The notes below the pieces were generated by a model. The model saw nothing but the letters and a program-made list of their open reading frames with translations, ran no database searches and had not been told where the DNA came from. Source: Metabacillus endolithicus (GTDB lineage: Bacteria > Bacillota > Bacilli > Bacillales > Bacillaceae). Taken from it: a stretch of DNA of 64,000 nt. Of the stretch, positions 1 through 64,000 are shown one piece after another. The position numbers and the translations under genes were made by a program. How positions within the stretch are numbered: position 1 is the first letter of the stretch; each line of letters starts with the position of its first letter. The stretch covers positions 1,470,001 to 1,534,000 of the forward strand of contig NZ_CP095550.1 of NCBI RefSeq assembly GCF_023078335.1, written 5' to 3'.

Positions 1-755
1 CTTCACCCTGGACATGGGTAGATCACCTGGTTTCGGGTCTACGACCACGTACTATGCACGCCCTATTCAGACTCGCTTTCGCTGCGGCTCCGTCTTATCA
101 ACTTAACCTTGCACGGGATCGTAACTCGCCGGTTCATTCTACAAAAGGCACGCCATTACCCATTAACGGGCTTTGACTACTTGTAGGCACACGGTTTCAG
201 GATCTCTTTCACTCCCCTTCCGGGGTGCTTTTCACCTTTCCCTCACGGTACTGGTTCACTATCGGTCACTAGGGAGTATTTAGCCTTGGGAGATGGTCCT
301 CCCTGCTTCCGACGGGATTTCACGTGTCCCGCCGTACTCAGGATCCACTCTGGAGGGAACGAAGTTTCAACTACAGGGTTGTTACCTTCTTTGACGGGCC
401 TTTCCAGACCTCTTCATTTACTCCGTTCCTTTGTAACTCCGTACATGAGTGTCCTACAACCCCAAGAGGCAAGCCTCTTGGTTTGGGCTTCTTCCGTTTC
501 GCTCGCCGCTACTCAGGAAATCGCGTTTGCTTTCTCTTCCTCCGGGTACTTAGATGTTTCAGTTCCCCGGGTCTGCCTTTAATACCCTATGTATTCAGGT
601 AAAAATACTACTCCATTACGAGCAGTGGGTTTCCCCATTCGGAAATCTCCGGATCAAAGCTTACTTACAGCTCCCCGAAGCATATCGGTGTTAGTACCGT
701 CCTTCATCGGCTCCTAGTGCCAAGGCATCCACCGTGCGCCCTTAACAACTTAACC
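1..755 (-). rRNA. 23S ribosomal RNA, 5' part (cut by window start)
   Basis: Read on the minus strand, the sequence begins GGTTAAGTTGTTAAGGGCGC at 755 and continues with the conserved 5' domain of bacterial 23S rRNA. About 755 nt of the roughly 2.9 kb gene are present, and the 3' remainder lies outside the window. It follows the 16S gene on the same strand in the usual 16S-23S order. The 5' end is set by similarity to Bacillus rRNA and could be off by a few bases. Confidence 0.97.
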
Positions 756-2674
<1,919 letters not shown>

Positions 2675-2817
2675 AGAGTTGATATAGCTCATAATAACTT
2701 GTACTATAAAAGTACATTACTTACTTTTGTTAATCTCAGTAAGATTAACTTTAGCACGCTTGGTTTTGTTTAGTTTTCAAAGATCATTTCAAGCTCCGTT
2801 TCAGAAGCGACTTAACC

Positions 2818-2846
2818 AATATAACATTTAGTAATCTTCTCGTCAA
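2818..2846 (-). promoter_or_regulatory. rRNA promoter P2
   Basis: The minus strand reads TTGACG, 17 nt, TATATT, a near-consensus sigma-A promoter pointing into the 16S leader. The downstream leader (about 2752-2795) has a boxA-like TGATCTTTGAAAAC element typical of rrn antitermination. A shared block, CGCTTCTGAA, follows the -10 of both this promoter and P1. Confidence 0.85.
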
Positions 2847-2897
2847 CACCTATTTTTTCGTGTTGTTTTTTTGTCTGCTTCAGAAGCGACGTTTAAT

Positions 2898-2926
2898 AAT
2901 ATATCACGTTTATTTTATAAACACAA
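2898..2926 (-). promoter_or_regulatory. rRNA promoter P1
   Basis: The minus strand reads TTGTGT, 17 nt, TATATT, 80 bp upstream of P2 and in the same orientation. Tandem P1/P2 promoters are the normal arrangement for Bacillus rrn operons. The same short block, CGCTTCTGAA, follows the -10 in both, so the pair probably arose by duplication. Confidence 0.8.
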
Positions 2927-2955
2927 GCACTTTTAAAAAAATAAAAAGATGACAA

Positions 2956-3585
2956 TCAGCCACCTTCATTCATTGCCCCTCTATAATATTGTTCTTCAAG
3001 CAAAGATATATTCTCGCGCTCTTTTAATTTACCTTCTTTATCTAAAATATCCTTTAATAATTTAAATGCTAAAATTTCAGGGGGGGTAATATCTTTCTTT
3101 AATGCTTCTGTGAGTATTAAAGGTGCTAACTCAATATGATATTCACAGAGTTCTTTACATTTATATAGTATTTTATCATCTTCCTCACTTTGAGCATAAT
3201 ACATTTTAACTAATTCCTGGTGGGCACGGTGCAAAATAAAAGGACGCTTCGTACGGTTAATGATTTCAATTAATAATTTTTCAGCAAGAAGATATTCCTT
3301 TGATTCAAAAGCCCAAGAAACATTTCCTAATAAAAAACCACAATCACTTCTTTTTGTTTTGGCATGACTGTCAGGGTGATCTAAATCCTTAGGCTGAATC
3401 CTTCCTCCAAAGGACCACTTTATACAATTTCTAATAAATGCTCTTTCATAACTTTGAAGACTATCCCAAAAATCATCAAGTTCTAATTGATGAATAATGC
3501 CACCGTATTGTCTTTCTATTTTTGCTACTTTCATTTGTTTTATTAGTGCTGGATTTTTAAAGTTGAATAGTTTTTTTATACCCAT
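2956..3585 (-). CDS. hypothetical protein (209 aa), helical
   Basis: I recognise this only as a conserved-looking Bacillus hypothetical. The protein is soluble and largely helical, with no signal peptide or membrane segment. A central GFLLGNVSW segment is followed by helices that look TPR-like (LAEKLLIEIINR, RAHQELVKMYYA, CKELCEYHIELAP). The ATG at 3585 is chosen because AAGAGGTGA sits 5 nt upstream; a GTG at 3633 would add 16 residues but has a weaker site. The gene lies just upstream of the rRNA promoters on the same strand. The C-terminus could be altered by a frameshift, which I cannot judge without homologs. Confidence 0.75.
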   Translation of the reverse strand: MGIKKLFNFKNPALIKQMKVAKIERQYGGIIHQLELDDFWDSLQSYERAFIRNCIKWSFGGRIQPKDLDHPDSHAKTKRSDCGFLLGNVSWAFESKEYLLAEKLLIEIINRTKRPFILHRAHQELVKMYYAQSEEDDKILYKCKELCEYHIELAPLILTEALKKDITPPEILAFKLLKDILDKEGKLKERENISLLEEQYYRGAMNEGG

Positions 3586-3680
3586 ACATTCACCTCTTGG
3601 ACAATTCTGATGAATTATATGTTTTATTCTCACCTTTCATTACTCTGTAGACTAAACTCTTATTTATTCTATATTTATAG

Positions 3681-3709
3681 TTGTAGTAAGCACAGAGATC
3701 ATGTATAGT
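3681..3709 (+). promoter_or_regulatory. sigma-A promoter of the thiT leader
   Basis: TTGTAG, 17 nt, TATAGT stands about 20 bp before the conserved core of the TPP riboswitch. Position and spacing fit the start of the riboswitch transcript. Confidence 0.65.
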
Positions 3710-3728
3710 AATGACTAAAATAAATACT

Positions 3729-3827
3729 TAAACCACAAGGGGAGCCTTTAAGCTGAGATTGAATGTTTACCATTCTAACCCTTTGAACCTGTTAGTTAAT
3801 ACTAGTGTAGGGATGTGGAAGATCATG
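3729..3827 (+). promoter_or_regulatory. TPP (THI-box) riboswitch
   Basis: The segment contains the conserved thiamine-pyrophosphate aptamer blocks GGGGAGCCTTTAAGCTGAGA, ACCCTTTGAACCTG and TAGTGTAGGGATGTGG in the right order and spacing. The next hairpin is a terminator (3833-3877), and thiT follows. This fits transcription attenuation of thiT when TPP is abundant. Confidence 0.96.
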
Positions 3828-3832
3828 TTTAA

Positions 3833-3877
3833 AGTAATGCTTGGATTATATGATCATTCCAATCATTGCTTTTTTAT
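3833..3877 (+). terminator. riboswitch-controlled terminator of thiT leader
   Basis: AGTAATGCTTGGA pairs with TCCAATCATTGCT (one wobble, one mismatch) and is followed by TTTTTTATTTT. It lies between the TPP aptamer and thiT, so it is the likely expression platform. Confidence 0.8.
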
Positions 3878-3932
3878 TTTGAGGCTAAAATAAGGTTGCC
3901 TTTTGGTTTGATGTAAAAGAGAGGTAATTAGT

Positions 3933-4505
3933 TTGCGAGGAAATCAACGTTTATTATTTTTAATCGAAGTTGCTATGTTAGCTTCACTGGCATTTTTACT
4001 TGATTTATTATCAAGTGTTATTGGTAAGTTACCACAGGGCGGTTCCATTTCACTGGGCATGATCCCAATTTTCATCATTGCTTATCGTTGGGGAATAAAA
4101 GGAGGACTTCTAACTGGTTTGTTACTAGGCCTTTTACAAGCTGTTCTTGGCAACCCTTATATTGTCCATCCTGTTCAAGGGTTTCTTGATTACTACCTAG
4201 CATTTACTGTTGTTGGGTTTAGTGGAGTCTTCTTCAAGCAGATTCAAAACGCTTTTCAAAATAATAGTAAAAAGTTAGCGATTTTTTATATAACACTAGG
4301 GGCACTACTTGGAAGTTTACTAAGAATGGTCGCACATGTTGTTGCGGGTGTTGCATTTTTTGCATCGTTCGCACCTGAAGGTACTCCTGTACTAACATAC
4401 TCTATTGTTTATAATGCTTCTTATATGATTCCAACAATGATCGTTTCTGCAATTGTTGTTAGTTTACTATTAGTAACTTCTCCTAGATTAATAATAAGAA
4501 AATAA
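3933..4505 (+). CDS. thiT: energy-coupled thiamine transporter ThiT
   Basis: This 190-residue hydrophobic protein with about six membrane helices matches ThiT (YuaJ), the substrate-binding S-component of an ECF-type thiamine importer. ThiT works with the shared EcfT/EcfA module, which is not in this window. The family-typical segments GKLPQGGSISLGMIPI and a late VHPVQGFLDYYLAF loop are visible. The start is a TTG at 3933 with AGAGGTAA about 7 nt upstream. The TPP riboswitch directly upstream confirms thiamine-related function and feedback control. It appears monocistronic, with a strong terminator just after the stop. Confidence 0.95.
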   Translation: MRGNQRLLFLIEVAMLASLAFLLDLLSSVIGKLPQGGSISLGMIPIFIIAYRWGIKGGLLTGLLLGLLQAVLGNPYIVHPVQGFLDYYLAFTVVGFSGVFFKQIQNAFQNNSKKLAIFYITLGALLGSLLRMVAHVVAGVAFFASFAPEGTPVLTYSIVYNASYMIPTMIVSAIVVSLLLVTSPRLIIRK

Positions 4506-4512
4506 CTCTAAC

Positions 4513-4545
4513 AAAACCTTGGCCCCTCGCCAAGGTTTTTCTATT
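4513..4545 (+). terminator. terminator after thiT
   Basis: AAAACCTTGGC and GCCAAGGTTTT form an 11-bp stem followed by a T-rich run. Confidence 0.85.
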
Positions 4546-4717
4546 TTTCATAAATAATAAGTAATCATCATAGTAGATACTATTATCTCTATGAAACCCC
4601 TTATTACACTATCACTCTGCACGAATAAATTCTACTTTGTAGAAAAAACATTCATATTTTCAATTCTTTCAGCATGTATTAATAGAAATAATAGATTTAT
4701 AATCGGAGGACAAAGAG

Positions 4718-4906
4718 ATGACTGTATCTTATGGAATTATATTATTAACATTATTTCTATCACTATTTCATTTCTCTTATGGCTATAAGGAGGCAATTCG
4801 AATTAGTAACGAAGAGGGTCCTGTTCAAGGCTTGTCTTTAATATTTAGCATTCCTCTAGGTTTTACCTTTGCTTACTTATGTTCGATTTTCTACATTTCA
4901 TCTTAA
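4718..4906 (+). CDS. small membrane protein (62 aa), unknown function
   Basis: This short ORF has an excellent ribosome site (ATCGGAGGACAAAGAG before the ATG). Its product has two hydrophobic segments (about residues 4-22 and 40-60) separated by a short charged loop, NEEGPVQG. It is immediately followed by a terminator, which supports a real gene. I do not recognise a family. Confidence 0.65.
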   Translation: MTVSYGIILLTLFLSLFHFSYGYKEAIRISNEEGPVQGLSLIFSIPLGFTFAYLCSIFYISS

Positions 4907-4910
4907 TTTT

Positions 4911-4938
4911 ACAAACTCGCCAATCGGCGAGTTTTTTT
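4911..4938 (+). terminator. terminator after small membrane protein gene
   Basis: AACTCGCC and GGCGAGTT form a stem with a 4-nt loop, followed by seven T residues. Confidence 0.85.
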
Positions 4939-5032
4939 GAAATTTCTTAAGCACGTCCTTACCTTCAAACGTCATTTTTACCAATCCTGCTTCATAAATA
5001 TCAATAAGAATTCACCTTTGCAGGAGGTTGCT

Positions 5033-6176
5033 TTGGAGACATTTAAATTGGTATGTAAAAACTTTATATACTCCAGTTTTACTCTCATTATACTATTTGT
5101 ATGTTTTGTTTGTTTCCATTTATTTTCTCACATAAAAGTCAGTCTTGTTTTTAGCATAGTTATGACACTAACTTCTTTTACTCTATTCTGTTTCTTTGTA
5201 TATAGTTTGATCACTTTGAAAAGGACTTTTTCATTTTATTTTTTAAAAGGTCGGAGTGGAATTGTTTCTTTTATAATGATCACAACATGCACTTTCTTTT
5301 TATCCATCTACTTTTTTTCCATCAATCTCATGATATCTAGTGAGTTGGGAGGAAATTTAACACTTGAGGAGAAGTACCAGCTTTATTTAATACCTTTTCA
5401 ATCAAATAAGGTAACCATTGCAGATTATCAAGCGATGAAGAAGGATAAAATGGTGAGCTCATACAAAAATGTAATGATCTATTATGAAACACATGAGAAA
5501 GAGCTGGTCCCAATTATAGAGGATGTTCTAAATCGTGCTGATGAACTTACAACAAATCTTTTGGGTGATGTCCACGATAACGAGATTGATCTTATTCTTC
5601 ATTCTTCTATAGAAGATCTTTATGAAAAAACCTCCTTAGTTCAGACTATGCTACTTTGACGATCCGAATGATATTGTCGGGATTGCCATAACGGACTTAT
5701 CAGATATCGTCTCAAATCAAATGCCACAATCATTTTATTTCCAAAGCACCATTTTACACGAATATACTCACTATCGATTGCAAGCTTTTATTAAAGAGCA
5801 AGAACTTTACGTCTATAGAATTCCTCTATGGTTTCATGAGGGAGTTGCAGAGTATGTTGGTATGTATAACGTTGCACATCGATATTATCCTTTTCAAGAA
5901 ACCTCATTTTCCCATCTTGTGACACATAAAGACTGGGAAAAATATCGTCTAGAAGATTATGATGTTTATTTGCAAAGTTATTATGCAATTAAGTATCTCG
6001 TTGATCAATTCGGAGAACCAATTCTTAAATCAATCATTATAGAAACAGCAAAAACTAATGATTTTAATGAGGGATTTACTAAAGCAACTGGTATTACAAT
6101 AGAAGATTTACAATCACAGTATATTAAAGAAGAAAATCAATACTTCCAAACAAAAAATGAAAGCCTCCAGCATTAG
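5033..6176 (+). pseudogene. membrane-anchored zinc metallopeptidase (peptidase MA-like), frameshifted
   Basis: The first part (5033-5659) encodes about three N-terminal membrane helices and an extracytoplasmic segment. The second part (frame open from 5640, through 6176) holds the gluzincin motif HEYTHY followed by WFHEGVAEY, in which the two His and the Glu would bind zinc and the first Glu would be catalytic. This is the peptidase-MA-like family. The frames join between 5640 and 5657, where one extra base (or two missing) breaks the gene; with the shift corrected the protein reads on through YFDDPNDIVG to the HEYTH motif. The TTG at 5033 is the preferred start because AGGAGG lies 6 nt upstream. 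Substrate unknown. Confidence 0.75.
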
Positions 6177-6188
6177 CTGGCAGGCTTT
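6161..6188. terminator. shared bidirectional terminator overlapping two stop codons
   Basis: AAGCCTCCAGC pairs with GCTGGCAGGCTT (one bulge). The stop codons of the two convergent genes (TAG at 6174-6176 on plus, TAA at 6173-6175 on minus) lie in the loop. The U-tract is good on the minus side (TTTCATTTTTTG) and weaker on the plus side. Confidence 0.7.
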
Positions 6189-7081
6189 AGTTCTTTGCGC
6201 ATGTATTTTTTTATTTGTTTTTCTAATACAAAAAGCATAATCCCAACCATAATAATACTTCCTCCCGCTACTTGGGAGGGAATCATTTTTTCTCCTAAAA
6301 AGAAATATGCAAGGATTATTGAACCAACTGGCTCGAACAAAATCATCACAGATATTGTATTTGTGCTAACCCATTTTAAAGACCAATTAAATAATGAGTG
6401 TCCGAGCAATGTTGGAATAATGGCTAATAGAATAAAATTATACCAGTCTGATGTCGGATAAGGACCTAAGGGATATTGTAAGATTAAACAATAGAGTAAT
6501 AGAGTTAATGAGCTAATTCCATATACAATGAATGTATATAAAATAAGCGAGTGTCTTTTTCTAATTCCCTGTCCAAAGAGCAAATATGCGGTAATCATTG
6601 CACATGCTACTAAAGAAAGAATATCCCCAAACAAAGCAAGACCACTTATTTTAAAATCGCCCCAACTAATGATCATACTCCCAGTGATAGCGAGAATTCC
6701 ACTATACAAAGCCATCTTTGAAACTTTTTCTTTAAAAAACAAATATGTTCCCACAAACGCAAACAACGGTTGAAGAGTTACTAAAACTACAGAACTAGCG
6801 ACTGATGTATAGTTTAACGATTCAAACCAAAGAATGAAATGAAAAGCTAAAAATACACCGGCTATCGTTGAATATAACCAATCTACTTTTGATAAGGCCT
6901 TCAATTCTGAACGATGTTTGATTAGAAATATTGGCGCAATAAGAATCGTCGCAAAAAACAATCGATAAAAAGCAATAACCGGAGCAGGAGCTGATGTTAT
7001 CTTTACAAAAATAGCTGAAGTTGAAACAGAAAGTACACCAACAACCAGAGCTGCATAAGGAAAAAAGCGCGGAGAGTTCAA
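6173..7081 (-). CDS. EamA/DMT-family transporter
   Basis: This protein of about 302 residues has ten predicted membrane helices arranged as two EamA repeats, the drug/metabolite transporter fold. The sequence shows SAIFVKITSAPAP in helix 1 and LFEPVGSIILAYFFLGE late in the second repeat, which are typical. The TTG at 7081 is preferred as start because AGGAGG lies 7 nt before it; an ATG six codons upstream has only a weak site. Substrate cannot be deduced. It is transcribed divergently from the DinB gene and converges with the peptidase gene, overlapping it by four bases. Confidence 0.85.
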   Translation of the reverse strand: MNSPRFFPYAALVVGVLSVSTSAIFVKITSAPAPVIAFYRLFFATILIAPIFLIKHRSELKALSKVDWLYSTIAGVFLAFHFILWFESLNYTSVASSVVLVTLQPLFAFVGTYLFFKEKVSKMALYSGILAITGSMIISWGDFKISGLALFGDILSLVACAMITAYLLFGQGIRKRHSLILYTFIVYGISSLTLLLYCLILQYPLGPYPTSDWYNFILLAIIPTLLGHSLFNWSLKWVSTNTISVMILFEPVGSIILAYFFLGEKMIPSQVAGGSIIMVGIMLFVLEKQIKKYMRKELKPAS

Positions 7082-7196
7082 AGTTGTTCCTCCTATCATT
7101 CAAAAACCTACAATATTCTACCATGAAACGTAATAGAATAGTTGCGAAATTTGTAGAAGAATTCATAATAGAGTTGGAAAATCTTTGTAGTATAAT

Positions 7197-7226
7197 AGTA
7201 TTAGTTTCAAATCTACTAATATTGTA
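7197..7226. promoter_or_regulatory. inverted repeat between EamA and DinB genes
   Basis: TAGTATTAGT and ACTAATATTGTA form a nearly perfect inverted repeat with a 9-nt centre in the divergent intergenic region. It could be an operator for one or both genes. No regulator gene is adjacent, so this is only a candidate. Confidence 0.35.
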
Positions 7227-7255
7227 TGAAAAAATACTAATCAAGGGGGAAAATA

Positions 7256-7756
7256 ATGATCATTCAACTTGAAACCACACGTCAAGAAATTCTAAATACT
7301 GTTAATGGCATTCCAGAACATTTATTCAATGAAAGAGAAAATGAGCAAACATGGAGTGTTGGGCAAGTACTTGAACACCTACATAAAACTGAAGTTGAGA
7401 TTACGAAAGCTATAAAGTATATGTTAACCCTACCAGAGCAAGAACCTCTTCCAGATCAACCACTTGAACTAACATTAAATCGTTCTACAAAAATAATGGC
7501 ACCAGCAGCAATTACTCCAGCAATTGTAGTAAATAAAAACGACATTTTACAAGCTCTGTCTCAATCTCGAAATCAACTCCTACAACTTATTGATTCTATA
7601 CCTCCAGAGCAAGACCTTACAACACGAGGATTTAAACACCCTGTTTTCCCAATTTTATCGATTAAACAATGGATTGAATTTGTTGGTTATCATGAACAAA
7701 GACATCTAGCACAAATTTTCGAAATAAAACAGTTTATCACAAATGAAAGCGTTTAA
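7256..7756 (+). CDS. DinB-like protein
   Basis: This 166-residue protein has the DinB/YfiT four-helix fold. Conserved metal-type histidines can be seen at HLHKTE (about residues 41-43) and GYHEQRH (about 144-148). These proteins often act as metal-dependent thiol transferases or detoxification enzymes, but the substrate here is unknown. AAGGGGGAAAAT gives a good ribosome site. Its stop overlaps an ATG of the next reading frame, so it may be co-transcribed with the SGNH gene. Confidence 0.85.
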   Translation: MIIQLETTRQEILNTVNGIPEHLFNERENEQTWSVGQVLEHLHKTEVEITKAIKYMLTLPEQEPLPDQPLELTLNRSTKIMAPAAITPAIVVNKNDILQALSQSRNQLLQLIDSIPPEQDLTTRGFKHPVFPILSIKQWIEFVGYHEQRHLAQIFEIKQFITNESV

Positions 7757-7776
7757 TGACTAGGGGGATACAGCAA

Positions 7777-9098
7777 TTGAATAAATATAAAAAACAATCA
7801 CTAATTCTTGTTATTTTCACTGCATTAACTTTATTATTCTCGACAACTGCAACTGCAGCCGAACAGGAAGAAACATTAACAGTTGTTTCTCTTGGTGACT
7901 CCATTACATTTGGGTGGAATTTGGAACAACCACAGACTCCTCCTGTTCAATCGGAAAATGCCTTCCCTTTTCTAATAGGTAACGGAAATACAGAGGTTTT
8001 AAATGTCAGCTATCCTGGATGGACTTCAACTCAGCTCCTTGAAGCCATAAAAACGGAAGAATCCCAACAAAAGCTCCAACAAGCTGAAACTGTTACATTA
8101 AGTATTGGAGCAAATGACCTATTACAAGCAATTGAACTAAGTAAAATGATTGAGAATCAGCAAGCCGTTGATCCAGAAGCGCTTCAACAAAAGGTTGCAG
8201 CTGCGACTGCTCAAGTATACAACAATATAACAGAAATCATTACTCTTATAAAAGGACAAACAGATGCACCAATTTTATTATATTCGTTATATAACCCATT
8301 CGGTATGAATGATCCAATCTACGGAAGTATACATATGTTAGGTGAAATGATTACGAACAGTGTAAACAGCAAGGTATATTCAACAATAGCTTTCAACAAG
8401 GTGTACAATATCTTGATGCCTATTCTGCTTTTAATGGTAAGCAACAGGACTACATCATACCAGGAGATATTCATCCAACGATTTCCGGTCAACAAGCGTT
8501 AGCTCTGCTTGCAACAAATCGGCTTAATGAATTAAACCCAATTATGATAAACCCAATCTTGTCTACTGAGGAAGAAACAGCAGAACCTGTTTCCATTACA
8601 CTTGAAAAAATTGAACATACTATAGAAATCAAATGGCTTTCTGGAGAAAAAACTGCAGCTGATTTTGTAAATGAGGGAAATCTCGTAGAAAACAACTCCT
8701 TTACTGTTACTGAGAATGGTGTTTATACCATTTATGTAAAAACTGCATTAGGAGAAAGCATTAGTAGAATTGAAATCTCAAATATCACTCCTAAAGTTGA
8801 AGATCCGATAGAAGATGAGGAGCCTCCAGTTGACGTTGAACAACCAGAGGAAGAAGAACCTCCAAGTGATACAAATGAAGATGAAGATCAAGTTCCTGCA
8901 GAGCAACCTGAAAAAGAAACTCAAGATGAAGCTCCAAAGGTGGAGAAACCAAAGCAAACAATGGTGAAAAGTGGACATGCTCTACCAGATACAGCCACTT
9001 CTATGTACAACATTTTACTAACTGGCCTTTGTTTCATAGGAATAGGTGGCGGAGTCTTATTTAATCAAAGACTACGAAAATCAAGGGTAAAGCAATAA
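7777..9098 (+). pseudogene. SGNH/GDSL esterase with LPDTA cell-wall anchor, frameshifted
   Basis: A signal peptide (ending TTATAA) precedes the GDSL block SLGDSITFGW; SIGANDLL is block III and GDIHPT carries the catalytic Asp-His. An acidic proline/glutamate-rich linker then leads to the sorting signal LPDTA, a membrane helix and a basic tail (KSRVKQ). Between about 8375 and 8393 one base appears to be missing: adding one A near 8381 fuses the two frames into YSNNSFQQGVQYLDAY. TTG at 7777 is the probable start because AGGGGGA lies about 8 nt upstream. LPDTA is the motif used by class D sortases such as B. subtilis SrtD. It is likely a surface-anchored lipase/esterase or deacetylase. Confidence 0.8.
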
Positions 9099-9103
9099 AT
9101 GAA

Positions 9104-9137
9104 ATAAGTACCCCACTAACGGGGTACTTATTTTCAC
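9104..9137. terminator. bidirectional terminator
   Basis: AAGTACCCC and GGGGTACTT form a stem with ACTAAC as the loop region, between convergent genes, with T/A-rich flanks on both sides. Confidence 0.8.
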
Positions 9138-9871
9138 TCTGAACCTTTCTGTTTATGGTGTTCCTCTTTATGTCTCATAAAATGAAAATCTCTTTCTTCA
9201 TCAAAAGGAAAAAGCTTTTGTTTTTTCGCTTCATCTTTGTAATTTGTAAAGATTTCCTCCATAAGTTGTTGAGTTGTTTTATCTTTTGCATCAATTCCTA
9301 GCTTCTCCGCAGTTTGTAACGTTTTCTTATCAATAACCTCTCTTGCAAGCTGCTTCATATCCTTACCTTCTGTTTCAATCCCTAATTTTTTTGCTTCATT
9401 CTTTATGCCAACCTCAAAAACTTCCTTGCCTAGTTCATCTAAAGTTTTCCCCTCTGTATCAATATTCAGCTCTTTAGCTTTATTCATAATGAGCGTTTCT
9501 CTAATTTCATTCGCAATATCCTCCATGTCTTTTCCATCCGTCTTAATTCCCAACTCTTTTGCTTTGTTCATAATGTGAGTTTCTCTTAATTCTTTTGCAA
9601 CTTCTTCTACTTCTTTTCCTTCCGTTTCTATTCCCATTTCTTTTGCTTTTTCGATAATTTTTGCTTCATGTACTTCTTTAGCTAATTGTTCAGTTTCTTT
9701 TCCTTCTGCTTCAATTCCTAATTCTTCTGCTCTTTTTTCTAAAAAATCACGATTCATCTTGTGGTGAGGGTGCCCTTCCCCCGGTCCCTTCTCAGCTAAA
9801 GCAGGACTTGCCCCAATTATTCCTATAGCAAGTGCTCCAGTTAATACGTATGTAACCATTTTTCTTTTCAT
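9134..9871 (-). CDS. secreted protein with six 28-residue repeats
   Basis: A clear signal peptide (residues 1-26, ending SPALA) is followed by a His-rich stretch and then six consecutive 28-residue units from about residue 47. The unit pattern is KAKELGIxTEGKxxEELAKE followed by eight more residues. All units keep the LGI/T-E-GK core, so each is probably a short two-helix or helix-turn element. The C-terminus is charged and His-rich. GGAGGT lies upstream of the ATG. No enzymatic motif is visible. Function is unknown; a cell-surface or metal-binding scaffold is possible because of the His clusters, but this is inference. Confidence 0.85.
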   Translation of the reverse strand: MKRKMVTYVLTGALAIGIIGASPALAEKGPGEGHPHHKMNRDFLEKRAEELGIEAEGKETEQLAKEVHEAKIIEKAKEMGIETEGKEVEEVAKELRETHIMNKAKELGIKTDGKDMEDIANEIRETLIMNKAKELNIDTEGKTLDELGKEVFEVGIKNEAKKLGIETEGKDMKQLAREVIDKKTLQTAEKLGIDAKDKTTQQLMEEIFTNYKDEAKKQKLFPFDEERDFHFMRHKEEHHKQKGSE

Positions 9872-10091
9872 TTTCTACCTCCATTAAGTATAGATTGGAA
9901 AAATGTATTCACCATTTTCCGCTTCCTTCATAGAGTGTCCAAAAATCTTGAATAAATTGTTACTATTATGTTTCATCTTTTTGAACGAGTATGAAAGAAT
10001 TATGTGACGAAAGGTAATAACATATATAATGATAAAGATTAGAACATTTTATATACATTTGCGCTTATATATAGTCAGGAGTGAATGATCG

Positions 10092-11504
10092 ATGAAAACA
10101 GTTGTTGTCATAGGTGGTGGAATAACAGGTCTTACCGCCATGTTTTATTTACAAAAGCTTAAGAAAGAACAAAATTTAAATATAAATTGTATCCTTGTAG
10201 AACAAAACAAGTACTTAGGAGGAAAGATAAAATCTGTTAAAAACGAGGATTTTATTATGGAAACAGGTGCTGACTCTATTGTTGCAAGAAATGAAGGAGT
10301 AATACCTCTTATACATGATTTACAACTAGAAGATAAGGTAGTTTATAACGAAACAGGTATTTCGTATATTTATTCTAAAAACACATTAAAGCCAATACCA
10401 GCAGACTCTGTTTTCGGGATTCCAACAAGTATTGGGTCATTATTTAACAGCACATTAATCTCACCAAAGGGTAAAATAATGGCTTTAAAAGATTTTGTGA
10501 AGAAAAACGAGACATTTACTAGTGATAGTTCTATTGGAGCTTTCTTAGAAGCTTTTTTGGGCAAAGAATTAGTTGAAGATCAAATTTCCCCTGTTCTTTC
10601 AGGTGTTTATTCCGGAAAACTAGATGAACTCACAATGGCTTCAACTCTTCCATATCTATTAGAATATAAAAATCAATACGGCAGTATTATACGAGGAATG
10701 TCCAAAAATAAAGAAAAATTCCTTTCAGCAAATAATAAAAAATTCCTATCATTTAAAGGTGGACTATCTACAATCATTGATCAACTTGAGGATCAGTTAT
10801 CAGATACTTCCATTTTAAAAGGCATAAAAACAGAAACGATTAAACAGGTACAAGATGGATATGAAATATCTTTTGACCAGCATACTCCAATTAAGGCTGA
10901 CTATGTTGTTTTAGCTACTCCGCATGATGCAGCACAGAAATTATTAACGATTAAAGAGCTTGACCAGGAATTTATTAAATTGAAAAACTCATCACTCATC
11001 AGTGTTTATCTTGGATTTGATGTTCCTGATCAACAGCTTCCCGCAAACGGTACTGGCTTTATCGTAACAGAAAATAGTGATTTACTTTGTGATGCATGTA
11101 CTTGGACGAGTAGAAAATGGGCTCATACTTCAGAAAAACAAAGATTACTTGTTCGTCTTTTCTATAAAAGCTCTAATTCTGCTTATGAAAAAATAAAAAA
11201 ATTGAGTAGAGAAGAAATAATTGAGACTGCCTTGGGAGATATTCAAAAAAGTCTTAACATAACGGCAAAACCAGAAGTTGTCGAAGTGACTAACTGGAAT
11301 GAGCTTATGCCAAATTATCACCTTGAACATAACCAGGCAATCACTTCACTTGGAGAGAAATTAGCGGAACATACACCAAATGTATTTATAGCTGGTGCCT
11401 CTTATTTTGGAGTTGGTATTGGTGCCTGTATCAAAAATGGAAAAGAAACCGCTGAGAAGATTGTTCATCAACTTAAGAACAATAGCGCAAGTGCCTCGTT
11501 ATAA
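10092..11504 (+). CDS. hemY: protoporphyrinogen/coproporphyrinogen oxidase HemY-like
   Basis: This FAD-dependent oxidase of 470 residues has the same length as B. subtilis HemY (CgoX), which oxidises coproporphyrinogen III in the Gram-positive haem pathway. The N-terminal dinucleotide-binding motif VVVIGGGITGLTAMFYL is followed by EQNKYLGGKIKS. The C-terminal FAD motif VFIAGASYFGVGIGACIKNG is also complete. In B. subtilis hemY is in an operon with hemE and hemH; here it stands alone with its own terminator, so it may be a second copy. A real HemY role is likely but not proved. Confidence 0.88.
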   Translation: MKTVVVIGGGITGLTAMFYLQKLKKEQNLNINCILVEQNKYLGGKIKSVKNEDFIMETGADSIVARNEGVIPLIHDLQLEDKVVYNETGISYIYSKNTLKPIPADSVFGIPTSIGSLFNSTLISPKGKIMALKDFVKKNETFTSDSSIGAFLEAFLGKELVEDQISPVLSGVYSGKLDELTMASTLPYLLEYKNQYGSIIRGMSKNKEKFLSANNKKFLSFKGGLSTIIDQLEDQLSDTSILKGIKTETIKQVQDGYEISFDQHTPIKADYVVLATPHDAAQKLLTIKELDQEFIKLKNSSLISVYLGFDVPDQQLPANGTGFIVTENSDLLCDACTWTSRKWAHTSEKQRLLVRLFYKSSNSAYEKIKKLSREEIIETALGDIQKSLNITAKPEVVEVTNWNELMPNYHLEHNQAITSLGEKLAEHTPNVFIAGASYFGVGIGACIKNGKETAEKIVHQLKNNSASASL

Positions 11505-11518
11505 ATTTTATAAACGAT

Positions 11519-11552
11519 GAAAAGCAGGGTAAACTCCCCTGCTTTTGCGTTT
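11519..11552. terminator. terminator after hemY
   Basis: AAAAGCAGGG and CCCTGCTTTT form a strong stem followed by GCGTTTTTA; it probably serves both converging genes. Confidence 0.8.
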
Positions 11553-11655
11553 TTATACTCTTAGCTCCTCAATTACTTAGTCCACACCATGAGCCAATAC
11601 ATCAAAATGAATTATCCTTTGTAGCCATATCCCTTCATGCCCTTTGCTTTTGTTT

Positions 11656-12489
11656 TTACTTTAAAAAGCCTCCAGACAATGGATATTTCTCCAGCTCTTC
11701 TTCACTTAATCCTTGTCGAGCTGTTGTGATATACAGTTCATCTAAATGTTCCCCACCAAATGTGCACGAAGTAACATGTTTAACAGGAACTACAATTTCA
11801 TCTAACTGTTTTCCTGTAAAAGGATTCCATTGTGTAACTCTAGAACCATCCCAATGTGCTAACCAAATCATCCCGTCTGAATCAATTGTCATACCATCTG
11901 GTGAACCCATTTCATTCGGAATAACAACAGATGTCTTCTTACTACTAATATTCCCAGTTAGTTTATCATAAGAGAAAACCGCCACTTCCCCAGTAGGAGT
12001 ATCAATATAATACATAAACTTTTCATCAGGACTCCATGCTAAACCATTCGATATTGTTACTGAAGAAAGAATTTTATGAATTTGTCCAGACGGATCCAAA
12101 CGATACAATGACCCTTTTCCTGTCTCGATATTTAAAGCCATTGTTCCTATGAAGAAGCGACCGGAGCTGTCACATTTACCATCATTAAATCGTATATTAG
12201 GTTGATTTTCTTCTGGGTTTGCAACTAATAGTAGTTCCTCAGTCTTTATATCAAAACGATAAATTCCATCATGCATGGCTAAAAGTATTTTTCCTGGCTG
12301 CGCGGGTACCGCTGCTCCTACATACTGATGAAATGTAAATGTCTTATTTTCTTTCGTTATAGGATCATAACGATGAAGTCTTTTCTCCATAATATCAACC
12401 CAATATAATACATGCTCTTCTCCATTCCAATGAGGTCCTTCCCCTAGAGCAGCCTTTTGATCCACTACTAAATCAACAATATAACTCAC
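11656..12489 (-). CDS. SMP-30/gluconolactonase family protein, C-terminus probably frameshifted
   Basis: This six-bladed beta-propeller lactonase has family metal ligands visible in ALGEGPHW (Glu), RFNDGKCD (Asn/Asp), SNGLAWSPD (Asn) and GSPDGMTID (Asp). It probably hydrolyses a sugar lactone or phosphorylated metabolite. GTG at 12489 is favoured as start because GGGAGG lies about 7 nt upstream. The reading frame stops at 11656 after SGGFLK. Adding one T to the T-run near 11661-11665 continues it through KVKTKAKGMKGYGYKG to a stop at 11612, a natural end for this family. One base is therefore probably missing here. Confidence 0.85.
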   Translation of the reverse strand: MSYIVDLVVDQKAALGEGPHWNGEEHVLYWVDIMEKRLHRYDPITKENKTFTFHQYVGAAVPAQPGKILLAMHDGIYRFDIKTEELLLVANPEENQPNIRFNDGKCDSSGRFFIGTMALNIETGKGSLYRLDPSGQIHKILSSVTISNGLAWSPDEKFMYYIDTPTGEVAVFSYDKLTGNISSKKTSVVIPNEMGSPDGMTIDSDGMIWLAHWDGSRVTQWNPFTGKQLDEIVVPVKHVTSCTFGGEHLDELYITTARQGLSEEELEKYPLSGGFLK

Positions 12490-12532
12490 TTTTCTTCCTC
12501 CCTCTCCCATTACCTATTTCATGGCCTATCTT

Positions 12533-14377
12533 TTATGAAGCTGATTCATTTTCAGTAAACTGACTCTGATGTAAATCAGCATAAAAACCTCCTTTTTCAA
12601 GAAGCTCCTCATGTGTTCCTTTTTCTATAATATCTCCTTGATTCATGACGAGAATAAGATCGGCATCACGGATGGTAGATAACCGATGTGCAATCACAAA
12701 GCTTGTTCTTCCTTCCAAAAGTTTTGTCATCGCCTGCTGAATTTTCATTTCTGTCCTTGTATCAACACTGCTCGTTGCTTCATCAAGTAAAAGAATCTTT
12801 GGTTTTGCTAAAATGGCTCGTGCTATTGTGAGTAGCTGTCGTTGTCCTTGTGATAAATTTGTAGCGTCTTCTCCTAACAGCGTTTCATAGCCGTCAGGTA
12901 ATGTTCGGATAAAATCATCAGCATAGGCATTTCTTGCAGCTTCCTCAATCTCTTCATTTGCGGCATGTTCATTTCCGTAAGCAATATTTTCCCGAATGGT
13001 TCCACTAAATAACCAGGTGTCCTGCAGCACCATTGCAAATAAACTTCGAACCTGCTCCTTACTCATATCAGTCAAACTAACACCGTCAATTTTAATAGAC
13101 CCTCCATCCAATTCATAAAATCTCATTAAAAGATTGACAATTGTCGTTTTGCCTGCACCAGTGGGACCTACGATGGCAACAGTTTGACCTTCTTGTACCT
13201 CAAGACTTACATCATTAATAATTGGCTGATTTTTCTCATACCCGAAACGTACGGCATCAAAGATAACATGTCCTTTAAGCTCGGATACTTTAAGGGCAGC
13301 ATCCTCTTCCTGTTTTTCCTCTTCTTCGTCCAAAAGTTGAAACACTCGTTCTGCTGAAGCTATGGCAACTTGAATCATATTAGCAATTCCCGCAGCCTGA
13401 GCTAATGGTTGAGAAATTTGCTGTGTATATTGAATAAAAGCTTGTACATCTCCAACACGAATACTTCCATTAATAACAAGCAAGCCACCTGAAATGGCTA
13501 CAATTATAAATCCTATATTCCCAACAAAACTCATTAACGGCATCATTAATCCAGAAATAAACTGAGCTCTCCAGCTTGATTCATATAGCCGATCATTGAT
13601 TGAATCAAAGGTTGCAATTGACTTATTTTCATGACCAAATGCCTTTACCACCTGATGTCCGGTAAACATTTCTTCAATATGACCGTTGATGTTTCCAAGC
13701 TCTTCCTGCTGCTTAACAAAGTGTTTTTGTGAAAACTTCGTCACAAAACGCGCAACCGTTAAACTAAGTGGAATGGTAACTACTACAACTAATGTTAGAA
13801 GAGGACTAATAACAAGCATCATGATAATGATCCCAATAATGGAGATAAAAGAGTTGATTACTTGTGTTAGTGCCTGTTGTAGGGATGTATTAATGTTATC
13901 AATATCATTTACCGCTCTACTTAACAAATCACCATGAGAGTGCTTGTCAAAATACTTAAGAGGCAACCGTGATAATTTCTCATTTACTTCCCTTCGAAGC
14001 TGAGCAACCGTTCGCTGTGAAACAGAAGCCATAATATATTGTTGTGCATAAGAGAAAAGTGATGATAAAAGATATAAACCAATTAAAAGTAATAAAATCC
14101 TTGAAATAAAAGCAAAGTCCACAGAAGAACCGGAAGTAAAACTATCAAAAATAGAAGAAGTTGCATCTCCCAATAATTTCGGACTAATTACATTAAACAA
14201 AGTAGAAAAAATAGCCGCGATCGCAACAAGAATCATTCGATTTTTCCAAGGCTTTAAATAACCTACGAGTCTTTTAAACGTTTTTTTGAAATCCTTTGGT
14301 TTTTCGACAACCATTCCGGGGCCGTGTCTCATACCTCCACCTACAGGAGGTCCGCCACGTCGCTTATTGTCACTCAT
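12533..14377 (-). CDS. yfiC: heterodimeric ABC exporter subunit, YfiC-like
   Basis: This 614-residue half-transporter has six membrane helices (about residues 45-330) followed by an ATPase domain. Walker A is GPTGAGKTT, the signature is the deviant LSQGQ, Walker B plus catalytic Glu is ILLLDE, and the switch is IAHRL with His present. It is the catalytically competent partner of YfiB. The N-terminus is Gly/Arg-rich (RRGGPPVGGGMRHGPG). It starts with ATG overlapping the yfiB stop by four bases, so the two are translationally coupled. Exported substrate is unknown, probably a drug or lipid. Confidence 0.92.
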   Translation of the reverse strand: MSDNKRRGGPPVGGGMRHGPGMVVEKPKDFKKTFKRLVGYLKPWKNRMILVAIAAIFSTLFNVISPKLLGDATSSIFDSFTSGSSVDFAFISRILLLLIGLYLLSSLFSYAQQYIMASVSQRTVAQLRREVNEKLSRLPLKYFDKHSHGDLLSRAVNDIDNINTSLQQALTQVINSFISIIGIIIMMLVISPLLTLVVVVTIPLSLTVARFVTKFSQKHFVKQQEELGNINGHIEEMFTGHQVVKAFGHENKSIATFDSINDRLYESSWRAQFISGLMMPLMSFVGNIGFIIVAISGGLLVINGSIRVGDVQAFIQYTQQISQPLAQAAGIANMIQVAIASAERVFQLLDEEEEKQEEDAALKVSELKGHVIFDAVRFGYEKNQPIINDVSLEVQEGQTVAIVGPTGAGKTTIVNLLMRFYELDGGSIKIDGVSLTDMSKEQVRSLFAMVLQDTWLFSGTIRENIAYGNEHAANEEIEEAARNAYADDFIRTLPDGYETLLGEDATNLSQGQRQLLTIARAILAKPKILLLDEATSSVDTRTEMKIQQAMTKLLEGRTSFVIAHRLSTIRDADLILVMNQGDIIEKGTHEELLEKGGFYADLHQSQFTENESAS

Positions 14378-16101
14378 GCACTCACCTCCCCATCCTCTTG
14401 AGAAGCTACGATTTCTTGATAAACTTTATTTTCTTGTAATAACTTTTGATGAGTGCCAACTCCGACAATCTTCCCATCATTTAGAACAATGATTTTTTCA
14501 GCATCTTTTACCGTGTTAACACGTTGAGCCACAATTATCATTGTTGCATCTCCTGTTTCTTTCTTTAATTCATGTCGAAGCAAACGATCTGTTTTATAAT
14601 CCAATGCCGAAAAGCTGTCATCAAATAAATAAATTTTAGGCTTTCTCACTAGTGACCTAGCAATAGATAATCGCTGTTTTTGTCCTCCAGAGAGATTTAC
14701 ACCTGCTTGTTCTAACTTACTATGTATCCCTTGATCTCTTTTTTCAACAAAATCAATTGCTTGAGCGGTTCTTAAAGCAGCATACATCTCCTCTTCTGAT
14801 GCATCTTCTTTACCAAACGATAAGTTTTCCGCAATCGTCCCACTAAACAGCGTAGCTTTTTGTGGAACATAGCCAATCTGTTTGCGAAGTGTGCTTTGCT
14901 TGAAGGATTGTATATTTTGTCCATCAATGAGAATTTCTCCGCTTTCCACATCATAAAAACGAGGAATTAGCTGCAGCAACGTTGTTTTACCTGCACCTGT
15001 ACTTCCGATAATTGCAGTTGTTTCACCAGGTTTTGCTGTAAAAGTGATCCCTTCAAGTACTGGTCTTTCCGCTCCTTCATAGCGAAATGTTACATCTTTA
15101 AATTCAATGATTCCTTTGGTTGGAAAGCTTTTATCTTCTCTTTCAGGATCTTTTATTGTTGGTTTAGTTGATAATACCTCTGTTAAACGTTTAGCTGATA
15201 CTTGAGCACGAGGAATCATAATAAAAGCCATGGAAAGCATAATTAATGACATTAAGATCATCGCGGCGTATTGAATGAATGCTAATAGATTACCAACTTG
15301 CATATCTCCGTTATCGATCCGAATAGCCCCAAACCAAACGATGGCGATATTGGTAAAATTCATAATAATTAACATGATCGGAAACATAAAAGCCATTAAC
15401 TTGCCAACTTTTATTCCTGTATCTTGAAAATCTTCATTTGCTGCATTAAAGCGTTTTCTCTCATGATCTCCTCTATTAAATGCTCTAACAACTCTTACCC
15501 CTGTTAAAGCCTCCCTTAAAATAAGAGTTAGTCGATCTGTTTTATTCTGTAAAGCTGAAAACAACGGAATTGCCTTTCTTGCCACAAGAAAAATAATCAA
15601 AGCTAAAACTGGTAGAGCAGCTAGAAAAACGAGTGACAAATACTTATCCCGGGACACGGCAAGAATAACTCCACCAATCAACATTAACGGTGCTCTGGTC
15701 ATCATTCTCTGCATCATATTAATAACATCTTGGACAACCTTTACATCATTTGTCGTTCTAGTAATTAAGGAAGCTGAGCCAAACTTTTCATATTCATCTA
15801 GTGAAAAATGCTCTGTATGTACAAACATCGTTCTACGCATATCCCTTCCAAAACCCAGCGATACTTTAGAAGCAAAGTAACTTACTCCAACCATTAATAA
15901 AATAGCCATCAGTGAACATCCAAGCATCAAAGCACCTGTTTGCAGGATAAACGGAACATCACGATTAACAATCCCAACGTCCACTATTTCAGCCATTAAG
16001 GTTGGCAAATATAACTCAAATAATATCGCAGCCATTGAAAACAAAATAACAAAAGTCAACTTCACTCGATAAGGTTTGAGGTATTTTAGCATTTCAATCA
16101 T
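14374..16101 (-). CDS. yfiB: heterodimeric ABC exporter subunit, YfiB-like (degenerate ATPase site)
   Basis: This 575-residue half-transporter has six membrane helices (about 15-310) and an ATPase domain with Walker A GSTGAGKTT and a canonical LSGGQ signature. The catalytic Glu after Walker B is replaced by Asp (YLFDDS) and the switch His by Gln (VAQRV). This matches the asymmetric heterodimeric exporters in which one nucleotide site is degenerate. With the YfiC signature also deviant (LSQGQ), the two defects fall in the same composite site, as expected. GAGGTGACGAG precedes the ATG. First gene of the yfiBC operon. Confidence 0.92.
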   Translation of the reverse strand: MIEMLKYLKPYRVKLTFVILFSMAAILFELYLPTLMAEIVDVGIVNRDVPFILQTGALMLGCSLMAILLMVGVSYFASKVSLGFGRDMRRTMFVHTEHFSLDEYEKFGSASLITRTTNDVKVVQDVINMMQRMMTRAPLMLIGGVILAVSRDKYLSLVFLAALPVLALIIFLVARKAIPLFSALQNKTDRLTLILREALTGVRVVRAFNRGDHERKRFNAANEDFQDTGIKVGKLMAFMFPIMLIIMNFTNIAIVWFGAIRIDNGDMQVGNLLAFIQYAAMILMSLIMLSMAFIMIPRAQVSAKRLTEVLSTKPTIKDPEREDKSFPTKGIIEFKDVTFRYEGAERPVLEGITFTAKPGETTAIIGSTGAGKTTLLQLIPRFYDVESGEILIDGQNIQSFKQSTLRKQIGYVPQKATLFSGTIAENLSFGKEDASEEEMYAALRTAQAIDFVEKRDQGIHSKLEQAGVNLSGGQKQRLSIARSLVRKPKIYLFDDSFSALDYKTDRLLRHELKKETGDATMIIVAQRVNTVKDAEKIIVLNDGKIVGVGTHQKLLQENKVYQEIVASQEDGEVSA

Positions 16102-16208
16102 CTCGTCACCTCATTTCAATTTATTTTACTCTTCATACTATTATAGCGATTATAGTTAACTTAATGAAACGTTTAGATATAAACTTTGCCACTTTATTCT
16201 AGTCTGAT

Positions 16209-16234
16209 GTTTATATCAACTATGAATAAGGTAT
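16209..16234 (+). promoter_or_regulatory. possible sigma-B promoter
   Basis: GTTTAT, 14 nt, AGGTAT resembles the general-stress sigma-B consensus (GTTTAA, 12-15 nt, GGGTAT). It lies about 30 bp before the next gene, and the operon also contains a YdaT-like protein, which is a sigma-B regulon member in B. subtilis. Confidence 0.45.
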
Positions 16235-16265
16235 AGAAATAATAAAGCTAGAAAGGAGAATGATG

Positions 16266-16553
16266 ATGTCAACAGTAACTGCAGGATTTCAAGTTCTTCC
16301 TAATGGTAAAGATATGAACACAGACGGAGTAATCCCAAAGATGGTAGAAGTTGTGAAAGAATCAGGATTAAAGTACAAAATTGGACCTATGGAGACAGTT
16401 GTTGAAGGAAACTTTGATAACATTATGCTCTTAATTAAAACGCTACAACAAGTAGGAATTCACATGGGCGCAACAGAAGTACTGACAAATGTTAAGCTAC
16501 ACTATAAACCTGATGGCATTTCAATTGAAGATAAAATGACTCATGTTAATTAG
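16266..16553 (+). CDS. thiamine-binding MTH1187/UPF0045-family protein
   Basis: This 95-residue protein belongs to the MTH1187/YkoF superfamily of small ferredoxin-like proteins, some of which bind thiamine or its pyrimidine precursor. The family features AGFQVLPNG near the start, YKIGPMETVVEG in the middle and MGATEVLTNVKLHYKPDG near the end are all present. Three ATG codons stand in a row (16260, 16263, 16266); the third has the best spacing from GGAG. A downstream YdaT-like gene follows after 60 bp. Confidence 0.85.
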   Translation: MSTVTAGFQVLPNGKDMNTDGVIPKMVEVVKESGLKYKIGPMETVVEGNFDNIMLLIKTLQQVGIHMGATEVLTNVKLHYKPDGISIEDKMTHVN

Positions 16554-16613
16554 TAGAAATCACTGTGGTAAAAGAACCTACAAAACTATTATTAGAAAGG
16601 TGTGTCATTCTTA

Positions 16614-16982
16614 ATGGCTTGGACTAAAAATGATTTTCCAGATTCAATGAAAAACTTAAATGAGTCTACTAGAAATAAAGCGATAGAAGTAGCAAATGCA
16701 TTAGTCGAAGATGGGTACGAAGAAGGAAGAGCTATCTCTATTGGAATATCTCAGGCTGAGAAAATGATGAATTCAAATTCCAGTGATGTTACTTATCACA
16801 TTGTCCCACACAATGGTGAGTGGGCACTAAAAAAAGAAAATGCCGAAAAAGTGACTAAGGTGTTTCAAACAAAAGCACAAGCACTTGATAAAGGACAAGA
16901 TTATATGAAAAAGAAAGACGCTCAATTGGTCATTCACAGGCAGGATGGGACGATTGAGGAAATGAAAAATACAGGGAGTTAA
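16614..16982 (+). CDS. ydaT: YdaT-like DUF2188 protein
   Basis: The N-terminal half (MAWTKNDFPDSMKNL and VEDGYEEGRAISIGISQAE) and the C-terminal DUF2188 segment (HIVPHNGEWALKKENAEKV, then QLVIHRQDGTIEE) follow the architecture of B. subtilis YdaT. This version is shorter in the linker. The ATG at 16614 is preferred over an upstream GTG at 16602, which is too close to the AAAGG ribosome site. Function is unknown; the family is linked to general stress. A terminator closes the unit. Confidence 0.85.
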   Translation: MAWTKNDFPDSMKNLNESTRNKAIEVANALVEDGYEEGRAISIGISQAEKMMNSNSSDVTYHIVPHNGEWALKKENAEKVTKVFQTKAQALDKGQDYMKKKDAQLVIHRQDGTIEEMKNTGS

Positions 16983-16991
16983 CCCGACAAT

Positions 16992-17031
16992 TAATAACGG
17001 CTTTCCTCTTATTAAAGCCGTTATTTTTTTC
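16992..17031 (+). terminator. terminator after ydaT-like gene
   Basis: AATAACGGCTTT and AAAGCCGTTATT form a 12-bp stem, followed by T residues. Confidence 0.9.
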
Positions 17032-17060
17032 TTGTCAAATTTTATGAAGCCGTGTAAAAT
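17032..17060 (+). promoter_or_regulatory. promoter of tRNA-Ala
   Basis: TTGTCA, 17 nt, TAAAAT, with the -10 ending 25 bp before the tRNA. Confidence 0.7.
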
Positions 17061-17085
17061 AACTGCTATAAACTCATTTAATCAC

Positions 17086-17158
17086 GGGGCATTAGCTCAG
17101 CTGGGAGAGCGCTACGCTGGCAGCGTAGAGGTCAGGGGTTCAGCCCCCCTATGCTCCA
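17086..17158 (+). tRNA. tRNA-Ala (anticodon GGC)
   Basis: A 73-nt cloverleaf with the acceptor pair GGGGCAT/ATGCTCC and the alanine identity pair G3:U70. The anticodon loop is CTGGCAG with anticodon GGC. The discriminator is A, and the 3' CCA is not encoded (the sequence continues TCTTTT). The T-loop reads TTCAGCC instead of the usual TTCGAGC or TTCGAxx, so position 58 is G rather than the nearly invariant A. This may be a sequencing artefact (a lost G plus an extra C). A terminator follows. Confidence 0.93.
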
Positions 17159-17165
17159 TCTTTTA

Positions 17166-17192
17166 TAAACCCTTGTATTCAAGGGTTTTTTC
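17166..17192 (+). terminator. terminator after tRNA-Ala
   Basis: AAACCCTTG and CAAGGGTTT form a stem, followed by TTTTTTC. Confidence 0.85.
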
Positions 17193-17428
17193 GTATTGCT
17201 TCTAATGACACGGTGGAGTTTGATTTATCCTCTATAATAATATGTAACTTTTAAAATCCCTTTAAACCTCTCTATCATATGCTAGAAATCCCGTTTACCA
17301 TTTTCACCCATAAAATTGATTATACCGACAATAAATAGTCCAATAATACGATATTTCCTATAAATTTCCGACATAATTCAGCTTCTCTCATGTATATCCT
17401 AACGGGTAGTTTGACTCATTTTTATACC

Positions 17429-17456
17429 TTAACAATTACTTAACACTGTATTCATA
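17429..17456 (+). promoter_or_regulatory. candidate PhoP (Pho) box
   Basis: TTAACA, 5 nt, TTAACA, 5 nt, TTCATA gives hexamers at an exact 11-bp period, the pattern bound by PhoP in Bacillus. A -10-like TATAGT follows at 17466-17471. The downstream gene encodes a secreted nuclease/5'-nucleotidase, which suits induction under phosphate starvation. Confidence 0.65.
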
Positions 17457-17506
17457 TTTCCTCCTTATAGTAGAAGCGTTGTTAACAAATAATAAGGAGG
17501 AATAGT

Positions 17507-20500
17507 ATGATGCGGCAATTGTTTAAAAAGTTGTTTAGTAGTTTGTTAGTTTTAGCATTGATTCTTTCAACGTTTTTACCAGTGTTTTCGAAAAGTGTTA
17601 AAGCAGAAAATGCTTTCGCAACAGATTTATTTATTTCGGAGTATATAGAAGGAACTTCCTTCAACAAAGCAATTGAAATTTATAATGGGACTGGCCAGAC
17701 AGTTGATTTGTCTCATTATAAAGTTGAGCTTTATTCGAATGGTAGTTCTACTGCAAGTCAAACTCTATCATTAACAGGAACTCTTGAAAATGGTGAAGTT
17801 TATGTTTTAGCCCATAATAGTGATAAAACAAGTACAGACATTTCGAATAAAGCAGATATTAAAAATGGTACAGTAATAAATTTTAACGGCGATGATGCTT
17901 TTGCTTTGAAAAAAAATGATCAATTAATAGATGTAATCGGAACAATTGGAGTTAGAGAAAATTTTGCTACGGATAAAACACTTGTCAGAAACCCAAACAT
18001 CCACTCTGGCACAACAACATACACACCTGACCAATGGACAACATACAATAGTGACACACTCACATACTTAGGCTCTCACACAATAGACGGCACAGCACCT
18101 ACAGATCCAGGTGATGGCGATACTACCGATCCAGAACAACCTGAAACAGGTGTATTATCTATCGCTGATGCAAAGCAAAAAACAAACCAAACTGTAACAA
18201 TTGAAGGAATAGTTACAGCTGATAACTCTGCTATTGGTGGAGGAAAACTATCTACCTTTATTCAAGATGAAACAGCAGGTATTAATATCTATGCATCTAA
18301 TGCAGCAAGCTTTATTGAGCTTACAGAAGGTAAAAAAGTTCGTGTAACAGGATCAATTACTCAATATAGAGGCTTAGCGGAAATTGTACCAACCTCTATT
18401 GTATTAATTGAAGAAAACAGTACAGTTCCTACAGCCCAATCTATTTCTCTAGCGGATTTACAAGATGCAACAATTTCAGAGCCGCTTGAAGGAAAGTTAG
18501 TAAAAGTAAGCGGTTATGTTCAATCAATCCCTTCTTCCCCTGCTGGCGGTGGTTATAATGTGTCGCTAGTGGACGAAAACTATCATTCTACTACTCTTCG
18601 TGTAATGGAAGAGGTTGGAATTGAGAATATAGAAAAAGGTAAATGGTATGAAATCACAGCTATTTTAAGTCAGTACGATTCTTATCAGCTAATACCAAGA
18701 AAGCAAGGAGATTTCACATTATTAGCTACGCAACCAGAACCACCAACAGCAGCTGGCGAATATTCAGCAGTTGTAGAAAGTGTTGTGGATGGCGATACGA
18801 TTCATATTACAAACCCTGTACTAGGTTCGACTAAAGTACGTTATGTGAATATGGATACACCTGAAACTTACCACAAAGTTGTAACTGAAGCAGATCAAAA
18901 TCAATTAGACTTCGGAAATGCTGCTAAAGCATACATGAACACTTTATTAAAAGCTGGTGACGAAATTATACTAAAAATTGGTGAAGAACCAACTGATGCA
19001 TATGGTCGTCTTCTCGCTCAAGTTATTCGTAAAAGTGATAACATGAACACCAACTTAGAAATGGTACGTAAAGGCTATGCATCCTCCTATTTTATTTGGC
19101 CGGTTGGTTCTGAAGAAGATTACAATGCTTTCCAAGCAGCTGTTAAAGCAGCAAAAGATGAAGGACTAGGAATCTGGAACCCTGAAAATCTATTAATGGA
19201 GCTACCATTCGAGTTTCGTGCAAGAGAACAAGGAAAAGGCTTACTGCGCTATGTTGGAAATTCTGATAATAAAGAATACGTTTCTCCTGAGAACTGGGCA
19301 GACGTACCTGTAGAAAAAAGAATTTTCTTTGCAAGCACCGAAGAAGCCGAAGCAAACGGTTATACAGCAGCAACTGATAGTGAACCGAACGAAAATGTTA
19401 AAGTTCAATTATTAGGTGTAAATGATTTACACGGAAAAATTGATATAACTGGCACTAATGAAGGAGTAAATGTCGGAAGAGCAGATTACCTCGCTGCCTA
19501 TTTACGCCAGCGTGAAGCAACAAATCCTAATACATTAATCGTACACCCAGGTGATATGGTTGGAGGAAGTTCTCCAGTATCTGCTTTATTGCAGGACGAG
19601 CCTACAGTTGAAATTATGGAATCGATTGGCTTTGATGTTGGAACTGTTGGAAATCATGAATTTGACGAGGGTGTAAGTGAGATGCTTCGCCTCATTAATG
19701 GTGGGGAACATCCGAATGGTACGGCAAACTATGATGGAATTGATTTCCCTATGATTGCTGCTAACGTATCATATAAGGATACACACGAACTAGTTCTCCC
19801 TCCATACGCAATCGAAGAAGTTGAAGGAGAAAAGATTGGATTTATTGGTGTTGCAACAACGGATACACCAAATATGATTATTGCAAACGGAAACGAAAAT
19901 GTTGAATTTACAGATGAAGTTGAAGCCATTAATAAATATGTTCCTGAACTGCAAGAGCAAGGTGTTGAAGCAATTGTCGTCCTTTCTCACGTTCCTGGAA
20001 ATCAATCTGGCGATGATCGTGCAACAGGTGATATCGCAAACATAGCAAACAATGTAAATGATGCAGTCGATGTTATCTTCGCAGCTCATAACCATGTAAA
20101 GCTAAATGCGGTTGTTGATAACAAATTGATTGTCCAAGCATGGGAATATGGGAAAGCCTTTGTAGATGTTGATTTAGAGATAGACCCAACTACAGGAGAT
20201 ATTATTAAAAAATCAGCGGAAATTGTTGATGTTGTTCAAAGTAATATTGAGCCTGATGCAGAAGTAAGCGCGATTTTAGAAAAATATCTGAATCAAGTAG
20301 GACCAAAGCTAAATGAAGTTATTGGACAAGCCGCAACTGAATTAACAGGTGGCTATGCAGCTAAAGGTGAAATTGGTGATAATGCACTTGGAAATTTAAT
20401 TGCAGACGGTATGGCATACTCAATGAATAGTGATTTCGCTTTAATGAACGGTGGCGGAATCCGTGATGACCTTAATTCAGGTGACATCACATGGAATGAG

Positions 20501-21451
20501 TTATTTAATATCCAACCTTTCGGAAATACACTGGTAAAACTTGAAGTAACCGGTGATGATTTAAGGCAAATTATTAATTCTCAATTTAGCAGTTACGGGC
20601 CTGATGTTAGCATTAGTGGATTCCGCTATACATGGGACAGCTCCTTAGGGAAATATGGACAGGTTGTTGATTTATTTTTACCTAATGGAGAAAGGATCAA
20701 TCCTGATGAAACTTACACTGTAACAGTAAATAACTATATGTACCCACACACTAATGACAAATATTTGCTAGCTGCGTTAGGTGAAAATCCAGTACAAGGT
20801 CCAGAAGATTTACAAGCAACAGTTGACTTTGTAAAGAGCTTTAATGGCCAGCCTATTTCCTATGCTGCAGAAGGTCGTATTTCTGAAGTTGTTGCACCAA
20901 CTGACACAACAGCTCCAGTAACAGAAATACAAATTCCAGAAGCAAACTTTACAGACGGTTCTTTCTTAGAAGAGGTTACAGTTGAATTATCTGCTACTGA
21001 TTCGGAATCTGAAGTTAAATCGATTGAATATAACCTTGATGATTCTGAGTGGGTTCCATATGTTGAAGCAATTACACTTGAAGCTGGTGAACATAAGCTT
21101 TCATACCGTTCAATAGACAGCGCAGACAATGTTGAAGAAACAAAAGTAACAGAAATACTAGTTCAAGCTGCAACAATTGATCATACGAAAAAGCTGGTTC
21201 AGGCTTCTGATGCGAAGAAAGGTGTTAAAGTTTCAATTCTAGCACAACTAGAAATTGCCGAACGTAACTTAGAAAGAAAAAGAGAAAACAAATTTAGTTT
21301 CTTGTCTTGGTTATTTGATTATCAAGCATATGATGCTTTAAAACGATTAAATGATCGAATCGAGAACTATCCAGATAAGTTAATGAGTGAAGATGATCGA
21401 AAAGATATTACAACAATGCTTACTTACATTGTTGAGCATAAGGCAGAATAA
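17507..21451 (+). CDS. secreted multidomain nuclease / 5'-nucleotidase (YhcR-like)
   Basis: This 1314-residue secreted protein has a signal peptide (1-33) and a lamin-tail domain (about 40-155, LFISEYIEGTSFNKAIEIYN). Two OB-fold segments follow (about 215-415), then a thermonuclease domain (about 417-560, VVDGDTI, DTPET, DAYGRLLA). A calcineurin-type 5'-nucleotidase spans about 630-1120 (NDLHGKI, GNHEFDEG, AAHNHVK, NGGGIRDD). Then come an Ig-like OmpL47/chitobiase-type segment (about 1134-1215) and a C-terminal helical FIMAH domain (1225-1314). The core resembles B. subtilis YhcR, which degrades DNA/RNA and dephosphorylates the nucleotides, but no LPXTG sorting signal is present. GGAGG lies 6 nt before the ATG. 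Confidence 0.93.
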   Translation: MMRQLFKKLFSSLLVLALILSTFLPVFSKSVKAENAFATDLFISEYIEGTSFNKAIEIYNGTGQTVDLSHYKVELYSNGSSTASQTLSLTGTLENGEVYVLAHNSDKTSTDISNKADIKNGTVINFNGDDAFALKKNDQLIDVIGTIGVRENFATDKTLVRNPNIHSGTTTYTPDQWTTYNSDTLTYLGSHTIDGTAPTDPGDGDTTDPEQPETGVLSIADAKQKTNQTVTIEGIVTADNSAIGGGKLSTFIQDETAGINIYASNAASFIELTEGKKVRVTGSITQYRGLAEIVPTSIVLIEENSTVPTAQSISLADLQDATISEPLEGKLVKVSGYVQSIPSSPAGGGYNVSLVDENYHSTTLRVMEEVGIENIEKGKWYEITAILSQYDSYQLIPRKQGDFTLLATQPEPPTAAGEYSAVVESVVDGDTIHITNPVLGSTKVRYVNMDTPETYHKVVTEADQNQLDFGNAAKAYMNTLLKAGDEIILKIGEEPTDAYGRLLAQVIRKSDNMNTNLEMVRKGYASSYFIWPVGSEEDYNAFQAAVKAAKDEGLGIWNPENLLMELPFEFRAREQGKGLLRYVGNSDNKEYVSPENWADVPVEKRIFFASTEEAEANGYTAATDSEPNENVKVQLLGVNDLHGKIDITGTNEGVNVGRADYLAAYLRQREATNPNTLIVHPGDMVGGSSPVSALLQDEPTVEIMESIGFDVGTVGNHEFDEGVSEMLRLINGGEHPNGTANYDGIDFPMIAANVSYKDTHELVLPPYAIEEVEGEKIGFIGVATTDTPNMIIANGNENVEFTDEVEAINKYVPELQEQGVEAIVVLSHVPGNQSGDDRATGDIANIANNVNDAVDVIFAAHNHVKLNAVVDNKLIVQAWEYGKAFVDVDLEIDPTTGDIIKKSAEIVDVVQSNIEPDAEVSAILEKYLNQVGPKLNEVIGQAATELTGGYAAKGEIGDNALGNLIADGMAYSMNSDFALMNGGGIRDDLNSGDITWNELFNIQPFGNTLVKLEVTGDDLRQIINSQFSSYGPDVSISGFRYTWDSSLGKYGQVVDLFLPNGERINPDETYTVTVNNYMYPHTNDKYLLAALGENPVQGPEDLQATVDFVKSFNGQPISYAAEGRISEVVAPTDTTAPVTEIQIPEANFTDGSFLEEVTVELSATDSESEVKSIEYNLDDSEWVPYVEAITLEAGEHKLSYRSIDSADNVEETKVTEILVQAATIDHTKKLVQASDAKKGVKVSILAQLEIAERNLERKRENKFSFLSWLFDYQAYDALKRLNDRIENYPDKLMSEDDRKDITTMLTYIVEHKAE

Positions 21452-21504
21452 ACATCTTCACACAATCTTTTTTTAAAAACAGATCAATATAGAGTTTATT
21501 GACA

Positions 21505-21541
21505 AAAGGGGAATAGAACAGATTCTATTCCTCTTTTCATC
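21505..21541 (+). terminator. terminator after nuclease gene
   Basis: AAAAGGGGAATAGAA pairs with TTCTATTCCTCTTTT. The flanks are T-rich, and it could also serve the converging DnaD-domain gene. Confidence 0.75.
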
Positions 21542-21627
21542 ATTTTTCAGCTTTTGATGATTTGTCTCTATAAATCAAACCTAATATACTTCTGATTGCC
21601 TTAAATCATTACTTTTTATCATCCGTT

Positions 21628-22563
21628 TTACTCTTCACCTGCTGTTATATCAAATACAAATTCCTTAGGAAATGCCCTTTTAGTAAGAAAAAAATCTGTT
21701 TGCTTATGTAAAGTTTTGTGCTTTTCCTGACAGCTATTCATTTCCTCAACCCTTAGAAAGTCTTCATTTTCCCAGTTTTTTAGAACTCCAACAACATAGC
21801 TTAGCTTTCGCTTATTGTTTGAAGAAGCTATAGCCATAGCCTTTATTACCCAGTCTTTAGGATACAAATAGCCTGAATGCTCTAGCCAAGATAATAATTC
21901 ATTTTTACCATTTGCGTTGGAATAACCAAATCCGTTACGGTCCCAAAACTCAATAATTTCTTGCATATCAATAGCTTTGTATGAAGTATCCTTTGGGACA
22001 TAAGCATTATGTTGTTGTTTTTTATTTTCTTTTTTATTTTCTTTTTCTTTTTGTCCACGAATCGTATCACGACTCGTGAACGTATCGTTAACTTTGTCGC
22101 CTATGCCGAGGTTTTTACGATTTATATCATGGTCATTGTCTTCCCTACAAAATGATTCATATAATCTGCGAATTTCCTCTTTTGGAATGCTTTCTGATAC
22201 GTAAGAAATAAGCGAAGTGTCTATTACCTCTTTTAACTCAGAATAAATACAATCCATGATCGGCTTACCACCTTTATGTAAATTATATTTCCCCCAGTAC
22301 TTTATCGCGACTTCTGTCGTTTCTGAGTTATAGCTTATTAACTTGTATTGATGAATAAATCTTTCCAATAATGAATGTACTTTGTCAATTGAAATACGCA
22401 TTTCAAAAGCAATTTGCCTTTTCGTAATTTTATAGATTCCAATTTGAGTCGTATGTGGATTTGTTAGTAAATAAAGCTGAAAATACATCTCCTCCCAAGT
22501 CATCTCCTCAAAATCCATTGTATTCATCCAAAATTCAGTACGTACCATTCGATATTTTGCCAT
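21628..22563 (-). CDS. DnaD-domain protein
   Basis: The N-terminal part (MAKYRMVRTEFW, then YLLTNPHTTQIGIYKITKRQI) is the winged-helix region seen in Bacillus DnaD/phage-replisome-type proteins. A Lys/Glu-rich linker (around residues 175-190) leads to a DnaD/DnaB2-type helical domain (IIEFWDRNGFGY, then AIASSNNKRKLSYVVGVLKNW). Such proteins help load helicase or remodel DNA; this one is a stand-alone chromosomal paralog, not main DnaD. The ATG at 22563 is chosen with GAAAGGG about 11 nt upstream. No phage genes surround it. Confidence 0.85.
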   Translation of the reverse strand: MAKYRMVRTEFWMNTMDFEEMTWEEMYFQLYLLTNPHTTQIGIYKITKRQIAFEMRISIDKVHSLLERFIHQYKLISYNSETTEVAIKYWGKYNLHKGGKPIMDCIYSELKEVIDTSLISYVSESIPKEEIRRLYESFCREDNDHDINRKNLGIGDKVNDTFTSRDTIRGQKEKENKKENKKQQHNAYVPKDTSYKAIDMQEIIEFWDRNGFGYSNANGKNELLSWLEHSGYLYPKDWVIKAMAIASSNNKRKLSYVVGVLKNWENEDFLRVEEMNSCQEKHKTLHKQTDFFLTKRAFPKEFVFDITAGEE

Positions 22564-22801
22564 GTTAATCACTACCCTTTCTTAGTATTTTCATAGTATA
22601 TATATAAGAAATTGACCAAAGAGTAGCGTGTTAATTAAAATTTTTATATTTTTTATTATTATCAAATACGAAGATAGTAGTTTATCCAAATCAAACGTTT
22701 ACAAAATGTATACTTTTAAATAGGCACCTTAAAATTCATGAATAGAACGTACACTTGTCTCATATTAATTAAGGACAAATCCCCCTCTAAGGAGTGTTTT
22801 T

Positions 22802-23155
22802 ATGTCCGAAAATCATTCACACGATAAAGTGCCATATATTCAAAACCCTATTGATCAACCTGGATATGTTCATCATCAACCAGCAGCTCATTCGCCTATT
22901 TATCCGATAACCGGTATTCCTCAACCAACTAATTATTCCACGAACTTAGACCCAGTTTTTGTTCAGCACATTAGTAGACATCAAGGTCAAAAAATTGCTT
23001 TAGTAACAACGGCTGGTCGGGTGGAAGGTGAAGTGGCTGGAGTGGCAGTGGATCATGTTCAAATTAATTTAGATGATCGCGCATTACATATTCGGCTTTC
23101 ACAGGTGATTTGGTTCGAGGGTCCATTAGCTTCTTATAGAGAGAACAACGAATAG
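22802..23155 (+). CDS. DUF2642 protein, YuzF-like
   Basis: This 117-residue protein has a Pro/His/Tyr-rich N-terminus (about 1-50) and a C-terminal DUF2642 Sm-like beta segment (HQGQKIALVTTAGRVEGEVAGVAVDHVQINLDD). Proteins of this class occur in spore formers and several associate with spore coats; a spore role here is inference. TAAGGAG lies 8 nt upstream of the ATG. No signal peptide. Confidence 0.8.
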   Translation: MSENHSHDKVPYIQNPIDQPGYVHHQPAAHSPIYPITGIPQPTNYSTNLDPVFVQHISRHQGQKIALVTTAGRVEGEVAGVAVDHVQINLDDRALHIRLSQVIWFEGPLASYRENNE

Positions 23156-23216
23156 ATAACTCAGTTGTCTTATACTTCTAGCCAGCCTTTAATTTACTCT
23201 TTTTAATATAAAAAAA

Positions 23217-23247
23217 TTCAACAGATTTAAAAAAACAATCTGTTGAA
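23217..23247 (-). terminator. terminator of the CotC-like gene
   Basis: TTCAACAGATT and AATCTGTTGAA form a stem. On the minus strand it is followed by TTTTTTTATATT, which fits termination of the minus-strand gene. Confidence 0.75.
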
Positions 23248-23310
23248 CTTCTTCTCATCTACATAATCTACTTACATTTTATTTTGGTTCACAATACCAA
23301 ACTTTCACTC

Positions 23311-23526
23311 TTAGTATCTGTTACAGCAATCACACTTTCTATCATAGTCGTGTTTCTTTCTGTAATCTTTTTTGTGATCCTTCTTATAGTCGTAATCTTT
23401 TCTATCATATTTTTTATGATCGTAATCTTTCTTATCATCCTTTTTGAAATCAAAATCTACATCAAATTTTTTGTAACCCCAACAGTAGCATTTACCATAC
23501 TCTACATTTTTCTTCTTCTTACCCAA
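23311..23526 (-). CDS. CotC/CotU-like Lys/Asp/Tyr-rich spore coat protein
   Basis: The product is about 71 residues, composed largely of Lys, Asp and Tyr in KKDYDHKKYDRKDYDYKK-type repeats, very like B. subtilis CotC/CotU. It differs in having Cys pairs at both ends (CYCW near the start, CDCC at the end). GGGAG about 9 nt before a TTG at 23526 suggests that start, though an ATG three codons earlier is possible. A terminator downstream on the same strand supports it. The opposite strand is open too, but gives a low-complexity hydrophobic product. Role inferred from composition only. Confidence 0.62.
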   Translation of the reverse strand: MGKKKKNVEYGKCYCWGYKKFDVDFDFKKDDKKDYDHKKYDRKDYDYKKDHKKDYRKKHDYDRKCDCCNRY

Positions 23527-23710
23527 TCTAATCATCTCCCTTTTGGTATAGTAAGAGAGAAAAACAAAAGGTATTTCTTAATTACTAGTGTTGACTTTAT
23601 TGTCTTTCTCTCTTTGCTATTAATCTATTCTTTTAAAGAAAAAAAGATTGGGTAAATAATATGTAATTTTCTAGTTTTATTTATCATTTTTCTATTGATA
23701 AAAGAAAAAA

Positions 23711-23727
23711 CCCCCAATTTGTGGGGG
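23711..23727 (-). terminator. terminator of the MHYT-EAL gene
   Basis: CCCCC and GGGGG around ATTTGT; the minus strand continues with GTTTTTTCTTTT after the stem. Confidence 0.8.
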
Positions 23728-23780
23728 ATTCTATTGGCTCTATAGTCAATGAAGAAAAAGTAAACTAAGGACGCCTTTAT

Positions 23781-25823
23781 TTAATTCACTACTTTTTCTA
23801 TCTGATTAAAATCTTCTATCCACTTAACAAAATCATCTTTTTTTAATGGTGGTGAATAATAATATCCTTGAATTCCTGGCTTTTCCGGCATACATGTTAA
23901 GAAGGCAATTTGTTCTTCGGTTTCAACACCTTCAATAACCACCTTCATATTTAAGCTATGACATAAAACAATAATCGCCTTTATAATAGCAGAATCCTTC
24001 TCAGATTCTGGTACTCCGTCTACAAACGATTTGTCAATTTTCACTGTTGTAATTGGCAGTCTTTTCAAATAAGACAATGACGATAATCCCGTTCCAAAAT
24101 CATCAAGGGCAATATTAAACCCGAATTTCCGAAACTCACCTATCGAAATGATCGCATTTTCTATATTGTTGATCACACTCGTTTCTGTAATCTCTAGCTC
24201 AAGTTGATGACTGTCTATTCCATACTTAGCAACACTATCTTTTAATACATCCATTAATCGTTGAGATGTAATATATTGTCCTGGAATATTAATAGAAACT
24301 CCTTTAATAGGATAGCCTTCTGATACCCAATGGGACATTTGCTCGCAGACTTTTTCAATAATCCAATCCGTTACATCTATAATTTTCCCATTCTCTTCAA
24401 GTAAAGGTATGAACAATCCGGGAGATATAAATCCATGAACAGGATGATTCCAACGTAATAATGCCTCTGCACCTAAGCTTTCCTTTTCAGATCCTACCTT
24501 TGGCTGATAAACAATATATAGCTCATCTTCTTCCATTGCTTTTTCAATATCTTGGATGATACCTTTTTCAAAAGAATATTTATGAATGGAAGGATCATAT
24601 TCAATTACCTGATGTTTATATTCTAATGAGGAGTGTTGCAGTACTGCCATTGCATTTGCAAATAGTTGTTTTGATTCATTTTCATCAGAACATGTTGAAA
24701 GCGAGCAAACTACCTCGACAACAAGTTGTTGGTTATCAATGACAACTGGATTCATTAAAGAAGAAGTTACCTTTTCCATACTTGCCTTAAAATCTTTATA
24801 GCTTTGCGTTACTGTTAATATAGCAAAGCGATTTCCTTCAATTCGATATAACTCCGCCATTTCAGGCTTTAATCCAATAATTGTCTCACTAACATCTCTT
24901 ATAATTCTGTCTCCAAAAGAATACCCGTAACCACTATTCCATTTTTCTAGCCCATGAAGATGGATAATAGCTAAACTCCCTTTTGAAATGGATGAATTTA
25001 ATTTTTTTTCAAACTGTCGTCTATTTGGTAATATTGTTAATGCATCAAAATAGTTAAGTCGATACTCTACATAACGATCCAATAGACTTGATAGTCCAGA
25101 AAAGGCAAAGGTGATCGTAATTCCAACAGTTATACAAACAATTAGGAGAGTAAAATCCATCTGGTGCATATGAGACGAAGGTATTGAAACATCCGTATAA
25201 AAGATTACTGCAGACATACCTGTATAGTGCATGCTTGCCACTGCTAGTCCCATTATAATAGACGTTATAATCTTAACGATCTGATTCTTAATCAGTCTTT
25301 GCATCGTTGAGAAAATAAAAAGTGCCACGTAAGATACTACGATAGCTACTACTATTGACGCAGTAAAAATCCACGGTCTGTAAATGTATTGAGCTTCCAT
25401 TTTCATTGCAGACATTCCCACATAATGCATGGAGGAAATACCCAGCCCCATAATAATACCTGAAATGATGTAAGACCATTGACTCTTAGTTTTCTTATTG
25501 GCAATGTAAAACGCAAGGTATGATGCAAAGCCAGCAGGAAAAATAGAAATAATCGTTGTGACAAGATCATATTCCATTGAAACAGGAAGTTTTAGTGCAC
25601 TCATCCCTATAAAATGCATAGACCAAATACCTAACCCCATTGCAAAAGATGCCAAAGTAAGCCACACATTTCTGTTAAAAAAACTATTTTGTTGAATTCT
25701 CTCATTCATAGAAAGTGCAGTATAAGCTGCTAGACATGCAATCACAATAGATAAAAGAACAATTAATGATGAATATTCCCCTTCAAGTAAATACACGTTG
25801 TCTGACTTAGGTAAATAAAACAT
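23781..25823 (-). CDS. MHYT-GGDEF-EAL cyclic-di-GMP phosphodiesterase
   Basis: Three MHYT repeats in seven membrane helices (residues 1-255) show the motifs SMHFIGM, SMHYVGM and SMHYTGM, thought to sense a small ligand through copper. A GGDEF domain follows whose active loop is degenerate (RIEGNRF in place of GGDEF), so it should not make c-di-GMP. The EAL domain looks complete (AEALLRW, LDDFGTG, KIDKSFVDG, IEGVETEEQ), so the protein probably hydrolyses c-di-GMP. Layout matches B. subtilis YkoW. The second ATG, at 25823, has better spacing from AGAGG than the one at 25829. Confidence 0.92.
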   Translation of the reverse strand: MFYLPKSDNVYLLEGEYSSLIVLLSIVIACLAAYTALSMNERIQQNSFFNRNVWLTLASFAMGLGIWSMHFIGMSALKLPVSMEYDLVTTIISIFPAGFASYLAFYIANKKTKSQWSYIISGIIMGLGISSMHYVGMSAMKMEAQYIYRPWIFTASIVVAIVVSYVALFIFSTMQRLIKNQIVKIITSIIMGLAVASMHYTGMSAVIFYTDVSIPSSHMHQMDFTLLIVCITVGITITFAFSGLSSLLDRYVEYRLNYFDALTILPNRRQFEKKLNSSISKGSLAIIHLHGLEKWNSGYGYSFGDRIIRDVSETIIGLKPEMAELYRIEGNRFAILTVTQSYKDFKASMEKVTSSLMNPVVIDNQQLVVEVVCSLSTCSDENESKQLFANAMAVLQHSSLEYKHQVIEYDPSIHKYSFEKGIIQDIEKAMEEDELYIVYQPKVGSEKESLGAEALLRWNHPVHGFISPGLFIPLLEENGKIIDVTDWIIEKVCEQMSHWVSEGYPIKGVSINIPGQYITSQRLMDVLKDSVAKYGIDSHQLELEITETSVINNIENAIISIGEFRKFGFNIALDDFGTGLSSLSYLKRLPITTVKIDKSFVDGVPESEKDSAIIKAIIVLCHSLNMKVVIEGVETEEQIAFLTCMPEKPGIQGYYYSPPLKKDDFVKWIEDFNQIEKVVN

Positions 25824-25980
25824 ATTCATAACCTCTTAATAAGATTTAGTAGTCTAGTTGTTATATCGGCTAATTATTCTTTTTTTCCACTCTTTTTAGA
25901 TAAAGATTAGGTGGTAACAGTGTAACTATGAAATTTCGTTTAATAAGTGGATAAACAACAAACTGAGTGCTGACCAACTT

Positions 25981-26050
25981 GATTTTTGTCGTTCATACCC
26001 ACAATGAACGTCATTTCGATCCCCGCCACTCTGAGTTTTGCCGTTCATCG
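25981..26050. repeat. GTTCAT/ATGAAC hairpin repeats
   Basis: GTTCAT, ACCCACA, ATGAAC forms a small hairpin at 25990-26010, preceded by GATTTTTGTC and followed by GTCATTTC. A degraded copy (TTTTGCCGTTCAT) follows at about 26035-26048. The same unit occurs three times at 37.9-38.05 kb. The rest of the 315-bp gap 25824-26137 shows no gene. Confidence 0.65.
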
Positions 26051-26097
26051 ACAGATTAACGACATGTTATATAGATTACAATCCATTTTTAAAATCA

Positions 26098-26130
26098 TTA
26101 AAAAGAGACATGCAGCAGCATGCCTCTTTA
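26098..26130 (-). terminator. terminator after STAS-domain gene
   Basis: AAGAGGCATGC and GCATGTCTCTT stem with TGCT loop, followed on the minus strand by TTTTTAA. Confidence 0.8.
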
Positions 26131-26137
26131 GAAACCT

Positions 26138-27154
26138 TTATAGAATTCTTCTCCCCATTTGCCCTAGCGCAAAATGTATTCCATGTTGTAACGATTGAAA
26201 GCAATCAAACTGTGAGAAATTCATTCCTGACTGAGAGATGATCAGGCTTAATTCTGGATTAATTCCAACTAATATTGTTTTAGAACCAATTAACGAAGAA
26301 GCAGAGCCGATCTTTTCTATTAAGCTTGCTGTCTGCTCACTAATATCGTTATCAAGACCAGTTAAATCTAAAATAAGATAACTAGCTTTGTGTGAAGGTA
26401 AATTATTTAAAGTATTCGTAATCAGTTCTTCAGCACGATCCACCTCATATTTTCCAATTAACGGTACGACCACAATTCCTTCAAGAACAGGAATAATCGG
26501 AGAAGAAAGCTGTTTGACGAGATCTTTTAGTTCTTTTGTCTTTTCTTCGACAAGTTCTTCTAGTTGCTGTATTTGTTCCGATTCTTTCTTCCGGGCTAAT
26601 TGATGGATATTTTGTGTGATACTGATTTCTGATGGATAATAGTTAATAATACTGTATTCGTGACCATCAAGCTGTTGTTGGACAACTTCATACCAAATAT
26701 TTGTTCCGAACAATCCGGTGAATATACCTGCAAAATGTGCAGGAAGAAACTTACCTTCCTGCTTTTTATTCTGAGCCACATTAATTTTGTATTCCCACGT
26801 ATTTTTAAGGTGAGCTGTTAATGTTTTCGTTTCGTAGTTAAGATCGTTTATTTCAATCTGTCCCCAACCCGCTGAAGCATACGTAGATGTAATGGATTTT
26901 GCTGCCTCTTCTACACTTAAATCTTTCATTTTTTCAAAGTACTCACCAACAACCAACCCTTGCCGAAACCCTGATGCCTCAAAAACTAAGCTCGATGCCT
27001 CCGCACCGGAAATTTCTTCGATTGTATCAAAAAAAGACTTCATAGCTGTAGATATCCAAAAAAGAACGGCTTCTTGTCCCTCAAATTGAAAAGTCCCTTT
27101 TTGTACATCCCACTCAAACTGAAGTCCCTTTATATTAATGTTTTCATTTCCCAC
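26138..27154 (-). CDS. RsbR-like STAS-domain protein with a sensor-like N-terminus
   Basis: The last 120 or so residues (SSPIIPVLEGIVVVPLIGKYE, then LILDLTGLDND and ILVGINPELS) form a STAS domain close to stressosome RsbR paralogues. A short coiled coil (about 190-220) links it to a 190-residue N-terminal domain containing FRQGLVVGEYF, ASAGWGQIEI and LPAHFAGIFTGLFG, which resembles 4-vinyl-reductase-type small-ligand domains. That assignment is tentative. The residue after the DLTG turn that is Thr in phosphorylatable RsbR seems replaced here (DISEQ). Start is GTG with AAAGGTGGG upstream. Possible signalling input to the sigma-B stressosome. Confidence 0.75.
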   Translation of the reverse strand: MGNENINIKGLQFEWDVQKGTFQFEGQEAVLFWISTAMKSFFDTIEEISGAEASSLVFEASGFRQGLVVGEYFEKMKDLSVEEAAKSITSTYASAGWGQIEINDLNYETKTLTAHLKNTWEYKINVAQNKKQEGKFLPAHFAGIFTGLFGTNIWYEVVQQQLDGHEYSIINYYPSEISITQNIHQLARKKESEQIQQLEELVEEKTKELKDLVKQLSSPIIPVLEGIVVVPLIGKYEVDRAEELITNTLNNLPSHKASYLILDLTGLDNDISEQTASLIEKIGSASSLIGSKTILVGINPELSLIISQSGMNFSQFDCFQSLQHGIHFALGQMGRRIL

Positions 27155-27327
27155 TATAAACCCACCTTTTGTAAAGCATACCTACTATTCTATTAATTAT
27201 AGATACTCTTAAATAAGAAGTCCAACAAACTTAAACTTCTTCATGTATAAGAGGTCCTTTTACCATTTGTATATCAATATACTTGGACCTTACTACTTCA
27301 CTATGTAAAAACTCTATTTAAAATCGC

Positions 27328-27358
27328 AAAAAAAGGAGCTTCTTTTTTAGAGGCTCTC
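27328..27358 (-). terminator. terminator after 200-aa membrane protein gene
   Basis: On the minus strand GAGCCTCT and AGAAGCTC form an imperfect stem followed by CTTTTTTTGCG. Confidence 0.6.
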
Positions 27359-27366
27359 TTATATTC

Positions 27367-27969
27367 TCAACCTTCGCGATCATAAACAGATGGTTTTCTT
27401 TCAGGCATTGCTTTCTGTAAAACCTTCATTCCAATCAGACTAACTTTAATCCATATCCAACTATACAATAATGAAAATAAGAATAAACTGCCTAACATTC
27501 CTAACCCTAATGAATTTACCGATGGACCCAAGATTGGAAATTGAAATAAAGAAATTAAGACAATAATTCCAAGTAACATTGTACCGCCAGCAAAAAGCAT
27601 GACTTTAAATACATTTTTCATTTTTCTTAATCCGTATCCTATACTTATTCCTAACAGACCTGTTGTAAATGAAAACACTAATACCTCACTCGGTTGAATA
27701 ATCGCAAGCAGAAAAATCGTGGTTACATAGGATAAGATCCCTATTTGAAATGAGATCGATGCAGCGATAATCATTGGCCATGTAGCTAACATACTCAACA
27801 CGTATCCGAATCCAATAAATATACCAGCAGATTGAAAAATAACTGCCAAAGCTGCCATTATAGCTCCCATTGCTATTTTGCTAAGTTGTGAATAATGGTC
27901 CATTGTTGGTACATCATCTATTTTATTGTAAAATAGTGCCCGTATTCCCCTACTTAGAAATGATCTCAT
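27367..27969 (-). CDS. integral membrane protein, unknown function
   Basis: This 200-residue protein has about five hydrophobic helices (roughly 35-180) and a basic C-terminus. The pattern of short helices with small residues (GAIMAALAVIFQSAG, then YVLSMLATWPMIIAAS) recalls ECF transporter S-components or YybS-like proteins, but no diagnostic motif is present. A GGGGGTG ribosome site precedes the ATG. It stands as a single gene. Confidence 0.75.
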   Translation of the reverse strand: MRSFLSRGIRALFYNKIDDVPTMDHYSQLSKIAMGAIMAALAVIFQSAGIFIGFGYVLSMLATWPMIIAASISFQIGILSYVTTIFLLAIIQPSEVLVFSFTTGLLGISIGYGLRKMKNVFKVMLFAGGTMLLGIIVLISLFQFPILGPSVNSLGLGMLGSLFLFSLLYSWIWIKVSLIGMKVLQKAMPERKPSVYDREG

Positions 27970-28044
27970 TTTTACACCCCCTATTAGTTAAATGCTTTTG
28001 AAAGCCTATTTAGACCAGTTTCATTTCTTAATACCTGTCCTTTT

Positions 28045-28091
28045 TTAGCAGTGAAAGACTCCACGGGCAGGACCAACGGAAATCTTTCACT
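28045..28091. repeat. intergenic inverted repeat
   Basis: AGTGAAAGA and TCTTTCACT flank CTCCACGGGCAGGACCAACG in the spacer between two minus-strand genes. The core resembles part of the GC-rich element at 49.9 kb, so it may be a decayed or related repeat, or act as a terminator. Confidence 0.4.
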
Positions 28092-28100
28092 ATTCTTCAA

Positions 28101-28655
28101 CTAAACATTTTGTTTATAAAGGATAGAAATTGGTGCCATTTCCAACATGTATTCTTGAATTAAAAGTTGGTGCATTGTTTTTTCATGAACAACTTTAAAT
28201 GTTGCTTTTACAATTTCCTTTATTCCTAGAGACAAACCTAGCTGTTCAGCAACCGCAAAAGCACCCATTGCCTGTTGATTGAGAAGAAGTAATTGATGCA
28301 TTCCCTGCCATGACCCTACTGCTCCACCCATAAAATCTTGAAATGTGAGCAGTCCTTCCTCTAGCTTAGAAACCGTTGTTCCTAGAATGCGGTCCATGAC
28401 AATATCTGGATTACGATTAATTAATTGAAATAGTTGTTTTGCTATTTTCTGATGTTCCTTTGTAGCGCCCTCTATCTTTACAATGGCTTCCTTTATGTGA
28501 GGCTCTTGAATTTTTGGGGTTGTTTTTTGAATGACAACTTCAAATGCCATTTGAGCAGTTAGTACATGTTCAAACCATTTTTCTACTTCGTTTAATTGCT
28601 GATTCCTTATCTCATCATCTAGCTCAATTAATAATACCGGATTTTCTGTTTTCAT
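28101..28655 (-). CDS. helical hypothetical protein (184 aa)
   Basis: The sequence is almost wholly helical, with long amphipathic segments (NQQLNEVEKWFEHVLTAQMA, IVKIEGATKEHQKIAKQLF, LLLLNQQAMGAFAVAEQLG), suggesting a four-helix ferritin-like bundle, though no metal motif is evident. AGAAAGGA lies upstream of the ATG at 28655. It begins 13 nt after the true end of the sugar-dehydrogenase-like gene, so the two probably form an operon. Function not known. Confidence 0.75.
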   Translation of the reverse strand: MKTENPVLLIELDDEIRNQQLNEVEKWFEHVLTAQMAFEVVIQKTTPKIQEPHIKEAIVKIEGATKEHQKIAKQLFQLINRNPDIVMDRILGTTVSKLEEGLLTFQDFMGGAVGSWQGMHQLLLLNQQAMGAFAVAEQLGLSLGIKEIVKATFKVVHEKTMHQLLIQEYMLEMAPISILYKQNV

Positions 28656-28668
28656 CTTTTTTCCTTTC

Positions 28669-30100
28669 TTATTCTTCTTTTGTAATTTTCCATAACGCAC
28701 CTGTATGACCATAGGCATGGATATATCCTTCAGTAACAGGGGAGTGACCAAAATCTAAAATATATAATCTCTTCCGTCCGGATGAAATTTACAATCAACT
28801 GGTCGCTCTATTCCACCTGATTGATGTGCGGATGCTGCGCCAAGTTGCTTATTTTTCATAAACACTTCTGATGTTCCCGTCTTAACATCAACCCTTACAA
28901 CTTGAAAACCGTTGTTAAGATCTTTCTCATGCGGTGAATTTAACGGTGCATATGTACCCCATTCAGTTACAAATAGTTCTCCACGATACCCAAAATCATC
29001 TGAACGGCTAAAGTCCATCTTTGTCATAGCGGAATGAGGTTTCTCAAGATAAACAGGAGGGCCAGCCCATTCAGGCGGATTTTCGATTAATTGCTCTGCA
29101 GCTTTCCCCTTCGCAGGTTTACATTTTTCATCCCATACAGGAACTCCATCTGCTCTCATATCAGGGAATCCATACCAATCAGGCTTTTTTACAGATCCAT
29201 GAGAGGTCATAGCATTGCGAATATGCCAAATCCGATCAGGATCACCTGCAATAGCTCTTTCTCCTTTTTCCTCTAAACAGTTATCAGATGCGTACAGCTC
29301 TCCCTCATCATTAAATGCTAAGCCATAAGGATTCCTTAGTCCCCATGCTAATAATTCAGGCTCGCTTCCATCTGGCTTAGCTCGCCAAAGTCCGGTTGAA
29401 CACCAAAGTTCTCCCTTAATTTTTTCACCCTTCTTTGCAGGTGTTCCAAACGGTTTAAACGCTCCCGTTTCTGTTAAAAAGGGAAATGGCATGAGTGGAT
29501 TTCTAGACGTTACATTATGACCAGTAAGAGTAATGTCATCCCCAGGTATATCATGAGCCTCTGGATGCTTTGCTAGGTCCACTGTAAAACCAGCCGGTAA
29601 ACATACACCATTTTGTGAAACAGAGCCATTGGCAAAGTACATTAAACCGTCCTTAGGACTAAATACAGGACCACCTGGTTCATGCCAACCACCACTAGGT
29701 ATTTTTTCAATTAACACTTCTCTTTTCTTTGTTTTCACATCATAACGGACCACTCTAGCAAGATATCCACCTTTACATGTTACATAGATATAACCTTCGT
29801 GATAGGTAACTCCTCTTGGTCCACCTAATGTTTCTACAGCAAATACATCTAGCTCTCCAGAGGGTGTTAAACTAAGAATTCTAGGTGGTAACGCTGGACG
29901 TGTTGGCCAAGTACTTCCACCTTCTAAAATATAAAGGGTTCCATCATCTGCAAATCCCATCCCAGTTGGAAAAGATAAGCCGCTGCCACGACCTCAACTT
30001 TATAACCCTCAGGTACCCAGACATCATCTGGATTTAACAACGGTCTAGCACTTGTCGGCAGCTCAACAACCCTCTCCCGAATTTGCTTAGTATGTATCAT
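28669..30100 (-). pseudogene. sugar/sorbosone dehydrogenase-like beta-propeller protein, two frameshifts
   Basis: The main frame (28755-29960) shows a GDH/sorbosone-dehydrogenase propeller: GGPRGVTYHEGYIYVT, GGWHEPGGPVFSPKDGLMYFANG, ELLAWGLRNPYGLAF, ELFVTEWGTYAP. Upstream, the frame starting at an ATG at 30100 (GGAG 9 nt before) reads MIHTKQIRERVVELPTSARP and joins after a one-base loss near 29985 (GCAGCGGC for GCAAGCGGC). Downstream, one T is lost near 28776; repairing it continues through LYILDFGHSPVTEGYIHAYG to KITKEE and a stop at 28669. No signal peptide is seen. Probably one intact gene, broken by two sequencing deletions. Substrate unknown. Confidence 0.8.
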
Positions 30101-30291
30101 TCACCATAGCTCCTTTGACTTTATATTATAAGAGGTTATTATTTCTCTCTTTCAGTATGATCTTGGAAGAAAATAACTATTCCTCATTATCGAGCGCCTA
30201 TTTTTGCCCCTACGCAACTTTTCACTATTAAGTCATTCACCTACACCCAATGTTTTGAATATGGTACATGTGATAGGAGGTTAATGATTAC

Positions 30292-31038
30292 ATGGAACTA
30301 TTTGAAAAAGAATCACTAAATATAGATGATCTACAGGTTTGGAAAAAAGATGCTTTGGAAAAGTTTGAGGCTAAAATGGTGGATAAAGAGCAAAGGTTCC
30401 CGTGTATACCGGCAACTCAAGGTCATTCATTAAATCATTTACGATACGGCTTTGTAGGGGATCCTAGAGAAGTTTCATCTGCTGAAGAACTTGCTAACTT
30501 ACTTTCCGCTTATACACCACAATCAAAAAACTATGGAAAATATACATCTCTTATTATCTTTTATGAAACACCAGCCGATTTATCCAAGACTAGTGTTGAA
30601 GAATTTGAACAAATGTTTTGGAAGCAATTAAGTTGGGCAAGTGAGTTTGATTCCATTGAATGGCCGGAAAATATTCCTGTTGATCCACATGATTCTGCAT
30701 GGGAATTTTGTTTTCAAGGTGAAAAATACTTTATGTATTGCGCTACTCCAGCCCATCAAAATCGCCAAAGTCGATATTTCCCATATTTTATGCTTGCAAT
30801 TACGCCAAGGTGGGTACTTGAGAAATTTAATTCTTCCCCTTCGCTGGCACAAAAAATAAAATCTAATATTAGAGAAAGAATTACACATTACGATTCTATT
30901 TCCATCCACCCTGATTTAAACAGCTATGGTGAAGAAGATAATTTTGAATGGAAGCAGTATTATCTCCATGATGATGATTCAGCTTTATCCAAATGCCCTT
31001 TTCACCGAATGCTTAATACTATGAAGAGGGAAGAATAG
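30292..31038 (+). CDS. YqcI/YcgG family protein
   Basis: This 248-residue protein matches the YqcI/YcgG family through RFPCIPATQGHSLNHLRYGFVGDP, then LIIFYETP, DPHDSAWEFCFQGEKYF and a C-terminal KCPFHRMLN. The family is soluble, and some members hydroxylate guanidine- or arginine-type nitrogen atoms with a haem-oxygenase-like fold. Whether this member has such activity is not established. A GGAGGTTAATGATTAC site precedes the ATG. Confidence 0.85.
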   Translation: MELFEKESLNIDDLQVWKKDALEKFEAKMVDKEQRFPCIPATQGHSLNHLRYGFVGDPREVSSAEELANLLSAYTPQSKNYGKYTSLIIFYETPADLSKTSVEEFEQMFWKQLSWASEFDSIEWPENIPVDPHDSAWEFCFQGEKYFMYCATPAHQNRQSRYFPYFMLAITPRWVLEKFNSSPSLAQKIKSNIRERITHYDSISIHPDLNSYGEEDNFEWKQYYLHDDDSALSKCPFHRMLNTMKREE

Positions 31039-31161
31039 CTAGTATTCTATGCTCCCATTCCTATAAAAAAATGAAATTTAATTTTTTCTTTTAGAATGGA
31101 TCTTTCTTTTCTTACCTACACTATAGGTGTTCTTATATTAAAGAAGAAGGTAGGCGAAGGA

Positions 31162-31728
31162 ATGAACATCATTGAAAATCAGCCAGCACTGCTAGTGTTA
31201 GATGTACAAAAAGGATTTGATGATCCTTATTGGGGTAAACGAAACAACCTGGAAGCTGAAAACAATATTTTAACGTTGTTAACAGAGTGGCGAAAACGTA
31301 ACTGGACAGTCATCTATTCACAACACTTATCGTTGGAGCCACAATCTCCTCTTCATTATAAGAATCCAGAGGGAACAGAGTTTAAAGACAGCATTAAGCC
31401 TTTATCAGGTGAAGTAATTATGCAAAAAAATGTTAATAGTGCCTTTATTGGAACACAATTAGAAACCTATTTAAAAACAAATCAAATCAAAACGGTTGTT
31501 ATCACTGGTCTATCTACACAACATTGCGTTTCAACAACAACACGTATGAGCGGAAACCTCGGATTTACAAATTATCTTGTTTCAGATGCTACGGCAGCAT
31601 TTGAAATTACTGATCAAAATGGTACATATTATACTCCCGAAGATATTCATCAAACAGAATTAGCGACCTTACATAAGGAATTTGCGACTATTGTTAAAAC
31701 GAGTGATGTAATAAAACAACTAAAGTAA
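31162..31728 (+). CDS. isochorismatase-family cysteine hydrolase
   Basis: This 188-residue enzyme carries the catalytic triad of the family: Asp in LVLDVQKGF, Lys in MQKNVNSAF and Cys in TGLSTQHCVSTT, with the cis-peptide typical of the region before the Cys. It is likely an amidohydrolase acting on a small amide such as nicotinamide or a related compound; the substrate is not evident. The ATG at 31162 is preferred because the upstream extension (31096) is not conserved in character and the AGGCGAAGG site fits. Confidence 0.85.
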   Translation: MNIIENQPALLVLDVQKGFDDPYWGKRNNLEAENNILTLLTEWRKRNWTVIYSQHLSLEPQSPLHYKNPEGTEFKDSIKPLSGEVIMQKNVNSAFIGTQLETYLKTNQIKTVVITGLSTQHCVSTTTRMSGNLGFTNYLVSDATAAFEITDQNGTYYTPEDIHQTELATLHKEFATIVKTSDVIKQLK

Positions 31729-31782
31729 AAGGCAGTGTGTATTTCCTTCACGGGTTCGGGTTTCCGAATAAAAAAATGTATA

Positions 31783-31973
31783 AATAAGCGGAGTTTTTCC
31801 GGTTAAATCGAAAAATGGAGCTCGATTTGGGGATATAAGCGGAGTTTTTCCGGTTAAGCAAAGGAAAATGGCCCATTTTCATCTTCTTCGATTAAATAGG
31901 CGGAATCTTTCCGTTTATTTAATCTATTTTTCGTGATATTTCCTCATTAAGAGGAATTTCTCCGCTTATTTTC
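31783..31973. repeat. array of ATAAGCGGA intergenic repeats
   Basis: Two near-identical direct copies (31783-31806, 31835-31858) share ATAAGCGGAGTTTTTCCGG. A diverged copy follows at 31895-31922 (AGGCGGAATCTTTCCG), and an inverted copy at 31951-31973 (TTCTCCGCTTAT). The units are about 52-60 bp apart. The 450-bp gap 31729-32177 contains no gene otherwise. Confidence 0.75.
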
Positions 31974-32037
31974 TGGTGACTCTTAAAGAATGGGAGTTCA
32001 CTTAATCCTGTGCAGTGCTTATCTCAGTATTAAAAGA

Positions 32038-32075
32038 CGCTTGGAGCATATAAAGTCTCCAAGCATTTTTCTTTA
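32038..32075 (+). terminator. hairpin terminator
   Basis: GCTTGGAG and CTCCAAGC stem followed by ATTTTTCTTT. It is over 300 bp from the preceding plus-strand gene. Confidence 0.6.
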
Positions 32076-32177
32076 CTAACTTACTTGCCAAATTGCATAT
32101 TAATTCCTAGTTCGAATTACAATCAATATGCTTCAAAACAGAACCTATTAGTATTCTCTCTGCCCTCTTGAATCCTA

Positions 32178-33095
32178 CTAAACCTTTATATATTTGCTCC
32201 TTTGTGCAATCACTCTCTCTTTTAAAGTTTCATAATTGATAAGAATCATCCCTATACAAATAGTGACAGCACCTACTCCTGTTAACCAAGAAAAAAACTC
32301 ATCATAAAAAAGAACTCCTACAACAACCGCAATAAAAGGTGAAATATAAAGCCAGGTAGACGGGAAAACCGGATCTGTCTTAACTACAAGCCAATAAAAT
32401 AAACTATGACCAACCATTGAGCCAATTACAATTAAATAAAAAAGAGACAAAAGTGAGGCTGGTTGTATGATTGTTTGCGCAGAAATTTCTTCTGTGAACA
32501 AACCTAAAATAAATAATAAAATTCCCCCATACATCATTTGAACCGCATTTAATGCAACTGGGTGAATTCCTTCAAAGTTTTTTGATACACTCTTCGTATA
32601 GATCGTACCTGATGCATAAAAAACCTCTCCAAGAATGATGGCAAAACAACCAATGATCCAATAGGAATTCACCTCAAGTGAAAAGCTTGGTAATATAAGA
32701 AATAAAACTCCTATGACACCGATCATACATCCTACAATGGATGTTCTTCTGACTTTATGCCTTAAGATAATACTCTGAATCACAATGATCAACATCGGAC
32801 CGGTTGCGGATAAAACCGCCGCTATTCCGGATGTTACATACTGTTCTGCCCAATATAATGTTGCAAATGTCCCAAATGTCAAACCAACCCCTGATAGAAA
32901 AAGTTCCTTTCTACCTAATAAACGCATGATGTTCTTCTCTTTAACAGCCATAATCAAAAACAATAAAAAGCCTGCGATAAAAAAGCGAATTCCCCCCGAT
33001 AAAAACGGCGGCAACCCTGAATCTACTCCTATTTTTATCGCTAAAAAAGTCGTCCCAAAAATAATACACATCAAAACATAATTTATAATGACCAT
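32178..33095 (-). CDS. EamA/DMT-family transporter, divergent from MocR regulator
   Basis: This 305-residue protein has ten predicted membrane helices in two EamA repeats (FGTTFLAIKIG in helix 1, then GVGLTFGTFATLYWAEQY, and a second repeat from about residue 155). AAAGGAGG lies 9 nt before the ATG at 33095, making upstream in-frame starts unlikely. It is transcribed away from the adjacent MocR-type regulator, which probably controls it. MocR partners of EamA pumps often respond to amino compounds, but the substrate here is unknown. Confidence 0.88.
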   Translation of the reverse strand: MVIINYVLMCIIFGTTFLAIKIGVDSGLPPFLSGGIRFFIAGFLLFLIMAVKEKNIMRLLGRKELFLSGVGLTFGTFATLYWAEQYVTSGIAAVLSATGPMLIIVIQSIILRHKVRRTSIVGCMIGVIGVLFLILPSFSLEVNSYWIIGCFAIILGEVFYASGTIYTKSVSKNFEGIHPVALNAVQMMYGGILLFILGLFTEEISAQTIIQPASLLSLFYLIVIGSMVGHSLFYWLVVKTDPVFPSTWLYISPFIAVVVGVLFYDEFFSWLTGVGAVTICIGMILINYETLKERVIAQRSKYIKV

Positions 33096-33134
33096 TCTAT
33101 ACTCCTCCTTTATGTTGATCATACGATTAACGCT

Positions 33135-33162
33135 ATAGAACAGATTAAACACAATAGAACAG
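33135..33162. promoter_or_regulatory. direct repeats, candidate MocR operator
   Basis: ATAGAACAG occurs twice, at 33135-33143 and 33154-33162, 19 bp apart, in the short region between the divergent EamA and MocR genes. Direct repeats about two helical turns apart are the usual layout of MocR/GabR operators. Confidence 0.5.
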
Positions 33163-33175
33163 TTAGAATGGAAAC

Positions 33176-34638
33176 ATGTTAAAATCATTACATAAAGAGG
33201 AAATGGAGTTGGCAAAAGCTGTGCAAAGTGAACAATTATTATATAAACAGATCTATCACTATGTAGTGAATCAAATAGAGCGGAAAGAATGGAAAACTCA
33301 CGACAAACTTCCCTCGGTTCGCAGCCTAGCCACTCAATTCAACGTTCACAGACTTACTGTATTAAAAGCATATCAATTACTTAAAAAAGAAGGAAAAATA
33401 TATGTTAAGGATAAGTCAGGTTATTATGTGCAACCACAAATAACTAAAGACTATGAATATAGTGAAAATCCTATCATAGCTGCTTATACACAAAAAAATC
33501 ACCTATCAGAAATTCATAGAGCACCTGTTACCTATAACTTTTCTCAAGCCTTAATTGACCCAAATCTTTTACCCAATCACTTTTTTCAGACTATGTGAAA
33601 AAAGTGTTCGATCTTTATCCTAAAGTTCTTGCTACCTATTCAACTGTTCAAGGAGATGAAGAACTGCGGGAGCTTCTTGCTGAATACTTTGTGAAACAAT
33701 TTAAAACACATCTCACGAAAGATCACCTATTAATTACTTCTGGTTCACAACAGGCCATTCATTTAATCTCAGAAACTTTTATTAAACCCGGAGATATTGT
33801 TCTTTTTGAGAGACCGAGTTATAGTGCTGCTATTGATATTTTTCAAGCGCAAGGAGCACGCATTATGACTGTTGATATATACGAAAATGGGTATGACTTA
33901 GAACAGCTAGAAAACATGCTGAAGCAATACAAGCCACGACTATTTTACACAAATCCAACCTTTCACAATCCAACTGGCTATACCATTTCAGTAGAACAAA
34001 GAAAAAGATTAGTAGAATTGGCTGAACAATATCGTTGTTTAATTGTTGAAGATGATGCTTATCATGATATGTACTATGAACAGCCCCCACCTCTCCCGAT
34101 TTATACGTATGATACAGCTGGGACAGTCATTTATGTTCGAAGCTTTTGCAAATATATCTCGCCAGGATTAAGGGTTGCAACGATTATTTCTCAGCCTTCT
34201 ACTATGCCCATGTTACTCACATCAAAATCGTTAATTGATAATGGATCACCTCTTCTTAATCAGAAGATTTTCCTCCATTATTTTTCGTCATTACGATTAC
34301 ACCAACATTTAGAAAAGCTAAGAATTGCCTTACAAATTAGGAAGGAAATGATGGAAGAGGAATTAGCGAAAACTAACTGGAAATGGAGCAGCCCACAAGG
34401 CGGTTTAAGTTTATGGGTACAACTGCCCGATAATTTATCAATAAAATCATTGCTGTCAAAAAGCCTTCATCACTCTATCTCATTTGTACCAGGTGTAGTA
34501 TGTGATCCATTAAAACAGGAATCTCGCTGGATACGTCTAAGCTTTTCGTACGAAAATGAAAAAAAGTTAAAGGATGGAATGAAACAGTTTGTAGAGCTCG
34601 CACAGAGGTTGGAGGAGGAGAATAATCTTAACCGATAA
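33176..34638 (+). pseudogene. MocR-type GntR/aminotransferase regulator, frameshifted
   Basis: The N-terminal GntR winged helix (residues about 20-85, with LPSVRSLATQFNVHRLTVLKAYQLLKKEG) is followed by a fold-type-I aminotransferase domain. The latter keeps ITSGSQQAIHLISE, YTNPTFHNPTG and VIYVRSFCKYISPGLR, where the Lys should bind PLP. One T is missing in a T-run near 33582-33587; with seven T the text reads NHFFSDYVKKVFDL and the two parts fuse. Probably an intact transcription factor that controls the divergent EamA exporter in response to an amino-group effector. Confidence 0.85.
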
Positions 34639-34655
34639 ACACCACACTATAAAAA

Positions 34656-34683
34656 ATCCACCAGCTAATAATAACTGGTGGAT
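34656..34683. terminator. bidirectional terminator between mocR and htpG
   Basis: ATCCACCAG and CTGGTGGAT form a 9-bp stem in the spacer between convergent genes, with A-run and T-rich flanks. Confidence 0.8.
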
Positions 34684-34689
34684 CTCTCT

Positions 34690-36571
34690 TTATACCATTA
34701 CCTTGCACATATCATTTGTAAACTCAACCGGGTCTTGAATTGGTAAGCCTTCAATTAACAATGCTTGGTTGTATAGAAGATTTGTATATAATGTTATCTT
34801 TTCCTTGTCACTCTCAAATGCATTCTTTAGAGATTGAAACACTTCGTGGTTGCTGTTGATTTCTAAGACTTTTTCTGCCTTTACATTTTGATTATCAGGC
34901 ATAGCACTTAGAATTTTTTCCATTTCAATTGTTACTTCACCCTCAGTTGTTAAGCAAACAGGATGAGATCTTAGACGCTTAGATAATCTTACATCCTTTA
35001 CTTTATCTGAAAGGATATTTTTCATGAACTCAAAGAGCTCTTTATTTTCATTTTGCTCGGATTCTGTTTGCTTTTGATCTTCTTCTGACTCAATTCCTAA
35101 GTCACCGCTAGAAACCGATTTGAATTCTTTTTCGTTATAGCTCATGAGCATTTTGATAGCAAATTCATCAATATCTTCTGTGAAGAAAAGAATTTCATAG
35201 CCTTTTTCAGACACTAATTCTGTTTGTGGTAATTTTTCAATTCTCTCGATCGACTCACCAGAAGCATAGTAAATATACTTTTGATCTTCAGCCATTCTTG
35301 AAACATACTCATCAAGTGAAACAAGCTTTTTCTCTTTTGAAGAATAAAACATTAATAAGTCCTGTAACACTTCTTTGTTGCTACCAAAGTCACTGTACAC
35401 TCCATATTTTAGCTGTCTGCCAAAGGATTTGTAAAACTTCTCATAATTTTCACGATCATTTTTCATGAGACTTTTTAATTCATTTTTAATTTTTTTGCTA
35501 ATGTTTTTAGAAATGAACTTTAACTGACGATCCTGCTGTAAAATTTCCCTTGAAATATTAAGTGATAAATCCTCAGAATCAACCATTCCTTTAACAAAGC
35601 TAAAATAATCTGGAAGGAGTTCCGAACATTTATTCATGATTAATACACCGTTTGAGTAAAGCTCTAAAGCCCTTTTCATATTCTTTTGAATAATAATCAT
35701 ATGGCATGTTTTCAGGGATATAAAGAATTGCATTGTATCTTACTGTACCGTCAACATTAATATGAATGTGCTTAATCGGCTTATCAAATCCGTAATGCTT
35801 TTCATTGTAAAATGCCACATAGTCTTCATCTGTTAATTCATTTTTATTTTTTCTCCAGATTGGCACCATGCTGTTGATGATTTGTTCTTCTTCGTATTCT
35901 TCTAACTCATTATCGCTGCCTTCTTTAGCTCGTTGGCCTTTAACATCCATTTTGATCGGATAGCGGATAAAATCAGAGTATTTTTTAATGATTGATTTTA
36001 GTTTATATTCCTCTAAAAACTCATCATAGTTATCTTCTTCTTCATTTTCTTTTATCTTCAAAATAATTTCTGTACCAACTGTATCTTTTTCATGCGGTTC
36101 AATTGTGTAGCCTTCAGCACCCTCTGATTCCCATTTGTAAGCTTCATCACTTCCAAGCGCTTTACTGATAACAGTAACAACATCAGCCACCATAAATGCA
36201 GCGTAAAATCCAACTCCAAATTGACCAATTATATCATGGCCATCTTTTGATTCATTTTCCTTTTTAAATGCTAAGGAACCGCTTTTCGCGATAATACCCA
36301 GGTTGTTTTCAAGGTCTTCCTTTGTCATGCCAATTCCTGTATCTAAAATAGTAAGTGTTCTATTTTCTTTATTTGGTGTAATTTTGATAAAGTAACTATC
36401 CTTTTCAAAGCTTAATGAATCATCTGTTAATGCTTTGTAGTAGATTTTATCAATTGCATCACTAGCATTTGAAATTAACTCTCTTAAAAACACCTCTCGT
36501 TGTGAGTAAATAGAGTTAATCATCATTTCCAACAATCTTTTGGATTCTGCTTTAAATTGCTTTTTTTCCAA
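34690..36571 (-). pseudogene. htpG: Hsp90-family chaperone HtpG, split by one-base insertion
   Basis: The N-terminal ATPase domain ([28 protein letters not shown]) and middle domain run from 36571. The C-terminal part continues in another frame to 34690. At 35666-35668 a TTT run has one T too many; with TT the sequence reads [18 protein letters not shown], the normal HtpG text. Corrected length is about 626 residues, normal for the family. It acts as a homodimeric ATP-driven chaperone in the cytoplasm. A CIRCE operator stands in the 5' leader, so HrcA probably represses it. A break in this gene is more likely sequencing error than loss. Confidence 0.93.
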
Positions 36572-36664
36572 TTTACAACCTCTCCTCTTCGAAAATTTAG
36601 CCTACTTTATTATGTAGTAAAATAGAAAATGATTAGGTGTTCTATGGACACTCCTTCTTTTAGT

Positions 36665-36691
36665 TTAGCACTCTAAGCTCTAGAGTGCTAA
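36665..36691. promoter_or_regulatory. CIRCE element (HrcA operator)
   Basis: TTAGCACTC, 9 nt, GAGTGCTAA: a perfect match to the CIRCE consensus. It lies just downstream of the -10 of the htpG promoter, the usual HrcA-repressed position. Confidence 0.95.
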
Positions 36692-36700
36692 ACTATTATT

Positions 36701-36730
36701 TAAATATCATATTTTTCTTATCTATGTCAA
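36701..36730 (-). promoter_or_regulatory. htpG promoter
   Basis: On the minus strand TTGACA, 18 nt, TATTTA, immediately upstream of the CIRCE element. Confidence 0.7.
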
Positions 36731-36735
36731 CTAGT

Positions 36736-36786
36736 GGCAAATAAAAAAGTGCAATGAAAGCTAATAAATAGCTAGTCAATGCACTT
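36736..36786 (-). terminator. terminator after trhO
   Basis: On the minus strand AGTGCATTG...TAGCT and AGCT...CAATGCACT pair with internal mismatches, followed by TTTTTTATTT. It isolates trhO from the htpG promoter. Confidence 0.75.
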
Positions 36787-36791
36787 CATCT

Positions 36792-37736
36792 TTATACTAA
36801 AGCAGCTAATCTTTCTGTTACCTGCTCTTCTGTTAATCCATTTTCCGAAACATAGCGATTACGTTCATGTACTCGACACTCATGACTACATGCGCGCAAG
36901 TATTTATGCTCATTTTCTTCAGAGCAAAGAATTTTTTTATTACATTCAGGATTCCCACAGTTAACAAAGCGTTCACAAGGTTCACCAGTAAAATGATCTC
37001 TTCCAACTACAGTTGGTTCTACTCGGTTAACAGGTACAATTAGACGCTCATCAAATACATAACACTGACCGTCCCAATCTTTCCCTTGTACTTCAGGATC
37101 TTTACCATAAGTAACAATCCCACCGTGAAGCTGTGCCACATCCTCAAATCCCTCTTGACGAAGCCACCCTGAGAATTTTTCACAACGAATACCACCTGTG
37201 CAATACGTTAAGATCTTTTTGCCTTCAAACTGGTCTTTATTTTCACGAATCCAATCTGGTAACTCTTTAAACGTATTAATGTCAGGTAAAATCGCATTTT
37301 TGAAATGACCAACAGCATACTCATAGTCATTTCTAGCATCAATAATGACAGTATCTTCTTGTTTCATCGCTTCCATAAATTCTTTAGGGCTGTAATATTT
37401 ACCTGTTAGCTCTAAAGGATTAACATCATCTTCTAAACGAAGCGTCACAAGCTCTGGGCGATGACGAACCTTCATTTTTTTGAAGGCATGCTCATCTTCT
37501 TCATCTATCTTATAAACCATTTCAGCAAAGCGAGGATCTTCTTTCATGTGAGCCATGTATTGATCCGTTTGCTCAACAGTCCCTGAAACTGTTCCATTAA
37601 TTCCTTCTGTAGCAATTAAAATTCTACCTTTTAGCCCAAGGTTTTTACAAAACTCTAGATGCTCTTGAGCATACTCCTCAGGGTTATCAATTTGAACATA
37701 GTGATAGTATAGTAAAACGCGATATTCTTTTGACAT
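36792..37736 (-). CDS. trhO: tRNA uridine(34) hydroxylase TrhO (rhodanese family)
   Basis: This 314-residue protein is the YbfQ/YceA-type rhodanese that hydroxylates U34 in tRNA, the first step to 5-carboxymethoxy- or methoxyuridine. The N-terminal ferredoxin-like domain ([19 protein letters not shown]) is followed by a rhodanese domain with catalytic [11 protein letters not shown]-terminal Cys-rich segment ([12 protein letters not shown] and CSHEC) completes the protein. The AGAAGGTG ribosome site supports the ATG. Single gene. Confidence 0.95.
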
Positions 37737-37906
37737 ATATTTTTCACCTTCTATATTATATTTGCAAGATATACATACAGAGATGGTTACTTGCTTTTAC
37801 ATTTTACTTGTTTATAAAATGTAACATCTTATTAAAACAAATTTTCTATAAAAATGCAAATTGATCGTTTACAAAGGTGAGAAATACCAATTTTGTTTGT
37901 GTTCTT

Positions 37907-38050
37907 TTCGATTTTTTGTTCATATCCGCGATGAACGACACTTCCCTTGATTTTCACGATCGTTTTGTCGTTCATACCCGCGATGAACGACACTTCCAGA
38001 ATTATCTTCTCCCGATTTGTCCTTCATACCTGCGATGATCGTCATTTCCT
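37907..38050. repeat. three tandem GTTCAT/ATGAAC hairpin repeats
   Basis: Three copies of a unit with core GTCGTTCATACCCGCGATGA, each a hairpin flanked by CGATTTT and ACACTTCC, start near 37909, 37966 and 38015, about 50 bp apart. The third is degraded. The same unit is found at 25.98 kb. The rest of the 424-bp gap (37737-38159) shows no gene. Confidence 0.75.
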
Positions 38051-38159
38051 ACATTGCATACACTACCCACCGTCACATTATTATTAATTCAATTAGAATG
38101 CCATTCAAAAACAGCCCAATTTCAATTAATTGGGCTGACACTTTAAGCATTGATAAAAA

Positions 38160-38751
38160 TCAAGCAAAATCCTCTTCATTTTCAAGCCAAGTTGTTACCT
38201 CTGAGATTGTCTGTCTTTTTCCCGTCATTTCTTTCATATCAGGGTATCCAATGTATAATAATCCAACCATCTCCGATTCGGAAGATAATGTAAATAGTTC
38301 CTTTACTTCATTAGAATAACAGCTTTCACCTGTTCTCCAAATAGCACCCAATCCAAGGGCATGGGCTGCGAGCAGCATATTTTGAACAGCTGCACAGACA
38401 GCTGCAACTTCCTCCTTCATCATGACACGTTTGTTTGCTGTTGTTGGTTCTACTGCAACGGCAATTATAACCGGTGCTCGCAAGGGTTTCTTTTCTTCTC
38501 TTTCTAGTCGCTTTTGACTTTCTTCACTATTTGGATCTTCTAGTGTTTTTACCACGAGAGATGCGAGTGTTTTACCAAGTGCTTTTCTGGCATCACCAGT
38601 TAATACAAAAAATCTCCATGGCTCTGTTCGGAAATGTGAAGGAGCCCCATGTTCCTGCTTCAAGAATTTGATGAATCAACTCACTCGGGACAGGATCTTC
38701 TTTTACTTTTCCAATACTCCTTCTAGTTGCAATAGCTGAAAGGACGTCCAT
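38160..38751 (-). pseudogene. nitroreductase-family protein, frameshifted
   Basis: The protein begins MDVLSAIATRRSIGKVKEDPVP (ATG at 38751 with GGGAG 8 nt upstream) and continues in a second frame from APSHFRTEPWRFFVLTGDAR to the stop at 38160. The frames join at 38645-38648, where a run of four C on the plus strand has one base too many. FMN-contacting features (TRRSI, then APSH and LGLGAIWRTG) fit small NAD(P)H nitroreductases. Substrate unknown. The break is probably a sequencing error. Confidence 0.85.
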
Positions 38752-38897
38752 TGTATTCACTCCCATTTTTTCAAGTTATTTCATCTTATTCAAGAACAAG
38801 AGAAATGACTCATTAGAATATCCTTCTCTAAATCACACCTACTCCCCCCATTAAATAAGTAGAGAGAATGAATAGTATAAACATAGGAGGGGTTAGA

Positions 38898-38954
38898 GTG
38901 GAACCTTATGTTAAAGATGCACTAGATGAGTGGAAAGACGAACTCATTGATTAG
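38898..38954 (+). CDS. 18-residue micro-ORF upstream of LysM-3D gene
   Basis: GTG start with a strong AGGAGGGG site; the product is MEPYVKDALDEWKDELID, acidic and amphipathic. It ends 30 nt before the ATG of the LysM-3D gene, which has its own AAGGAGG. It may be a leader peptide or an expressed micro-protein. No known family. Confidence 0.4.
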   Translation: MEPYVKDALDEWKDELID

Positions 38955-38983
38955 CTAAGGTGCTAACAAGGAGGTTATACAAC

Positions 38984-39679
38984 ATGAAAAATAAGATTTT
39001 ATCCTTAATTACCTTCGCATCGCTAACAGCTGGATTTTCAGCACATGCAGCTGCAGAAGAGGTGACTGTAAAAGAAGGTGACACTTTATGGGAAATCGCA
39101 AAGTTAAATGAAGTAGAAGTAGAGAATATAATAGATTGGAATAAACTTCCTGGTGATATCATTCATCCAAATGATCAATTAAAACTTCATGAATCACATG
39201 AAGTATCAACAGGAGAAACATTATGGGATATTGCTGAAGAATATGATGTTGAGGTTGAAGAAATTGAAGACTGGAACAAGATTGATTCACACATCATTGA
39301 ACCAGGAGACGAGTTAATCATTAAAGAAACCGAAAAAGCACAAACGTCTTCTGAAGATAAAAAAACAGAATCAAATAAGGAAAATAGTAAAGAATTAACT
39401 GTTACTGCTACGGCCTATACAGCAAATTGTGAAGGCTGCTCAGGTACAACTAAGCTGGGAATTGATCTCCATGCAAATCCTGATAAAAAGGTAATAGCTG
39501 TTGATCCTGATGTGATTCCATTAGGATCAACTGTAGAGGTTGAAGGTTATGGGACAGCGATTGCGGCAGATACGGGTGGAGCTATTAAAGGAAATAAAAT
39601 TGATGTTTTTATTCCCTCGGAATCAGATGCCCTACAATGGGGAAAACAGCAAGTAGAAGTGAAAATTATAGAAGAATAA
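38984..39679 (+). CDS. secreted LysM-3D cell-wall protein (YocH-like)
   Basis: A signal peptide (residues 1-23, ending HAAA) is followed by two LysM modules (VKEGDTLWEIAKLNEV and VSTGETLWDIAEEYDV), a short charged linker and a C-terminal 3D domain. The three conserved aspartates occur in AVDPDVIPLG, AADTGG and KIDVFI. This architecture is that of YocH/stationary-phase resuscitation-type muralytic factors that cleave peptidoglycan. AAGGAGG is about 9 nt before the ATG. Single gene with a strong terminator. Confidence 0.92.
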   Translation: MKNKILSLITFASLTAGFSAHAAAEEVTVKEGDTLWEIAKLNEVEVENIIDWNKLPGDIIHPNDQLKLHESHEVSTGETLWDIAEEYDVEVEEIEDWNKIDSHIIEPGDELIIKETEKAQTSSEDKKTESNKENSKELTVTATAYTANCEGCSGTTKLGIDLHANPDKKVIAVDPDVIPLGSTVEVEGYGTAIAADTGGAIKGNKIDVFIPSESDALQWGKQQVEVKIIEE

Positions 39680-39686
39680 ACCATTT

Positions 39687-39726
39687 ACACCCCCTTGGTG
39701 AGTAATAGTACCAAGGGGGTGTTGTT
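39687..39726 (+). terminator. terminator after LysM-3D gene
   Basis: ACACCCCCTTGGT and ACCAAGGGGGTGT form a 13-bp stem followed by TGTTTT. Confidence 0.9.
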
Positions 39727-39729
39727 TTA

Positions 39730-40584
39730 CTATTTTTTAATAACCGGAATCCATATTTCCGCTCGATAATCTTCTGAATAAGCATCTCCTTCAGGGTAAA
39801 CCTCTATTTCAGGTGCAGGTGCATGCTCGTACCCTGTCGCAGGAAACCACTCAGAAAAAATTCGTTTCCAAACATGTTGTATAGCGTGAGGCATAGGACC
39901 AACAGACTCAAAAACAGCCCACGTTGCAGCAGGTATTTCTTTGACCTCTAAATCTGGAGATATCTTATCGGAGGTTTTTTCAACCGCTATATAATAGGTA
40001 AATTCATTTTTTTGTTGATTACCTTCCGCACAGACTCCTAATATTCCCATTTCTCCAGCTTGTTGTGCAAGCTTCTCAGAAAACCCATTCTCATTAGATT
40101 CTTTCCAAAATAATGGAATTCTTTCATTATTATTCTCCATTGAGACCCGGATCCCTTTACCAACAACCTGAAATGCTTCTCTTTGAATGATCTTATAATT
40201 CATTTCTTCTTCTCCTTTTAGTTGGATTTGAAAGGAAAGCTTAGGAAAGGCTTTGACGGTTTTGCCTGTGTGCCTCACTTCAGTCGGACTAATTCCATGT
40301 GCTTTTCGAAATGCTTTCGAAAAGGATTCAGGACTTTCATAGCCATATTTTAAAGCAATGTCCAATACTCTTACATTTGAATGAATTAGTTCTTGTGCTG
40401 CTAATGTTAACCTTCTTTTTCGAATATACTCGGCCACAGTAAATCCGGTGAGTATTTGAAACATTCTTTGAAAATGGAACCTGGACATGCAGGCAATTTT
40501 TGCTGTTTCTTCAATAGACAAATGTGAAGCTAAATTGTTTTCAATAAATGCAATAGAATCATTTATTTTCTGTAAGCTCTCCAT
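39730..40584 (-). CDS. AraC-family regulator with GyrI-like effector domain
   Basis: Two AraC helix-turn-helix motifs (SIEETAKIACMSRFHFQRMF and VLDIALKYGYESPESFSKAFRKAHGISPTE) occupy about residues 20-110. A C-terminal GyrI/BmrR-type small-molecule binding domain follows (about 130-284, ending AEIWIPVIKK). Such fusions often sense drugs or lipophilic compounds (Rob/SbmC type). The second ATG at 40584 has GGGGGAG at good spacing. No clear target gene is adjacent. Confidence 0.9.
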   Translation of the reverse strand: MESLQKINDSIAFIENNLASHLSIEETAKIACMSRFHFQRMFQILTGFTVAEYIRKRRLTLAAQELIHSNVRVLDIALKYGYESPESFSKAFRKAHGISPTEVRHTGKTVKAFPKLSFQIQLKGEEEMNYKIIQREAFQVVGKGIRVSMENNNERIPLFWKESNENGFSEKLAQQAGEMGILGVCAEGNQQKNEFTYYIAVEKTSDKISPDLEVKEIPAATWAVFESVGPMPHAIQHVWKRIFSEWFPATGYEHAPAPEIEVYPEGDAYSEDYRAEIWIPVIKK

Positions 40585-40964
40585 AAGCTCCCCCTCATCC
40601 ATACAATAACAAAGAAGTAACCTAGTTTACCTGTCATTTCTTGCACAATAATGACAGATTAACTTCTCTTGTTCTTAAAATCTATCAACTACCTTTTTTG
40701 TTATAGCTTTATACCAAATTTTTGGCTTTTACTGTCGTTAATTGAAAGATATCTAGTTTATCCGCCATATTTTAATAGATTGTGCAGAGAAATGTAGATA
40801 AATATATGCAGGAAATTTTCCACTTTTCTAAAACTTATTTATAAAAGAGCTTTGTTACTTCTTATCCGTTCATTTTTATCCTCTTTTATTCAAAGAAGAA
40901 GCAAAATGAACAATGAGTTTTAACATAGCGGATAAAGAAACTAAAGGAAAGGTGGTCATTTTTC
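40585..40964. other. 380-bp intergenic region with a long inverted repeat
   Basis: The only structure is TATCCGTTCATTTT at about 40863-40876 against AAAATGAAC at about 40906-40914 and CGGATA at about 40930-40935, a broken inverted repeat. No promoter or gene is convincing apart from the ribosome site of the following small gene. Confidence 0.4.
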
Positions 40965-41150
40965 GTGAGAGACGATTTGACCTTACAACAACTTGCAGAA
41001 GGAATTCCAAAATCACTTCTTAATGCATCAGATAAAGATTTAGAAGGCTTCCAGCATATTATTGAAGAAACAATTAAATTACGTGAAGGACACCGAAATC
41101 TTCAAAAACTAATTAAAAGCTTCTCAACATCAGGTATCCAACGTTCGTAA
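40965..41150 (+). CDS. small hypothetical protein (61 aa)
   Basis: GTG start with an AAAGGTGG site 8 nt upstream. The product MRDDLTLQQLAEGIPKSLLN onward is soluble and helical, with an acidic middle (DKDLEGFQHIIEETIKLREG). A terminator-like hairpin follows at 41170. Not assigned to a family. Confidence 0.6.
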   Translation: MRDDLTLQQLAEGIPKSLLNASDKDLEGFQHIIEETIKLREGHRNLQKLIKSFSTSGIQRS

Positions 41151-41169
41151 CTTTTGAGTAAATCTTTTA

Positions 41170-41193
41170 AGAGAGCCATTAGCAGGCTCTTTT
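41170..41193 (+). terminator. terminator after small gene
   Basis: AGAGCC and GGCTCT stem followed by TTTTTC. Confidence 0.7.
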
Positions 41194-41224
41194 TCTATGG
41201 AATTATTCCATGTTGCATAAGTAA

Positions 41225-41959
41225 TCATCTCATTTTAGAAATCAATTTCACAAGCCAAAAAGGCAGAAATAACAGAAAAAATGTTCCCAGTGCCACAAAC
41301 TCTAGAGGAATGATATACCACGGCCATTGTCCAAAATAATCAATCATAGATGGATTAACAGGCTTTCTAGATATGTACATATAATTACCACCAAGAATCA
41401 AATTTAAGACAAAGATGAAGGCTGCATAAACATTTAACCATATAAAGGCCTTCCAAATTGATTTAAATTGGGGACGGAACCCACCAACAAACACCATAAA
41501 TAAATTTGCAAGCACAGTACTTCCGTGTGATACAAAAAAATGCACATATCGATAATGAGGAAATGTGTAATGACTAATATCAGGTGTAATCATGGCTTGA
41601 ACCGCACTACCAACACCAGCAAAGAATGTAAACTCAAATAGAGAATATGATTTGGTCAACAACATAACAGCAGATAATAGAATCGTAATGCTACTAAGAT
41701 GCAAAGGCAAAGAGTGAGTATATGTCCAGGAATCAAACCAGTATAACCATATATGTAGGCTGATTTCTGAAAATATCATAATAAAAAATAAAGTAATACG
41801 CGCAATTTTATTATAAGGTTCTTGTCTTAAAACATTTCTTACTAAATAAATGAAAACTATAAGTAGGATAAAGATAAAGAGAGTTACCAAATGAACAGGT
41901 GAGAATAATGTAAAGGCTTGATCTGTTTGCGGAAAAAAATCCCTTCCATTACATGTCAC
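41225..41959 (-). CDS. YwaF/TIGR02206-family membrane protein
   Basis: About seven hydrophobic helices with the family segments WLYWFDSW, SLPLHLSS and HYRYVHFFVSHGSTV put it in the YwaF (TIGR02206) family of unknown function. The only in-frame start near the expected position is GTG 41959, with a poorly spaced site. A better solution is an ATG at 41949 (AAGAGGTG 7 nt upstream), which would be in frame if one G has been lost at 41941-41943, giving MEGDFFPQTDQ. The start is thus uncertain. Confidence 0.8.
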   Translation of the reverse strand: MTCNGRDFFPQTDQAFTLFSPVHLVTLFIFILLIVFIYLVRNVLRQEPYNKIARITLFFIMIFSEISLHIWLYWFDSWTYTHSLPLHLSSITILLSAVMLLTKSYSLFEFTFFAGVGSAVQAMITPDISHYTFPHYRYVHFFVSHGSTVLANLFMVFVGGFRPQFKSIWKAFIWLNVYAAFIFVLNLILGGNYMYISRKPVNPSMIDYFGQWPWYIIPLEFVALGTFFLLFLPFWLVKLISKMR

Positions 41960-42056
41960 CTCTTTCTTAGAAATGTTGTTTAATTTAGTGTATCTCTTCA
42001 GAAGGAAGGTTATCACTTCAAAAGCAAAACAGTTATTTTTTTATCTTCTTGAACAA

Positions 42057-42085
42057 AAAAACCAGCCTCAATCTGAGACTGGCTA
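42057..42085 (-). terminator. terminator after lipoprotein gene
   Basis: On the minus strand AGCCAGTCTCA and TGAGGCTGGT form a stem, followed by TTTTTTTG. Confidence 0.85.
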
Positions 42086-42094
42086 CTATATTCA

Positions 42095-42622
42095 TTACCC
42101 ATTTACCTCTGTACCTAAGCTAGAAGGATTTAACCCAACTGCTTCAAATACTTTACCGAATTTTTCATCACCTTGTGTGAATGTTTCATTCGCAGCATCT
42201 AATGAAGGTGCGTCTTTCTTCAACTCATCTGCTTTCGCTTGATAAGAATCAGATAAATCTTTAATCGCTGCTTCTAAGTCAGCTTTATGATCTGCTAGTT
42301 CCTCTGGTACCTCTACACCATTAAGTCCTTCTACAACTGCTGCTGCAGATGCTTCAGCTGCTGATTTCATTTCTGCAGTCGGCTCTTCTGATGCTTCATA
42401 AGCATTTAGATCTGCATCATTTTCGTTAATTGCTTTAGAAACTGTCATGTAAAATTGCATCATTGCACTTTTTGCATTTTGTTCTTTGTCAGCACCTTCT
42501 TCAGTTGCTTCTTCACCTGCTTTTGTATCTTGCTCTTTCGTTGTTCCCTCTGATTCTTCAGAACATGCAGCTAAACCAATAGACAACATGAACACTGAAA
42601 TTAAAAACCAAAACTTTTTCAT
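42095..42622 (-). CDS. lipoprotein of unknown function
   Basis: Residues 1-20 form a signal peptide with lipobox LAAC, so Cys20 should be lipidated. The mature part is acidic, Ala/Glu-rich and helical (EEATEEGADKEQNAKSAMMQF onward), with no recognised domain. A GGAGGGG site precedes the ATG at 42622. It is anchored on the outer face of the membrane. The spacer 42623-42956 before the next unit is AT-rich and empty. Confidence 0.85.
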   Translation of the reverse strand: MKKFWFLISVFMLSIGLAACSEESEGTTKEQDTKAGEEATEEGADKEQNAKSAMMQFYMTVSKAINENDADLNAYEASEEPTAEMKSAAEASAAAVVEGLNGVEVPEELADHKADLEAAIKDLSDSYQAKADELKKDAPSLDAANETFTQGDEKFGKVFEAVGLNPSSLGTEVNG

Positions 42623-42956
42623 TGAATTCCCCTCCAATTAATTACTTACATATGTATAGATATCGTGATCACTCATCTTATAATTTTTACCATATTCTGA
42701 ATGATCTTCCACCTATGTATTATAGGATTCTAATAAAAGAATATCAACTGTTATTTCACGAAAATATATAATCATAAATTTCCTATTTTATCGAGTAAAT
42801 ACATTAATTCATAAAGTCTAATAAACATTAGTCGTACTTATATAATAAAAGGTTACAATAAAATATAAATATTAAATATATCCTTTAATAGAAAAAATTT
42901 ACATTATTTTCGAAAAATTTATAAAATTCCCAAAACATATACTTTACTATTTAAAA

Positions 42957-42992
42957 AGAGGCAACCCCCATTCTAACAAGGCTGCCTCTTTT
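42957..42992 (-). terminator. terminator after TerC gene
   Basis: On the minus strand AAAAGAGGCAGCC and GGTTGCCTCTTTT form a stem followed by T/A-rich sequence. Confidence 0.8.
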
Positions 42993-42997
42993 CATAA

Positions 42998-43697
42998 TTA
43001 ATTAGATCCTGTTTTCAATAGAACTTCTTGTTCAGCTTCATGTTTTACAGATGTTGATTTAACATACTTGGCTGTTAAAATTACTGCTGCGACAACAAGA
43101 ATTTCAAAACCATACTTAACAAAGCCATTTTCAAATAATCCACTTAAGAAATGTTCACCAACAATCATTTTTGATGCTGTCCAAGCAAGAACACCGGCAC
43201 CGATTGTAACGATGATTGGATATCTGTCAATCCATTTAAGAATTAACGTACTACCCCACATAACAACTGGTACAGAAATAAGTAATCCAATAACAACTAG
43301 AAGCATGTTACCGTGTGATGCACCTGCTACAGCTAAAACATTATCAAGCCCCCATTAACGCATCTGCAATAATAACAGTACGAATTGCTGCCCAAAAGCT
43401 GTCTCCAGCTTTAACATCACCATGATCATTATCATCCACAAGCAGTTTATAAGCTATGTAAACTAATAGAAGTCCACCTACTAAATGAAGACCAGGGATA
43501 GCTAACAACCAAACAACTGCTAAAGTCGCAACAATTCGAATTGCTATTGCTCCTACCGATCCCCATAAAATAACTTTTTTCTGTTGATGTTTAGGCAAGT
43601 TTCTTGCCGCAAGTCCAATTAAAATGGCATTGTCTCCAGCTAAAACCAAATCAATCACAATAATAGATAAAAGTGCAGTGAGAAATTCCATTTCCAT
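42998..43697 (-). pseudogene. TerC/YjbE-family manganese exporter, frameshifted
   Basis: The N-terminal part (LLSIIVIDLVLAGDNAILIGLAARNLP, with the family's Asp and Asn) and the C-terminal part (NMLLVVIGLLISVPVVMWGS onward) are in different frames. At about 43352-43356 a run of five C on the plus strand should be four, which restores ADALMGLDNVLAVAGA. Corrected length is about 232 residues with seven membrane helices. The yybP-ykoY riboswitch just upstream identifies it as a Mn-responsive TerC-type efflux protein, which in B. subtilis helps load exported metalloenzymes with Mn. The break is probably a sequencing error. Confidence 0.9.
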
Positions 43698-43761
43698 CTT
43701 GATTACCTCCTTCTGATGTTTTCAATCTTGAATTTTAACAGATTGAAAGATTGCTTTTACA

Positions 43762-43897
43762 AAAATAAAGAGACCTTTGCCATAGTGGCAAAGGTCTCGC
43801 TAAGCACAAACATTATGCCAATAAAGCCGATGAACCTCGTTCATGTAATGACGACTTTATTTCAGGTTAAACCTGACGCTACTCCCCTTTACGGTGG
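43762..43897 (-). promoter_or_regulatory. yybP-ykoY (Mn2+) riboswitch with terminator
   Basis: Read on the minus strand: AAAGGGGAGTAGC near 43890, GTCGTCAT, CGGC, then GCGAGACC and the hairpin GAGACCTTTGCC/GGCAAAGGTCTC followed by TTTATTTTT at 43762-43798. These are the invariant parts of the manganese riboswitch and its terminator, placed about 65 bp before the terC start. Confidence 0.93.
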
Positions 43898-44084
43898 GAA
43901 ATTTTGCTATCGATTTTTCTATTTGCCATTATACTTTATTTTATGGGCATGTGTCTATGATTTTGTTTAAGTGACCAGGCACCACCATAATTTTGTCAAA
44001 TCAAATACTACTTAATTTTCATATAAAAAAAATCCAAATTATAACCTGGAATTCCCATATATCCCCACTTGCCTTTTCTCTTAT

Positions 44085-44121
44085 ATGACACTTGTCATAC
44101 TTACTCTATGACACCTATGTC
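44085..44121. promoter_or_regulatory. tandem DesR operators
   Basis: Perfect palindrome ATGACACTTGTCAT (44085-44098) and the related ATGACACCTATGTC (44108-44121) stand just upstream of the des promoter, 23 bp apart. DesR binds two adjacent sites at this position in B. subtilis. Confidence 0.7.
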
Positions 44122-44150
44122 TACAAATTACAAGAAACTATTTTTATAAT
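44121..44150 (+). promoter_or_regulatory. des promoter
   Basis: CTACAA, 18 nt, TATAAT immediately downstream of the DesR-like sites. The weak -35 fits an activator-dependent promoter. Confidence 0.6.
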
Positions 44151-44282
44151 TTATATAAGGAAAGAAAACTTTTGATTGAAATGGGAGACAACATACAACG
44201 TTCCTTCCTTTTCATTCCACTCAATTTTTTTAACTACAGACAACATTGTCTTTTTAACGTATTTAAAGAAGGGAATTAAAAA

Positions 44283-45281
44283 ATGAGTAAACAATTACAA
44301 CGTAATTTAAGGAAGCAAGTCGCTCCTTATGAACAGTCAAATTCGAAAGATAGTATTATTCAACTTATCACAACAATCGGGCCATTCATTATTCTATGGA
44401 TTCTTGCCTATCAAAGCTTAGCGATTTCCTATCTACTTACATTAGCTTTTACCATTATTGCTGCTGGCTTTCTTGTACGAATTTTTATCATCTTCCATGA
44501 TTGCTGTCATTACTCATTCTTTAAGAATAGAAATGCAAATAAAATACTCGGAACAATAACAGGAATCCTTACTTTATTCCCATACAGTCAATGGCAGCAT
44601 GACCACTCTATCCATCATGCTACTAGCGGGAATTTAGACAAACGAGGTACTGGAGATATATGGGTTCTTACAGTTGATGAATACCTTTCCTCTTCTTTAT
44701 TTGAAAAAATTAAATATCGTATATATCGAAATCCAATCGTTATGTTTGGACTTGGACCAATCTATGTTTTTCTTATTAAAAATCGTTTTAACAAAAAAGG
44801 AGCTAGACGCAACGAGAGATACAATACGTACCTTACTAACATAGCAATTGTTGTATTTGCAGGACTGTTGTGCTGGATGCTTGGAGTGATCCCGTTTTTA
44901 TTAGTACAGTTGCCTATCTTTTTAATTTCAGGCTCATTAGGAATCTGGCTATTTTATGTACAGCATACGTTTGAGGATTCTTACTTTGAAAAGAATGAAG
45001 AGTGGGAATACGTTATGGCAGCTGTGGAAGGCAGCTCGTATTATAAGCTACCAAAACTGTTACAATGGCTTTCCGGTAACATTGGTTATCATCATGTTCA
45101 CCATTTAAGTCCAAGAGTACCAAACTATAAATTAGAAGCCGTACACAATAATACAGAACCATTACAAAACGTTCCAACAATTACACTAGCAACAAGCTTA
45201 AAGTCGTTAAAGTTCCGTCTTTGGGACGCACAGAATAAGAGGTTTGTTGGTTTTAACTATTTGTCAAAATTACAAAAGTAA
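44283..45281 (+). CDS. des: fatty-acid desaturase Des
   Basis: This 332-residue membrane enzyme has the three histidine boxes HDCCH, HDHSIHH and HHVHH that hold the di-iron centre. B. subtilis Des puts a double bond in phospholipid acyl chains after cold shock. The protein has four or more membrane helices. Its neighbours desK and desR are directly downstream, and upstream are DesR-like operator sites, so the cold-sensing loop is complete here. Confidence 0.95.
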   Translation: MSKQLQRNLRKQVAPYEQSNSKDSIIQLITTIGPFIILWILAYQSLAISYLLTLAFTIIAAGFLVRIFIIFHDCCHYSFFKNRNANKILGTITGILTLFPYSQWQHDHSIHHATSGNLDKRGTGDIWVLTVDEYLSSSLFEKIKYRIYRNPIVMFGLGPIYVFLIKNRFNKKGARRNERYNTYLTNIAIVVFAGLLCWMLGVIPFLLVQLPIFLISGSLGIWLFYVQHTFEDSYFEKNEEWEYVMAAVEGSSYYKLPKLLQWLSGNIGYHHVHHLSPRVPNYKLEAVHNNTEPLQNVPTITLATSLKSLKFRLWDAQNKRFVGFNYLSKLQK

Positions 45282-45419
45282 TATTCTCCTTTAGAGGATG
45301 ACGTGTTAGTACAAACTGTCGGGAATGAAACGTACTAATTTCTGTCATCCTCTTAAAGTTTTAAGTAAATATATGTTAAAATATGATGTAATTTCATCTT
45401 AATTAAAGTAGGTTCTAGC

Positions 45420-46538
45420 ATGAAAAAAAGAGTTAACATTTTTCAAAAAAGCAATGGGATCTCCCCATATATTTGGGCTTTTTTAAGCATTTTACCTTTT
45501 TATTTTATTTTCCAATCATCCTCTTCGGCGGAAATCATTACAGGCATAATCCTTACTGTATCGTTTTTCATTACACTTCGTTACGCATTTCTTGCTAAAA
45601 GCTGGAGAATTTATGTTTTAACACTTATTCTGATTGGGATATCATTTACATCAACTTATCTATTTAATTATTTTTATTTTTCTTTTTATATTGCATATTT
45701 CATTGGAAATATAAAGGACCGACCTGCTTTTTTAACACTATACATTATTCATTTAGTCAGTACAGCCGTTGCCATAAACTTTAGTATCGTTTTACATGAG
45801 CAGTTGCTATTACGCCAGGCTCCCTTCGTGATTATTAGCTCTCTTAGTGTCATCTTTCTTCCATTTAGTATTTATAATCGTAAACAACGTGATCAGCTCC
45901 AAGAAAAGCTCGAAGATGCTAATAAACGAATATCTGAATTAGTCATACTTGAAGAACGTCAACGAATTGCCCGTGACCTTCATGACACATTAGGTCAAAA
46001 GCTATCAATGATTGGTCTTAAGAGTGACTTAGCGCGAAAAATTCTTTATAAAGATCCTGAGCAGGCAAAAAATGAAATGAAAGAAATTCAACAAACAGCT
46101 AGAACAGCATTAAATGAAGTAAGAAAAATGGTTTCTCAAATGAGAGGTATTCGTATAAAAGAGGAAATGGTACATGTTAAGCAAATATTAAAAGCAGCTC
46201 AAATTAATTTAGTATGTGACCAAGAAATGGTCTTATCAAATGTCCCGTTGTTAACCGAAAATATCTTAAGTATGTGCTTAAAAGAAGCTGTTACAAATGT
46301 TGTCAGACATAGTAAGGCCTCTAATTGTTATCTTTCTCTTGAACAAAATTCGACCGAATTAATCATGACTATCAAGGATGATGGAATCGGTTTTGAAGAC
46401 CTTACATTCGTAAAAGGGAACGGCCTTTCCGGAATGAGGGAACGCCTCGATTTTGTTAATGGAAATCTAGAAATAAAAAACGAAAAAGGTACATCATTAA
46501 CGATTAGAGTACCTAATGTTGTAAAACAGATAGATTAG
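45420..46538 (+). CDS. desK: thermosensor histidine kinase DesK
   Basis: About five membrane helices in residues 15-150 are followed by a coiled coil and a HisKA_3 dimerisation domain with the phosphoacceptor in RDLHDTLGQ. The HATPase domain (NVVRHSKA, DDGIGF, GNGLSGMRERL) completes it. DesK senses membrane thickness/fluidity and phosphorylates DesR when lipids stiffen in the cold. The gene is 13 bp upstream of desR and 139 bp after des. Confidence 0.95.
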   Translation: MKKRVNIFQKSNGISPYIWAFLSILPFYFIFQSSSSAEIITGIILTVSFFITLRYAFLAKSWRIYVLTLILIGISFTSTYLFNYFYFSFYIAYFIGNIKDRPAFLTLYIIHLVSTAVAINFSIVLHEQLLLRQAPFVIISSLSVIFLPFSIYNRKQRDQLQEKLEDANKRISELVILEERQRIARDLHDTLGQKLSMIGLKSDLARKILYKDPEQAKNEMKEIQQTARTALNEVRKMVSQMRGIRIKEEMVHVKQILKAAQINLVCDQEMVLSNVPLLTENILSMCLKEAVTNVVRHSKASNCYLSLEQNSTELIMTIKDDGIGFEDLTFVKGNGLSGMRERLDFVNGNLEIKNEKGTSLTIRVPNVVKQID

Positions 46539-46550
46539 GAGGGGCTTGCT

Positions 46551-47150
46551 ATGATACGAATTGTGATTGCTGAAGATCAACAAATGCTTTTAGGTGCCTT
46601 AGGTTCACTTCTTAACTTGGAGGACGATATGGAAGTTGTTGGCAAGGCTAATAATGGAGAGGATGCCCTTGCACTCGTTCACAAACACAGTCCTGATATA
46701 TGTATAATGGATATTGAAATGCCTAAAATGACTGGCCTTGAAGCTGCAGAAAAGATTGTGAACAGTGATTGTAAAGTGATCATCCTTACAACCTTTGCCC
46801 GTTCAGGTTATTTTCAAAGAGCCATTAAAGCTGGTGTCAAAGGATACCTTCTAAAGGATAGTCCCAGTGACGAGTTGGCAAATTCGATAAGAAGCATTAT
46901 GTCGGGTCGACGAATATATGCACCTGAACTAATGGACGACGTATATAGTGAAGAAAACCCCTTAACTGAGCGCGAAAAGGAAGTACTAGGCTTAGTCGCA
47001 GATGGTATGAATACAAAAGAAATTGCCGATCAGCTTAGTATTAAAACAGGGACGGTACGAAACTATATATCCACTATCCTAGAAAAGCTTGATGTAAAAA
47101 ATAGAATTGAAGCCATTACACAATCAAAAGAAAAAGGTTGGTTTAAATAA
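46551..47150 (+). CDS. desR: response regulator DesR
   Basis: The receiver domain (residues 1-120) has the acidic pair ED at 8-9, the phosphoacceptor Asp54 (CIMDIEMPK) and Lys103-type LLKDS. A LuxR-type helix-turn-helix follows (LTEREKEVLGLVADGMNTKE). It activates des. AGGAGGGG is upstream of the ATG. A terminator closes the operon. Confidence 0.95.
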   Translation: MIRIVIAEDQQMLLGALGSLLNLEDDMEVVGKANNGEDALALVHKHSPDICIMDIEMPKMTGLEAAEKIVNSDCKVIILTTFARSGYFQRAIKAGVKGYLLKDSPSDELANSIRSIMSGRRIYAPELMDDVYSEENPLTEREKEVLGLVADGMNTKEIADQLSIKTGTVRNYISTILEKLDVKNRIEAITQSKEKGWFK

Positions 47151-47153
47151 TAT

Positions 47154-47197
47154 AAAAAAGAGGTCTCCTTTTGGATTAAGGTGACCTCTTTTTTGGT
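47154..47197 (+). terminator. terminator after desR
   Basis: AAAAAAGAGGTC and GACCTCTTTTTT form a 12-bp stem. Confidence 0.85.
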
Positions 47198-47244
47198 TAA
47201 ACTCAGGTGCACATGATGAGTATACCTGAACCAAAGACATCTAT

Positions 47245-47415
47245 TTATTCGCTTTTATTCGTTTCACCTTTTAAAAGATGAAAATCTTTAATAGGCATTG
47301 TAATAATTTTTCCACCTATCTGAACATGAACTGTATCTTGAAAAATTGCTTTAACAATTCCTTTTAGAGATATTGTTGAATCAACAGAAATTGGATTTTT
47401 CATATTTGCTTCCAT
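47245..47415 (-). CDS. small protein (56 aa), unknown function
   Basis: MEANMKNPISVDSTISLKGI onward gives a short beta-rich chain (IFQDTVHVQIGGKIITMPI) of the kind seen in small Sm-like or H-domain proteins, ending with a charged tail. The AAAGGTG site before the ATG is good. No family recognised. The spacer 47416-47733 contains nothing else that convinces. Confidence 0.55.
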   Translation of the reverse strand: MEANMKNPISVDSTISLKGIVKAIFQDTVHVQIGGKIITMPIKDFHLLKGETNKSE

Positions 47416-47733
47416 TTATTACACACCTTTCTACTATATTATTAGTTTTTTAATATTGGATAGGGTTGTGTGAAACGAGTACATGTGTTTCAACAAAGTG
47501 AAATAATAAGTAAAACAAACGATAATACCTTCTCTAATAGTGAGATTTATTATATTCACAATTATAACCCTTTAGAACTAAAAAGTCTTATAGGAACTCT
47601 TGAGGCTTTTAGTACATTTTTTTATAAATCAAAATTAGGCTTTTCCATACGCAACTATTCTGCTTTCATTCCGTCATATGTAGTAATACGGAAACGTTTT
47701 TCGTGTTAGATATCATTACCGGGAGGAAACATC

Positions 47734-48669
47734 ATGAAAAAACATAAGTATAATCTCATTAAAGTAGCTATATTAACACTAGGGATAAGTGGAGTGTTTG
47801 GAGCTAGTTCAGCTGGTGCTTCAACAACATATGAAATAAAAAAAGGTGATACTTTATATAGCCTTGCTAAAAAACATGAACTAACAGTTGCACAATTAAA
47901 ACAACTAAACAACCTTTCTTCTTCAACGATCTACTTAGGAGACAAACTAACAATTCCCACAACCATTACGATAAAAAAAGGTGATACCTTATATAGCCTC
48001 GCAAAAAAATATAACACCTCTGTTTCACAATTGAAGTTCATCAACCACCTTACATCGAACACGATCATTGTTGGAAAAAAACTTGTTATCCCTACAAATG
48101 TTACTGTAAAAGCAGGTGATACTCTATATAGCATCGCAAAAAATTACGGTTTAACTGTTAGTGAGTTAAAGTCAATTAACTACCTAACCTCTAACTGGAT
48201 CAAGGTTGGTCAAACACTTAATGTTGCATACGCTAAAAAGGATGCAAGCTCACCCAATAGTTATGATGCGTCTAAAAAGGAAGTGAATGTCAGACCAACA
48301 AAAGGATTTACATTTGACGCAGAAGAGCCGCGAAAATTCATCTTACAATCTACTAGTAAAGAAGAATATTTTTCTAGACTTGAGGTCTTAGATAGCAATG
48401 TTAACTTAGAAGAAATTAAGACTAATTCCATGATGTATCTTAATGGAAACAAAGTAACTGAGCATGATCCAAAAGCCACTTCACATCCTTTTTATCATGA
48501 TGCTTTGCTTTATTTACATGGATATAACAACAATACTCAAACAACAATTGTTGTAAAAGAGATTAACGGGGTATTCATAAGGTTCACCATTCACTACCTA
48601 AATAAAGAAGAATCTGAAGCAATTATTCCTAAGATGATCAAGATCCTCCAAACCACATCAGTTAAATAA
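47734..48669 (+). CDS. secreted protein with three LysM domains
   Basis: A signal peptide (residues 1-28, ending SAGAS) precedes three LysM modules of about 43 residues (IKKGDTLYSLAKKHEL, IKKGDTLYSLAKKYNT, VKAGDTLYSIAKNYGL). The C-terminal 140 residues have no recognised domain; they look like a mixed alpha/beta fold (FILQSTSKEEYFSRLEVLD and TTIVVKEINGVFIRFTIHYL). It probably binds peptidoglycan. GGGAGG is upstream of the ATG. Confidence 0.9.
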   Translation: MKKHKYNLIKVAILTLGISGVFGASSAGASTTYEIKKGDTLYSLAKKHELTVAQLKQLNNLSSSTIYLGDKLTIPTTITIKKGDTLYSLAKKYNTSVSQLKFINHLTSNTIIVGKKLVIPTNVTVKAGDTLYSIAKNYGLTVSELKSINYLTSNWIKVGQTLNVAYAKKDASSPNSYDASKKEVNVRPTKGFTFDAEEPRKFILQSTSKEEYFSRLEVLDSNVNLEEIKTNSMMYLNGNKVTEHDPKATSHPFYHDALLYLHGYNNNTQTTIVVKEINGVFIRFTIHYLNKEESEAIIPKMIKILQTTSVK

Positions 48670-48774
48670 TCATCTCCTGTTACTCTTAGTTAATAAATTT
48701 TCTATAAATTTATTAACCATCTATTGACTATAATAAAAAAATATTTTACTATTATCTCAAGTAAATAAAAACGT

Positions 48775-48937
48775 TCTCCTAAAGGGGAGTAGCTTTTACA
48801 ACAAAGTCGTCATTACAGAGTTTCTAACTCTCGGCTTCGTTGGCAACCTTTTCGTTGTTAGCAAGACCTTTACTGTTAAGTAAAGGTCTTTATGTGTTTT
48901 TTGAGACCTTTACCATCTACGGTAAAGGTCTTTTTAT
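48775..48937 (+). promoter_or_regulatory. yybP-ykoY (Mn2+) riboswitch with two tandem terminators
   Basis: AAAGGGGAGTAGC, then GTCGTCAT, CGGC and GTTAGCAAGACC form the aptamer (48779-48870). The first terminator, AGACCTTTACT/AGTAAAGGTCT with a later T-run, is at 48864-48900. A second near-copy, GAGACCTTTACC/GGTAAAGGTC with TTTTTATTT, follows at 48903-48937. The FbpB-like gene starts 41 bp later. Both stems repeat the ACCTTTAC block. Confidence 0.9.
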
Positions 48938-48977
48938 TTAACTACCTATAGGAAACGTAAAAAAGGAGATTACCATT

Positions 48978-49121
48978 ATGGTAAAAAAAGTATCAATGGA
49001 AGATTTGATTAGAAAAAACAAAGAAGAACTTCTTAAAGATAAAACGCAAATGGATAGAATTGAAAAACGCATTGATCAAAAGTATTTATCACAAAGCAAA
49101 CAAACAGGAGGAGATAAATGA
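48978..49121 (+). CDS. FbpB-like small basic protein
   Basis: This 47-residue, Lys-rich peptide (MVKKVSMEDLIRKNKEELLK, then QMDRIEKRIDQKY) has the pattern of the Fur-regulated FbpB family of Bacillus, which acts with small RNA FsrA in iron sparing. An AAAGGAG site precedes the ATG, and its stop overlaps the next start by four bases. Here the regulatory input looks like manganese rather than iron. Family assignment is by pattern only. Confidence 0.7.
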   Translation: MVKKVSMEDLIRKNKEELLKDKTQMDRIEKRIDQKYLSQSKQTGGDK

Positions 49122-49510
49122 TGCTATTGAGGAAATATATGTCACTTTTAGGTGTAGGATCTGCGATAATTGATCTTATCTTACCTAAGGAAACGTATAA
49201 ACGCGGAGAACTTATCAACGGTTACTTTCATGTTAAAGGTGGAACTATTGAACAGCAATTAAGAAGAATTGATAGTGATCTAGTATTAATTGATGCTACG
49301 ACAAAAACTGAAAAAGTGATTGATACTGCGACTATCTTATCAACAAAGCTTCTCCGATCAGAAGAAGCTAGCAAAATTTCATTTACATTTAAGTTGCCAG
49401 AAAATATTCCTGTATCTAGTGAGCACATTTCTTATCGCTTTAAAACAAGACTTACTTTTAATGAAGGTGTAGAAAGTAAAGATCAAGATATCATACAGGT
49501 AATATCATAA
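49118..49510 (+). CDS. Spo0M-like arrestin-fold protein, half-length
   Basis: The product (130 residues) matches the N-terminal half of Spo0M: GVGSAIIDLILPKETYKRGE, then INGYFHVKGGTIEQQLRRID and ENIPVSSEHISYRFKTRLTF. B. subtilis Spo0M has about 258 residues, so the C-terminal half is missing although the frame ends cleanly. GGAGGAG before the ATG and the four-base overlap with the FbpB-like gene show coupling. It could control a sporulation or stress process; that is inference. Confidence 0.8.
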   Translation: MMLLRKYMSLLGVGSAIIDLILPKETYKRGELINGYFHVKGGTIEQQLRRIDSDLVLIDATTKTEKVIDTATILSTKLLRSEEASKISFTFKLPENIPVSSEHISYRFKTRLTFNEGVESKDQDIIQVIS

Positions 49511-49537
49511 GATTGATAAGCAGAAAGGAAAGCTTAA

Positions 49538-49810
49538 ATGTTCAAAATTATAAAACGAATAAAATTTATCTTTACTTTTTGGAGATTTCTCCCTTTTTTA
49601 AAAGAGTTCTTTCTATCTAAACAGGTTGAAACATCTAAAAAAGTAATTGGTCTTTTATTCATCGTAGCCTACGCCATGTTTCCATTCGATCTAATTCCTG
49701 ACTTCCTCTCTGTTCTAGGGATTGTCGACGATGTTGTCATTGCTACATTCGTTTTAGAACGATTAATTAAGATGGCACCTGAATCACTTAAGGAGAAATA
49801 TAATTTATAA
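49538..49810 (+). CDS. YkvA-like DUF1232 membrane protein
   Basis: This 90-residue protein has a basic N-terminus and a hydrophobic DUF1232 core (LFIVAYAMFPFDLIPDFLSVLGIVDDVVIA), the hallmark of YkvA-type small membrane proteins. Two membrane segments are likely. It is the third gene behind the manganese riboswitch, 27 bp after the Spo0M-like gene. Function unknown. Confidence 0.85.
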   Translation: MFKIIKRIKFIFTFWRFLPFLKEFFLSKQVETSKKVIGLLFIVAYAMFPFDLIPDFLSVLGIVDDVVIATFVLERLIKMAPESLKEKYNL

Positions 49811-49905
49811 ACACTCACCAATTTGTTTAATACAATATGAACCATGAGTGTGGTTATTTCATTAATAATGTTCTTCCTAAGATTGTTAATGTTAACGAAT
49901 AATAA

Positions 49906-50046
49906 AACGATAGTGCAATGGAGCGGAAGACACTTGACTCCTGCGGGAGCAGCGGGACAGGTGAGACCCCGCAGGCAAAGCCGAGGAGGCTCAGCGCACG
50001 CCCCGCGGAAAGCAAGTGACTGCAGCGCAATGGAACGAACTTTTCT
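49906..50046. repeat. GC-rich dispersed intergenic repeat
   Basis: The block stands out from its AT-rich surroundings. It contains CCTGCGGG and CCCCGCAGG as inverted partners, further self-complementary blocks, and near-copies of GCGGAA and GCAATGGA at each end. Elements of this type (GGAGCGGAAG...CCTGCGGGA) recur in Bacillaceae intergenic regions. Function unknown. Confidence 0.75.
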
Positions 50047-50068
50047 CGGGCATCTTAATCCTTATAAA

Positions 50069-50107
50069 AAAATGAAGCCTACACAACTACTGTGTAGGCT
50101 TCATTTT
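50069..50107. terminator. bidirectional terminator between ykvA-like and swrC
   Basis: AATGAAGCCTACACA and TGTGTAGGCTTCATT form a 15-bp stem with A/T runs on both sides. Confidence 0.9.
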
Positions 50108-53100
50108 TATTCTTGTATTTGCTTAACTTTCTTCCTTTTTATCACAGTATAAAAGGCTGGAACAAAAAGCAATGTGAAAATGGTCGAAAAGAAAATACCT
50201 GAAATAATTGAAATGGCTAGTGGGGTAAATAATACATCTCCACTAAATGCAATTGGTAATAAAGCACCCATAGATGTAACTGCTGTTAAGACTACAGGTC
50301 TTAATCTTGCTTCACCTGACTCAACTACAGCCTCCAGTAAAGTAGCACCTTCTTGAAGTCTTTGCTCCATAAACTCAATAAACACCGTTGCATTTCTAAC
50401 AACTATTCCTGCTAAGGAGACAATTCCCATCATCGCCATAAAGCCTAAGCCTGTTTGAGTAAGGAATAAACCTATAACCGCTCCTGAAATTGCAAGATAA
50501 ACAGAACTCATAATCAGCAACGGAATTCTTAGTGAGTTGAATTGAACAACCATTAAAATATAAATAAGGAACACAACAATAATAAATAGCTTTCCTACTT
50601 CTACAAAGAAATCGGAACGAGCCGAAGACTCCCCACCTACAGAAACATTAATTGAATCTGACGTATATTGTTCCGCTAACGTCTTAATTTCAGATTCTAC
50701 ATCTGATTTTTTGTCGTCAGTTGGATATGTTCGAATGGTAATGGTTCTTTCTCCGTTACTATGTGGAACAGATTGAATTTCTTGACCTTCCTCTACAGCT
50801 ACAAGCTCGGATAAAGGTACAAGAACAGGTGGTCCTTGCTGTGACATCGTGTTGGAAGGTAATCTTATTTCCTCTAGGTTTATATCACTTTCATCACGAT
50901 TACCTGAAACCTTTATAGTGAAATCACGGCTTGTTGTCCCATCATCATAACTTCCCATTGGAACTCCGTCTGTTATTAATCTAATCTGTTGGCTAATCTC
51001 ATTAGATGTAATTCCATGCTCTTGCATTTTATTACGAATTGGTTCGTAAACAATTGTTGGACGTGATTGACCAACATCATCAATGACTGCTCCACTTCCA
51101 TCTATTTTTGAGATTTTCCCTTTCATTTCGTCAACAGTATCGGTAAGTTCTTTGATATCACTACCCGATACAGTAATAGCAATTGGTGCGCCAACAGGTG
51201 GACCGGCCTCAATCGTCGCCATTGAAATGATTGCTTCTGGGTACCTCTCTCTTAAAGAATCCTGCCATTTATCGATCGTTTCTGCTGCTGATTGTGACTC
51301 TTTATCGACTCTAAGGACAATTTGCCCATTATTTTCACCTGGATTCGAAATAACACTTCCAAACATCCCTGGTTCACCAGTCCCGGCAAATATTGTACTT
51401 TCATAAATCGCTGAATCTTCTTTTTTCATATACTCTTGCATTTCTTCCAGAAAATCTTCTGTTTGTTCAATTGTTTTTTCCGGTGGCAATGTAACAGTAA
51501 CTGTTACTTCTTCACGATCTGCACTAGGGAAAAACACAACAGGAATAAATGGAACTAACCCATAAACGAAGGTACAAAACACTAATACGGTTAACCCAAT
51601 TCTCATCGGATATTTGACAACTTTCTTTAAGATCTTGTTGCTATAAAAAGCTGCAAGACCTTCTAGCGGTTTTCCTAATAAACCATCTTTCTGCTTTTTA
51701 ATAGTTGCTTTCTTAACTAAGCGTTTCTGATTCCACATTAAAAAGATCGGCACAAGTGTTAAAGCAATAATCGTTGATCCAATGATCGTTGTAATTAATA
51801 CAGAAGGTAACGCGCGTATAAATGCTCCATTTGATCCACCAATAAAAGTTAAAGGCAAGAAAGTGAAAACGATCGCTAAGGTTGAGGTGATAACAGAAAC
51901 TCTCACTTCTTTCGTTCCCTGTAGAGCTCCTTGTAAAGGACCATCACCTAGTTTGTATCTTCTTCTTATGTTGTCGTTAACAACAATGGCATCATCAACA
52001 AGAATTCCTAGTGCAATAATCATTCCGATAATCGAAATTTGATTTAAATCAACATTCATATACGGCAAAGGTATTAGCCCTAGTGCAATTGAAGCAGGTA
52101 TTGCAATCGCAACAAGAAAAGCAGAACTAACATTTAATCCTAAAAGAGTTACTAGCACTACCACTGCAATCGAAATTAGAAAAGAAAGACCTAAATCCTT
52201 GAAAATTTTTCCGACAATCGTATTTTGAGTGTAATAAGTGTCCAATGTAATATTTTCGGGCAAATCATTTGCTAGTTTTTTGACCTTTTCATCAACCGTT
52301 TCATGAAGAGAGGGAATGTCCACTCCCTCTTCCTGCAGTACCGTCATTGAAACAGCAGGTGTGTTATTATAGTTAACGATTTTAGGTTTTTCTGAAGGAA
52401 CTAACTTAAGTTCGCCTACATCACCTATCAAAATGTCGTTACCTTTTTCATCTACCTTTAAAAAGATCTTTTCTACCTCTTCAACCGTCTTAATATGCTC
52501 CAACAACAATTGCTTGTTTTCACCATTTATTTCTTTACTGCCTAAAGGTGTAATCTCAAGTTCATTATTTATGGCGTTTATGACATCAGGGAAGATAAGG
52601 GAATAATCACCTAGCTTATCTTGATCAAGGGTTAACATGTATTCATCTTCGACAATCCCTTTAAATGATACCTTTCGAACTCCTTCAATTTTTTCCAATT
52701 CTTTCTGCCATCCAAGTAACAATTCTCTCTGGTTCTGTAATAGTTCTCTGTCATCACTTAGTAAATGATAGGAAGAAAGAGTGCCTGTTTGAATATCCGA
52801 ATTAACTTCTGACTTCAACACATTTTCAGGGAATGTTTGGCTAGTGTCTGATACAGCCTGCCTTACTTGTGATAATACTTGATTACGGTCTTCATTATCT
52901 GATAATTCAAGAACAATAGTAGAAACTCCAGCTCCGGATACAGATGAAAATTCTGCTATCCCTTTAATACCCTCGAGTTCTTCTTCTAAAGGATTCGTAA
53001 CTGTTCTTTCAACAAGTTCTGGCTCAGCACCAGGAAAGATTGTTGTAATTGTAGCCACATTTACTGATATTTCAGGAATTTCACGCTTTGGCAGCTGCAA

Positions 53101-53181
53101 GGCTGTTAGTGCTCCTACCAGTATAAAAAGCACGATAAAAGTAAGGGTAACTTTTGGTCTCTTAATTAATGAATTGAACAT
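50107..53181 (-). CDS. swrC: RND efflux pump SwrC (AcrB family)
   Basis: This 1024-residue RND pump has twelve membrane helices and two large extracytoplasmic loops (FNSLIKRPKVTLTFIVLF at the start, GIIVDDAIVVNDN-type IALGILVDDAIVVND in helix 4, GIVSLAGIVVRNATVFIEF late). B. subtilis SwrC (YerP) exports surfactin and other amphiphiles. AAAGGAG lies 9 nt before the ATG at 53181. A TetR regulator is immediately upstream on the same strand, as yerO is for yerP, and operator-like repeats lie between. Confidence 0.9.
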   Translation of the reverse strand: MFNSLIKRPKVTLTFIVLFILVGALTALQLPKREIPEISVNVATITTIFPGAEPELVERTVTNPLEEELEGIKGIAEFSSVSGAGVSTIVLELSDNEDRNQVLSQVRQAVSDTSQTFPENVLKSEVNSDIQTGTLSSYHLLSDDRELLQNQRELLLGWQKELEKIEGVRKVSFKGIVEDEYMLTLDQDKLGDYSLIFPDVINAINNELEITPLGSKEINGENKQLLLEHIKTVEEVEKIFLKVDEKGNDILIGDVGELKLVPSEKPKIVNYNNTPAVSMTVLQEEGVDIPSLHETVDEKVKKLANDLPENITLDTYYTQNTIVGKIFKDLGLSFLISIAVVVLVTLLGLNVSSAFLVAIAIPASIALGLIPLPYMNVDLNQISIIGMIIALGILVDDAIVVNDNIRRRYKLGDGPLQGALQGTKEVRVSVITSTLAIVFTFLPLTFIGGSNGAFIRALPSVLITTIIGSTIIALTLVPIFLMWNQKRLVKKATIKKQKDGLLGKPLEGLAAFYSNKILKKVVKYPMRIGLTVLVFCTFVYGLVPFIPVVFFPSADREEVTVTVTLPPEKTIEQTEDFLEEMQEYMKKEDSAIYESTIFAGTGEPGMFGSVISNPGENNGQIVLRVDKESQSAAETIDKWQDSLRERYPEAIISMATIEAGPPVGAPIAITVSGSDIKELTDTVDEMKGKISKIDGSGAVIDDVGQSRPTIVYEPIRNKMQEHGITSNEISQQIRLITDGVPMGSYDDGTTSRDFTIKVSGNRDESDINLEEIRLPSNTMSQQGPPVLVPLSELVAVEEGQEIQSVPHSNGERTITIRTYPTDDKKSDVESEIKTLAEQYTSDSINVSVGGESSARSDFFVEVGKLFIIVVFLIYILMVVQFNSLRIPLLIMSSVYLAISGAVIGLFLTQTGLGFMAMMGIVSLAGIVVRNATVFIEFMEQRLQEGATLLEAVVESGEARLRPVVLTAVTSMGALLPIAFSGDVLFTPLAISIISGIFFSTIFTLLFVPAFYTVIKRKKVKQIQE

Positions 53182-53222
53182 TCGTAATCTCCTTTTCTTT
53201 TTTTGAAATATCAATGATTTTA

Positions 53223-53292
53223 TGACCAATGGGTACTCTAATATTACATAAAGACCCATTAAATAAATATTTCCACTGACCAGTGGGTACTC
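53223..53292. promoter_or_regulatory. candidate TetR operators upstream of swrC
   Basis: TGACCAATGGGTACTC (53223-53238) and TGACCAGTGGGTACTC (53277-53292) are near-identical direct repeats, 54 bp apart, between the tetR-type gene and swrC. A related half-site, TTGGTCA, lies upstream of the tetR gene. Confidence 0.6.
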
Positions 53293-53313
53293 AGAAAATA
53301 AGGTAAGGAACGT

Positions 53314-53886
53314 TTATGAATTGTTCCTTTGACATCCTTTTAAAAAAAGATCTACTACAAATAAGACTGTCTTCAGTAACATTGAATAATCAAAGTCTTT
53401 GTTAAAAAAGATATCTCTTTTATAGTTTTCAAGCATACCAATAAAAGCTTTCGCATGATCACTTGCATTAAGAATGTTTTCTTTTTCCATAACAGAAGTG
53501 ACGTATTGATGATAATTATCTAAAAAATCATGTAAAGTTTTTATCATCTTAGGATTATTATTATATGCCTGCAAATATTTATTAGGAGTATGCTTATCTC
53601 TATAAAATACGGCAAGTTGTTCCTCAGCAATACAAATTAATTTTTCTTTAAAAGAAGAAAAGGTGTTTACCTTTGCTTCAATCATATCTATATATCGCTG
53701 AAAATTTCTTTCATGTGTTTCTATATATAATTCATCTTTTGATGAAAAATACAAATAAATTGTACCTTTTGACACACCTGCTTTTTCAGCAATATCCAGC
53801 ATCTTTGTATCATAAAACCCCTTTTTACCGAATATTTGCATAGCAGCATCTACTATTTTATCTTTCTGATCTTGCCCACGTGTCAA
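53314..53886 (-). CDS. TetR-family regulator, YerO-like
   Basis: The N-terminal helix-turn-helix (IVDAAMQIFGKKGFYDTKMLD and AGVSKGTIYLYFSSKDELY) belongs to TetR. The C-terminal ligand domain (about 60-190) has no recognisable binding motif. It precedes swrC on the same strand, as yerO precedes yerP, and probably represses it, being induced by an amphiphilic compound. Confidence 0.88.
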   Translation of the reverse strand: MTRGQDQKDKIVDAAMQIFGKKGFYDTKMLDIAEKAGVSKGTIYLYFSSKDELYIETHERNFQRYIDMIEAKVNTFSSFKEKLICIAEEQLAVFYRDKHTPNKYLQAYNNNPKMIKTLHDFLDNYHQYVTSVMEKENILNASDHAKAFIGMLENYKRDIFFNKDFDYSMLLKTVLFVVDLFLKGCQRNNS

Positions 53887-53902
53887 TACATACCCTCCAT
53901 TC

Positions 53903-53919
53903 AGAACCGGTTGGTCATT
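53903..53919. promoter_or_regulatory. candidate autoregulatory TetR site
   Basis: AGAACCGGTTGGTCATT lies 17 bp before the tetR start and contains TTGGTCA, which matches the inverted form of the TGACCA half-sites in front of swrC. Confidence 0.45.
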
Positions 53920-53989
53920 ATAAATATATAAGGTCTTTTAAAAATCGTCAATTTTGAATGTGCTTTTTATTTCTGTGAAAATTTTCAAA

Positions 53990-54043
53990 TAAAATCAAAA
54001 AGATAAGCCTACTAGTGCTTACCTTTTCAGATTTTATTATCTC
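53990..54043 (-). terminator. terminator after diguanylate cyclase gene
   Basis: On the minus strand AAAATCTGAAAAGGTAAGC and GCTTATCTTTTTGATTTT form a long stem. Confidence 0.7.
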
Positions 54044-54094
54044 CCTCGCACCTAAACCATCATGCTAAAAATCGAAGTTTTCTTTTTATACATA

Positions 54095-55690
54095 TTATAC
54101 ATGTGCTGCATTTCTTGTTTTATAATCAATAAGTTTTCCATTTTCAATATAGACGCTATTTCTGCCAGTACGCTTGGAGGCATAAAGCGCATTATCAGCT
54201 GAATTCAGTGCATCTGTCATCATATTTTCTTCGATCACTTTCGCGACCCCGAAGCTTGCTGTAATAGGTATGATTTCATTATTTATAACAAGTGGTTCAT
54301 TTTCAATACTTTTTCTCATCATGTCTGCATACTCTCCAGCTTCTTCCAATGTCATAGAAGGTAAACATAACACAAATTCTTCTCCACCATAACGTCCAAA
54401 TAAATCATTAGGCTGCAACAATTGCTTACAAATACGAACAACATGTCGAATTGCTTCGTCTCCTATATGATGTCCATAAGTGTCGTTAATTTGTTTAAAA
54501 TGGTCAATATCAAAAAGAATTAAAACGACTGTTTGATCCTTTTTTCTCATTTCTTCTACTAATTTTATGCTTTCTTCAAGAAATGCAGATCGATTTAATA
54601 TGTTTGTTAATTGATCAATGTATGCCAGACGCTCAAGTCTATTTTGTAATCGTCGTTGCTCTGTAACATCTAGAATAACGATTGTATTTCCTACAACATC
54701 TCCGCTTTTTTTCTTAATTGGAGATGAACGTAATTGATAATAATGATTTCTCTCATGCCATTCTAATTCAAATTCTGATTCATGATCCATCGAATCTAGT
54801 TCAGGAAACGGAAAGGCTGAAGAATCATGATTATTTTCCCATAGCAACTCCATTTTCTTGCCTATCATAGTATTATCTAACTTTTTTATTAAACTAGTAG
54901 CAGCATAATTAAAATCAATAATTCGTTTTGATTGATCCAAAACAACTACACCATCACGCATACTATCAAAAATAAGGCCCCTTGCGATAGGTGCTAAATC
55001 AAATAAATTAGTAGATAAAAATGCCCAAATATATAATGCTGATGTAACACTTAATACAACTGGAACTGGGTCAATACTAAAAGGAACAAGTCCGATTAGG
55101 TAAAGAAATGAAGCAATCATTGGTAAATACAATCCAAGGAGCATGACTAATGTTTGTTTCCAATATGTTGACTTTGTTTGCTTCCAATAATGAAGTAACA
55201 AAATACCTCCAACTAGTAAACAAGCAAATGTGTAACTGCCATGAACAATATACCAGGGACCTAAAACAAACCCTAATAATGGTGCAATCCCCTGTTTAAG
55301 ATAAATGGTTTGATAAAAAAGGTGATGAAAATGATTTGTCAGGACAATTAGTGTTGTTAAGACTGGAATACAAAAAGCAGTTATGACATTCTTTTTGGTC
55401 ATATATTTTTCTGCCCCAATATACTGAGTAACTAAAATCAAGCTAAGAGGTGCAATATATGGGAGTCCTAAATACTGAAAGTAGGTCCAAAACACAATTA
55501 TCGACAAGCTTTGACTAGATAGCTCAAAAGCATGTCCAAATGTATAAATAGAAGAGAACAAAGAAATTAGTATAAACGTTTTACTTCCAAAAAAGTTTTT
55601 TCTTCGAATAAAAGCAAATACTCCTATAAATAAACTTAACACTCCAGATACTGCCAAAAAAACAATATATATATAGATTTGAGAATTCAT
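54095..55690 (-). CDS. 7TM-PAS-GGDEF diguanylate cyclase
   Basis: The N-terminal 230 residues hold seven membrane helices of the histidine-kinase-N type sensor. A PAS domain follows (about 235-350, ending VILDVTEQRRLQ). The GGDEF domain has an intact active loop (RYGGEEFVL) with DIDHFKQINDTYGH upstream, so c-di-GMP synthesis is likely. The RxxD inhibitory site before the active loop is missing (QPND), so product inhibition is probably absent. It is the active counterpart of the MHYT-EAL phosphodiesterase at 23.8 kb. Confidence 0.93.
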   Translation of the reverse strand: MNSQIYIYIVFLAVSGVLSLFIGVFAFIRRKNFFGSKTFILISLFSSIYTFGHAFELSSQSLSIIVFWTYFQYLGLPYIAPLSLILVTQYIGAEKYMTKKNVITAFCIPVLTTLIVLTNHFHHLFYQTIYLKQGIAPLLGFVLGPWYIVHGSYTFACLLVGGILLLHYWKQTKSTYWKQTLVMLLGLYLPMIASFLYLIGLVPFSIDPVPVVLSVTSALYIWAFLSTNLFDLAPIARGLIFDSMRDGVVVLDQSKRIIDFNYAATSLIKKLDNTMIGKKMELLWENNHDSSAFPFPELDSMDHESEFELEWHERNHYYQLRSSPIKKKSGDVVGNTIVILDVTEQRRLQNRLERLAYIDQLTNILNRSAFLEESIKLVEEMRKKDQTVVLILFDIDHFKQINDTYGHHIGDEAIRHVVRICKQLLQPNDLFGRYGGEEFVLCLPSMTLEEAGEYADMMRKSIENEPLVINNEIIPITASFGVAKVIEENMMTDALNSADNALYASKRTGRNSVYIENGKLIDYKTRNAAHV

Positions 55691-55845
55691 GTGATTTACA
55701 CTCCACCATATGCTGTTTACTAGTTAAATGTTACCATATAATGCTTAAAAATGGATAATAATATCTTTGAATTTTCTTTCAATTAACAATATGATAGGAC
55801 CTTTAGGACCTTTTCTTCATTATCCACTCTAAAACAAAATATCTA

Positions 55846-56478
55846 TTATTTAGAAGAACCAGGCCTTTGATTGTCTCTTACATTCTTCCAGATTGAATAC
55901 ATAGGACCTTTTGAAATGACTTCTGCTAGATGTGTAGCCATGTAGTCCGTGGAGTAATGCATATTTTCTTTCACCCACCATTTTGTGACTCCAATATAGG
56001 CAGAGCTTATGAAATTTAATAGAAAATCAGATGGAACCTCCAATGATTCTACGTTCTCAACAATTTCGTGAAATTTCTGTTGAAATTTATGATAAATATG
56101 CTTTTCAATTTTCGCAGTAAATTCTTGTACTCCATTAGGACCGAACATAACTTGATAAAAATCTCGATTTTTCTTTATGTTATCAAACACTCTTTTTAAT
56201 GTAATTTGAAATCTGTCCAGATCCATTCGTCCATTTTGAATATGATAATCTGGATTTATTTCATCCATTAATTCCTGTAAATAAGTATTACTTACCTGCT
56301 CAAGCAAATCGTATTTGTCTTGATAGTGTAAATAAAATGTTGCTCTATTAATAAGTGCTTCATCCGCGATGTCTTGAATGGTCATGTTTTCAAATCCTTT
56401 TTCCTGAATGAGTTTTAATAAGGCTTCTTTTATTAACTTTTTTGTTCGTATAACCCGAAGGTCTGTTTTCTTTCCCAT
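55846..56478 (-). CDS. TetR/AcrR-family regulator
   Basis: This 210-residue regulator has a TetR helix-turn-helix (LIQEKGFENMTIQDIADEAL and INRATFYLHYQDKYDLLEQ). The C-terminal part (about 75-200) looks like the TetR_C_33 type. It is divergent from a YhgE/Pip-type membrane gene, with paired palindromes in the shared spacer, so it probably represses both. No effector can be inferred. Confidence 0.88.
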   Translation of the reverse strand: MGKKTDLRVIRTKKLIKEALLKLIQEKGFENMTIQDIADEALINRATFYLHYQDKYDLLEQVSNTYLQELMDEINPDYHIQNGRMDLDRFQITLKRVFDNIKKNRDFYQVMFGPNGVQEFTAKIEKHIYHKFQQKFHEIVENVESLEVPSDFLLNFISSAYIGVTKWWVKENMHYSTDYMATHLAEVISKGPMYSIWKNVRDNQRPGSSK

Positions 56479-56505
56479 CTTCCTCTCTCCCTATATATAA
56501 ACTTT

Positions 56506-56519
56506 GTAAATTAATTAAC
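56506..56519. promoter_or_regulatory. TetR operator candidate 1
   Basis: GTAAATTAATTAAC, a nearly perfect palindrome, lies 28 bp before the tetR start. The same sequence with one change is found at 56617. Confidence 0.6.
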
Positions 56520-56568
56520 TATTTCCTTAAGTATGTTGTATAAAAAACAAATGTACTTTTATTGATCA

Positions 56569-56596
56569 TTGAATTAATCATGGTATTTTTTATAAT
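56569..56596 (+). promoter_or_regulatory. promoter of YhgE-type gene
   Basis: TTGAAT, 16 nt, TATAAT, about 20 bp before operator candidate 2. Confidence 0.55.
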
Positions 56597-56616
56597 TGCA
56601 TTATACTCGACATTTT

Positions 56617-56630
56617 GTCAATTAATTAAC
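56617..56630. promoter_or_regulatory. TetR operator candidate 2
   Basis: GTCAATTAATTAAC, identical to candidate 1 at 13 of 14 positions, lies downstream of the plus-strand promoter where bound repressor would block transcription. Confidence 0.6.
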
Positions 56631-56659
56631 AGTATGTCTATAAAGGAGGACAATTTCCG

Positions 56660-57850
56660 ATGTTTCGAACTTACTTTACAAACAAATTACTTTGGATTGG
56701 TTTAGGTCTTATATCCCTTTTGGCCTGTATCTTCACCTTTGCATTTATGGGTTCTACTGTAAACCCCACTCCAAAAGAGCTGCCAATTGGAATTGTGTTA
56801 GAGGATGATGGTGTACAACTACCAAATGGAGAAGAACTTAATTTTGGTGAGAAATTGGGTGAACAAATTAAAGTTAATGACAGTACTTCAGTTGAATGGA
56901 TCTTGTATGAAACAGAAAAGGATGCACTAGAAGAAATGAAGAACAAAGAAGTGTATGGAACGTTAATCCTATCAAAGGATTTGTCTAAAAATGTTTATTC
57001 ATTGTTAACAAATACACCTACAAAGCCGGTTATCAAAACCTATTTAAATGAAGGTATGAATATGAGCGGAGCAAATGTGGCAGCTCAAATAACAGCTGGA
57101 GTAACTAACCAGTTTAATCTACAAATTCAGGAACAATTGTTTAATAGAATAGATGAGGTAAAAGCACCTATAAGTTCAGATCTTGCCAAATTACTTGCAA
57201 ACCCAATATCAGTTACTACTGAGAAGGTTAATCCTATAGGCGAAAATTCAGCAAATGGAAATACACCTGCACTATTTACTCAATTACTTTGGTTAACAAC
57301 TTTTTTCAGCTCAATGATTCTCTTTACAATCGTTAATAAAGTTACGGGAGGAAAATGGAGTCTTACTTCAATCAGTAGTCAATTGCTATCAGGTGTTTTA
57401 TTTGTTACTAGTATCTCTATTATCATTTTGCTACTAACTGAAAATTTTTTAAATGTAGTGATACCTAATAGTAGCGATATGTTGCTTTTAATGATCTTTA
57501 CTGGTTTATGCTTTTTCTTCATACAAAATGCATTATTAAATTGGATTGGATACCCAGCTGCTCCACTAATTATTTTGCTATTCTTCTTTTCGATGCCTGT
57601 TCTAACAATGGCACCGGAAATGCTTCCTACTATTACTCACGATTGGTTATATTCATGGGTTCCGTTCCGTTTTAGTGTAGAAGGGTTTAAAGATTTCTTA
57701 TTTTTCAAGAAGGAGATTTTTGAAGAAGGGGTAGGTACGCTTGGAATCATTGGTTTAAGCTCATTACTCTTAATGGGATTATCTATCTTAAAGCCTGCTA
57801 AGAAAACTAACACTAAAACTGAAAAGAAACAGAAGACTGTTGCTGTCTAA
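56660..57850 (+). CDS. YhgE/Pip-type ABC-2-like membrane protein
   Basis: This 396-residue protein has one N-terminal helix, an extracytoplasmic domain (about 35-210, with PKELPIGIVLEDDG and YGTLILSKDLSKNVY), and five to six C-terminal helices. This is the YhgE/Pip/SNG1-type ABC-2 permease-like architecture. No ATPase is adjacent. The partner regulator is divergently transcribed, and an AAAGGAGG site precedes the ATG. It probably exports or resists a toxic lipid-like compound; not proved. Confidence 0.85.
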   Translation: MFRTYFTNKLLWIGLGLISLLACIFTFAFMGSTVNPTPKELPIGIVLEDDGVQLPNGEELNFGEKLGEQIKVNDSTSVEWILYETEKDALEEMKNKEVYGTLILSKDLSKNVYSLLTNTPTKPVIKTYLNEGMNMSGANVAAQITAGVTNQFNLQIQEQLFNRIDEVKAPISSDLAKLLANPISVTTEKVNPIGENSANGNTPALFTQLLWLTTFFSSMILFTIVNKVTGGKWSLTSISSQLLSGVLFVTSISIIILLLTENFLNVVIPNSSDMLLLMIFTGLCFFFIQNALLNWIGYPAAPLIILLFFFSMPVLTMAPEMLPTITHDWLYSWVPFRFSVEGFKDFLFFKKEIFEEGVGTLGIIGLSSLLLMGLSILKPAKKTNTKTEKKQKTVAV

Positions 57851-57855
57851 TTTTT

Positions 57856-57884
57856 AAAAGCCACATTCTAGATAAGAATGTGGC
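57856..57884. terminator. bidirectional terminator
   Basis: AAAGCCACATTCT and AGAATGTGGCTTT form a 13-bp stem between convergent genes. Confidence 0.85.
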
Positions 57885-57896
57885 TTTATCATTGGA

Positions 57897-58826
57897 TTAT
57901 TTTGTAAATGCTTCTGTTAATACAGGAACAATTTGTTTTTTACGAGAAACAACACCTTTAAGAGTAGCTTGGTTGTTATCTAGTGTTACGTTAAATGCTT
58001 GTTCCACTTTGCTTGTTTCATTACCGATTGCAACTGCTACAGAATCATTTGTTAAAATGTCTGTAACAACGAATAGGAATAAATCTAAGCCTTTTTCAGA
58101 AACAACGTTTGAAAGAGCCGCTTCAATTTCAGCTTTATGTACAAGAACATCATTTGTATCAACAGCATTAACTTGTGCGATTTCTACTTTGCTAGATCCC
58201 ATTTGGAATTCTTTTGCATCAAGTGAAATTAATTGCTCAACAGATTTATCACTTAAATCTGCTCCAGCTTTTAACATTTCTAATCCGTAAGTGTTTGCAT
58301 CAACACCTGCAATCTCAGCTAATTCTTTAGCAGCATCAATATCTTCTTGTGTGCAAGTTGGTGATTTAAATAATAAAGAGTCAGAAATAATCGCTGAAAG
58401 CATTAAACCTGCTGTTTCTTTTTCAATTGCAACACCATTCTCTTTGTAAAGCTTGTTAAGAATTGTTGCCGTACAACCTACCGGTTCAGCACGATAGTAC
58501 AAAGGATCACTTGTTTCAAAATTTGCAATACGGTGATGGTCGATAACCTCAAGTACGCGAACTGAATCAATATCGTCAGCACTTTGTTGACGCTCATTAT
58601 GGTCAACTAAAATAACTTCACTTGCTTCACCTGCTACTTTTTCAACAAGACGTGGAGCTTCCTTTTTAAAGTAGTCAAGTGCATATTGAGTTTCCCCGCT
58701 TACTTCACCTAAACGAACAGGCTCAGCATTTTGACCAATTTTATTTTTTAATTCAGCATACGCAATGGCAGAACAGATTGTATCTGTATCCGGATTTTTG
58801 TGACCAAAAACAAGTACTTTTTCCAT
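57897..58826 (-). CDS. ppaC: manganese-dependent inorganic pyrophosphatase PpaC
   Basis: This 309-residue family II pyrophosphatase has metal-binding motifs [21 protein letters not shown] and DHHRIAN in the DHH domain and SRKKQ in the DHHA2 domain. It hydrolyses PPi from biosynthesis and needs Mn2+ or Co2+. Length and motifs are those of B. subtilis PpaC. Single gene with its own terminator. Confidence 0.96.
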
Positions 58827-58918
58827 AATGAACTCCTTTACACATTAAAATATACTCTATCATATCATAATTACTATGGATTATTTAACCATGAATTATG
58901 AAAAAAATAATGATTTCA

Positions 58919-59057
58919 TCAAAAATGTTTCAACATTTCTATCTTTGTTAAAGCTTCCTTCCATTCTCTGATTACTTCTTCCACTATTTCACTAGCAGCT
59001 TGATCGTTTTTAAGAAGTCTTGTAGCTTGACCTGACCATAATAAAATCTGTCTTAAA
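58919..59057 (-). pseudogene. C-terminal remnant of nitronate monooxygenase
   Basis: The minus strand encodes LRQILLWSGQATRLLKNDQA and on to KHF then TGA. This matches the extreme C-terminus of nitronate monooxygenase/2-nitropropane dioxygenase proteins (the WSGQATRL-like segment near the FMN site end). No upstream part remains: the fragment begins right after the terminator of the PrmA-like gene. It is a true gene remnant rather than a sequencing frameshift. Confidence 0.6.
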
Positions 59058-59058
59058 C

Positions 59059-59101
59059 AATAAAAGCCTGTAGAGAATCAACCAACTCTCTACAGGCCTT
59101 A
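59059..59101 (-). terminator. terminator after PrmA-like gene
   Basis: On the minus strand GCCTGTAGAGAGTTGG and CTCTACAGGC form a stem followed by TTTTATTG. Confidence 0.85.
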
Positions 59102-59103
59102 TT

Positions 59104-59994
59104 TTATTCTTTACTAAAATGAATTGATACCCATTCATTTGTCTGGGCTTTTTCTTCTATAGCAAAACCACCTTTGGCAAATACGTCAATTAATTGATCA
59201 ATATGCCATTCAACTAATCCCGAAATGAAGAAAGTATCACTATTTTTTAACAAATCATGCCTTTCAATAATACTCATTGTTTCATTTGCTCCAATATTAA
59301 TGATAATGAAATCATAATGATCATTTATTTGATAATCACCAGTGATAAGATCCGCTTGAACAACTTGAAGGTCATTTGTTAAATTGTTCAGTTCTGCGTT
59401 ATGATGAAATTCACGAGCTACTTCTTCATAATCGACAGCCACAACCTTGTCTGCCCCTTTTAGAGATGCTGCAATAGCAAGCATACCAGACCCTGTTCCT
59501 AGGTCAAGAACACTTTTCCCAGTAAGGTCCTTATCCAAAATCATTCGTAAGCAGCCTTGAGTTGTTTCATGTAACCCAGTTCCAAACGCTGCCAAAGGAT
59601 CGAATTTTAGCACATGTTTATCTTCATACTGTTTTTCGGAGTTTGGATATTGAATAACCCAACCATTACCTAGATCTATGTCTTCAAATTCATAGGTTTG
59701 CTCCCAATTTGTTTCATCATAGGTTTTATAATGAATGGCATCTCTTGAGATAGTAAGCGTTGATTCAATTAATGGATAATAGGATTCTGGTAGGTTTTCT
59801 ACCTCAAGATCACTCGCATAGATTTTTAAGTCTATATGCTGATCTTCTTTTTCCTCATAACCATATCCGTTTTGGACCTTTATTATTTCAATCGGTGATT
59901 CATAATATAAATTGTAGATGCCTGCTGCATTTAGCAGATCCGTAACTTCCTGAACATTTTTATAAGGTATGTTTATTGAAAATTCATGTAACAT
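59104..59994 (-). CDS. PrmA-like protein methyltransferase
   Basis: This 296-residue protein has the PrmA architecture: a small N-terminal ferredoxin-like domain and a SAM-binding domain with FDPLAAFGTGLHETT and VLDLGTGSGMLAIAAS. PrmA trimethylates ribosomal protein L11. The canonical prmA normally lies in the dnaK operon, so this stand-alone gene is probably a paralog. The active-site loop NIGANE differs from the usual NILA form, so another protein substrate is possible. Confidence 0.85.
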   Translation of the reverse strand: MLHEFSINIPYKNVQEVTDLLNAAGIYNLYYESPIEIIKVQNGYGYEEKEDQHIDLKIYASDLEVENLPESYYPLIESTLTISRDAIHYKTYDETNWEQTYEFEDIDLGNGWVIQYPNSEKQYEDKHVLKFDPLAAFGTGLHETTQGCLRMILDKDLTGKSVLDLGTGSGMLAIAASLKGADKVVAVDYEEVAREFHHNAELNNLTNDLQVVQADLITGDYQINDHYDFIIINIGANETMSIIERHDLLKNSDTFFISGLVEWHIDQLIDVFAKGGFAIEEKAQTNEWVSIHFSKE

Positions 59995-60087
59995 GATTGA
60001 TTCCTCTCTTTATATGTAATGCGCTCAAACGTCCATTCACAGTTTAATATAGATCGTATTAAGATAGCAAATTGTTTTCAAATCTAA

Positions 60088-60119
60088 TAAAAAAGAACCT
60101 AGTATTGCACTAGGTCCTT
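60088..60119 (-). terminator. terminator after epimerase/aldo-keto operon
   Basis: On the minus strand GACCTAGTGCAATACTAGGTTC forms a stem followed by TTTTTTA. Confidence 0.8.
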
Positions 60120-60125
60120 CATTCA

Positions 60126-60974
60126 CTATTTATCACCATTCACATAGTCACGCCATTTATGCTGTGGCTGCCAATTTAATAGCTTCTTAGCTTTTTCATT
60201 AGAAAATAATGTCTCATAGCCTTTTAATTGTTTACGAATTTCAACACCCGGATAAACGGTGTCCATAAGCTTTTGACTTTCAATATTCATGCTCGTTTCA
60301 TCAGCAGCGATATTCAACGCAACTGAGCCTAACCCATCTGTTTCAATAGCCAATCGATAGGCAACCGCTGCATCTCTAGCATCAATATAGCTCCACATAA
60401 TTACTTTTCTTTGTTCCGGATCATTGATAAAACTAGGAAAGTTTTCGTACATATGTGGGGCAATAATATTTCCTAACCTCATTGATACAACCTGTATACC
60501 AGTCCGCCTGTGAATCATATCGGCTGTTTGTTCATTTACGATTTTTGATAACCCATAACTATCTTCAGGTAATTGTGGATGATTTTCATCAAGTGGCGCA
60601 TATTGCGGCAGCTCTTTTAATGGGAAAACTAATCCATATGATGATTCACTAGATGAAATCACTGCTTTTTTAATTCCCAGAGATCCAGCAGCTTCTAATA
60701 TATTGTAGGTCGACATCACATTATTTTGAAATGTCACTTCATTTGGGTGAGAATAGGCAACTGGAATTGCTGCCAAATGAACAACAGCATCTGCACCAGC
60801 CAATACTCCATAAACTTCACCTAAATTTTGCAAATCTGTTATAACTGTTTTACAAATTGGATTCTCGGGATGTTTGATATCTGCATTTACAACTTCATAT
60901 CCATGATCAAGAAATTCTTTTATAACAGAATATCCAAGAAGGCCGCTCCCTCCTGTTACAACAACTTTCTTCAT
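60126..60974 (-). CDS. NAD-dependent epimerase/dehydratase family protein
   Basis: This 282-residue extended SDR has the Rossmann motif VTGGSGLLGYSV, VVHLAAIP, and the YGLSK catalytic Tyr-Lys pair with SSSESSYG before it. The substrate is probably a nucleotide sugar or sugar. The start at 60974 has an AAGGTGTG site. It lies 13 nt after the aldo/keto reductase stop on the same strand, so they form a two-gene operon. Confidence 0.88.
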   Translation of the reverse strand: MKKVVVTGGSGLLGYSVIKEFLDHGYEVVNADIKHPENPICKTVITDLQNLGEVYGVLAGADAVVHLAAIPVAYSHPNEVTFQNNVMSTYNILEAAGSLGIKKAVISSSESSYGLVFPLKELPQYAPLDENHPQLPEDSYGLSKIVNEQTADMIHRRTGIQVVSMRLGNIIAPHMYENFPSFINDPEQRKVIMWSYIDARDAAVAYRLAIETDGLGSVALNIAADETSMNIESQKLMDTVYPGVEIRKQLKGYETLFSNEKAKKLLNWQPQHKWRDYVNGDK

Positions 60975-60987
60975 AAAATCACACACC

Positions 60988-61935
60988 TTAGTTTAAAATA
61001 TCTTCAATTTTCGCAATCACATCAGCTGTTAATGTAACGTCTGAGCCTTTTGCATTTTCAATAATTTGCTCTGGCTTTGTTGCACCAACTAGAGTACTCG
61101 CGATATTAGGTAAACGTAAAATCCATGCAATCGCTAATTGAGATAAACTAATATCTAACTCTTTAGCTAGATTTCCTAGTTGTTCAACCTTTGTAAGTGT
61201 TTCATCATTTAATAATTGATCCATAAACATGTTAGAGTTAGGATCTGTTGCACGACTTCCTTTTGGAGCTCGGTTATTTAAACTATATTTTCCTGTTAAT
61301 ACACCTTGTGCTAATGGAGAAAATACAATTTGACCAATTCCGTGCTGTTCACTAACCGGGATCACTTCTTTTTCTATGTAACGGTGAAACATGTTATAGT
61401 TCGGTTGATTTACAACAATGCGATCTAATAAATATTTCTCTGCAGTCCCAACTGCTTCTTGAATTTGTTGAGCTGTCCATTCACTTACACCTGCATATAA
61501 TATTTTTCCTTGGCGAACTAAATCATCAATGGTTCTTAATGTTTCATCAACAGGTGTTTCTGGATCATAACGGTGACAGTAATAAATGTCCACATAATCA
61601 GTATTTAATCGTTTCAAGCTGGCATGAAGCTGTTCAAACACATGTTTTCTAGAAAGTCCACGGTCATTAGGTCCTTCCCCCATCGGCCAAAACACTTTGG
61701 TTGCTAACACATATGAATCACGACTGTACCCACCAAGTGCTTCTCCGACAACTTTCTCAGATTCCCCTGTTGCATATACATTTGCTGTATCAAATGAATT
61801 TATTCCTAAATCATAGGCTGTTTCAATCGTTTTAACTGCTTTATCTTTTTCAGTAGAAGCACCATATGTAAGCCAGCTTCCTAAGCTTACTTCACTTACT
61901 TTTAATCCTGATCTGCCTAAACGTCTATATTTCAT
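60988..61935 (-). CDS. aldo/keto reductase (Kv-beta-like)
   Basis: This 315-residue TIM-barrel oxidoreductase shows the AKR tetrad region (Asp in FDTANVY, Tyr, Lys in LATKV, His in YYCHR) and the NADPH-site GATKPEQIIEN near the end. MKYRRLGRSGLKVSEVSLG resembles voltage-gated-channel beta-subunit-like AKRs. AAAGGAGATG precedes the ATG at 61935. It is the first gene of the operon with the epimerase and divergent from an HxlR regulator, so it may respond to reactive carbonyls. Confidence 0.92.
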   Translation of the reverse strand: MKYRRLGRSGLKVSEVSLGSWLTYGASTEKDKAVKTIETAYDLGINSFDTANVYATGESEKVVGEALGGYSRDSYVLATKVFWPMGEGPNDRGLSRKHVFEQLHASLKRLNTDYVDIYYCHRYDPETPVDETLRTIDDLVRQGKILYAGVSEWTAQQIQEAVGTAEKYLLDRIVVNQPNYNMFHRYIEKEVIPVSEQHGIGQIVFSPLAQGVLTGKYSLNNRAPKGSRATDPNSNMFMDQLLNDETLTKVEQLGNLAKELDISLSQLAIAWILRLPNIASTLVGATKPEQIIENAKGSDVTLTADVIAKIEDILN

Positions 61936-61984
61936 CTCAACATCTCCTTTAACAAAATGAATGAACATGTTATTTGTGGTATCG

Positions 61985-61998
61985 TTTACATTTGTAAA
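61985..61998. promoter_or_regulatory. candidate HxlR operator
   Basis: TTTACATTTGTAAA, a perfect 6+6 palindrome, lies in the divergent space between the aldo/keto reductase and the HxlR gene. Confidence 0.5.
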
Positions 61999-62101
61999 TT
62001 ATATATAGTTGCAAAATGGTATACAAGTACTGAAATATTATTGATATAATAAAAAATAAGTTATCTACTTTACTTTTTATAGTAACTATAAGGGGGATAC
62101 T

Positions 62102-62419
62102 ATGGAGAAAGCAAACGAGTTACATATTGAATGTTCCATTGAAAAAGCACTAAATATTATAGGTGGAAAATGGTCATTTCTTGTTATTAAACAACTCTTT
62201 GATGGAACAAGAAGATTCGGTGAACTACAACGTGCAATCCCAAATATCAGTCCAAAAGCACTAACAGATACACTTCGTCATTTAGAAAGTCATGAAGTAC
62301 TAACCCGTGAAACCTTTGCAACTGTACCTGTGACAGTTCAATATACTTTAACAGAGAAAGGCCATGCTTTAAATATAATGTTAAAAGAAATGAAAAAATG
62401 GGGAGCACAGTGGGGATAA
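62102..62419 (+). CDS. HxlR-family transcriptional regulator
   Basis: This 105-residue winged-helix regulator (CSIEKALNIIGGKWSFLVIK, RRFGELQRAIPNISPKALTDT) belongs to the HxlR/YodB type. The Cys at residue 11 stands where redox-sensing members have their sensor Cys. It probably regulates the divergent aldo/keto reductase operon under electrophile or aldehyde stress. Confidence 0.9.
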   Translation: MEKANELHIECSIEKALNIIGGKWSFLVIKQLFDGTRRFGELQRAIPNISPKALTDTLRHLESHEVLTRETFATVPVTVQYTLTEKGHALNIMLKEMKKWGAQWG

Positions 62420-62451
62420 CTGAGGCTTCATATAAAATAGGCTACTAAGCA

Positions 62452-62488
62452 AAGTGAACTCTAATATAATATGAGTTCACTTTTTTCA
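62452..62488 (+). terminator. terminator after hxlR gene
   Basis: AAGTGAACTC and GAGTTCACTT form a stem, followed by TTTTC. Confidence 0.85.
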
Positions 62489-62573
62489 TTTTTCAAGTGA
62501 GATTTATCACATCAATTTTTATTGGAATCCCTTAACCTTACCTTAAGAAAAGCAAAACGTAAGGGGGATTATG

Positions 62574-62696
62574 ATGAGCAAAAAAATAAAGCACGAAGAT
62601 CATGAACTTAGAGGTACCTTAATTAGTGTTTTTGTCATTGGTTTTTTCATTATAGTCATGTGGTTTGGTGTTTATTTCTTTTATTTATCACGATAG
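62574..62696 (+). CDS. cbaD: ba3-type cytochrome oxidase subunit IIa
   Basis: This 40-residue, one-helix membrane protein (hydrophobic segment residues 14-34, LISVFVIGFFIIVMWFGVYF) has the size and position of subunit IIa of ba3-type oxidases. AAGGGGG before the paired ATG codons favours the second ATG. It precedes subunits II and I in the order known from Thermus and Bacillus ba3 operons. Confidence 0.82.
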   Translation: MSKKIKHEDHELRGTLISVFVIGFFIIVMWFGVYFFYLSR

Positions 62697-62711
62697 TTAG
62701 GGGGTTTTACA

Positions 62712-63182
62712 ATGCATTTTCATAAATTTGAAAAAATCTGGTTAGGATTCGGAATTATTTCTTTAGTTTTATTTCTAAGTATTATTGGAGTAACAGCATT
62801 TGCTTTCAATCATCATCCTTCAGGGGGTATGGATACAATCGATCCTGATAAAGTAGAGCAAACAGCTCCTTTTGACAACCCTGGTGTACATCAAATTGAT
62901 GACAACACATATGAAGTTATTATCGTTGCAAAAGCATTTGGGTACGATCCAGCGGAAATAAAAGTACCAGTTGGAAAAAAAGTAGTTTTTAAGGTAGCTA
63001 GTACTGATGTTACTCATAGCTTCTCAATTGCAAAAACAAATGTAAACATGATGGTTGTACCTGGTCAAATTAATACAAAGGAATATACGTTTGATGAGGC
63101 TGGACAGTATTTGGTGATTTGTAACGAGTACTGTGGCACAGGGCATCATTTTATGAAAACAACAATTGAGGTGGTTGAGTGA
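62712..63182 (+). CDS. cbaB: ba3-type cytochrome oxidase subunit II (CuA)
   Basis: This 156-residue protein has one N-terminal helix and a periplasm-facing cupredoxin domain. CuA ligands are visible as His in THSFS and Cys/Cys/His/Met in CNEYCGTGHHFM. It accepts electrons from cytochrome c and passes them to subunit I. Its stop TGA overlaps the subunit I ATG. Confidence 0.93.
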   Translation: MHFHKFEKIWLGFGIISLVLFLSIIGVTAFAFNHHPSGGMDTIDPDKVEQTAPFDNPGVHQIDDNTYEVIIVAKAFGYDPAEIKVPVGKKVVFKVASTDVTHSFSIAKTNVNMMVVPGQINTKEYTFDEAGQYLVICNEYCGTGHHFMKTTIEVVE

Positions 63183-64000
63183 TGAAACAGATTAGTTTAG
63201 GAGATAGAAAGCTCGCTATTACAAATATTGTTGTAGCATATATTGCTTTTTTAATAGGTACATTCTGCGGTTTAATGCAGGTGTTTATTAGAAATGATGC
63301 ACTAACACTTCCACCATGGCTTGACTATTATCAAATACTAACAGCACATGGCGTTTTATTAGCACTTATTTTTACAACTTATTTTATCTTTGCTTTTCTT
63401 ATTTCTGGAATGAGCTATTCTCTCGGTGCTTTTGGACCGAAAGTACGCCTTTTTTCATGGATTGGATTTTTTGTAACAACAGCCGGAACAATTCTTGCAA
63501 CCGTCGAAATTATTGCTGGCAGAGCTTCTGTTCTTTACACATTTTACGCACCACTTCAAGCAAGCGGATGGTATTATGTAGGTTTGGCACTATTCGTAGT
63601 AGGAACTTGGATATACAGCTTTGCCCTTATTGGTCATTATGTAAAATGGAAAAAACAACATAAAAAACAACTAAGTCCTTTGTTTGCCTATATGACGATA
63701 TCTACTCTTATTCTTTGGATTATTGCTTGCCTAGGTGTAGTAGCAACTGTATTATTTCAATTTATACCTTGGGCGTTTGGCTGGGTTGATACGATAAATG
63801 TTGAATTGAGCCGTTCACTTTTCTGGTATTTCGGGCACCCGCTCGTATACTTCTGGTTGTTACCTGCTTATATGGCATGGTATGTAGTTGTTCCAAAAAT
63901 TATTGGCGGAAAAGTTTTTAGTGACTCACTTGCACGTTTGTCATTCGTGTTATTTATTTTATTTTCTATCCCTGTTGGCTTTCACCATCAGCTTACAGAA
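63182..64000 (+). CDS. cbaA: ba3-type cytochrome oxidase subunit I, 5' part (cut by window end)
   Basis: An ATG at 63182 overlaps the subunit II stop by one base. The 273 residues present include a haem-ligand His in AHGVLLALIF. The CuB/cross-link motif GHPLVYFW carries the His-Tyr pair, and the next pair of CuB histidines appears in GFHHQLTE. About seven membrane helices are in view; the rest of this roughly 550-residue subunit lies beyond the window. Confidence 0.93.
   Translation, partial: MKQISLGDRKLAITNIVVAYIAFLIGTFCGLMQVFIRNDALTLPPWLDYYQILTAHGVLLALIFTTYFIFAFLISGMSYSLGAFGPKVRLFSWIGFFVTTAGTILATVEIIAGRASVLYTFYAPLQASGWYYVGLALFVVGTWIYSFALIGHYVKWKKQHKKQLSPLFAYMTISTLILWIIACLGVVATVLFQFIPWAFGWVDTINVELSRSLFWYFGHPLVYFWLLPAYMAWYVVVPKIIGGKVFSDSLARLSFVLFILFSIPVGFHHQLTE

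Follow-up and report, generated by a model that had tools for sequence, protein, structure and literature searches.

TerC proteins serve in manganese export. Passages of PMC10550928 describe the TerC proteins MeeF and MeeY as metalating exoenzymes with manganese; secretion proteins, FtsH, and FloA are recovered together with them, and the MeeF/MeeY double mutant is dependent on FtsH. In Vibrio, mneA and terC are reported to stand behind a manganese switch (PMC13274385). Within the yybP-ykoY class of riboswitches, ON-switches with an exchange between helix P1 and a terminator have been described for L. lactis, X. oryzae, and H. halodurans ykoY (passages of PMC11087558, PMC6754395, and PMC10898510).

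The locus presented here is an operon of three small genes of Metabacillus endolithicus, located within a 64 kb stretch of DNA that was analysed as a whole (hereafter, the window). The switch class at its head and each of its protein families are already known. The locus and its relatives share with the yybP-ykoY class the L1/L3 core letters, the P1/terminator exchange, and TerC-type targets. They differ from it in that the operon leader has no helix P2, carries tandem hairpins (T1 and T2) with complementary arms, and scores under the Rfam cut-off, and in that the operon targets are an FbpB-like gene, a half-length Spo0M-like gene, and a DUF1232 gene. Overall, it appears somewhat probable that this P2-less manganese riboswitch switches on an accessory module whose proteins assist, at the membrane, in TerC-type manganese handling.

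All three genes are on the plus strand and closely coupled, as the first-pass annotation had read them. The first (48978..49121) encodes a 47-aa FbpB-family microprotein (PF13040, 49.8 bits, cut-off 25), the second (49118..49510) a 130-aa Spo0M-like protein with an arrestin N-domain (PF07070, 73.3 bits, cut-off 23), and the third (49538..49810) a 90-aa DUF1232 protein (PF06803, 36.5 bits, cut-off 23). The ATG of the Spo0M-like gene at 49118 creates a 4-base overlap with the FbpB-like gene, and 27 bases separate the Spo0M-like gene from the DUF1232 gene. For the FbpB-like frame, compared among 59 homologues including that of the window, the median pairwise dN/dS is 0.28 (494 pairs with dS of 0.1-2), with values under 0.5 in 89% of the pairs and a maximum of 1.18; judged by these ratios, the frame looks to be coding and under purifying selection.

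The Spo0M-like protein covers profile positions 1-134 of the 213 of PF07070 and is therefore labelled half-length. A profile search aligned it with Spo0M (PDB code: 5cl2) at E 1.2e-20 over chain residues 4-128 of 252, and its AlphaFold model has a mean pLDDT of 85.0 and eight strands, with residues 1-13 at the N-terminus being loose (pLDDT under 50). It shares the N-terminal arrestin-like domain with Spo0M but does not have the second domain. The model of the DUF1232 protein is helical (mean pLDDT 75.8), and an alignment of 22 sequences shows P49, D51, P54, D55, D64, and D65 to be invariant. Between the operon and a convergent RND efflux gene lies a near-symmetric terminator-like hairpin (50068..50108), which the terminator scan reported on the plus strand and which is left here without a strand assignment. 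A GC-rich repeat downstream of the operon, at 49905-50045, has 14 matches in its own genome at E <= 1e-10, the window copy included.

The aptamer ahead of these genes occupies 48780..48872 on the plus strand. In an Rfam search of 47500-51000, RF00080 matched 48772-48859 (+) with 28.1 bits (E 4.3e-5), and the gathering score of 45 bits was not reached. A covariance model, R1, was built from the leaders of 36 relatives (taken from the best 80 of 95) with the window left out, its structure being hand-written from the known yybP-ykoY helices and the sequences of the relatives. With R1, 48780-48872 scores 102.8 bits (E 1.9e-28); at E up to 1 the model has one further match in the whole 64 kb, a second manganese switch (43789-43891, minus strand; 52.8 bits). 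In the 36-leader aptamer alignment, 98.7% of the 1008 pair cells hold standard pairs, and changes on both sides occur in 11 of the 28 pairs, the two P3 helices accounting for ten of these and P4 for the remaining one; none of 500 shuffles equalled the real alignment in any of five measures. P1 and P1.2 are almost invariant and therefore provide no covariation information. The earlier description of a well-formed yybP-ykoY aptamer, to be checked against the Rfam model, thus holds with one correction: by the R1 score and the P3 covariation the aptamer is real, and RF00080 does match it, below the cut-off, but its form is not the textbook one, since P2 is missing.

Without helix P2, the operon aptamer does not form the four-way junction that includes P2. 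The spacing from GGGGAGTAGC to GTCGTCA is 11-12 nt in P2-less leaders, compared with 22-31 nt in leaders with P2. The operon leader is classed as a P2-less variant of RF00080 because another P2-less leader, L185 (spacing 12; G073:C28:68336-68424), reaches 48.1 bits with RF00080 and so passes the 45-bit cut-off. Both parts of the L1/L3 core, AAAGGGGAGTAGC and GTCGTCA, are present in the window, and among the leaders of the best 80 of 95 relatives the former is exact in 79 and the latter in 78. The GUCGUCA loop should hold the Mn-binding adenosine, the letter being placed by analogy with A48 of PMC6754395. The P1 switch helix pairs 48780-48785 with 48867-48872 (plus strand) in the leader fold, and P1 and T1 exclude each other, as 48867-48872 is common to both. 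Fold z-scores of three leader pieces are -2.35 for the aptamer and -5.59 and -7.62 for the pieces with the hairpins.

Upstream of the aptamer, a consensus scan gave a promoter-like sequence (TTGACT, 17 nt, TACTAT; 48724..48752, plus strand), which is a candidate only, as the region holds five promoter-like sites against a shuffle mean of 7.9. At the aptamer start (48776-48789), a CTCC-TAAAGG-GGAG hairpin that recurs in many leaders would compete with P1 and is possibly a third control layer. The Rfam matches to Thr_leader, trpB motif, PyrR, RAGATH-7, and miRNA in 47500-51000 are all under their gathering scores and were discarded. That of PyrR spans the T1/T2 repeat. A passage of PMC4342826 lists '(yybP-ykoY)(PyrR)-ykoY' in B. 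methanolicus, and we suspect that the PyrR label there marks the same T1/T2 repeat.

The terminators expected ahead of the genes are present. T1 (48863..48890, plus strand) is a terminator-like hairpin whose 5' arm overlaps the 3' strand of P1, and T2 (48903..48932, plus strand) resembles an intrinsic terminator; both were obtained from the terminator scan and from folding. Six terminator-like sites were found on both strands of 48200-50500, against a shuffle mean of 1.0. In a set of 81 leaders (the window and the best 80 of 95 relatives), every leader has a T1 that uses the P1 3' strand (6-8 of 8 pairs) and, after it, a T2 that ends in a T-rich tail (81/81 for both). Aligned in register, the T2 5' arm reads CCTTTACC in 59 and CCTTTGCC in 14 of the 81. 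Since the T2 5' arm resembles the T1 5' arm, the T1 3' arm is able to pair with it, and a putative antiterminator (48880..48913, plus strand) is proposed from a constrained fold and the 81 leaders, formed by the T1 3' arm (48880-48889) and the T2 5' arm (48904-48913). Across the 81 leaders, 632 of 648 positions pair between these arms, 581 of them as Watson-Crick pairs.

A relay between the two hairpins can be potentially described as follows. At low Mn, the aptamer would be loose and T1 would capture the P1 3' strand; T1 and then T2 would form, and transcription would stop. At high Mn, the metal would clamp L1 and L3, and P1 would retain the 5' arm of T1. This would leave the 3' arm of T1 free to pair with the T2 5' arm, T2 would be blocked, and the polymerase would enter the fbpB-like, spo0M-like, and DUF1232 genes, together with terC in some relatives. 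When the leader is folded only up to the T2 3' arm and under a P1 constraint, the antiterminator arises unaided in the structure of lowest energy, at -36.3 kcal/mol, compared with -41.2 kcal/mol for the T1 state of the same partial leader, all energies given here excluding Mn and tertiary contacts. For the full leader, the energies are -59.4 (T1+T2), -45.6 (P1+T2), and -38.5 kcal/mol (P1+antiterminator); therefore, the antiterminator would have to win by timing.

Alternatively, T2 may be an independent second terminator that sets a low basal level without any relay, an explanation to which we give a serious chance, if somewhat less than an even one. Tandem terminators do occur without relays. 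When the T2 arms of the 81 leaders were shuffled among loci, the covariation between the T1 3' and T2 5' arms did not stand out (p 0.127), and the relay as a demonstrated mechanism was set aside on this result; one position pair gave p 0.016, on related rows. A free T2, however, would halt the polymerase regardless of Mn, and the complementarity of the T1 3' and T2 5' arms has been kept in the 81 leaders. In addition, T1 is not followed by TTT within the next 8 nt in 18 of the 81, so these hairpins seem unfit as terminators, which speaks for a role of T1 other than terminating.

The two explanations were also compared across the switch class. At least about 150 RF00080 matches are present in the family, and a sample of 73 matched leaders was drawn (4 from the own genome, 29 best-scoring, and 40 hand-chosen, mostly lower-scoring), of which 70 were classed, L176, L178, and L180 being skipped. 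A second hairpin complementary to T1 was found in 24 of 31 P2-less leaders versus 1 of 39 P2-bearing leaders (p 1.6e-11, a value that overstates independence because the rows are related and hand-picked), and this argues against an independent T2. Five P2-less leaders (L158, L166, L168, L173, and L177) have no matching T2 in either of two comparisons, as would be expected of an independent T2, and two further misses, L152 and L167, show 7/8 pairs in the other comparison. It appears that the conserved pairing supports a relay from T1 to T2, with weak support from covariation.

The linkage between the switch and the half-length Spo0M gene is widespread. Spo0M matches at E 1e-5, full-length forms included, occur in 60 of the 80 genomes of the family that were searched. 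Close half-length forms are present in 21/21 genomes of the genus of the window and in 7/7 of genus g3 (loci L007-L034), and GGGGAGTAG lies upstream of half-Spo0M in all 28 loci. RF00080 at E 0.1 matched 17 of the 20 loci L007-L026, with no match in L022, L023, and L026, and none of the 20 was above the gathering score; therefore, annotation by the RF00080 cut-off would miss these leaders. A search of a contig database matched 158 stretches, 95 of them encoding half-Spo0M relatives. By record title, the best 80 of these 95 (L037-L116, whose genomes partly overlap those of L007-L034) come from Metabacillus, Peribacillus, Mesobacillus, Rossellomorea, Domibacillus, Lederbergia, Cytobacillus, Litchfieldia, Robertmurraya, Sporosarcina, Paenisporosarcina, and others. 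In all 80, GGGGAGTAG is found 197-832 nt upstream of half-Spo0M. With the aptamer core upstream in 28/28 and 80/80 loci of these overlapping sets, the operon is, judged from sequence, nearly certainly under the control of the manganese switch, as the first-pass annotation had proposed.

The same gene order recurs behind switches in other Bacillaceae to a varying extent. Counted with our own profiles from tblastn seeds in the same loci, an FbpB-like gene stands between switch and Spo0M in 58 of the best 80 of 95 loci, DUF1232 lies downstream of half-Spo0M in 28, and a same-strand TerC gene follows in 24; all four genes follow the switch in nine, and 38 have neither DUF1232 nor TerC. The Rossellomorea-titled loci among them (10/10) consist of switch, FbpB, and Spo0M only. 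In the genus of the window, DUF1232 is present in 20/21 loci and TerC in 0/21, within flanks of about 1.5 kb or less. By motif search, the aptamer core is absent upstream of five half-length paralogues (L035 and L036, from genera other than g3 and that of the window, and L117, L118, and L119) and of two full-length Spo0M loci (L121 and L122), and is present at the distant locus L120. In a tree of 50 rows, which has a midpoint root only and a bootstrap that is not settled, the five unlinked paralogues form one clade (100/99), the two full-length rows form another (100/99) apart from all 48 half-length rows, and none of 200 bootstrap trees has a branch that separates the 43 switch-linked rows from the rest. 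The distribution would fit an early gain of the switch linkage with one loss.

Between Spo0M and DUF1232, the loci L038-L041, L043, and L073 have a conserved small ORF, or what is left of one, that is hydrophobic and contains the motif LE[VT]KNPPR; found in 6 of the best 80 of 95 loci and not in the window, it was rejected as a part of the module. The operon of L116 is of the Bacillaceae type, although the record bears the title Chryseobacterium sp. ISL-80; the assembly is probably mislabelled or mixed. The proteins encoded after Spo0M in L091 and L116, and behind other manganese switches in L159, L164, L166, and L168, look kinase-like by sight; that of L116 is below the Pfam cut-offs and that of L159 has no Pfam match.

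P2-less leaders are also found before other genes, so they are an existing subtype and not unique to this operon. They precede TerC in L005, L176, L177, L179, and L180. In genus g2, such a switch precedes a DUF6376 gene, which we take to be yybP itself (L169, 118.1 bits; L170 alike by sight). L003 (G000:C1:3756438-3756522), in the own genome, is a P2-less manganese switch with tandem hairpins, followed by what is by sight the reverse transcriptase frame of a group II intron. In g4, FbpB-family genes with a different partner stand behind P2-less switches (PF13040, 39.3 bits in L162 and 41.2 bits in L185; L161 and L172 by sight).

These g4 genes bear on the role of the microprotein. It is possible, if unlikely, that the operon serves Mn detoxification or metal sparing without TerC, with the FbpB-like protein as an RNA-linked regulator that, when Mn is in excess, lowers the synthesis of Mn-sensitive or iron-using proteins, and the other genes merely sharing the switch. 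Its PF13040 membership, its purifying selection, and the recurrence of FbpB-family genes behind Mn switches with another partner would agree with this. In addition, lutABC of B. subtilis is a joint target of FbpB and the sRNA FsrA according to passages of PMC7430163. The same passages, however, call FbpB a suggested RNA chaperone and note that its RNA binding is without experimental evidence, and for this reason the microprotein is given no firm role here. Compared with FbpB (Fur-regulated basic protein B), it has the PF13040 domain and a length of about 47 aa in common, but it misses the NCBIfam FbpB equivalog cut-off (19.8 versus 60 bits) and has a Mn switch and no Fur-box signal. By a simple count on one strand against a Fur-box consensus, the best Fur box at the operon promoter scores 9/14, which 83% of shuffles equal; the mean over the best 80 of 95 loci is 8.94 versus 8.79 in shuffles. 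The other PF13040 gene of the genome (L196) has a Fur box of 11/14. Fur regulation of the FbpB-like gene was accordingly dropped, and the earlier hint of iron sparing is not borne out. Metal sparing by the microprotein also agrees poorly with the 22 of the best 80 of 95 loci that keep the switch and Spo0M and in which an FbpB-like gene was not found. Manganese handling appears to be the common theme, as FbpB-like genes occur in two settings and TerC follows in 24/80 loci (best 80 of 95).

The TerC genes also qualify the earlier statement that none of the three genes is a known Mn transporter: this stands for the window operon, but a same-strand TerC follows in some relatives. Five TerC proteins (L052, L056, and L111 of the 24; L028; and L005 of the own genome) belong to the YkoY family (TIGR03716, 297-301 bits, cut-off 138.5), and the label 'meeF' was abandoned for the operon TerC because NCBIfam places the tested proteins there. 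The own-genome protein at L005 (299.3 bits) is encoded behind its own P2-less switch (R1, 99.8 bits), away from the operon, and is 81% identical with the operon TerC of L028 over the matched stretch. The locus is thus linked to the MeeF/MeeY type of system, YkoY family TIGR03716, by the same-strand TerC in 24/80 relatives (best 80 of 95) and by the P2-less switch of L005; it differs in that the window operon has no TerC gene, and a text search of PMC10550928 gives no occurrence of arrestin or of ykvA.

The window itself carries another TerC gene, on the minus strand at 42998-43697, in two frames and nearest to the YjbE family in NCBIfam (133.4 bits, cut-off 134.8; the gene is broken). It is preceded by the second manganese switch (43789-43899, minus strand), which is canonical and P2-bearing and scores 49.2 bits with RF00080, above the cut-off. 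The frame breaks at about 43345, in the vicinity of a G5 tract, and a second YjbE-type copy, L001, is also broken; either real decay or assembly errors may account for this.

We infer that the operon proteins act as TerC partners at the membrane, where they most likely work with TerC proteins of the YkoY family. The half-Spo0M protein would serve as an adaptor, either for TerC/secretion complexes or for quality control of the FtsH type; the DUF1232 protein, with its set of conserved acidic residues, would be a small partner in the membrane, and the FbpB-like peptide a small regulator. For half-Spo0M as a small adaptor between TerC, the translocon, and FtsH, the chances seem about even. Spo0M partners named in passages of PMC5325327 include FtsH and FloA besides chaperones, proteases, and numerous proteins of cell division and the wall, and were obtained with full-length B. 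subtilis Spo0M, not the half-length form. A Mn-homeostasis role, as first suggested for the three genes, is supported by TerC downstream in 24 of the best 80 of 95 loci, but the 56 in which TerC is not downstream speak against the TerC reading.

The same Spo0M partners, which in B. subtilis include division and wall-synthesis proteins (passages of PMC5325327), may instead point to envelope or division stress. Half-Spo0M and DUF1232 would then tune wall, division, or lipid assembly at high Mn, since the activity of Mn-dependent envelope enzymes would change there, and the TerC linkage would be a by-product of shared regulation. A P2-less Mn switch before a PAP2 gene in L164, from the genus of the window (PF01569, 83.4 bits), and an EcsC gene after Spo0M in Lederbergia L064 (239 bits) are in line with such a role. 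However, those partners belong to the full-length protein, and TerC is, besides DUF1232, the commonest further gene looked for (24/80 of the best 80 of 95 loci, only these two families having been profiled and few others named). We consider an envelope or division role quite unlikely.

A search of mostly non-subscription literature found no report of the switch-linked operon, of half-Spo0M as a near-constant manganese-switch gene, or of a relay leader, and an earlier mention is possible. In its most extended form, put forward tentatively, the proposal of an accessory module for TerC is that a dedicated Bacillaceae module (FbpB-like protein, one-domain arrestin, DUF1232, and TerC) couples the level of cytosolic Mn to both the Mn loading and the quality control of secreted and membrane proteins, and is run by a two-gate relay riboswitch. 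The leader offers a simple test of whether a riboswitch signal can pass through two hairpins, and the operon brings FbpB-family microproteins into manganese biology. TerC metalates secreted enzymes, and the passages of the literature on it name no small dedicated co-encoded partners; an arrestin-fold protein linked to the switch has been retained together with two small proteins across many genera, and the three would be concrete and testable candidates for TerC partners.
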